Part shown: positions 1-29,015 of the stretch, piece by piece
Numbering within the stretch: position 1 is the first letter of the stretch
Layout of the letters: every line of letters begins with the position of its first letter
Virus record (IMG/VR): IMGVR_UViG_3300036835_000203
Location: 1 to 29,015 of that record
Reading direction: 5' to 3' (one strand)
Source of the DNA: a virus
Length of the DNA stretch: 29,015 nucleotides
Translations under genes and position numbers: made by a program
The notes under the pieces: model-generated
The model's database searches: none
The model's input: the letters and a program-made list of their open reading frames with translations, nothing else
Told to the model about the DNA's origin: nothing

Positions 1-2
1 AC

Positions 3-53
3 CCGCGACGTCGGCACGACTGCCTGCGCGGACCGGCGGAGGACGCCGCGTGA
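3..53 (+). CDS. 3' end of an upstream gene (partial)
   Basis: An open frame enters from the left edge and stops at a TGA at 51-53, giving about 16 C-terminal residues that end in GPAEDAA. The stop overlaps the GTG of the next small gene as GTGA, the same coupling used by most junctions in this window, which is the main reason to believe the frame. Too little is present to name the product. Confidence 0.4.
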   Translation, partial: PRRRHDCLRGPAEDAA

Positions 54-136
54 GCGACGACCAGCTGCACGTCTATCTGCCGTTCGGCTTTTTGCTGCTG
101 CTGATCCTGATCATCGCCCTGCGGAGCCTCGGCTGA
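50..136 (+). CDS. 28-residue single-span membrane peptide (possible mini-holin)
   Basis: The GTG start at 50 is preceded by a GGAGGA Shine-Dalgarno at 38-43, and the frame closes at TGA 134-136. The peptide is nearly all one hydrophobic segment (residues 9-24, rich in Leu and Ile) with an acidic N-terminus (SDD) and an Arg-containing C-terminus. It lies directly before a secreted cell-wall hydrolase, and its stop overlaps an ATG at 136 (TGATG). A small membrane protein in front of a peptidoglycan hydrolase suggests a holin or hydrolase partner, but that role is inferred only from position and hydrophobicity. No family is recognised. It could also be a regulatory leader peptide. Confidence 0.45.
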   Translation: MSDDQLHVYLPFGFLLLLILIIALRSLG

Positions 137-143
137 TGGCGCG

Positions 144-668
144 GTGTCGCTATGGCGCAGGCGTGATCGTGGGTGCCTTGGCGCAGGCGTGATCGTGGGT
201 GCCGCGATGGTGCTGTTCGGCTTCGCGGCACTTGGCCTGCACGCCCAGGACCCGCAGACCGACGTCCAGCAGGCAGCCAAAGCTGCGGGCGTGGACCCGG
301 TGGACCTGGCCGGCGCGGCCAACACGCTGGGCGTCGACCCGTGGGTGTACGTGCGCGCCGAAGGACTCCTCGAGCATGCCCAGCCGCCGCCGGTCGCCGC
401 CCCACCACCGCCGCCGGCGCGCGGGTCACTCTGGGACAAGCTGGCCGGTTGCGAGGCGAGTGGCAACTGGCACTCGGCGTCGAACCCGCGTTACAAGGGC
501 GGGCTGCAATTCGACGCCACGACGTGGGCCAGGTACGGCGGACTGGCGTTTGCCTGGCGGGCGGACTTCGCCACGCGCGAGCAACAGATCGTCGTCGCCG
601 AGCGGACCCTCGCCACGCAGGGATTCGCGGCCTGGCCGGTGTGCAGTCGGCAGTTGGGACTCCGATGA
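144..668 (+). CDS. Rpf-like (resuscitation-promoting-factor type) transglycosylase, secreted
   Basis: This is a 174-residue protein with a hydrophobic N-terminal segment (about residues 12-34, ending GLHAQ) that reads as a signal peptide or signal anchor. A predicted extracytoplasmic linker rich in Pro/Ala (residues 79-93) follows, then a C-terminal domain (about 94-174) with the hallmarks of the Rpf transglycosylase-like family: WDKLAGCEASGNW, YKGGLQF, TREQQIVVAE and WPVC. E104 in CEASGNW matches the catalytic glutamate of Rpf proteins, and C103 and C167 match their conserved disulfide. The enzyme should cleave peptidoglycan glycan strands. The start is uncertain. The GTG at 144 is the first start in the full-length frame, but a 26-bp tandem duplication has put the natural-looking ATG at 136 (overlapping the upstream stop) out of frame. 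The stop overlaps the next start (ATGA). A lysis or cell-wall entry role is inferred. Confidence 0.8.
   Translation: MSLWRRRDRGCLGAGVIVGAAMVLFGFAALGLHAQDPQTDVQQAAKAAGVDPVDLAGAANTLGVDPWVYVRAEGLLEHAQPPPVAAPPPPPARGSLWDKLAGCEASGNWHSASNPRYKGGLQFDATTWARYGGLAFAWRADFATREQQIVVAERTLATQGFAAWPVCSRQLGLR
153..203 (+). repeat. 26-bp-period tandem duplication inside the Rpf-like gene start
   Basis: Two identical 25-nt copies (153-177 and 179-203, beginning TGGCGCAGGCGTGATC) are separated by one T, giving a period of 26 bp. Because 26 is not a multiple of three, the second copy is read in another frame. The ATG at 136 opens a frame encoding a signal-like start (MARCRYGAGVIVGA) that reaches a stop within the second copy. 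Removing one unit fuses that start directly to the hydrolase frame. Confidence 0.9.
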
Positions 669-871
669 CCGACATTGTGTGGCGCCTGGCCGAAGAGGAC
701 GCTTGGGCTCTACGAGTGTTCTTGTCCGAAGCGTTGGAGAACCTCTGGCTCGCCGAGGACGAGCCATTGCGGCTCAACCTCGAACGCTGGTCGTCGGAGC
801 TGCGGATGCTGTCCGACCAGCGAGCGCAGTACGACGCGTTGTTCCAGCCAGCGCTGGTCGGATTGGCATGA
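665..871 (+). CDS. hypothetical protein, 68 residues
   Basis: The ATG at 665 overlaps the hydrolase stop (ATGA) and the frame ends at TGA 869-871, itself overlapping the next ATG. The product is a short acidic protein, probably helical, with alternating charged and hydrophobic residues (AEEDAWALRVFLSEALENLW) and Trp residues near positions 6, 13 and 28. There is no signal peptide, membrane span or Cys cluster. I do not recognise the family. Overlap on both sides makes it very likely to be translated with its neighbours. Confidence 0.6.
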   Translation: MTDIVWRLAEEDAWALRVFLSEALENLWLAEDEPLRLNLERWSSELRMLSDQRAQYDALFQPALVGLA

Positions 872-1077
872 TGCAACCTGCGACGTTTGCGCAACAGGCC
901 GTGTGGGACGCGTTTGCCGACGTGACCGCCGTGCTGAAGGCCGGTGACGCGCCGTCGGCTGACCAACTCGAGCAGGTCCGCGACGCCCTGGCACTGCTCA
1001 AGCTCGAGCCGCAGCCGGACGGCTTCGTCAAGGTGCTGGAAATGGCGCTCGACAGTCTCTTGAAGGGAGGCATATGA
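868..1077 (+). CDS. hypothetical protein, 69 residues
   Basis: The frame starts ATGATG at 868 in overlap with the previous stop and ends at 1075-1077, overlapping the recombinase start. The 69-residue product appears to be mostly alpha-helical (LEQVRDALALLKLE; VLEMALDSLLKGG) and mildly acidic. Its place directly upstream of the Bet-like gene would fit an accessory protein of recombination or replication, but nothing in the sequence identifies it. The AAGGGAGG-like stretch at its 3' end (1064-1069, AGGGAG) can serve as ribosome-binding site for the recombinase. Confidence 0.6.
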   Translation: MMQPATFAQQAVWDAFADVTAVLKAGDAPSADQLEQVRDALALLKLEPQPDGFVKVLEMALDSLLKGGI

Positions 1078-2024
1078 CCCAATCACTCGCCCGCGCGGAG
1101 CCGATCGGCCTGGCGCGGAACGTCTTCGGCGACGAGCGCATCGCGGTGCTCAAGGAGCAGCTCGGCCGCGGCTGGAAGGAGCCGATGACCGATGCCGAGC
1201 TCGAGCACATCGCGCTGATCTACCAGCGCACGCACCTGGACCCGCTGGCCAAACCGGCGCAGATCTACTTCATCAAGCGCTGGGACACGCGATTGAAGAA
1301 GGAGGTGATGACACCGCAGGTCTCGATCGATGGGCTGCGGCTGGTCGCCCAGCGCTCGCGCAAGCGCTTTCAGCAGGTGGGCCCGCAGTGGACCGCCGAC
1401 GGCGAGAAGTGGCTGGACGTGTGGCTGTCGGAAAAGCCGCCGGCCGCGGCGCGCGTCGGCATCCGACAGCAGGGCTTTCCGGAGCCGACGTGGAGCGTGG
1501 CGACCTGGCGCGAATTCGTCCAGACCCAGGACGAGTACGACAGCCGCGGCAACAAGACCGGGCGCAAGGTGCTGGCCCCGTTCTGGGAAAAGATGGGTCC
1601 GCACATGCTGGCCAAGACGGCCGAGGGGCTCGCGCTCAAGCGGCAGTTCTCACTGGAGACGAACGAGCTCGAGCTGGCGCGCATCGACGAGGACTGGCGC
1701 CAGGAGCAGGCACGCCTGTCGCAGCGCTATGTCGAGATCTTCGGCACCGACGACAACGCCCTCGAGTTGCCATCCGGTCGCGTCGTCGATCGCAGTACCG
1801 GTGAGGTGCTCGCCGAGCCGGCGCAGGACCCCACCACGCCGTCACCAGCGACGCGCGGGTTTGTGGCACACACGAATGAGCGCGGCGAGACCATCCACAT
1901 ACCACGTGAAGCGGAGGACGAGCGGGCCCAGGCGATCGTCGAGCAGGCGCACGCCGCGGCGGCGAACCGCGACGCGGACCTGGCCGAGGTCGACCGCCAG
2001 CGGCGCGAGGAAGGGCTCATCTGA
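1074..2024 (+). CDS. bet: Bet/RecT-family single-strand annealing recombinase
   Basis: This 316-residue protein matches the phage recombination protein Bet (RecT family). Family-typical blocks are THLDPLAKPAQIYFIKRW (about 54-70), MTPQVSIDGLRLVAQR (about 79-94), FWEKMGPHMLAKTAEGLALK (about 170-189) and the LETNEL that follows. The core spans about residues 30-215. The remaining 100 residues form a low-complexity, charged tail rich in Ala, Glu and Arg. Such proteins anneal complementary ssDNA during phage recombination and replication, normally with a 5'-3' exonuclease and an SSB. Neither partner is seen here, although they may lie left of the window. The ATG overlaps the previous stop, with an AGGGAG 5-10 nt upstream. 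Confidence 0.88.
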   Translation: MTQSLARAEPIGLARNVFGDERIAVLKEQLGRGWKEPMTDAELEHIALIYQRTHLDPLAKPAQIYFIKRWDTRLKKEVMTPQVSIDGLRLVAQRSRKRFQQVGPQWTADGEKWLDVWLSEKPPAAARVGIRQQGFPEPTWSVATWREFVQTQDEYDSRGNKTGRKVLAPFWEKMGPHMLAKTAEGLALKRQFSLETNELELARIDEDWRQEQARLSQRYVEIFGTDDNALELPSGRVVDRSTGEVLAEPAQDPTTPSPATRGFVAHTNERGETIHIPREAEDERAQAIVEQAHAAAANRDADLAEVDRQRREEGLI

Positions 2025-2230
2025 TGCCGTTATTCGAAGTGGCGATACTTCAGAACCCGACGAAGAAGGCGGCGGAGGATGGCGCCGGCCAGGAGCTGAT
2101 CTTCGGTCCCAAGGCCGTGGTCGCGCGTGACGCCCAGTCGGCGGCGATCAGCGCGGTGCTCGACTCCAACGGTGAGCTGCACGACGTCGAGCGCTCGCGG
2201 ATGGAGGTGCTGGTGCGCCCTTTTGCGTGA
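2024..2230 (+). CDS. hypothetical protein, 68 residues
   Basis: The ATG at 2024 overlaps the Bet stop (TGATG). The 68-residue product starts MPLFEVAILQNPTKK, followed by ELIFGPKAVVARDAQSAAI. That looks like a compact alpha/beta fold with an early beta strand (LFEVAIL) and a second strand (LIFGPKAVVA). Small phage proteins of this look are common, but I cannot give a function. It has no Cys cluster, signal peptide or membrane span. Its C-terminal codons overlap the next gene as GTGA. Confidence 0.65.
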   Translation: MPLFEVAILQNPTKKAAEDGAGQELIFGPKAVVARDAQSAAISAVLDSNGELHDVERSRMEVLVRPFA

Positions 2231-2481
2231 GCGCGCCCGATCCGACTGGCAAGCCAACCACCTTGACCAAGGAGAGCGTGGAGGCTCTGCGAGCGGAGAT
2301 GGCCAGAGCGTACCCGGCCCTCGTGTCGCCGGGCACTGCCGTGCAAGTGAATCCGTTCGCTCAGCTCCAGCAGGGTGGCTTCACGGCACTACCCGTCGTG
2401 GCCGGCGCGCAATCCTTCAATGCGCAGCAGCTCACCCAGACGGTGCCTGACATCTACATCGGTGGCAATCGTCGTATATGA
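2227..2481 (+). CDS. hypothetical protein, 84 residues
   Basis: The frame starts at GTG 2227, overlapping the previous stop, and ends at 2479-2481 in overlap with the methylase start. The N-terminal third is polar and helical (TKESVEALRAEMARAYPALV). The remainder is Gln- and Pro-containing and probably flexible, ending YIGGNRRI. I do not recognise a family. Position between the recombinase and methylase and overlaps at both ends support translation. Confidence 0.55.
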   Translation: MSAPDPTGKPTTLTKESVEALRAEMARAYPALVSPGTAVQVNPFAQLQQGGFTALPVVAGAQSFNAQQLTQTVPDIYIGGNRRI

Positions 2482-3260
2482 CGCGCGTCAGCAGCGACGC
2501 GGATCTGCTCAACCAACTGATCGGGCTGCACTACTACCACGAGCCGATCATTCTTGACGCGTCGTGGGGTGGTGGACGGATGTGGAAGGGCTGCCCCTAC
2601 CAACCATCCGTCCGGCTCGACCAGCGCGCGCTCCCGGGCGTCGATATCGTCGGCGACTGGAACAATCTCGGCCAACTGTTCACTCCGGGGACGTTCCAGA
2701 TGGTGGTGTGGGATCCGCCGCACCAGACCAACGGTGGCCAGAACGCGCTGGCCAGCAAACGCTGGGCGGACAGGTACGGCACCGACATCTACCGCGCGGA
2801 GGACATCACCGGTCTGTACCCGGGCTTTCTCAAGGCCGCGCGGGAGGTCCTGCAGCCGGTCGGCACGCTGCTCTGCAAGCTCGCTGACCAGGCACACACG
2901 GGCGTACAGCATCTCCAGGCGGTGGACTTCGTCGTCGCCGCGCGCGCGGCTGGCTGGACCGTGTGCGAGATGGTGCCCAAGCTGCGCCGACCAGGACCGA
3001 TTGACCCGAAGTGGCGGCGCCAATTCCACATCCGCAAGGCGTGGAGCTACTGGATCTGCGCCCACCCGGGCGCGCGCTGCCCGGCGGTGGGCGTGCCGCT
3101 GGTCAGGACCTGCGAGGCCTGCGGACGTGGGTTTCATGCCCGACGCCGCGATGCGCGGACGTGCAGTCCCAACTGCAAACTTCGCCGATGGAGGCGCCAA
3201 AAAGAAACCTTTAGCAGTAGCGTCGCCCAACAGATAAAGGTTTCAAAATTGAGCTCATGA
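2478..3260 (+). CDS. DNA methyltransferase-like protein with C-terminal zinc finger
   Basis: This 260-residue protein has a motif-I-like SAM-binding loop (IILDASWGGGRMW, about 24-36) and a catalytic-type DPPH at 79-82 in VVWDPPH, a variant of the DPPY/NPPY motif of amino-DNA methyltransferases. Residues 107-170 show the expected later strands (LLCKLAD, TVCEMVPK). The C-terminus carries a four-Cys finger, C212-x2-C215 and C229-x3-C233 (CEACGRGF and CSPNC), followed by an Arg/Lys-rich stretch suited to DNA contact. Methylation of phage DNA, for example against host restriction, is the likely role. The target base is unknown. The last 20 residues are Ser/Lys-rich and AT-rich at DNA level, unlike the rest of the gene, and contain an inverted repeat. 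The ATG overlaps the previous stop. Confidence 0.75.
   Translation: MTRVSSDADLLNQLIGLHYYHEPIILDASWGGGRMWKGCPYQPSVRLDQRALPGVDIVGDWNNLGQLFTPGTFQMVVWDPPHQTNGGQNALASKRWADRYGTDIYRAEDITGLYPGFLKAAREVLQPVGTLLCKLADQAHTGVQHLQAVDFVVAARAAGWTVCEMVPKLRRPGPIDPKWRRQFHIRKAWSYWICAHPGARCPAVGVPLVRTCEACGRGFHARRRDARTCSPNCKLRRWRRQKETFSSSVAQQIKVSKLSS
3204..3244. repeat. AT-rich 10-bp inverted repeat, 21-nt spacer
   Basis: GAAACCTTTA (3204-3213) and its exact reverse complement TAAAGGTTTC (3235-3244) flank a 21-nt spacer. The pair sits at the 3' end of the methylase gene and 12 bp before the next ATG, in one of the most AT-rich patches of the window. It could be an operator, a protein-binding site or an RNA hairpin. 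There is no T-run behind it, so a simple terminator is unlikely. Confidence 0.7.
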
Positions 3261-3451
3261 AGCTGTCGATCGACGACCTGAATGATTTTGGCCGCGCCCG
3301 CCTCGAGGACGATTTCGCCAATGTGGAGCGACGGGACGGTGGCAAGACGTCGCGTCTCGACTTTGCGCTGGGCTGGATGGCGATGGCGGTGCGACATCGA
3401 CTGTGGAGCTACTTCGAGACACCACCAGACGTCGGGGACAAGTCCGGATGA
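3257..3451 (+). CDS. hypothetical protein, 64 residues
   Basis: The ATG at 3257 overlaps the methylase stop (ATGA), and the frame ends in overlap with the next ATG at 3448. The product begins MKLSIDDLNDFGRARLEDDF and continues with an apparently helical stretch (LDFALGWMAMAVRHRLW). It is soluble and mixed-charge, with no Cys. I cannot assign a family. The inverted repeat just upstream may affect its expression. Confidence 0.55.
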   Translation: MKLSIDDLNDFGRARLEDDFANVERRDGGKTSRLDFALGWMAMAVRHRLWSYFETPPDVGDKSG

Positions 3452-3681
3452 CACGGCGGCCGCGGGCGCTCGAGGGCGAGACCGAACGCGAGTACGCCTG
3501 GAGAATCTATCCGGACGACGCGCGCGAGCTGCTGCTGGCGCCGGAGCGACGCTGCAGCCAGCCGCTGTGTCAGGCCCCCATCTGGTGGGGTTTTTCTAGA
3601 GTCAACAACCGGCGGTGTCCGTTCGACATCAAACCGGACGGGACCAGGACGACAACCAACCACTGGCGAACGTGCAGATAA
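3448..3681 (+). CDS. small zinc-binding protein, 77 residues
   Basis: The ATG at 3448, overlapping the upstream stop, is preferred to an in-frame start at 3403. After a basic N-terminus the protein has a Cys/His arrangement: C-x4-C (CSQPLC) followed by IWWGF, RCPFD and a final NHWRTC. This spacing resembles small phage zinc-ribbon proteins of the pattern C..C ... G..PFD ... H(W/F).TC. Nucleic-acid binding is a reasonable inference. A terminator-like hairpin with five T residues is embedded in its coding sequence (3576-3595). Confidence 0.65.
   Translation: MTRRPRALEGETEREYAWRIYPDDARELLLAPERRCSQPLCQAPIWWGFSRVNNRRCPFDIKPDGTRTTTNHWRTCR
3576..3595 (+). terminator. terminator-like hairpin inside a coding region
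   Basis: CCCCA (3576-3580), the loop TCTGG, and TGGGG (3586-3590) form a 5-bp GC-rich stem followed directly by TTTTT (3591-3595). The shape is that of a short intrinsic terminator on the plus strand. It lies inside the zinc-ribbon gene and about 110 bp before a gene with its own strong ribosome-binding site. The stem is short, so it may be only partly active or fortuitous. Confidence 0.35.
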
Positions 3682-3707
3682 CGACCAGAGAAAAAGGAGC
3701 GATAGCG

Positions 3708-4019
3708 ATGCAATTCAAAGCGCGACTCGCCGCGGTGCGCGGCACGCCCTTACGCGCAGATGACGTTCGCACGGTCATTCGTCTCAACCTGGAGGCGCAC
3801 GACATTCCAGCGGACTGGCTGTTCGAGCAACTCGGTGAGGACCTGGTGGTCAATCTTGCCCAGAGCACGCCGTCGATGGGGCCGCTCTTCGAAGCGGACG
3901 CGGAGGAAGTCGAGGATCGCAGCAACGGGCATGTGGAGGACGAGGCGGAGTCCGAACGGGTGGTGGTTCGATCCAATGGCCGGCGGCGGCACGGCACACG
4001 CTCGAGCGAGCAGGTCTAG
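3708..4019 (+). CDS. hypothetical protein, 103 residues, acidic tail
   Basis: The start at ATG 3708 is chosen over an upstream in-frame start because an AAAAAGGAG ribosome-binding site lies at 3691-3699, one of the clearest in the window. The first 65 residues look folded (PLRADDVRTVIRLNLEAHDI, then WLFEQLGEDLVVNLA). The last 40 are highly charged, acidic then basic (EADAEEVEDR ... RSNGRRRHG), and probably disordered. It is the first gene after a break in the overlap chain, so it may head a new translational unit with the replication genes. Function is not recognised. Confidence 0.65.
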   Translation: MQFKARLAAVRGTPLRADDVRTVIRLNLEAHDIPADWLFEQLGEDLVVNLAQSTPSMGPLFEADAEEVEDRSNGHVEDEAESERVVVRSNGRRRHGTRSSEQV

Positions 4020-4031
4020 GGAGCTTGCCAG

Positions 4032-4361
4032 GTGGCTGTGCTGGACACGCACTGGCATGCCAATCCGAAGATCCTGGCGCTCGGGCTCGACGCGATGGGG
4101 CTGCACGCGTGGAGCATCAGCTACTGCGACGATCTGTTGACTAACGGATTCGTACCTTTGAACGCGTTGCCGCAGCTGCCGCGCATCAAGCAGGCGGTCA
4201 AGGCGCTGGTGGATGCTGGTCGGTGGGAGGTTGTCGACGGCGGATTCCGGTTGCATAACTATTTGCGCTACAACCGGAGTCGGGAGAAGGTCGTCGCGGA
4301 GCGCGACGCGGCGCGGATGCGGCGGGAGCGAGGGCGCGCCGTGAATGGCCATGGCCCATGA
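4032..4361 (+). CDS. phage replication-initiator-like (winged-helix) protein, N-terminal part
   Basis: The GTG start at 4032 is preceded by AGGGAG at 4018-4023. The 109-residue product follows the layout of phage replisome-organiser N-terminal domains: DTHWHANPKILALGLDAMGL, a stretch with NGFVPLNALP, then LVDAGRWEVVDGGFRLHNYL and a basic YNRSREKV...RMRRERGR tail. In that family a winged helix binds origin DNA and recruits replication proteins. The protein is shorter than typical members because its frame ends at 4361, where a second ORF starts in another frame (ATGA) and supplies a repeat-rich, Ser-rich tail such as these proteins often carry. The following 11-bp repeats support an origin-linked role. 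Confidence 0.68.
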   Translation: MAVLDTHWHANPKILALGLDAMGLHAWSISYCDDLLTNGFVPLNALPQLPRIKQAVKALVDAGRWEVVDGGFRLHNYLRYNRSREKVVAERDAARMRRERGRAVNGHGP

Positions 4362-4651
4362 TCTGTTCGCCCGACGTTCGCCCGACGTTCGCCCGAAGTT
4401 CGCCCGAAATTCCGGCGACGTTCGCCCGACGTTCGGCCGCTACCCGGTCCCGGAGTACGTCGCTAGCTCTTAAAGACTCTTCTACCGGCAGCAGTAGCAG
4501 CAGCCAGACCGGGAGTGCGACCGGAGACCTGACGCCGGTGAGCCGCGCGCGCGAGGAGCGGCGCTCGCTGAGTTCAAATGCGGGGCAACGCAGGGCTGCT
4601 GCTGCTGCTGCAAATCTTGATTTTTTGACGAAAGTTTGGGTGTCTGCGTGA
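4358..4651 (+). CDS. 97-residue low-complexity protein coupled to the initiator (possible split C-terminal part)
   Basis: The ATG at 4358 overlaps the stop of the initiator-like gene, and the TGA at 4649-4651 overlaps the next GTG, so both ends fit the coupling pattern. The product starts with imperfect 11-residue repeats (SPDVRPTFARS, SPEIPATFARR) encoded by 11-bp DNA iterons. A Ser-rich patch (SSTGSSSSSQTGSATG) and an Ala run (RAAAAAAN) follow. This is probably disordered. It may be the tail of the replication protein split off by a frame change, or a separate product. The DNA it spans may matter more than the peptide. Confidence 0.45.
   Translation: MICSPDVRPTFARSSPEIPATFARRSAATRSRSTSLALKDSSTGSSSSSQTGSATGDLTPVSRAREERRSLSSNAGQRRAAAAAANLDFLTKVWVSA
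4365..4441 (+). repeat. seven 11-bp direct repeats (iteron-like)
   Basis: Consecutive 11-bp units start at 4365, 4376, 4387, 4398, 4409, 4420 and 4431. Consensus is GTTCGCCCGAC. Units 1, 2 and 6 are identical, units 3 and 4 end in AA, and units 5 and 7 are diverged. Spacing is about one helical turn, so a bound protein would sit on one DNA face. The array lies just downstream of the winged-helix replication gene, as phage origins often do. Confidence 0.85.
4365..4640. other. candidate replication origin region
   Basis: The block combines the 11-bp iterons (4365-4441), an imperfect 18-bp inverted repeat made of CAG- and CTG-type triplets (4488-4505 against 4594-4611, one mismatch, 88-nt loop), and an AT-rich stretch (about 4612-4640, containing GATTTTTTGACGAAAG) that stands out in this GC-rich sequence. 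Iterons plus an AT-rich segment beside an initiator-like gene is the classical layout of a theta origin. Assignment as origin is inference. Confidence 0.5.
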
Positions 4652-5070
4652 CCACTCGCGAGTCTGCTCTGAGCGAGTCTGACGCGCGCCAGATCGCGTG
4701 GGATTTTCGTCAGCAATTTCGCAACAGCGAGGCCTTCGAGCTGGCCTGGCACGCGCTCTTCGAGCTACGCACCGCCGTCACGCCCAGCCTGGCGCGGCGC
4801 TTCCTGCGTGAGGAGCTGGTCAAATATCGCGCCCACCTGGCCGGCCTGGAAGAACCCCCGCTCGGCGGCGCACCGCCCACCCCGCTGCGTCCGGGCCAGT
4901 CCGAGACGTATCGCTGCCCCGGGTGCGAGCGCGACCTGCCGGAGTGGTCACGCCAGGGCCACGCGCCCGACTGTCGGAATGCCGACTGCTACGGCCTCGA
5001 AGTGCGCTTTCGCGAGGGTCTGAGAAAACGCCGTCAGTCGCGCAAGAATGCGGTGGCAGCCGATGTCTGA
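4648..5070 (+). CDS. putative zinc-finger protein, 140 residues
   Basis: The GTG at 4648 overlaps the previous stop and is preferred to a TTG at 4636. The N-terminal half is helical (SESDARQIAWDFRQQF; AFELAWHALFELRTA). The C-terminal half carries a Cys cluster, CPGCERDL then HAPDCRNADC, followed by a basic tail (RKRRQSRKN). The C-x2-C ... C-x4-C pattern suggests one zinc-binding module and possible nucleic-acid binding. It follows the candidate origin and precedes the terminase genes. No family is recognised. Confidence 0.65.
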   Translation: MTTRESALSESDARQIAWDFRQQFRNSEAFELAWHALFELRTAVTPSLARRFLREELVKYRAHLAGLEEPPLGGAPPTPLRPGQSETYRCPGCERDLPEWSRQGHAPDCRNADCYGLEVRFREGLRKRRQSRKNAVAADV

Positions 5071-5290
5071 CCACTGTGTGTGCTGCGGCCAGCCGCTCGA
5101 GCTGCACCCACCCGGCTTCGGCTGGTACTGCTCGATACCCTGCGCCGAAGACCAGCTGCGCGCCCAGGTCCTGGGGACGCTGCTGCACAGCACGCCGCGC
5201 CGGGCCCTCAGCGTCGAAGAGTGGCACGACCTGAGCTCGTCCTACGCCACCGACCTGGCCACTCTCGAGCAGCTGGCGGTCCATGTCTGA
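5063..5290 (+). CDS. small Cys-rich protein, 75 residues
   Basis: The ATG at 5063 overlaps the previous stop by 8 bp and is preferred to an in-frame start at 5048. The N-terminus has CVCCGQPLEL and then WYCSIPC, a treble-clef-like zinc finger arrangement. The rest is helical (LRAQVLGTLLH; DLATLEQLAV). It directly precedes the small terminase gene with a TGATG overlap, so it could be a DNA-binding accessory of packaging or late gene expression, but this is only positional. Confidence 0.6.
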   Translation: MSDHCVCCGQPLELHPPGFGWYCSIPCAEDQLRAQVLGTLLHSTPRRALSVEEWHDLSSSYATDLATLEQLAVHV

Positions 5291-5724
5291 TGCCGCGCGG
5301 CGTGCCCCACTCGCCCGAGCTGCGCGCCCAGGTCGTCGCCGCGGTCCTGGCCGGCACCACGGTCGCCCAGGCTGCTGTGCAGTTCGGCGTCAACAAGAGC
5401 CTGGTCTCGCGCTGGGCTGCGCAGGGGTTGCAACCAATTGCAACCGAGCAACGCGCGCGTGCGCGCGACCCCGAGACGCTCGAAGAGCTGCTGTTTGACC
5501 TCGTCGCCACCAACCTCCAGACGCTTCGCCTTCAACTTCAGGCCGCAACTCGCCCGGATTGGCTTGAAAAACAGTCCGCTGCCGAGCTTGCCCAATTGGT
5601 TGCAGCTGAACGCGACACCGTCCTTCGATTACTCGCCGGACTCCGACCGGCCGTCGACCACAATCCGGCTGGACTCCCGCCACCTGCCGACGCTGCATCC
5701 GGCCCAGCAGACGATGGTGGATGA
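5290..5724 (+). CDS. terS: terminase small subunit (putative)
   Basis: This 144-residue protein starts at the ATG overlapping the upstream stop (TGATG). Residues about 8-45 form a helix-turn-helix (ELRAQVVAAVLAG, then AAVQFGVNKSLVSRW), the type used by small terminase subunits to bind the packaging site. A helical middle (LEELLFDLVATNLQTLRLQL; AELAQLVAAERDTVLRLL) fits an oligomerisation region, and the C-terminus is Pro/Ala-rich. The large terminase follows at once, partly overlapping in another frame. HTH plus position make the call likely, though a transposase-like HTH protein cannot be excluded from the N-terminus alone. Confidence 0.72.
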   Translation: MPRGVPHSPELRAQVVAAVLAGTTVAQAAVQFGVNKSLVSRWAAQGLQPIATEQRARARDPETLEELLFDLVATNLQTLRLQLQAATRPDWLEKQSAAELAQLVAAERDTVLRLLAGLRPAVDHNPAGLPPPADAASGPADDGG

Positions 5725-6916
5725 GGCCCGGCGCTTCAACGTGGCCGTGTGTGGCCGACAGATGGGCAAGACCACGCTCGGCATCGAACGCGTCGCGCGT
5801 GGCGCTGCCGACGGTCTGCCGTGCGCCTGGTTCGCGCCGACCTACAAGTATCTCGACCAGGTGTGGCGCACGCTGCGCGAGGTGCTCGAGCCGGTGACGA
5901 TCACCAAGAGCGAGCAGCAGCACCGCCTGGACCTGCACGGTGGTGGCAGCGTCGATTGCTGGTCGCTGGAGGACGCTGACGCCGGCCGCGGCCGCCGCTA
6001 CGGGCGCGTGGTGGTCGACGAAGCGGCCATGGTGCGCAACCTCGAGCAGGTGTGGCAGGCGTCGTTGCGACCCACGCTGAGCGTGCTGGGTGGTGACGCG
6101 TGGTTTCTCAGCACGCCCAAGGGCCTGAATTACTTCCACCAGTTGTACCGGGTGGGTGTGGACCCGCACGAGGCGGAGTGGCAGGCCTGGCAGCTGCCGT
6201 CGTCGGCCAGTCCGTACATCCGCCCCGAGGAGATCGCCGCGGCGCAGCGCAGCCTGCCCGAGCGCGTCTTTGCCCAGGAGTACCTGGCCCAGTTCCTCGA
6301 GACCGAGGGTGCCGGCGTGTTCCGCGGCGTGCGCGCGGTCTCACGGCTCCAGCCACAGCCGCCACAGCCCGGGCACGTGTACGTCATGGGTTGCGACTGG
6401 GCGCGCACCGAGGACGCCACGGTGTTTTCGATCCTCGACGCCACGCTCGGCGAGCAGGTCGCGATCGACCGCATGATCGGCACCGACTACGAGCTGCAGC
6501 TCGAGCGGCTACACGGCTGGGCGGCGCTGTACCGTCCGCGGGCGATCGTGGCCGAGGCCAACAGCATGGGCGGGCCGCTCATCGAGCGCCTGCAGCGGGG
6601 CTATGCGCGGTTACTCGGAAGTTCGCGACCGGCGCTCCCGGTCATCGCCTGGACAGCGACGGTGGGCACCAAGGCACACGCGGTCCAGCAGCTCGCACTG
6701 GCCATCGAAAACGGCCAGCTCACGCTGCTGGACGACCCAGTCCAGGTCGGCGAGCTGCTGGCGTACGAGGCCAGCGTGCTGCCTTCCGGTGTGACCCGCT
6801 ACGCAGCGCCGGAGGGTGGGCACGACGACACGGTCACTGCGCTCATGCTGGCGAACCTCGCGGCGGCGCAGGAGCCGATGACCACGCGCTCGAGCTACGC
6901 GTTTGGTGGCCGATGA
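5600..6916 (+). CDS. terL: terminase large subunit (packaging ATPase/nuclease)
   Basis: This protein drives DNA into the prohead and cuts concatemers. From the TTG at 5600 it has 438 residues: an adenine-binding-type LHPAQQ at 32-37, Walker A CGRQMGKTT at 51-59, Walker B VVVDEA at 137-142, and coupling motif STPKG at 171-175. The RNase-H-like nuclease then shows GCDWA (D266), VAEA (E319) and GGHDD (D409/D410). All key residues are present. The frame is open further upstream to 5438 inside terS. The only ATG before Walker A is at 5714, but it would remove the LHPAQQ segment, so the TTG at 5600 is preferred without a clear ribosome-binding site. The end overlaps a tiny ORF as ATGA. Confidence 0.92.
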   Translation: MQLNATPSFDYSPDSDRPSTTIRLDSRHLPTLHPAQQTMVDEARRFNVAVCGRQMGKTTLGIERVARGAADGLPCAWFAPTYKYLDQVWRTLREVLEPVTITKSEQQHRLDLHGGGSVDCWSLEDADAGRGRRYGRVVVDEAAMVRNLEQVWQASLRPTLSVLGGDAWFLSTPKGLNYFHQLYRVGVDPHEAEWQAWQLPSSASPYIRPEEIAAAQRSLPERVFAQEYLAQFLETEGAGVFRGVRAVSRLQPQPPQPGHVYVMGCDWARTEDATVFSILDATLGEQVAIDRMIGTDYELQLERLHGWAALYRPRAIVAEANSMGGPLIERLQRGYARLLGSSRPALPVIAWTATVGTKAHAVQQLALAIENGQLTLLDDPVQVGELLAYEASVLPSGVTRYAAPEGGHDDTVTALMLANLAAAQEPMTTRSSYAFGGR

Positions 6917-6945
6917 GCCGCGGCTACGAGGTGGTGTGGCGATGA
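6913..6945 (+). CDS. 10-residue coupling mini-ORF
   Basis: ATGAGC at 6913 overlaps the terL stop, and the frame closes at 6943-6945 in overlap with the next ATG, encoding MSRGYEVVWR. Perfect overlap on both sides suggests it carries ribosomes from terL to the coiled-coil gene. The peptide itself probably has no function. It could equally be chance, given the density of overlaps here. Confidence 0.3.
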   Translation: MSRGYEVVWR

Positions 6946-7190
6946 CCGACCTGGAGGACCGCGTCGCCCGCCTGGAGCAGCGCCTCGACAGCCTTGAGCG
7001 CATCGAGAAGGAGCTCGGGCACATCGACGAAGGCGTGACGACCCTGGCACTCGGCTTTCGGGACCTGCGCTCGGACTTCAACGCCTACCGTGCCGAGAAC
7101 GGCGCGGTGCTCGAACGCATCCTGGCGACCCTGCAGGACCTGCAGCGCCGCCCGTTCGTGTTCCGCTGGCCGTGGGAGCCGCTGCGATGA
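6942..7190 (+). CDS. coiled-coil protein, 82 residues
   Basis: The ATG at 6942 is followed by a heptad-like, highly charged helix (LEDRVARLEQRLDSLERIEK) and further helical sequence up to about residue 65. The C-terminus is short and aromatic/basic (FVFRWPWEPLR). Such small coiled-coil proteins are common near terminase and portal genes, but no specific function is known to me. It might be a packaging or assembly cofactor. It overlaps the next gene as ATGA. Confidence 0.65.
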   Translation: MTDLEDRVARLEQRLDSLERIEKELGHIDEGVTTLALGFRDLRSDFNAYRAENGAVLERILATLQDLQRRPFVFRWPWEPLR

Positions 7191-7534
7191 AGCCCGAGGA
7201 GCGCATCCGCATCGGCGTGCTGGACGTGACCGGCGACCTGACCTTCCAGACCGTCGACTACCAGGCGCACGTGCTGCACGACGTGCTGGGCGGCTACATG
7301 GAGACGTTCCCGCTGCCGCGCCACCTGCGCGAGCGCGACCTCGTGGCCATCGCCGACGAGGACGGCAACCAGAAGCAGCTGCCGTACAACCCCTTCAGCC
7401 CGCTGCTGGGGCGCCAGATCGTGGGCCGCGTGCTGCTGGTGCGCTCGGACCTGCCCGAGTTCGTGAGCCTGACCGACGACGACGTCGAGGCGCTCAGGGA
7501 GTGGTTCGGCCAGCTCGGCGGACGAAGGTTCTAG
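7187..7534 (+). CDS. DUF3846-like protein, 115 residues
   Basis: The ATG at 7187 overlaps the previous stop. The sequence resembles DUF3846 proteins: HDVLGGYMETFPLPRHL, then VAIADEDGNQKQLPYNP and a strand QIVGRVLLV. Residues about 8-95 cover this region, and the C-terminus is helical (DDDVEALREWFGQL). DUF3846 proteins occur in phages and plasmids and have no settled function that I know of. The stop is a TAG inside CTAG at 7531-7534, whose other strand gives the stop of the convergent gene. Confidence 0.6.
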   Translation: MKPEERIRIGVLDVTGDLTFQTVDYQAHVLHDVLGGYMETFPLPRHLRERDLVAIADEDGNQKQLPYNPFSPLLGRQIVGRVLLVRSDLPEFVSLTDDDVEALREWFGQLGGRRF

Positions 7535-7878
7535 CGATGGCTGCGGTAGTACGGGTCGACGTAGGTGCCGTCGGAGCGCGTGTAGCCGCTCACGTACTCG
7601 GTGCGTGGCAGGCCCGTCGTCTCAGAGATCGAGCCATAACCGCCAAAAGCGCTCGACGAGCTCGGAGACGTGCTGTACCGACCTGGGTCATACGGGCTGG
7701 GATTGCCGGTGTAGTTCGGCGAACCGCCAAGACCGCTGGGGTAGTACACGTCACCCCCTGATGACAGACAGACGGTGCACGACTGGGCGGACGCAGCGGT
7801 CGGAATGGCGAAGACCCCGACCAGCGCGAGCGCGGCGGCGAGGGCGCCGAATCGGGCACGATAGGATCGAATGTGCAT
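7531..7878 (-). CDS. secreted Tyr/Gly/Ser-rich protein, reverse-strand cargo gene
   Basis: This is one of only two genes on the reverse strand. The 115-residue product starts with a clear Sec signal peptide (basic MHIRSYRARF, hydrophobic core, AASA before a likely cut at residue 31). A short C-x2-C (34-37) and a Gly/Ser/Tyr/Pro-rich middle follow. The C-terminus, YVSGYTRSDGTYVDPYYR, has the GYxRxDGTYVxPYxR pattern found in small secreted bacterial proteins. A reverse-complement AAGGGG ribosome-binding site lies 10 nt before the ATG. It looks like a morphogenesis-independent cargo (moron) gene of bacterial origin. Whether it alters the host surface is unknown. Confidence 0.72.
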   Translation of the reverse strand: MHIRSYRARFGALAAALALVGVFAIPTAASAQSCTVCLSSGGDVYYPSGLGGSPNYTGNPSPYDPGRYSTSPSSSSAFGGYGSISETTGLPRTEYVSGYTRSDGTYVDPYYRSHR

Positions 7879-7905
7879 GGCGAAGAATCCCCTTCGTTAT
7901 GCGTG

Positions 7906-7944
7906 GTGACTCGGCCCACCAAACGGGCCGAGTCGCCGACTATA
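7906..7944 (-). promoter_or_regulatory. promoter/operator of the reverse-strand secreted gene
   Basis: On the minus strand a TATAGT -10-like hexamer occupies 7939-7944. A perfect 10-bp inverted repeat, GACTCGGCCC (7908-7917) with GGGCCGAGTC (7925-7934) and a 7-nt loop, covers the expected transcription start. The stem can extend with G-C and wobble pairs to 7906/7936. No good -35 is seen. Position suggests an operator; as RNA it would be a 5' hairpin. Confidence 0.45.
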
Positions 7945-7978
7945 GCCAACACGGCGGTCGAGCGCTGGTGAAAACCGC

Positions 7979-8611
7979 GTGAGAATGCCGTTGCGACCGC
8001 GGTGGCTCGAGGCGTACGCCACACCGAAAGCGCGCGCGCCGCAGAAAGCACCACCGGAGGGCGGTGCGCTCCGCGTCGACAAGTACGCTATCCCGCTCGA
8101 GCTGCGCCACCACGACGCCTGGGCGTGCTGGCACTACGAATTCGACCACGACCGCTGGTCGAAGCCGCCCTACAACCCGGAGTCCGGTCAGCGCGCGGAG
8201 CCTGGGGACGAGTCGACCTGGTCGAGCTTCGACCGCTGCTACCAGGCGTACCTCGATGGCAACGTGCCGGCGTCTGGCGGGCGTCCGTACGACGGCCTGA
8301 GCTTCGCGCTGAACTACCGCTGGGGCATCGTCGGCCTCGACCTGGACCACCTCAGCCTGCACCGGCTTGACGCCGATCACATTGTGCGCACACTTGATGC
8401 GTATGCGGAGTACAGTCCGAGTCGGGATGGCTACCGCATCTTCGTCCGCGGCTCGCTGCCCGAGGGTCGCCGGCGGCGCGACTGGGTCGAGATGAGCACG
8501 CGGCGGTTTTTCTCAGTAACCGGCCACAAGCTCGAGGGTGCGCGCGACATCATTCGACCGAATCCTGGCGGGCTGTACGACGTGTGGGAGCGCTACGTCC
8601 AGCGTGGCTGA
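7979..8611 (+). CDS. archaeo-eukaryotic-type primase/polymerase domain protein
   Basis: The 210-residue product resembles the primase domain of NrS-1-like and other AEP (primpol) proteins: IPLELRHHDAWACWHYEF (about 38-55), WSKPPYNPESGQRAEP, TWSSFDRC and DGLSFALN. The catalytic GLDLDH has D121 and D123, and AYAEYSPSRDGYRIFVRG (141-158) and RFFSVTGH (176-183) follow. These enzymes make primers or copy DNA. It has no helicase domain and is much shorter than full-length phage primase-helicases. In the motif that often has His (GxHI), this protein has Arg (GYRI). It sits between terminase and portal rather than with the replication genes. Start may be GTG 7979 or ATG 7985; no ribosome-binding site decides it. 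Confidence 0.75.
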   Translation: MRMPLRPRWLEAYATPKARAPQKAPPEGGALRVDKYAIPLELRHHDAWACWHYEFDHDRWSKPPYNPESGQRAEPGDESTWSSFDRCYQAYLDGNVPASGGRPYDGLSFALNYRWGIVGLDLDHLSLHRLDADHIVRTLDAYAEYSPSRDGYRIFVRGSLPEGRRRRDWVEMSTRRFFSVTGHKLEGARDIIRPNPGGLYDVWERYVQRG

Positions 8612-10547
8612 CGAGCTGAGCGCCCCCACGGCCGAGTACCTGGCCGACCTGGCCACCGAGCTCGGCGATCGCTACCACGCCGACGACCTGCAGATCGACG
8701 GCTACCGCGCCCAGCGCGAGATGCGCGTGCCGGCGATGAACGGCGCCGACGAAAAATACACGCTGGTCAACGTCGATCCGCGCGATCCGGACGTCTCCGA
8801 GGAAGCGTTCCAGCAGACGGCCATGCTGACGCTCGAGCGGCCCAAGCTGCAGCTCAAGGGCGGCGAGTCGGACACGGCGCAGACCAACGCCTCGCTGCGC
8901 GAGCACTGGACCGAGGAGACGCTGTGGGAGGCCGGCACGCGCACGCCCGGCAAGGACACCATGGTGGCGCTCACCGACGCGGCGCTGAACGACGGCGGCG
9001 CCTGGGCCAAGATCCTGTTCGCGCCGGATGTGTGGGACAAGCGCTATAGCCTGCCACGGCCCGGCGGCGGCGCCTCGCAGGACGTGTACGACCACTACGA
9101 CAAGGCCACCGAGGAGGCCAAGAAAGCCGCGGGCGTGCCGTTCGTGTGGAGCGCCGTCGACACCCGCACGGTCTATCCGGACACCGCCGGCGGCCAACTG
9201 TGCGAGGTGCTCGAGGTCACCGAGCGGCCGCTGCGCGCGACGCTGCGGCGCTACCGCCTGGGCCGCGACCGGCAGGGCGACCTGGTGCCCGAGGAGCTGG
9301 CCGAGCCGCAGGCCACCAGCAACCGGCCCATCCTGCCGTCATCGCTGCAGCTGTGGGAGCACTGGGACGAGACGTACGCCACCTGGGCGGTGGCAACTTC
9401 TAACTACGCCGGCCACCAGACGAGAAAGATCGTCAAGCAGTTCCGCCACGGCTACGGCTTCGTGCCGTACGACTTCGCGCCCGGTCTGTGGATGAACCAC
9501 TGGAGCAACCGCAAAGTGGGCTGGGGCGTGTCCCAAACGAAGCTGTGGCTGGTCCAGTACCGCCAGTACCTGCGCGCCATGCACGCCCAATACGTGGCCC
9601 GAGATCTGCTCAGTCCGCTGGTCAATTACGGCGAAGCGGGCGCGGCGCCGGTCATCGGCAACGACGGCAAGCCGCGCGATCGCGATCCCGGTCCAATCCC
9701 CGGCGAGATCCTGAACCTCGGCCCTGGTCGGCAGCTGCAGCGCATCCAGTACCCGGACGCGACCACGCTTGAAAAGCACATGCAGCTGGTCGATAACGCC
9801 ATCATGCAGCTCGAGTCTCCCAAGGTGACCACGCTGGGCGGTATGGAGGGCGCCGGCTTCGCCATCTCGCAAGTGCTCAGCTACAGCCGCACTCGCGTCG
9901 GACCCATCAGCAGCAATCTCCAGTCGCTGCTCAAGGGCCAGACCGAAAAGCTGTGGTCGCTGGTCCAGAACAAGGTCCAGGAAAAGGTGTGGGTCGGCTT
10001 CAGCGGACCGCAGGGCACCACCGGCTACATCGGCCTGGACCCCGACGACTTCAACCGGCCGGTGCGCATTCAGTGGCAGATGCAGCAGCAGCTGCCGACC
10101 GACGACATGATCAAGGCGCGCTACGCCCACGAGCGGCTGCAGGCGGGCACGTGGGGCAGCGACGAGGCGATCGAGTACCTGGGTGACAACCCCGACGAGA
10201 TCCGCCGCAGCAAGCAGCGCGACCGCATCCGCCAGTCGCCGGAGTACCAGAAGTGGCTCGACAACCAGGTGTTCCAGTTCGCTGGACGCGGCGACATCCT
10301 GGGCGCCGCGGCGCAGGCGCAGCAGCTGGCGATGAAAGTGCAGCCAGCGCTCCCGGCAGGACCTGGAGGCATGGCGACGCCGGCGCCAGGCGTGTTCGAA
10401 GGTGGCGGTGCCGGAGCTGGCGGCGTGCCGGACCTCGGCGCGCTCGCCGCAGCGCCAAACGGGGCGGGCGTGATGCCACCGCCAGGACCCGCCGTGATGC
10501 AGGGCGCCGCGGCCAACGTCGGCGCACCAGGAGCAGGAGGACCCTAG
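8604..10547 (+). CDS. portal protein
   Basis: The GTG at 8604 overlaps the primase stop and starts a 647-residue protein. Position after terminase, length and composition fit a portal, the dodecameric ring through which DNA enters and leaves the head. Features include a long mixed alpha/beta body with many aromatic residues (LWMNHWSNRKVGWGVSQTKL), a segment on sites GLDPDDF and a helical stem-like region (ISSNLQSLLKGQTEKLWSLV). The C-terminal 110 residues are Gly/Ala/Pro-rich. The length exceeds many siphovirus portals and fits podovirus-type portals. Family call is by general resemblance and context, as no short diagnostic motif exists. Confidence 0.8.
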   Translation: MADELSAPTAEYLADLATELGDRYHADDLQIDGYRAQREMRVPAMNGADEKYTLVNVDPRDPDVSEEAFQQTAMLTLERPKLQLKGGESDTAQTNASLREHWTEETLWEAGTRTPGKDTMVALTDAALNDGGAWAKILFAPDVWDKRYSLPRPGGGASQDVYDHYDKATEEAKKAAGVPFVWSAVDTRTVYPDTAGGQLCEVLEVTERPLRATLRRYRLGRDRQGDLVPEELAEPQATSNRPILPSSLQLWEHWDETYATWAVATSNYAGHQTRKIVKQFRHGYGFVPYDFAPGLWMNHWSNRKVGWGVSQTKLWLVQYRQYLRAMHAQYVARDLLSPLVNYGEAGAAPVIGNDGKPRDRDPGPIPGEILNLGPGRQLQRIQYPDATTLEKHMQLVDNAIMQLESPKVTTLGGMEGAGFAISQVLSYSRTRVGPISSNLQSLLKGQTEKLWSLVQNKVQEKVWVGFSGPQGTTGYIGLDPDDFNRPVRIQWQMQQQLPTDDMIKARYAHERLQAGTWGSDEAIEYLGDNPDEIRRSKQRDRIRQSPEYQKWLDNQVFQFAGRGDILGAAAQAQQLAMKVQPALPAGPGGMATPAPGVFEGGGAGAGGVPDLGALAAAPNGAGVMPPPGPAVMQGAAANVGAPGAGGP

Positions 10548-10550
10548 ACC

Positions 10551-10736
10551 ATGGCTGAGAAGTTCATTGCGGGTGCGATCAAGCGGCCAGGGGCATTCAC
10601 CAAGAAGGCCAAGGCCGCGGGCATGTCGACGTCCGCGTTCGCCGCCAAGGTGACCAAGCCCGGCAGCAAGGCGAGCACGACGACGAAGAAGCAGGCAAAC
10701 CTGGCGAAGACGCTGCGCAGTTTCAACAAGAAGTAG
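10551..10736 (+). CDS. small basic protein, 61 residues
   Basis: ATG 10551 follows an AGGAGG ribosome-binding site that lies in the last codons of the portal gene. The 61-residue product is Lys/Ala-rich (KFIAGAIKRPGAFTKKAKAA) and ends in FNKK. Proteins beginning KFI..AIK.PGA are common beside phage portal and capsid genes. The charge suggests DNA or RNA binding, possibly as a head-internal protein, but that is not shown. Confidence 0.75.
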   Translation: MAEKFIAGAIKRPGAFTKKAKAAGMSTSAFAAKVTKPGSKASTTTKKQANLAKTLRSFNKK

Positions 10737-10742
10737 CGACCG

Positions 10743-11225
10743 GTGGCTGCTCCGAAGTCTGAGGCCGAGCTGCTGCGCGACAGCATGACGCGCGAGGTCA
10801 GCAACGACTCGTACGCTATCGCCCAACAAGTCTTTGGCCAGGGCCAGCAGCCGGACGTCGCGCGCATGTCCAACCAGCAGATCGACGACCGCTACATGCA
10901 GGCGGTGCAGAACGGCGATCGCGACTACCTGTCGTCGGAGGCCGTGCGCGACCCGCGCCAGTTCCTCGAGAGCATGCAACGCCTGCACACCGCCGGGCGT
11001 ATCAGCGTTCCGCCGGACCAGGCGCTCGAGCCGCAGCCACCGCTGCCGCGACCGGCGCAGGCTGCGGCACCGGTGCCGCAGCCCCCGCCACAGACGCTCC
11101 AGAGCGCACAGGGCGTGCCCACCGAGCAGGTTCCGTCCCTGCTGCAACCACCGCCGTCCGAGCCGCCACTTACTCCACCCGCACCACAGCCGCCGGCGCC
11201 CGCACTGCCGCTGAGCACGAGCTGA
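10743..11225 (+). CDS. hypothetical protein, 160 residues, Pro/Gln-rich tail
   Basis: The frame starts at GTG 10743, 6 bp after the previous stop, and ends in TGATG overlap with the next gene. Residues 1-95 look folded and helical (EAELLRDSMTREVSNDSYAI; MSNQQIDDRYMQAVQNGDRD). Residues 96-160 are dominated by Pro, Gln and Ala and are probably disordered. The position between portal and ejection protein suggests a virion component or assembly chaperone. No family is recognised. Confidence 0.6.
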   Translation: MAAPKSEAELLRDSMTREVSNDSYAIAQQVFGQGQQPDVARMSNQQIDDRYMQAVQNGDRDYLSSEAVRDPRQFLESMQRLHTAGRISVPPDQALEPQPPLPRPAQAAAPVPQPPPQTLQSAQGVPTEQVPSLLQPPPSEPPLTPPAPQPPAPALPLSTS

Positions 11226-11395
11226 TGGCCGCTGGTCCGTCCGCCACCCGTGTGTACGTGCCGGCGTACATCAAGTCGGACGGCACGGTGGTCAACGGCT
11301 ACTGGCGCGACAACACGTGGACTCGGCGGCTGCCCGGACTGAAGACTGGCAAGACGTTTCGCTCGAGCACCTTTTCGCGGCCAAAGCGACGCTGA
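11225..11395 (+). CDS. small protein, 56 residues
   Basis: A short frame from ATG 11225 (TGATG overlap with the previous gene) to TGA 11393-11395, ending 3 bp before the next ATG. The product has a hydrophobic/aromatic start (TRVYVPAYIKSDGTVVNGYW), then a basic C-terminus (KTFRSSTFSRPKRR). The IKSDGTVVNGYWR segment recalls the RSDGTYVDPYYR pattern of the reverse-strand secreted protein, but this protein has no signal peptide. It fills an otherwise empty 170-bp gap with correct overlaps, which supports it being real. Confidence 0.6.
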   Translation: MAAGPSATRVYVPAYIKSDGTVVNGYWRDNTWTRRLPGLKTGKTFRSSTFSRPKRR

Positions 11396-11398
11396 GCC

Positions 11399-14300
11399 AT
11401 GCCCGGCTTCCTGCTCCTGGACGACGCGCAGAAGACCCTCGGCGACAGCCTGAACGACTTCGGCCAGAACCTGCTGCAGCAGGGCCAGCAGGCCGTCCAG
11501 GACGTCCAGCAGAGCGCCGCCGACCGACTGAACGACTTCGGCCAGGGTGTGCTCCAACTCGGCCAGCAACAAGCTCCGCCGCAGGTCTCTGATCAGGCGC
11601 CGGCGCCTGCACCACCGGCGTCTGATCAATCTCCACCAGCAGACACGACGGCGGATCTCACACCAGCGCCCGCGCCGGTCGTGCCGCCACCGCTCAGTCA
11701 GCCGCCGTCGGATACGGACAACGCCGTCCAGCGCTTGACGCAGCACGGGCTGCAGGTCCTCGGCCAGGGCGTGATCAACCTGGGCCAGGATGCCCAGCAA
11801 GCCGCGCAGCAGGCCGGCTCTGGGGTAATCAACCTGGCCGCGCCGCCGTCAGCTTCGTCACCGGCGGCCTCGAGCACGACGGCCCCCGATCTGAGTCAAC
11901 CCCCCAGCAGTGGCACGTCGGGCGGTGCTCCGCCGACAGGTGCGATCGACGCTTCGAGCCCCGCGGCGTTCGCCAGGAGCGTGGCGCCCTACGCCCAGTA
12001 CGCGGCGCAGCAGCTGGGCATCGATCCGACGTGGGTCACGGCCATGATGGCCAGCGAGTCGAACTACGGCAAGGCGCCAGGCAACGAGCTGTTCGGCGTC
12101 AAAGCGTTGCCGGGCCAGAAGTCCCAGACGCTGCTGACGCACGAGGGCGAGTACGGCGGTCAGCAGATGAACCAGAGCTTCGCCGCGTACGACACGCCAC
12201 TGGACTCGGTGAACGCCTGGGTCGATCTGATCAAGAATCACTACCAGCGTGCCGTCGGGGCCCAGACGCTCGGCGACTTCGTGCACGGCCTGAAGCAGGG
12301 CGGCTACTTCACCGCCGCCGAGCCTGAGTATCTCGGCATTCTGCAGGGCATCGGCGACCGTGTCGGCGGCGACGTCCAGGGCGCGCTGCAGGGTGCACAG
12401 AACACGGCTTCCACCGTTGCGTCCGCGGTTGGCCAGACCGCTTCCACTGTTGGATCAGCCGTCTCGAGCACGCTCGGCAACGTCTCGCAGTTCGGCGACA
12501 AACAGCTCAGCGCGGCCGAGGCGTACGCGGCGTGCGGGCCGGCGGCCGCGGTGCGGTTCGCGCAGCTGTACGGCCGCAATCCGACGCTACGCGAGGCCAC
12601 CGACCTGGCCGCGCAGGTGGGCTGGACGCAGTCGGGCGGCATGGCCGGCCTCAGCTCGGAGAGCAAGCTCTTTGACGCCATGGGCATCCCGCATCGGCAG
12701 GTGGGCGCCGACTGGCAAGCGCTCGCGCGTGAGGCGCAGTCCGGCAATCCGGTGGTCATCAGCACGCCCGGTCACTACTTCACCGCCGACGCCTACGACC
12801 CGACCACAGGCGCCTTCCACGTGGGCGCCAGCGGCACCGACTTGCGCGGTGGTTCCGAGTGGATGACCCCCGACCAGATGCAGCAGCGCATGGGCCAGCT
12901 GCAGGGCGGACTGGTGACCGACCACCCGAACGTGCCGGCCCAGTCGCCGCTGAGCGCGGGCGCGCAGGTGGTCCAGGACGTCGCCCAGCCGGTGCTGAAC
13001 GTCGTCTCGGGTGCCACCACGGCCGCGGGAAGTGCCGCGAAGCGTGGTCTGCAGGTGCTCGACGACGCGGTGAGCAGCGCCAAGCAGGACGTCATCCAGC
13101 TGGGCCAGAGCGGGCTGCAGGTCCTCGGCGACACCAGTGGACCCACACCGGCCAGCGCTCAGCCGCTGCCGTCGGACGCGCTGACCAACCCCATCGGCAC
13201 GCGCTACACGGCTCCTACGACCCCGCCGAGCTCGGACACGTCTGTAGCCCCGCAGAGCGCGATTTCAGGCCCACCGGGCGGCCCGCCAACGAATCCGCTC
13301 GACCAGGTCAAGCAGAAGTTCAACGACGCGCTGGATTCGCTCGGCAGTCTGATCCAGTCGCCGCAGGCGCAGACCGTTGGGCAGCAGGCCCTGGACCTGG
13401 CTGGCCAGGCGCCCCTGCCACTCACCGGCGGACGCGTGTCCGACCTGGCGTCGGCGGCGCGCGGGAGCCAGGCGGCGCTGGACGTGATCGAGCAGCAGCG
13501 CCAGCAGTACCAGAACCGCCCGAATGACTTCCAGCAGTTCCAGTCGAACGTCGACGCCGCGCGCCGAGGCGATTGGGGCGCCTTCGTCCAGGGCACCTTC
13601 GACCTGGCCAACCGGGCCGTCGAACCGCTGACCGGTGGACCGCAGGCCGATATCAGTCAGGCGGTCTCGGCTGGCTTGACCGCCGCGGGGGTCGACCCCA
13701 ACTCGGCGCGCGTGCTCGGCCAGGTGGCCAACGTGGTCGGCCCGCTCGCGCTCGAGCGCGCGATTCCGAGTGTCGTGGGCGCGGCGCAACGGGGCACCGG
13801 CGCCGCGGTCAACGCTGGGCTCGAGGCCATCGACAGGCTCGCGCCACCCGAAGTTGCCTACGCCAGCTCACGGCGCGCCGGTGAGTCGGCCGAGGACTAC
13901 CTGGCGCGGCTGGCTGGACAGGCGCCCGAGGCCGCGTCCACGGGAACGCAGATTCTTGGTCCGCGCGGCGAGGTGGTCTCGACGGTGCATCCCGAAGCGC
14001 CGCCCGAGCTCGGTTTCCACGCGCCCGAGACGACACCCGCACCGCCTGCTGAACCAGGTTTTCGTGCTCCGGTCACCGGCGAGCCGGCCGTGACGGATGT
14101 GGGCAGCCCACAACTGGTCAGTCCGACGGGAGAAGTGCTCTCGCGCGTCACCGGTCAGCCCGTCGCCGCCGCGGGCGAGGAGCTGGCCGGCAACATTCGC
14201 CTGCCGAAGTTCGTGCAGCAGCCCGTGCGCGACATCATCGAACAGGTCCACGCCGCGGACCCGCAGCGCTTCGACGCAGCACGGCGTGGCGTCGTGACCA

Positions 14301-16597
14301 ACGAGATGCTGCAGGACTTGGCTGACCAGGCCGGCACGACCGTCAATCGCGTTGCCGCGGCCTGGAAGCCGGGTAAGGCGGCCAATGCCGAGACCATCCT
14401 GGCGATGCGCCAGGCGCTCGCCGATCGCGCGCTCCGGGTGCGCGCCGCGCAGAACCTACTGCGCCAGAACCCGACGTCGATCGATGCGCGCAACACCATG
14501 CTCCAGGCGATGAACCAGCATGCGGCGTTGCAGGAAGCCGTTGCCGGTGTCACGGCCGAGGCTGGCCGCGCCGTCGCGCAGTTTCGCCAGCCAGTCACTG
14601 GCGAGGAAGCGGCGCTGAGTGCGCTGCAGCGCATCGCCAAGAACACCGGCCTGACGCCCGCTGAGCTGACCGATCACCTGGCCAACGTCGACCTGAGCGA
14701 CCCGGCCAGTGTGGCCAACCTGGCGCGCACGCTGACGACGCACACGTTCGCCGACAAAGCCCAGGCGTTGTGGTATTTCGCGCTGCTCTCCAACCCGGTC
14801 ACCCAGCTGCGCAACCTCATCGGCAACACGATGGTCCTGGGCACGCGCCCGCTCGAATCTCTGGCCGCGGCGGGCATCGACGCCGCTCGAGCGGACCTGA
14901 CCGGCACCGCGCGCCAGCGTTTCTTCGGCGAGTCACCGGCGGAGATCATCGGTGGACTCGCCGCCTCGGGCGATGCCCTCAAGGCGGCCTTCCGCACTCT
15001 GCGCACCGGGCTCACACCGCAGGACCTGGCCAATCCCGAGTTCGCGGGGCGGACCGAACCCTTCCAGGGACGCCTGGCTGACCTGACCGTGAACGCCCCC
15101 GGCCGCATGCTGGCGGCGACCGACACGCTGTTTCGCACGCTGAACCAGGGCGCCAGCGTCTACCAGCAGGCCTATCGCCAGGCGGCCAGCGAAGGCACCC
15201 GCATGGCCGACATGCCGGCACGCGTGGCCGAGATCGTCCGCAACCCGACCCAGGAGCTGCTCGACCGCGCGGGCGCGGACGCGGCCTACCGTGTCTTCCA
15301 GAACGCAAACACATTTGCGACTGGTGTTGGCAAAGCCCGCGAGGCGATGCCTTTCGGCAGCGGTCGATTCGTGCTGCCGTTCATCAACACGCCGGTCAAC
15401 GTTGGTGCCTATGCGCTCGAGCGGAGTCCGCTGGGCGTGCTCAAGCTGGCGGGCAGCGCTGCGGAGCGCAGCGGTGGGCAGCTCAGCGACAACATCGCGC
15501 GCGCCACGCTGGGTACCGGGCTGGCGGGCTACATCGCGTACCAGGCCGCGCAGGGCAACGTCACCGGCGCGGCGCCGACCGATCCAACCGAACGCGACGC
15601 CTGGCAACGCGAAGGCAAGCAGCCCTACTCCGTCAAGCTCGGCGACACGTGGTACTCCTACGCTCCGCTACAGCCGTTTTCGAGCATCATCGCGGCCGGC
15701 GCCGCGGCCGGCGACGCCTGGCAGAAGGGTCAGAATGATCCGACCAGCGGGTTGAACCCCGCCTCGCTGATTGCGCTGACCGGCGTAGCGGCCGGTCGTG
15801 CGATGCTCGACCAGCCCTGGCTGCAGGGCCTGGCTGGCGTGGCCGACGCGTTCACCAGCGGCAACGACCCCCAGACGCAGGGCGACCCGCTCAAGAGCAT
15901 CAGTCTCAACGCCCAACGCGCTCTGGCCAGCGCCGTCGTGCCGGCCGGCGTCCGCCAACTGGCGCGTATGTTCGACCCTACCGTGCGCACCTCCGACCCC
16001 GGCTGGGAAGGTTTCGGCCAGCAGATCGCTTCAGGCATTCCTGGTCTGAGCCAGAATGCGCCGCCGCGACTGAACGCGTTCGGTGAGCCCTCGCAGCGCC
16101 CAACATCGGGGCTCGCTGCGCTCAATCCATTCAACCCGTCGCAAGAGACGAATGATCCTGTCGAAAAGGAGCTCCGCCGCCTGCAGGACGGTGGCTACGA
16201 CGTGGAACCCAGCCTGGTCAGCAACCGGGTCACCCTGCTGAGCGAGGCGCTCAAGCTGACGCCCGATCAGCAGCGCCAGTATCAGGGCCTGGCCGGCACG
16301 ATGACGCATGACCTGCTCGAGTCGCTGCTGCAGACCGACGCCTATCGCAACCTGCGGCCGGATCAGCAGGCCACGGTCATCAACCGCCTGAGCGATCGTG
16401 TCGCGGACGCGGCCCGCAAGACGCTGTACCCGTCACTGCTCGACCAGGCGGTGGAACAGAAGATCGCCCAGACTGCGAAACGCCAACAGACGCAGCCGCC
16501 GGATTGGCTGATCCGTCAGGCGACGGGCTCAGCAGAGGCGCCTACTGGCGAGGCGCCGATGGGCTCGGCGAATCGGACGGTCGCGGCCGTGCCATGA
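11399..16597 (+). CDS. giant virion ejection protein with glucosaminidase-like and C39-like peptidase domains
   Basis: The 1732-residue protein has several regions. Residues 1-190 contain amphipathic Gln-rich repeats (LNDFGQNLLQQGQ, LNDFGQGVLQLGQ) and Pro/Ala linkers. Residues about 188-320 resemble endo-beta-N-acetylglucosaminidases (FlgJ-like), with E220 in MMASESNYG, NELFGVKA, SFAAYDTPLDSVNAW and GGYFTAAEPEYLG. Residues about 370-510 resemble C39-type cysteine peptidases: C379 in YAACGPAAAVRF, H459 in TPGHYF and D467. Residues about 1120-1560 resemble large polyvalent phage proteins (ALWYFALLSNPVTQLRN; FVLPFINTPVNVGAYALERS; GKQPYSVKLGDTWYSY) and include hydrophobic helices. By analogy with T7 gp16 it is probably packed in the virion and ejected to open the cell wall and pass DNA. 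Its end is overlapped by a reverse-strand gene. Confidence 0.8.
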   Translation: MPGFLLLDDAQKTLGDSLNDFGQNLLQQGQQAVQDVQQSAADRLNDFGQGVLQLGQQQAPPQVSDQAPAPAPPASDQSPPADTTADLTPAPAPVVPPPLSQPPSDTDNAVQRLTQHGLQVLGQGVINLGQDAQQAAQQAGSGVINLAAPPSASSPAASSTTAPDLSQPPSSGTSGGAPPTGAIDASSPAAFARSVAPYAQYAAQQLGIDPTWVTAMMASESNYGKAPGNELFGVKALPGQKSQTLLTHEGEYGGQQMNQSFAAYDTPLDSVNAWVDLIKNHYQRAVGAQTLGDFVHGLKQGGYFTAAEPEYLGILQGIGDRVGGDVQGALQGAQNTASTVASAVGQTASTVGSAVSSTLGNVSQFGDKQLSAAEAYAACGPAAAVRFAQLYGRNPTLREATDLAAQVGWTQSGGMAGLSSESKLFDAMGIPHRQVGADWQALAREAQSGNPVVISTPGHYFTADAYDPTTGAFHVGASGTDLRGGSEWMTPDQMQQRMGQLQGGLVTDHPNVPAQSPLSAGAQVVQDVAQPVLNVVSGATTAAGSAAKRGLQVLDDAVSSAKQDVIQLGQSGLQVLGDTSGPTPASAQPLPSDALTNPIGTRYTAPTTPPSSDTSVAPQSAISGPPGGPPTNPLDQVKQKFNDALDSLGSLIQSPQAQTVGQQALDLAGQAPLPLTGGRVSDLASAARGSQAALDVIEQQRQQYQNRPNDFQQFQSNVDAARRGDWGAFVQGTFDLANRAVEPLTGGPQADISQAVSAGLTAAGVDPNSARVLGQVANVVGPLALERAIPSVVGAAQRGTGAAVNAGLEAIDRLAPPEVAYASSRRAGESAEDYLARLAGQAPEAASTGTQILGPRGEVVSTVHPEAPPELGFHAPETTPAPPAEPGFRAPVTGEPAVTDVGSPQLVSPTGEVLSRVTGQPVAAAGEELAGNIRLPKFVQQPVRDIIEQVHAADPQRFDAARRGVVTNEMLQDLADQAGTTVNRVAAAWKPGKAANAETILAMRQALADRALRVRAAQNLLRQNPTSIDARNTMLQAMNQHAALQEAVAGVTAEAGRAVAQFRQPVTGEEAALSALQRIAKNTGLTPAELTDHLANVDLSDPASVANLARTLTTHTFADKAQALWYFALLSNPVTQLRNLIGNTMVLGTRPLESLAAAGIDAARADLTGTARQRFFGESPAEIIGGLAASGDALKAAFRTLRTGLTPQDLANPEFAGRTEPFQGRLADLTVNAPGRMLAATDTLFRTLNQGASVYQQAYRQAASEGTRMADMPARVAEIVRNPTQELLDRAGADAAYRVFQNANTFATGVGKAREAMPFGSGRFVLPFINTPVNVGAYALERSPLGVLKLAGSAAERSGGQLSDNIARATLGTGLAGYIAYQAAQGNVTGAAPTDPTERDAWQREGKQPYSVKLGDTWYSYAPLQPFSSIIAAGAAAGDAWQKGQNDPTSGLNPASLIALTGVAAGRAMLDQPWLQGLAGVADAFTSGNDPQTQGDPLKSISLNAQRALASAVVPAGVRQLARMFDPTVRTSDPGWEGFGQQIASGIPGLSQNAPPRLNAFGEPSQRPTSGLAALNPFNPSQETNDPVEKELRRLQDGGYDVEPSLVSNRVTLLSEALKLTPDQQRQYQGLAGTMTHDLLESLLQTDAYRNLRPDQQATVINRLSDRVADAARKTLYPSLLDQAVEQKIAQTAKRQQTQPPDWLIRQATGSAEAPTGEAPMGSANRTVAAVP

Positions 16598-16787
16598 CGC
16601 CGTACATCGTCATTCCGCCACCAACGATCCCTGCGAAAATGCCGCTACCCATCAAGATGATGACAACGTCTCCGGATGGAAACATCGTCGCGAGTAGGCC
16701 TGAGAGAACTACCGCAACTGGAAGCGCCACCACGACGGCCATCACAGCGAAAGCCCCGAGCTCCGCGAGGGTAAGCTTGTGTGACAT
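16542..16787 (-). CDS. two-span membrane protein, reverse-strand cargo gene
   Basis: This 81-residue protein has two hydrophobic segments (about 11-35 and 40-64; VVVALPVAVVLSGLLATMF and VVIILMGSGIFAGIVGG) and a Pro/Ser-rich tail. It reads opposite to all flanking genes. Its GGAGGT ribosome-binding site (16795-16800 on the minus strand) lies 7 nt before the ATG, and a near-consensus promoter is upstream, so it is an independent transcription unit. Its last 18 codons overlap the 3' end of the ejection gene in antisense. A role in superinfection exclusion or a holin-like role is possible for a small membrane protein, but nothing in the sequence decides it. Confidence 0.75.
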   Translation of the reverse strand: MSHKLTLAELGAFAVMAVVVALPVAVVLSGLLATMFPSGDVVIILMGSGIFAGIVGGGMTMYGVMARPRPSDSPSPSAPRQ

Positions 16788-16820
16788 TCGAATGACCTCC
16801 CGTGTCAGTCGGATGTGTGG

Positions 16821-16850
16821 CGTCCTGAGCTTGTGTCTTGGCTCGGGACG
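16821..16850. repeat. 10-bp imperfect inverted repeat in the leader
   Basis: CGTCCTGAGC (16821-16830) and GCTCGGGACG (16841-16850) pair with a 10-nt loop; the one non-Watson-Crick position is a T/G wobble read from the plus strand. It lies in the 5' leader of the reverse-strand gene, about as far upstream of the plus-strand start at 16917. No T-run follows, so a simple terminator is unlikely. Confidence 0.45.
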
Positions 16851-16867
16851 TCCGACGTTCGCGCCGA

Positions 16868-16895
16868 ACTATACGGAGCGCGTGTTCGATGTCAA
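16868..16895 (-). promoter_or_regulatory. near-consensus sigma70-type promoter for the reverse-strand membrane protein
   Basis: On the minus strand TTGACA (16890-16895) and TATAGT (16868-16873) are separated by 16 bp. The -35 is a perfect match to the consensus, and the -10 differs in one base. The start of transcription would be near 16861, giving a leader of about 75 nt before the ATG at 16787. This is the best promoter I can see in the window. Confidence 0.75.
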
Positions 16896-16916
16896 TAATG
16901 TGCCGAGGTCGCGAGC

Positions 16917-18737
16917 ATGCCCGACTCGACGCTGACTCCCGAGCAAACGCAAGCGCTGCTCACGCAGCTGCTCTCGGACGGCAAAACGCCGCCGGCCAAG
17001 CTCGGCGACCTGGAGCTCGTGCGCGATCCGACGACCCAACAGCCGATCGCGTACCGCGACCCGAACACCGGCAACACGATCTCCATTCCACAACCCACCG
17101 CGACCTCCAGGACCCCGTCGCCGACCTCGGCACTGGACCGCATCGACGCCCAGGGTCGCGTCATCCCACCCGACGACACGACGACCAGGCCGGCCAAGCT
17201 GCGCGATCCGGCCACCGGCACCGTCACTGACCTGCCGGACCCGAAGACCAACGCGCAGCCCAGCGGCACCTTCACCAACATCGTCGACCCGCGCGACCCC
17301 GCGGGAAAACGCATCATCGGCGTGGTCGATACAGGCGACAACAGCTACCACCAGCTGCCCGCCGAGCCGGACCCGACCACCGGCCGCCAGATCGTCAACA
17401 CCGGCACCAAGCTGCTGGCGGTCGACAAGGACAACAACGTCACCACGTTGGCGACCGTCGACAAACAATCACCCTTCCAGGCCGTCACCATCAACGGCAA
17501 GGTCTACCGCTTCGATCCCAACGAGACCGATGCCGCCAAGGCGTTCACGCCGATGGGCGACCAGACGCCCCCGGACACCAGGGACGCCAACAACAACCCG
17601 ATGACCTGGGACAAGACCCAGGGCAAGTATGTCTATCCGGCGGGCATCGACGTCAAGAAGCCGGCGGCCGCGGTCTACGGGACAGGTGCCAACGATAAGT
17701 ACCGCATCACGGTCGACGACCAGGGCAACGTCGTTTCGACCGTCCCCAACGAGAACTATCAGCAGCCGACGCCCACCCAGCTGACTCCGGACACCGCGGC
17801 GCCGTACGTCCCGATGTGGGACCCGACGAAGAACCAGGTCACCTGGACGCCAAATCGGAACCAGGTGACGGCCTCAGACGCGGTCAAACAGCTCGCGCAG
17901 CAGCTCGGCGTGCAGCTGGGCAATGGCCAGATCTCCGAAAAGAGCGCCCAGGACCTGATCACCGACGCGATCACCGCGATGAACGCGCACACCGCGCAGG
18001 TGCAGGCCCAGACACAGCAGCAGCAGCAGGTCGCGACCACCGCCAACACCGCGCTGAGCAACATCAATCAGTCAGCGCAGACGGGTGCGGGCGTCCTCCA
18101 GAACCGCGTCACGGCCGGCACCAGCATGCTCAACAGCGTCCTCGGCCTGGCCGGGCAGGGGCAGCGCTCGGGGAACATGGGCGGCGGCCTGATGAGCGTG
18201 CCGGCTGGCCTGGGCGACCAGCTGGTGGGCGGCATCACCGACTGGGCGACGCAGCTCGGCGGCGGCAGTGACGTCTACAACTCGGCGGCCAATCTGGTCA
18301 GACGCGCCGACCCGAACAACGGGCTCGGCCAGGACGCCTCGACCGCCTATGGGATCCTTGGTCAGATGCTGCAGAAGTACCGTGATCTGACGGGCACACC
18401 GCATCCCGCCGAGGCCATCGCCGCGCAACCGCAACAGCAACTCAACACCGGGTTCAACGCGCCACAGACGCTGCAGCCGACCCCGCAGCAACTGGCCAAT
18501 CAACAGGCAGCCGCGCAGCAAACGGCCGCGGCGACGCAGCAGTTCGGTGCGCCGTTCGGGGCGCTGGGTGCCAACCGCATGCCGTCGACGCCTGTCCCGC
18601 AGCCAGCCATGCCATTAGGCGCGATCGGAAGTAACCCGATGCTGAACGCGATGCAGAACCAGGCCTTCACCGCGCCGCAGACCTTCCAGACGCCAGTGTC
18701 GCCGGCCCCACCCAAAGTGACGGTGAGCGTCGGCTGA
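16917..18737 (+). CDS. large repeat-containing probable virion protein, 606 residues
   Basis: The ATG at 16917 has a modest GAGG ribosome-binding site. Residues about 1-300 consist of repeated short strand-turn units with Asp/Pro/Thr-rich turns (RDPTTQQPIAYRDPNTGN; LRDPATGTVTDLPDPKT; AEPDPTTGRQIVNTGTKLL), suggesting a beta-rich extended or solenoid-like shape. Residues about 310-450 are helical and Gln/Ala-rich (AQVQAQTQQQQQVATTANTA), and the C-terminus is Gln/Pro/Ala-rich and flexible. It lies between the ejection protein and scaffold, where podoviruses keep internal virion proteins. The function is not recognised; a second ejection or core protein is the best guess. Confidence 0.6.
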   Translation: MPDSTLTPEQTQALLTQLLSDGKTPPAKLGDLELVRDPTTQQPIAYRDPNTGNTISIPQPTATSRTPSPTSALDRIDAQGRVIPPDDTTTRPAKLRDPATGTVTDLPDPKTNAQPSGTFTNIVDPRDPAGKRIIGVVDTGDNSYHQLPAEPDPTTGRQIVNTGTKLLAVDKDNNVTTLATVDKQSPFQAVTINGKVYRFDPNETDAAKAFTPMGDQTPPDTRDANNNPMTWDKTQGKYVYPAGIDVKKPAAAVYGTGANDKYRITVDDQGNVVSTVPNENYQQPTPTQLTPDTAAPYVPMWDPTKNQVTWTPNRNQVTASDAVKQLAQQLGVQLGNGQISEKSAQDLITDAITAMNAHTAQVQAQTQQQQQVATTANTALSNINQSAQTGAGVLQNRVTAGTSMLNSVLGLAGQGQRSGNMGGGLMSVPAGLGDQLVGGITDWATQLGGGSDVYNSAANLVRRADPNNGLGQDASTAYGILGQMLQKYRDLTGTPHPAEAIAAQPQQQLNTGFNAPQTLQPTPQQLANQQAAAQQTAAATQQFGAPFGALGANRMPSTPVPQPAMPLGAIGSNPMLNAMQNQAFTAPQTFQTPVSPAPPKVTVSVG

Positions 18738-19972
18738 TGCCTACCTACACCCTGCCGAATACACAAACGGGTGGCTCGCAGCAGATCTCGGCCAACTCAC
18801 TGGCCGATGCAGAATCGCAAGCTCAGGCGACCGGCACCTGGTCGCCCGCGGCGGGCACCTACGGCTCTAACTCGGTCGGCGCCTACACCCCCGGCAGCAC
18901 CCCCAGTAGCCCAGCTGGACCGCAGGCCACGGTCAACGCGGCCAGCTCGCTGGGCACCGGCATCAACAGCTTGCTGGGGGCCATCGCCTCCGGCAACAAG
19001 CAGGCCTTCGACGAGGCGGTGCGCCAGTTCAATCTGAGCTTTGGCCTCGACCAGGACAAGCTCAAGGAGTCGGCGCGCCAGTTCGATGCGGAGAACGCCA
19101 TCGCCGCCGCCGGCCTCACGGGCACCTACAACGGCCAGCAGACGCTGCAGGGCCAGCAGCAAGGCTTCAACCAGGCGCAGGCCATCGCCCAGATGACCGG
19201 TTACTGGAATCCAAACGCACCAGGCACCTGGACCAGTCCCGGCGCAGCGGGCACTGCGCTCAGCGGCGGCAACCTGTCCTGGAACCAGGTCTCGCAGCAG
19301 CTGCAGGCGGCCGCGGGTGCCAACTACAACGACGCCGCCGCCAAGGCGATGTACCAGCAACTCACCGGTGCGAACCCGAGCGCCTTCAACGGTGGTGCGG
19401 CTGCGACACTGACACCGGCGCAGATCGGCCAGATCTATGCCGCTGGCGGCGCGCCGAGCCCCACCGCGGCCGCCGGTGGCGCCGCCAGCCAGGGTCAGAT
19501 GACCACCGCCTACCAGCAGCAGCTCTACAACGAGCAGCTGGCGGCTATCAACGCCGCCGCGCAATTGCAGGCCAACCCGTTCCGCCAGCAGCAGGTCATC
19601 GGTCAGCTCGGGCGCATCCTCGGCGGCCAGGGCGTGGCCGGCTTCAGCGCGCCGAACACGGTCGCCGGCGTCGGTACGCAGGGTGGCAACACTCAGGGTG
19701 GGATGGGCTACATGTCCCAACTCATCGACGATATTCAGGGCGGCTCCGGCGGGACCAACAGCACCGGCGTCGACAGCGTGCTGGCCGGCATCCCGACGCC
19801 CAATCGTATTAACTCAGCAGACTTCCTGCGGTCGGCACCTTCGACGCAGAACATGATCCTGCAGGGCATGCAGGAAAAGTACGGCCTGGACCCGACCGAC
19901 AGCCTGCAGCAGATCAAGAACACCTTGCCAGCGTTTCAGGCACCGTCTACATTCGGAACCATCCGTGGATAG
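18737..19972 (+). CDS. Ala/Gln/Gly-rich probable internal virion protein, 411 residues
   Basis: The ATG overlaps the previous stop (TGATG). The 411-residue product has a helical segment (QAFDEAVRQFNLSFGLDQDK, then LKESARQFDAENAIAAAGL; about 95-130) with amphipathic character, and many Ala/Gln/Gly-rich stretches. No Cys, signal peptide or catalytic motif is seen. Composition and position next to the 606-residue protein suggest the two work together, perhaps as a T7 gp14/gp15-like ejection channel, but similarity in sequence cannot be judged by eye. Confidence 0.6.
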   Translation: MPTYTLPNTQTGGSQQISANSLADAESQAQATGTWSPAAGTYGSNSVGAYTPGSTPSSPAGPQATVNAASSLGTGINSLLGAIASGNKQAFDEAVRQFNLSFGLDQDKLKESARQFDAENAIAAAGLTGTYNGQQTLQGQQQGFNQAQAIAQMTGYWNPNAPGTWTSPGAAGTALSGGNLSWNQVSQQLQAAAGANYNDAAAKAMYQQLTGANPSAFNGGAAATLTPAQIGQIYAAGGAPSPTAAAGGAASQGQMTTAYQQQLYNEQLAAINAAAQLQANPFRQQQVIGQLGRILGGQGVAGFSAPNTVAGVGTQGGNTQGGMGYMSQLIDDIQGGSGGTNSTGVDSVLAGIPTPNRINSADFLRSAPSTQNMILQGMQEKYGLDPTDSLQQIKNTLPAFQAPSTFGTIRG

Positions 19973-19977
19973 CTGAC

Positions 19978-20124
19978 GTGCCACTCAAGAAGTCGACCTC
20001 ACCGAAAGCGTTCAAGGCGAACATCCGCGCCGAGGTGAAAGCCGGCAAACCCGTCAAACAGGCGGTCGCGATCGCCTACGCCACCAAGCGGCGCGCGGCC
20101 GCGGCGAAGCGCAAGTCGTCATGA
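19978..20124 (+). CDS. small Lys/Ala-rich basic protein, 48 residues
   Basis: A GTG at 19978 starts a 48-residue frame whose stop overlaps the scaffold ATG (ATGA). The sequence contains AGKPVKQAVAIAYATKRRAA, the GKP.KQAVAIA...R pattern of a very common short phage and plasmid protein (DUF6496-like). Its function is unknown; the charge suggests nucleic-acid contact. It is easily missed because it is short. Confidence 0.75.
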   Translation: MPLKKSTSPKAFKANIRAEVKAGKPVKQAVAIAYATKRRAAAAKRKSS

Positions 20125-21050
20125 CGATGACCAACGCCGGCATCCACCCGGACCTGCTCGAGGAAACCCTCGCCGAGCAGGCCGAGGCAGCCGAGACGCC
20201 CGCGACCGAGCCAGCCCCTCCCGGTCGGCGGCCGCGGCGGACTGCGCGGGCTGTTGCGCAGGAGACCAGTCCTGAGGCGCCTGCGGAGCAGTCCGCGCCA
20301 CTGCCTGCGGAGCCGGGCGCGGAAGCCGCCACTCCGACTGAGGCCGCCACCCCAGCGGAGTCCGCCGAACCTCCCGAGTGGCTGGGCGAGCTGCAGGGCA
20401 AGACCGATCCCAAAGAGATCATCAGCATCGCCCGCGAGCACCTGTCGCGCGAGGAGCTGGCTAACGATCCGTTCTTTCAGGGGTGGATCGGCGACCTGGC
20501 CAACAAGCGCGCCCGGCAGCTACTCGCCGAACAGGACCAGCAGAAGACCCAGCGCGAGCGGCAGGCCGCGCTCGAGCGCGGTGACCTGTACGCGCTCGGC
20601 CAGTACACCGCCCAGGACATGCAGGCGCAGCGCGCGGCCGAGGAGTCCCAGGCCCAGCAGGCGCTCAGCCCACTCATGCAGGACGTCACCGAGTTTCAGA
20701 AGACCTTCCCCGCGGCCGTGCAGGCCGAGGTCTCTGGCAAGCAGTTCGCGACGTTCAAAGACTATCTGCGCGCCGTCACCGATGCCGCGATTCGCCACGG
20801 CTTCGACGACGAGCTCAAGCGCAGAGAACCCGCCCTGAAAAAGGCCTTTTTGTCCGAAACCGTCGGGAGCGAACCCACTCCCGAGCGAGAAGGCGGTCGC
20901 GCGCCGTCCGTCCGCGAGATCACGGACGAGCAGCTCGCGCGCATGAGCCTCGAGGAATCGGACCAGTACCTGGATGACCGCGGCCAGCCGCGACCAGGTG
21001 TCCGTTTGCGCCTGACGCGCGCCATCAACACGCGCGATCTGCAGCGCTGA
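20121..21050 (+). CDS. capsid scaffolding protein (putative)
   Basis: A 309-residue, highly charged protein directly before the major capsid gene. It has an Ala/Glu/Pro-rich disordered N-terminus (about 10-85), a helical coiled-coil-like middle (LANKRARQLLAEQDQQKTQR; about 120-200), and a C-terminal region with ITDEQLARMSLEESDQYLDD. Such composition, length and position fit a scaffold that shapes the prohead and then leaves it. There is no sign of a protease domain. Two closely spaced ATGs (20121, 20127) are possible starts; the first overlaps the upstream stop. Confidence 0.75.
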   Translation: MTMTNAGIHPDLLEETLAEQAEAAETPATEPAPPGRRPRRTARAVAQETSPEAPAEQSAPLPAEPGAEAATPTEAATPAESAEPPEWLGELQGKTDPKEIISIAREHLSREELANDPFFQGWIGDLANKRARQLLAEQDQQKTQRERQAALERGDLYALGQYTAQDMQAQRAAEESQAQQALSPLMQDVTEFQKTFPAAVQAEVSGKQFATFKDYLRAVTDAAIRHGFDDELKRREPALKKAFLSETVGSEPTPEREGGRAPSVREITDEQLARMSLEESDQYLDDRGQPRPGVRLRLTRAINTRDLQR

Positions 21051-21058
21051 TCTCTCCT

Positions 21059-21072
21059 CCGGCCGCGGCCGG
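21059..21072. other. 14-bp perfect palindrome between scaffold and capsid genes
   Basis: CCGGCCGCGGCCGG is its own reverse complement and lies in the 48-bp gap before the major capsid gene. The capsid ATG at 21099 has a GAAAGGA ribosome-binding site behind it. The palindrome could be an RNA hairpin that protects or separates the capsid message, but in GC-rich DNA such sequences also arise by chance. Confidence 0.4.
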
Positions 21073-21098
21073 GGTGAGCGCTGAAAGGAACACCGCCC

Positions 21099-21950
21099 AT
21101 GCCGGTCGGAGCGACCGAGTTCGTGGACAAGACCATCGCCGACGGCGTGTTCTCGCCAGACATCTGGTCGCGTCAGGTGCTGCGCGCCACCGAGAGCAAC
21201 CTGGTCTTCGCCAAGTGCGTCAATCGCGGCTACGAGGATGATGCCAGCGTCGGCAAGGCCGTCAAGGTCGCCAGCATCGGCAACCTGGCGGCGCGCGCCA
21301 AGACCGAAAACACCGCCATCGTGTACGAGACCGTGGCCGAGACGGCGACCACCATCACGCTCAACATCTGGTCGTACGCCAGCGTCGGCATCGAGGACAT
21401 CGTCAAGGTGCAGAGCATCGTCGACGTCCAGAACGAGTACCAGCGCAAGATCGGCTACGCGCTGGCGCGCGACATCGACACCAAGCTGGCCACCGACGTC
21501 GCGGGGTTCTCGCAGACCGTCGGCACGCTCGGGACGCCGCTCGGGGACGCCGACGTCATTCGCGCCAACCAGTACCTGGACGACGCGGACGCGCCCGAGA
21601 CCGACCGCTTTCTGATCATGAGCCCGGCCGAAAAAGCCAACAAGCTGACGCTCGACCGCTGGTCGAACGCGCTGTACATCGGCAACCCGAAGCCGGCCGT
21701 CTCGGGTTCCATCGGCGACATGTACGGGCTGAACGTGATGATCACCACCAACCTGGTCAAGCCCGCCGCGGGCCAGGCCAACAACACGGTGTTCCAGCGC
21801 GACGCGGTGGCGCTTATCGTGCAGCGCTCGCCCAAGATGCACCTCTTCTACGACATCGACTTCTTCACCTGGAAACTGGCCAGCGAAGTCATCTACGGCC
21901 ACCAGGAAATGCGGGACGTGTTTGGCGTCTGGGCCAAGGGAGCCGGCTAG
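21099..21950 (+). CDS. major capsid protein
   Basis: A 283-residue protein with its own AAAGGA ribosome-binding site and no overlap on either side. FSPDIWSRQVLRATESNLVF (about 18-37) resembles the N-terminal arm region of HK97-fold coat proteins. GKAVKVASIGNLAARA, ASVGIEDIVKVQS and DVQNEYQRKIGYALARDID (about 48-130) fit the E-loop and long spine helix. LYIGNPKPAVSGSIGDMYGL and MITTNLV fit the axial domain. No protease or other fused domain is present. Position after a scaffold supports the call. Confidence 0.88.
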   Translation: MPVGATEFVDKTIADGVFSPDIWSRQVLRATESNLVFAKCVNRGYEDDASVGKAVKVASIGNLAARAKTENTAIVYETVAETATTITLNIWSYASVGIEDIVKVQSIVDVQNEYQRKIGYALARDIDTKLATDVAGFSQTVGTLGTPLGDADVIRANQYLDDADAPETDRFLIMSPAEKANKLTLDRWSNALYIGNPKPAVSGSIGDMYGLNVMITTNLVKPAAGQANNTVFQRDAVALIVQRSPKMHLFYDIDFFTWKLASEVIYGHQEMRDVFGVWAKGAG

Positions 21951-21953
21951 GCC

Positions 21954-22550
21954 ATGACCGAGACGATCCAGTCGGACCTGCTCGAGCGTCTTGCCGCGCG
22001 CGCGGTGCCCGTCGTGCAGGAGGCCAAGCGCGGCCAGAACTACAACTTCCCGCTGGCCTGGTACCGCCGCGTCGACGGCGACCTGGTGCAGCTCCAGAGC
22101 GACCCGCAGAACCGCGCCTACTACGAGGACAAGGGCTACGTGCTGCTGCGACCGGCCGAGGTGCGCGAGTGGGAAAACGTGGTGCGGCCGCAGGTCATCG
22201 CCGAGCAGAAAAAGCGGGCGCAGCTGATCAACGCCATCCGCCGCGTGGAGGCGCGCAATCCGGCCTGGGTCGGCATCGACCCCGAGACGCAGGAAGAGTT
22301 TCCGAGCATGACCCTCGAGGAGCTCGCGGCGGTGCACCGTGAGGCGTGCGAGGCGACTGGCATGACACTCCGGCTGCCACCGATCAAGCCCGAGAAAGGC
22401 GAGCAGCCCGACGCCAACCTGCGCGGCGTCGAGACCAACGTGACCATCGAAGAGATCCAGAACAAGCTGCAGCGCACGCCAGAGGGCCAGGTCCTGGGGC
22501 ACGGCTTCGACCCGCTCCACGAGGCGCGCCGCCGCGATCGAGGGAAATAA
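21954..22550 (+). CDS. hypothetical protein, 198 residues, first of three sharing a module
   Basis: The ATG at 21954 lies 3 bp after the capsid stop. Residues about 35-66 (WYRRVDGDLVQLQSDPQNR, then YYEDKGYVLL) carry a module also seen in the two next genes. The following region is helical (VIAEQKKRAQLINAIRRVEA; NVTIEEIQNKLQ) and has long charged stretches. It may be a head-completion or neck-associated protein. I cannot assign a known family. Expression is likely to be coupled to the capsid gene. Confidence 0.65.
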   Translation: MTETIQSDLLERLAARAVPVVQEAKRGQNYNFPLAWYRRVDGDLVQLQSDPQNRAYYEDKGYVLLRPAEVREWENVVRPQVIAEQKKRAQLINAIRRVEARNPAWVGIDPETQEEFPSMTLEELAAVHREACEATGMTLRLPPIKPEKGEQPDANLRGVETNVTIEEIQNKLQRTPEGQVLGHGFDPLHEARRRDRGK

Positions 22551-22553
22551 CGC

Positions 22554-23090
22554 ATGACGCTCCAACCCGCGAACAACGAGCCCACCCAGGAGACCGATCG
22601 GCAGGCGAAGGAGGCGGACCTCCAGTCCCAGGTCGTGCCCCAGGCCGAGCTGGACGCGCAGCTGCCCGGCCACGTGCCGAATGCCGCCGAGCGCGCGGCC
22701 GGCGGCGCCAGCCCATGGCTGAGCGCGGCGCAGGCCGACCAGGAACCCCCGGCGGGCACGCCGCCGGGCGACCTGTTTTTCACCTACCAGCGCCCGGACG
22801 GCGACTCGTTCATCGGGCCGGCCTCGAGCGCGGAGCTGTACCTGCGCAAGGGCTACACCGTTACGGGCGAGCAGACCATCGCCAACTCGGCGGAGTTCCG
22901 CGACAAGGTCAGCCCTGGCTCGGCAGCACCGGCGGTCAGCGGCGTCGCCGGGCTGGGCGGCTCGGGTGAGACCGAAGAAGGTCCAACCAACACACCCGCT
23001 GGCACGGCCGAGCCGTCGTCACCGTCGGCAGGCACAGCCGAGACGACGCCGACCGAGACGACCTCCAGCGGCACTGAGCCAGGCGTCTGA
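22554..23090 (+). CDS. hypothetical protein, 178 residues, second of three sharing a module
   Basis: The frame runs from ATG 22554 to the TGA that overlaps the next ATG (TGATG). Residues about 1-70 are polar and low-complexity. Residues 72-110 contain the shared module, LFFTYQRPDGDSFIGPASSA and LYLRKGYTVTGEQTIA. The C-terminal 60 residues are Gly/Ser/Thr/Pro-rich (TAEPSSPSAGTAETTPTETT) and resemble flexible linkers. Probably a virion decoration or structural protein, since it follows the capsid gene. The function is unknown. Confidence 0.6.
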   Translation: MTLQPANNEPTQETDRQAKEADLQSQVVPQAELDAQLPGHVPNAAERAAGGASPWLSAAQADQEPPAGTPPGDLFFTYQRPDGDSFIGPASSAELYLRKGYTVTGEQTIANSAEFRDKVSPGSAAPAVSGVAGLGGSGETEEGPTNTPAGTAEPSSPSAGTAETTPTETTSSGTEPGV

Positions 23091-23782
23091 TGCCACCGCC
23101 CACGCTGAACGCGCCTGGCGCCTGGTCGGCGTGGGCGCAGAACGCGGCCACGCTGCAGAGCTACCTGGGCGCACCCGACCCGCCGGGTACGCTCATGTTC
23201 CAGGTCCAGAAACCGGGCGGGTCGGACAAGGTCAACATCCCCGCGGCCAACGGACCCCTGTTCGTGCGGCGGGGCTTCACCATCACCGGCGAGTGGACGA
23301 TCGACCCCTACGATTCGAGCAACATCGTGCCGATCGTCGGCAGCGCCAGCCCCACTGGCACGATGGCGCCAGGCACAGGCGCGTCGGGGGGGCTGTGGAC
23401 GCACACGCCGGTGGACTGGCGCGGCAACGAGGGCGTCGCCAAGCCCGGCGGATGGCCATCGGACGCGGCAGTGGCCGTCCCTCCCGCGGGCTCGACGAGC
23501 GGTGCCACCGGACAGGCACCCACGATCAGTGCGATCTCGTCCTCGGGCATTACCACCACCGGCGCCACCATCAACTACACCCTGTCGCCGTCGTCGACCA
23601 ATCAGGTGGAGTACGGCACGACGCTGGCGTACGGGTCGACGAACACCGAAGGTGTCGGTGCGGGCCCGCAGGTCAAGCCGCTGACGGGTCTGGTTTCGGG
23701 CACGACGTACCACTATCGCATCCGCGCCACGGCCAATGGCTTGACGACGTACTCGGCAGACTACACCTTCACCACCAGCTGA
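23090..23782 (+). CDS. 230-residue protein with shared module and C-terminal FN3-like domain (possible head decoration)
   Basis: The start overlaps the upstream stop. Residues about 33-72 show the module again (LMFQVQKPGGSDKVNIPAAN then FVRRGFTITGEWTID). Residues about 138-230 look like a fibronectin type III domain: PTISAISSSGITTTGATINY, VEYGTTLAYGSTN and LVSGTTYHYRIRATANG, ending in YTFTTS. FN3 domains on phage heads and tails are often surface-exposed and may bind cell-surface carbohydrates. A decoration or host-attachment role is therefore plausible. Confidence 0.72.
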   Translation: MPPPTLNAPGAWSAWAQNAATLQSYLGAPDPPGTLMFQVQKPGGSDKVNIPAANGPLFVRRGFTITGEWTIDPYDSSNIVPIVGSASPTGTMAPGTGASGGLWTHTPVDWRGNEGVAKPGGWPSDAAVAVPPAGSTSGATGQAPTISAISSSGITTTGATINYTLSPSSTNQVEYGTTLAYGSTNTEGVGAGPQVKPLTGLVSGTTYHYRIRATANGLTTYSADYTFTTS

Positions 23783-23793
23783 CCGGAGGACCC

Positions 23794-23835
23794 ATGAGAC
23801 CCAAGCGCCGACCTTGCCACGAAGCTGGCTGCTGA
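23794..23835 (+). CDS. 13-residue leader-like ORF
   Basis: The ATG at 23794 follows GGAGGA (23785-23790) closely, and the frame encodes MRPKRRPCHEAGC before a TGA that overlaps the ATG at 23835. The strong ribosome-binding site is puzzling for so short a peptide. It may load ribosomes that then reinitiate on the next gene. It could be the remains of a longer gene. Confidence 0.35.
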   Translation: MRPKRRPCHEAGC

Positions 23836-24020
23836 TGGTGATGCAGCAGAGCGACGACCGGCTGGGCCGCATCGCGTACGACGCCTACTGCATGAACACC
23901 GGCGGCAAATCGCTGGTCAGCGGTGACGATCTGCCGCTCTGGGACGACCTGCGCGACCAGTTCAAGACCGCCTGGATCGCCGCGGCGCACGCGGTGGTCT
24001 ACAACGCCCAGGCCACATGA
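23835..24020 (+). CDS. hypothetical protein, 61 residues
   Basis: ATG 23835 overlaps the end of the leader ORF. It is preferred to a TTG at 23814, though ATG 23841 is also possible. The product contains GRIAYDAYCMNTGGKSLVSG, then LPLWDDLRDQFKTAWIAAA. This is the pattern of a widespread small phage protein (IAYxAY...TGGKSLVxGxxLPxWxxL...AW). Its function is unknown to me. It overlaps the next gene as ATGA. Confidence 0.7.
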   Translation: MVMQQSDDRLGRIAYDAYCMNTGGKSLVSGDDLPLWDDLRDQFKTAWIAAAHAVVYNAQAT

Positions 24021-24463
24021 GCCACCAGCTGGTGCCTGTCTCGGCGCCGCGGCAGGCGCACCGCGACGGTTGCACCTTCGGCAGCGGCTTCTATCGCATC
24101 GTCATGACCGACGGGTCGCGGCGCTTCTGCCAGTCGGAGGGCGAGGTCGAGTTCGTCTCGAACCTGCTGCCGGCGGGCGCGATCGCGCGCGTGCAGCGCG
24201 ACGGGTTCTGTCTGGATGATGCGGAGTACACCGCGACCGGCGACGCGCGCACGCCGGATGTTTTGGACGGCGCCCGATTCCTCGACCTGCCGCGCGAGGA
24301 GGGCATCCGCGAGCTGGGCGTCACCGACGAGGCCGACTACGCCCGCGCCTACCGCGCGGTGGAGGAAGCGGTGCTCGAGCGGGACCGCCAGCAGGCGCAC
24401 GGCGGCGTGCACGCCAGCATCGTCATCAAGCGCAAAGGCCGGCCCAGCCCCGTCGACGCGTGA
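24017..24463 (+). CDS. hypothetical protein, 148 residues
   Basis: The frame starts at ATG 24017 in overlap with the previous stop and ends in GTGA overlap with the collagen-like gene. The N-terminal half looks like a small beta-rich fold ([20 protein letters not shown] then [12 protein letters not shown]). The second half is helical and charged ([20 protein letters not shown]), and the C-terminus is basic. No signal peptide or catalytic motif is seen. It is unrecognised. The context suggests a tail or head-tail assembly role. Confidence 0.6.
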
Positions 24464-25290
24464 CCGAGACGCCGACCCTCAACCCGCTCGCGCCGAAGCA
24501 GGCGCCGCCGCTGCAACCGGTTGGTGGTGGTCCGGTACCGCCGCTGGTCCCACCCGGCAGCACGCCGCCACCGGTACCGCCGTTCCAGCCCGACTATCCG
24601 CCGGCGTGGATCGGGCCACCAGGTCCACAAGGCCCGCCTGGTGCGGACTCGACGGTGCCGGGTCCACCTGGTCCGAAAGGCGACGAGGGCGACGAAGGTC
24701 CGCAAGGAATTCAGGGTGAGCAGGGCATTCAGGGCCCACCCGGCGGTGCGCCGTCGTGGCAGGGCGAGTGGACCTCGAGCGTGGATTACGCCAGCAACGA
24801 TGCGGTCAGCTTGAGTGGCTCGAGCTATTACGCTGCGGGCGATCCGGTGCTGGGTGTCTCGCCACCGGCCGTGCCGTGGCAGCAGATCGCCGCCAAGGGT
24901 GACACCGGGCCGCAGGGCGCCACCGGTCCGACTGGCGCTACGGGCGCGGCCGGGCCGCAAGGCGATCCAGGCCCAGCTGGAGTACAGGGACCCAAAGGTG
25001 ACACCGGCGCTCAGGGCCCGCAAGGTCTACAAGGTGCCACCGGCGCCACCGGCGCGCAGGGTGTCCAGGGACCAACCGGTGCGACCGGCGCCAGCGGGCC
25101 TGGCGTCGCCGCCGGCGGCACCACCGGCCAGCTGCTGACCAAGACCAGTGGCACCGACTACGCCACCAACTGGGCGGACCCGGCCGTCACGCTGGCGGCC
25201 TTCAACGCGCTCGTGGCGCGCGTGACCGCGCTCGAGACGGCCATCGCGGCGATGCCCAATAGCCTCGAGGACCTGGTGTACGCCGGCTGA
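24460..25290 (+). CDS. collagen-like tail fibre/spike protein
   Basis: The 276-residue product begins at GTG 24460 (GTGA overlap). A Pro-rich N-terminus (1-50) leads into a first Gly-X-Y block (about 52-96, [12 protein letters not shown] ... GPQGIQGEQ). A non-collagen insert (about 97-146, [20 protein letters not shown]) resembles a carbohydrate-binding module. A second Gly-X-Y block (147-214, [16 protein letters not shown]) follows, then [20 protein letters not shown] and a short coiled coil ([18 protein letters not shown]). Collagen repeats make trimeric shafts. Such fibres often mediate adsorption. Confidence 0.82.
24613..25101 (+). repeat. two collagen-type Gly-X-Y repeat blocks
   Basis: Triplets (GGX/GGC-type Gly codons every 9 bp) encode Gly-X-Y blocks at about 24613-24747 and 24898-25101, separated by a 150-bp non-repeat insert. 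The blocks are prone to length change by slippage, which would alter fibre length. Confidence 0.75.
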
Positions 25291-26321
25291 TGCCGAATCT
25301 TGCCGAGTACCGCAGCACGTTTTCGGTGGAAGCAGGTCCGTACATCGGTCCAGAGTCGTACACCGTGCGCGCCATGAGCGGCTCGAGCACGACGCAGCTG
25401 TTCTGTCACGCCTACCCGGTCCAGTCGGGCATCCCCCAGCAGGACCAGCTCATCGACCGGCCGCTGTACCGTCCCAACGCCGTCGAAGAGACGGACAAGC
25501 ACCGCTACATCAAGAGCTACGACCCGTCTGCCGGCCTGATCGAGCCGGACCTGGAGTGGACCAACCCGCCGCTCGCTGACCCTGGCCTCGGCACGCGCTA
25601 CGTCGACCTCGAGGCGTACACCTATGCCGGCCTGGAGTTGTTCACGTACGAGGAGCTCGAAAACACCGGCCTGACCGGCTTCGGCGAGCGCTTCGAGGTC
25701 CTCGGCCCGTTCGACGCGCCGACCACCCATCGCCTGATCAACGACGGCCTGAAGCAGTGCTGGCTGATCGTCGAGGTGGCCTGCCTGCCGACCGAACTGA
25801 AGAGCCGGCACGACCTGTCGGTGGTGTGCCCGTGGCTGCAGGACCCGACCGACGTGCTGCAGGTCGGCCTGCTCGCCGAGGGCGACGACCGCGACCTGAC
25901 CGATCCGTTCGAGCGCATCGTCAAGGGCATGGTCGAGCGCGACGGCGGCACGTTCTACCTGAACACCGGCACCCAGACGTTCGTCACGGGCGACACGCTC
26001 TACCTGCGCTGTCTGAAGCGCGCCTACGACCACTGTCGCCAGAGCGGCGGCCTGTTCGGCGAGCAGTCCGGGCTGGTGCTCGAGACCGACGAGTCGCCGG
26101 TCGAGCGCGACTGGCTGGCGTCCTCGGCGCTGGTCATCGCCTGGCGGCGCTTCGCGCACCTGCTCGAGCCGCTGGCCAACCAGCGCCTGGTGCGCGACCA
26201 GCAGTCGGCCGCGGCGTGGTTTTCGGACCGCTGCCGCGAGCACTTCACGGCGCCGCTGCCCCAGCGCACGCTCACCCGCCGCCGCTACTTCGGCCCGCCC
26301 AGGATGGCGATGGGCGCATGA
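25290..26321 (+). CDS. putative neck/tail structural protein, 343 residues
   Basis: The ATG at 25290 overlaps the fibre gene stop (TGATG). The 343-residue protein is mixed alpha/beta with many aromatic residues (YRSTFSVEAGPYIGPESYTV; CWLIVEVACLPTELKS) and a helical C-terminal region (LVIAWRRFAHLLEPLANQRL; AAAWFSDRCREHF). It lies between the fibre and the large 650-residue tail protein. In podoviruses this place is taken by the tail tubular/adaptor proteins, so a connector role is possible, but I cannot identify a family. Confidence 0.55.
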   Translation: MPNLAEYRSTFSVEAGPYIGPESYTVRAMSGSSTTQLFCHAYPVQSGIPQQDQLIDRPLYRPNAVEETDKHRYIKSYDPSAGLIEPDLEWTNPPLADPGLGTRYVDLEAYTYAGLELFTYEELENTGLTGFGERFEVLGPFDAPTTHRLINDGLKQCWLIVEVACLPTELKSRHDLSVVCPWLQDPTDVLQVGLLAEGDDRDLTDPFERIVKGMVERDGGTFYLNTGTQTFVTGDTLYLRCLKRAYDHCRQSGGLFGEQSGLVLETDESPVERDWLASSALVIAWRRFAHLLEPLANQRLVRDQQSAAAWFSDRCREHFTAPLPQRTLTRRRYFGPPRMAMGA

Positions 26322-28270
26322 GCCTGTACGCCAAGCGCGAGCCGTGGCCGTTCCACCTGAAGCTCGACGGCGTTGGGCTGCTGGTGGGTTCCAAGGGACC
26401 AGGTCAGCCGGCGATGGTGTCCTCCAAGACGCAGGACATCAACCAGGTGGCGCCGCCGGACTACAGCTACGCCGGCCTGTCGCCGCTGAGTGAGCGCGTC
26501 GAACCCTATGAATCGCTGGCGCTGGGCATGGGCCTGCCGACCCAGGACAAGTGGGAGGATTTCCGGTATGCCCAGGCGATGGGCGTGGATCTGAGCGTGT
26601 GGCCGTGGTGCACCGGTCCGGACGTCACCGACTCGAGCGGCGCGTGCAACGGCGAGGTCGTCGACTTCTTCGAGTTGCCGCCGGGCGGCACGCTGTACGC
26701 CGCCGGCGGCACCCAGGTGCTGCGCTACGCGCCGGGCACCGACACCTGGACCGTCGCCCACGACTTCGGCGCCGGCTCGCCCATCGTCGCCGCGGTGGTC
26801 TTCGCCTCGAACTTCGACGGCGTGCCCAGAGTGTGGGTCGGCTTCGGCGACGGACGACCGGCGCAGTACTCGAGCGACGGCACGACCTGGACGCCGATGC
26901 CGACGTTCACCGCGCTCGCGTTTGCCCGAGTGGGCCGCGAGTGGTGGTGGGCCGGCAACACGAATCACCTGCGCAAGTGCGACACCAACGCGGACCCCAC
27001 GCAAGAGGCGAACTACACCACCGACCAGTTCACCATCGGCGATGCGTCCTCGCCGATCACCAGCCTGATGGTCAGCGCCGCGGGCACGCTGATCGTGGCC
27101 AAGACCGACGGCCTGTACTCGCTCAACGCCACCGGCGACGACCTGCCGCTGTTTCCGTTCCTGCGCTTTGCGCCGAATGCCCGCAACGGCGCGGTCTGGG
27201 GCCAGTTCATGAACGACCTGTACGTCGGCTACGGTCAGGTCTTCTCCAGGCTGGGCCCGGACCTGGTCATGCAGGACATCGGCACCGCGCGCCTGGTCGA
27301 CAACACCGGGCCCGTGCGCGGCATGCTCACCGCCTTTTGCGGGGTGGGCGACATGTTTGCGCACGCCATCCTGTGGAACCCGGACACGAGCACCAGTTTT
27401 CTCATGAAGTTCGGTGGCTTCTACGCGTCGGGCGACCTGTCCTCAGGGTCGACGGGTGGGGTGACGACCAGTGGCAACGCAGTCGATCAGCGCGTGGACG
27501 CCTGGCACGGCGCGCTCAACCACGGCTGGAGCGGCGCGTATGGCTCGCAGCTGTACGTCTCGGCCATCGGCGCGCCGGCCGGCCATACGCGCACCTGGTG
27601 CGGCTTTTCCGACGGCAAGCTGCGCTGGTGGGCCAACCCGTGCGTGCCCAACCCCGCGGCCTGCAGCCAGTACGCGTTCGAGGTCGGCGACCACTGGGTC
27701 GACCTGCCGCTGTGGCATGGGACGTATCACGCCTCGACCAAGAGCATCCGTCAGCTCATCGTCTCAGCGCCGCGCCTGGACCTGGATAATTACGTGCGGA
27801 TCGAGTACGCCACCAGCCCGAGCGCGCCGCTGGTGGCGGCGCCTGAGGACTTCGTGACGCCGGTGCTCGATGTCGTGGCGCTGCCGACCGACACGACCGC
27901 CGTGCTGGCCGCCTTCCGCGTCCACCTGCACGTGGCGACGACTGCGACCTGTCCGCTGGTCAGCTCGGTGGCCATCAGCCACGCGCTGCGGCCGCGGCGC
28001 ATCATGCAGTTCGAAGCCGACGTGCTGTGCGCCGATGGCCTGGTGCGCCGCGACGGGGTGGCGATGCGCATGGGCAGGACCGCCATCCGTCAGCTTGTGG
28101 AGGCCGCCGTCGACAACCCCGGCGCCGTCGCCGTGGTGCTGCCCGACGAGAGCCGCCAGGACATGAGCATCGTCGACTACCAGCTGTCGCAGGCGTTTGA
28201 CGAGGTCGGCCGACAGTGGCGCGGCAGTCTCCATTTGAAGATGGTGCAGTGGGCCACGGCCGAGGCCTAA
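26318..28270 (+). CDS. large tail protein with beta-propeller-like body, 650 residues
   Basis: The ATG at 26318 (ATGA overlap) is preferred to a much longer in-frame opening from 25757, which would overlap the previous gene. The central part (about 130-410) has repeated beta-strand patterns with WxxG/YxxG and DxxT turns (LYAAGGTQVLRYAPGTDTW; VWVGFGDGRPAQYSSDGTTW; LIVAKTDGLYSLNATGDD), suggesting a beta-propeller. The C-terminal 100 residues (RRIMQFEADVLCADGLV then VAVVLPDESRQDMSIVDYQL) look like a separate domain typical of tail-tip proteins. A tail nozzle or receptor-contact role is likely, though not proven. Confidence 0.65.
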   Translation: MSLYAKREPWPFHLKLDGVGLLVGSKGPGQPAMVSSKTQDINQVAPPDYSYAGLSPLSERVEPYESLALGMGLPTQDKWEDFRYAQAMGVDLSVWPWCTGPDVTDSSGACNGEVVDFFELPPGGTLYAAGGTQVLRYAPGTDTWTVAHDFGAGSPIVAAVVFASNFDGVPRVWVGFGDGRPAQYSSDGTTWTPMPTFTALAFARVGREWWWAGNTNHLRKCDTNADPTQEANYTTDQFTIGDASSPITSLMVSAAGTLIVAKTDGLYSLNATGDDLPLFPFLRFAPNARNGAVWGQFMNDLYVGYGQVFSRLGPDLVMQDIGTARLVDNTGPVRGMLTAFCGVGDMFAHAILWNPDTSTSFLMKFGGFYASGDLSSGSTGGVTTSGNAVDQRVDAWHGALNHGWSGAYGSQLYVSAIGAPAGHTRTWCGFSDGKLRWWANPCVPNPAACSQYAFEVGDHWVDLPLWHGTYHASTKSIRQLIVSAPRLDLDNYVRIEYATSPSAPLVAAPEDFVTPVLDVVALPTDTTAVLAAFRVHLHVATTATCPLVSSVAISHALRPRRIMQFEADVLCADGLVRRDGVAMRMGRTAIRQLVEAAVDNPGAVAVVLPDESRQDMSIVDYQLSQAFDEVGRQWRGSLHLKMVQWATAEA

Positions 28271-28286
28271 GGAGGGTTATCTCAAC

Positions 28287-29015
28287 ATGTCACGACAGAA
28301 CGCGACCAACTTCAGCGGGGCGCTGCAGTTCCCGTACGCCAACGCGGCGGCGGACCTGTTCAAGATGGAGGACGTCCAGGTGCTGGCCCAGGCGGTCGAC
28401 CAGCACGACCATTCCAGCGGCAAAGGCTTGATCCTGCCGGCCGCGGCGATTCCGGATGGGTCAATCACCGCGGCCAAGATTGCCAACGGCACGATTACCA
28501 GTGCCAAGATCGCTGACGGCACGATTACCGGCACTGACATCGCCAATAAGACGATCGGCGCGGCGCAGCTCGCGGACGGGCAGATCGGCGCCCAACAGCT
28601 CGCCGATGGGCAGATCACCAATCCGAAGCTGGACGGCAACGCGGTCAGTCAGATTCAGATGGTGCAGGGGTTCACCGGCAATCCCTCGACCACCTCCGGC
28701 ACGATGGTCATCATCCCGGACATGGCCGTGGCCATCAATCTCGCCCGCGCGGCCAAGCTGCTGCTGGTTTTTTGCGGCAGTTTTGTGTGTACGGTGGCGG
28801 GCTCGGCGTCGTTTCAATTGAGCATTCCGGGCCAGACGGTCAGTAAGGTGCTGGTCTACAGTGGCGTGGGCGGCGCCATCTTCCCGGTGGCGATCAATCA
28901 CCTGGTCACGCTGGCCGCCGGCTCGTACAGCGGCCAGGCGCTCTGGTCGGCCACGGGTGGCGCGACGCTGCAGCGCTACGGCGCCGAGTCGCAGATTGGC
29001 GTCCTGGAGTTGAGC
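28287..29015 (+). CDS. tail fibre protein (3' end beyond window)
   Basis: The ATG at 28287 follows TAAGGAGGG (28268-28276), the strongest ribosome-binding site in the window, which is formed partly by the preceding stop codon. The frame is open to the edge (243 codons). An N-terminal segment with DQHDHSSGKGL (residues 38-48) is typical of phage tail fibres. Six decapeptide repeats (57-116, DGSITAAKIA-type) follow, and then a beta-rich region (LLLVFCGSFVCTVAGSASFQ). The repeats likely build a fibrous shaft and the C-terminal part the tip. The strong site suggests high expression. Confidence 0.78.
   Translation, partial: MSRQNATNFSGALQFPYANAAADLFKMEDVQVLAQAVDQHDHSSGKGLILPAAAIPDGSITAAKIANGTITSAKIADGTITGTDIANKTIGAAQLADGQIGAQQLADGQITNPKLDGNAVSQIQMVQGFTGNPSTTSGTMVIIPDMAVAINLARAAKLLLVFCGSFVCTVAGSASFQLSIPGQTVSKVLVYSGVGGAIFPVAINHLVTLAAGSYSGQALWSATGGATLQRYGAESQIGVLELS
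28455..28634 (+). repeat. six 30-bp coding repeats in the tail fibre
   Basis: Six tandem decapeptides with consensus (D/N)G(T/S/Q)IT.AKIA-like sequence: units begin at residues 57, 67, 77, 87, 97 and 107. The first three are closest to each other. Similar IADGTI repeats occur in phage fibre shafts. Copy number could change by recombination. Confidence 0.8.

Follow-up and report, generated by a model that had tools for sequence, protein, structure and literature searches.

The window, i.e. the whole stretch of 29,015 nucleotides that was analysed, is a linear viral record of 29 kb from a soil phage, coding for RecT, a methylase-like gene, a protein of 109 amino acids, a terminase and the N-terminal domain of a primase. 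The gene for the 109-amino-acid protein (4032-4361, plus strand, like all other features of the locus) is considered a replication-initiation gene on the basis of a match to the profile phrog_2447, an AlphaFold model and fold matches to viral proteins. It is followed by an array of seven 11-bp units (4365-4441), a strongly conserved block (4445-4613) and an AT-rich stretch (4608-4641), and then by a gene for a Cys-containing protein of unknown function (4648-5070), which is a conserved neighbour in the relatives L002, L020 and L034. The preliminary description had placed the repeats right behind the initiator gene, which is correct in that the TGA of this gene (4359-4361) overlaps an ATG at 4358. 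The latter opens a frame of 97 amino acids (4358-4651) spanning both array and block, and L020 has the same ATGA overlap. The coding status of this frame is undecided: no family match was found for it in Pfam and phrog profile searches, and its counterparts are open in L002, L020 and L034. A programmed frameshift leading from the initiator gene into this frame was considered and dropped, as the shift required would be -1 in the window and +1 in L002.

Elsewhere in the window, a perfect 26-bp tandem duplication is found near the left end (153-203), a minus-strand ORF of 115 amino acids with a signal-peptide-like start (7531-7878) lies among plus-strand genes, a collagen-like Gly-X-Y protein is encoded between structural genes (24460-25290), and a fibre-like protein (SAKIADGTI) has 30-bp repeats (28473-28543). 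At 5291-5725, a TerS-like HTH frame overlaps the listed TerL start at 5438, the true start of TerL being probably located later.

With respect to the initiator, profile searches revealed a match of residues 5-103 to phrog_2447, a phage replication-initiation protein family (E 1e-23). This profile comprises 295 positions, of which the protein matches the N-terminal third; the C-terminal part is missing, the stop at 4359 coming after a basic helix. The window thus harbours a short form of the initiator. Such short forms, ranging from 97 to 144 amino acids, occur in several phages, where those of 97-140 amino acids are annotated as replication initiation proteins. The AlphaFold model, based on 18 aligned relatives (mean pLDDT 85), predicts a winged-helix core (residues 1-84, 4032-4283) and then a long basic helix of 22 residues (84-105, about 4281-4346). 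Among the viral folds that match are replisome organizers and HTH proteins from phages of Gordonia and Propionibacterium. Solved structures yielded no sequence match of value, and their fold matches were not clear, being limited to generic winged helices (Z up to 7.4). No Pfam family, neither lambda O nor iteron-plasmid Rep, was found up to E 0.1. The homologues found among cultured phages all belong to actinophages, several of them being annotated as 'RepA-like replication initiator' or 'replication initiation protein'. No match to a helicase loader was found among the scanned neighbours of the initiator in the window; one is annotated in the relatives Dropshot and BrayBeast.

The units of the array, which are proposed to be initiator-binding sites (iterons), read from 4365 twice GTTCGCCCGAC, twice GTTCGCCCGAA, then ATTCCGGCGAC, again GTTCGCCCGAC and finally GTTCGGCCGCT, with the consensus GTTCGCCCGA[AC]; units 3 and 4 read TTCGCCCGAA. 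Tandem Repeats Finder recovers the array with a period of 11, 6.8 copies and a score of 101, reached by none of 1000 local and none of 60 whole-window dinucleotide shuffles. The seven 11-bp iterons of the preliminary description are thereby confirmed, and its coordinates proved correct to within one or two bases. The motif GTTCGSSCGAM occurs five times in the 29 kb, every time within the array, compared with a mean of 0.33 and a maximum of 3 by chance, and the palindrome class of the array is also present in L012, L013 and L025 as well as in Gordonia and Arthrobacter phages. Taken singly, the window does not reach significance in its dyad count (4 vs 2.1, p 0.17), and the exact 2.5-unit pattern of the array found no match in viral contigs. 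Behind the array lies the C-rich CCCGGTCCCGG (4443-4453), which from its sequence might be a relic of the C-rich run of 5-6 bp that follows the array in relatives.

In the conserved block, GTACGTCGCTAG (4455-4466) is a possible counterpart, by resemblance only, of the motif TTACGTA of actinophage gaps; the exact hexamer TTACGT is missing from the window's own stretch. The block also contains the two arms of a CAG/CTG inverted repeat (4488-4505 and 4594-4611), in which 17 of 18 positions pair, the best of 100 shuffles reaching 15, so that the 18-bp imperfect inverted repeat described before stands. The RNA fold of 4485-4614 has a z of -4.6, and the corresponding arms pair in L002 and L020, too (z -3.7 and -3.1, respectively). 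The loop carries GCGCGCGCG (4545-4553), which is listed here since GCGCGCG is enriched in homologous tails (see below). That the repeat plays a role in unwinding is a guess, and it cannot be excluded that its arms merely reflect runs of Ser(AGC) and Ala(GCT) codons. The AT-rich stretch, a candidate unwinding element, was likewise found as described: it belongs to the lowest GC class of the window, being one of two places with a 30-nt stretch at GC <= 0.30 (the other is 3229-3261). It is about 170 bp away from the array, and its counterpart in L002 has 33% GC, but it is not constant across relatives.

Comparison with the closest relative L002, consisting of four contigs identical in sequence across the compared region, shows that 84% of the winged-helix residues are common to both proteins. 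At the nucleotide level, the two are 80.6% identical in the core, 91.7% across the block (4442-4613) and 78.1% over the downstream gene, whereas helix and array together (0.734) are no more similar than shuffled sequences (mean 0.710). The array is thus not conserved in L002, whose own array lies at 5294-5427 of that record; it was replaced together with the basic helix while both flanks were kept. According to the preliminary description, absence of the repeats in a close relative with the same initiator would refute an origin. Taken literally, L002 fulfils this condition; however, because its basic helix differs, L002 does not have the same initiator. Of the fourfold sites in the block, 35 of 36 are unchanged between the two (35 same, 1 different), as opposed to 24 of 41 for the gene of the core (p = 4e-5, Fisher's exact test) and 24 of 55 for the downstream gene (p = 3e-8), the sites of the block being counted in the 4358 frame, the coding status of which is open. 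Since nearly all of these sites are unchanged, and far fewer in the flanks, the block is either constrained as DNA or RNA or was exchanged recently, and it bears out the earlier suggestion that selection may act on the DNA.

For a family-wide comparison, relatives were gathered via protein or neighbourhood homology and never via repeats, resulting in a sample of 42 homologous initiator tails from soil viruses and cultured actinophages, with 504 windows from the same loci as controls. Tandem arrays with a period of 9-24 bp are present in 31 of the 42 tails in contrast to 32 controls (6%). Likewise, runs of 5-6 bp were found in 15 tails and 3 controls, TTACGT in 14 and 10, and GCGCGCG in 23 and 76, respectively. 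Perfect dyads with 5-bp arms show a 3.6-fold excess (134 in 33 tails vs 37 +/- 7 in shuffles), amounting to 4.06 per tail compared to 1.24 per control window, and, as for the arrays, this holds for coding stretches and unannotated gaps alike. The recurrent palindromes are GTTCGNNCGAAC, GTCACGCGTGAC, GTAACGGCGTTAC, AGCACGTGCT and GAACGCCGTTC, most of which occur across phages of different hosts. GTTCGNNCGAAC is translated as VRPN, RSGE or FART, i.e., in all three frames, and the palindrome class of the window, GTTCGNNCGAA, is also present in all three; moreover, GTTCGNNCGAAC is confined to the initiator gene in the records of L012 and L013. This argues for selection acting on the DNA of the tail stretch.

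The tail stretch is an in-frame linker in some phages. In the short-form phages (Sarge, Taheera, Propionibacterium phages B22, G4 and Doucette, Hestia, Ardmore, Dante, Sonali, REQ2 and Dori), an initiator of 97-144 amino acids is followed by a mostly unannotated gap of 160-280 bp, which measures 198 bp in Taheera and 213 bp in Ardmore. Gaps of similar anatomy are found in the mycobacteriophages Ardmore, Dante, Taheera and Dori and in Arthrobacter, Propionibacterium and Rhodococcus phages, and part of the gap is common to otherwise different mycobacteriophages and Rhodococcus phage REQ2.

A block of 75-100 bp with the motifs TTACGTA, ACTCACC and GCGCGC is shared by mycobacteriophages of different genera and REQ2 (L094, 2001-2099, Ardmore; L087, 1944-2042, Taheera; L111; L112). 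It has no annotated gene in many records and lies behind the initiator in those examined. In the Propionibacterium phages B22, G4 and Doucette (L089, L097 and L098), the initiators and arrays differ and the block and downstream gene are the same, the boundary of exchange lying between array and block. In L064/L065, from a complete relative (G001) with a terminase 71% identical, the initiator slot, at the contig ends, is occupied by a protein that is unrelated and contains the bZIP-like stretch NREAQARRRQR; behind it come TGAC palindromes and an array of 15 bp. No prophage relative was found in genome contigs, and at the DNA level the region had no match among cultured phages.

As to the specificity of these sites, the 16 residues behind the core were compared pairwise between phages with the DNA starting after them. 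In the discovery set, helices resemble each other more closely in pairs with a palindrome arm in common (p = 0.0002), and this remains so when only distant cores are considered, whereas similarity of the cores does not predict shared palindromes (p = 0.16 and 0.24). The rule linking helix and palindrome was then fixed in writing, and 11 new phages were fetched. Comparisons of new with old phages among distant cores only gave p = 0.0001 with helix similarity and p = 0.05 with core similarity, and by our own reading eight of the 11 fit the rule (two only partly), T36-2a and Dori do not, and Mollymur remains unclassified. However, it was the data that first suggested the helix classes, which makes the first p-values partly post hoc, and shared descent was controlled only in part. 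A general 6-mer comparison of soil with cultured phages was not significant (p = 0.13). It is as likely as not that a modular initiation cassette is common to actinobacterial phages and related soil viruses. Its putative parts would be a common winged-helix core, a swappable basic helix that recognises one of a few palindrome classes, the matching array within or after the gene, and a conserved block staying with the downstream genes. The helix would then serve as an exchangeable specificity code of the origin, by which origins could be found and assigned to their initiators from sequence alone. The combination of helix and array is apparently exchangeable; no description of such a cassette was found in the literature searched.

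Cumulative GC skew had been proposed as a check on the origin. The analysis was not done on the genome of the window itself, the record of which is a fragment, but on the detrended skew of eight relatives of 38-42 kb rotated to the initiator, four of which (G006, G008, G001 and G015) have end repeats suggesting completeness. The expected turn at the initiator is seen in five of the eight (G008, G001, G013, G015 and G009), with the skew maximum at most 510 nt from the initiator start; in the other three the maximum lies elsewhere. However, the usual sign of a bacterial origin is a minimum and not a maximum. At fourfold sites the signal is weaker and not always aligned with the initiator. The skew gives weak support to a turning point but not to its sign, and early and late gene content may contribute to it.

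Because similar repeats and palindromes recur in the same place behind most homologous initiators, because the sites occur in three frames, and because the helix predicts the palindrome class, the initiator-bound iteron origin of the preliminary description is supported by comparison. It is probable that this stretch is the replication origin region of the phage, resembling those of lambda and SPP1, with the initiator gene directly upstream of its sites, although binding, unwinding and initiation are inferred: there is good comparative support, but no experiment and no binding, replication or read-depth data. In the most likely mechanism, which is inferred, dimers or arrays of the 109-amino-acid protein would bind the helically phased units at 4365-4441, which would be read largely by the basic helix following the winged-helix core, in the major groove of half-sites. 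The resulting nucleoprotein would then open the DNA in the conserved block and the AT-rich stretch (4445-4641) and let a helicase load.

Two alternatives concern the array. It could be a slippage-prone coding linker of the initiator, with repeats generated by replication slippage and devoid of any function as DNA. In many relatives the stretch indeed encodes a low-complexity tail in frame with the initiator, containing PGPG or VPVPVP motifs; frame 0 of the window still resembles such a tail past the TGA, and not even L002 has the same units as the window. Nevertheless, a mere linker is quite unlikely given identical sites in all three frames, a family-wide dyad symmetry far above shuffles and the link between helix and palindrome, and given that many short-form phages retain the stretch although it is a non-coding gap there. 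Helically phased palindromic sites would suit a regulator as well, and the weak fold matches of the protein include LexA- and CRP-like winged helices. The array might hence be an operator at which the initiator or a repressor controls its own operon without any start of replication. However, the sites are located behind or inside the gene and not before it, no promoter-like site was found in 3600-5100 (sigma-70 type only), and the gene is filed under replication initiation (phrog_2447), which renders this explanation decidedly unlikely.

Two further alternatives concern the block. That it is an RNA element of the downstream gene (a leader, attenuator or small RNA), with the array being a separate entity, is suggested by the strong hairpin in the window, L002 and L020 and by the end of the block near the start of that gene. 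Yet the region has no Rfam match above the gathering score, none of the terminator-like sites is at the hairpin (the two predicted ones lie elsewhere), and the counterparts in actinophages mostly fold weakly, so that an RNA element is considered unlikely. The least plausible is a packaging site (cos/pac): while the TerS-like and TerL genes (5291-6916) start about 0.7 kb further on, with the conserved DNA close upstream, and contig G001 ends within the corresponding stretch, the breakpoints of complete relatives differ in place, and a similar anatomy adjoins replication and recombination genes in actinophages.

To our knowledge, the replication origins of most actinophages have not been mapped. 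The arrangement found here is seen again in dozens of phages infecting mycobacteria and related hosts, with a sequence signature in most of the 42 initiators and a testable rule connecting a short protein helix with a DNA palindrome. If the interpretation as an origin is true, it would provide origin positions for many sequenced phages and explain unannotated gaps and odd repeat peptides, and actinobacterial vectors could be equipped with small initiator-origin pairs that are exchangeable.

The proteins O of lambda and gp38 of SPP1 bind and open DNA within the very genes that encode them (PMC7466680, PMC6316719). The lambda origin in gene O, and likewise the origins of Stx phages, resembles the window in having a row of sites linked to the initiator gene. 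In lambda these sites are inverted repeats followed by an AT-rich tract, whereas in the window the dyad symmetry rests on the family-wide excess and the AT-rich stretch is a candidate unwinding element. Moreover, there are four to six lambda iterons of about 18-19 bp with the AT tract adjacent (PMC7466680), in contrast to seven units of 11 bp in the window, where a stop codon precedes the array, a conserved block of 170 bp with an inverted repeat separates it from the AT tract, and the initiator has no Pfam match to lambda O. SPP1 is comparable in that oriL lies inside gene 38, so that the direct-repeat sites of the initiator and an unwinding element are contained in the initiator gene; this phage additionally possesses oriR as a second origin, and its helicase loader is known (PMC6316719), neither of which was recognised in the window. 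In extrachromosomal mycobacterial prophages, the subject of the one functional study of actinophage origins found in the literature searched, the origin is suspected within or just upstream of repA and was likened to that of lambda; RepA is an HTH initiator, too (HTH at residues 95-132), but no repeated motifs were found in the regions examined by the authors (PMC7157519), whereas the window has an array. As inferred from these comparisons of sequence, the locus may be regarded as a variant of the known initiator-linked iteron origins.
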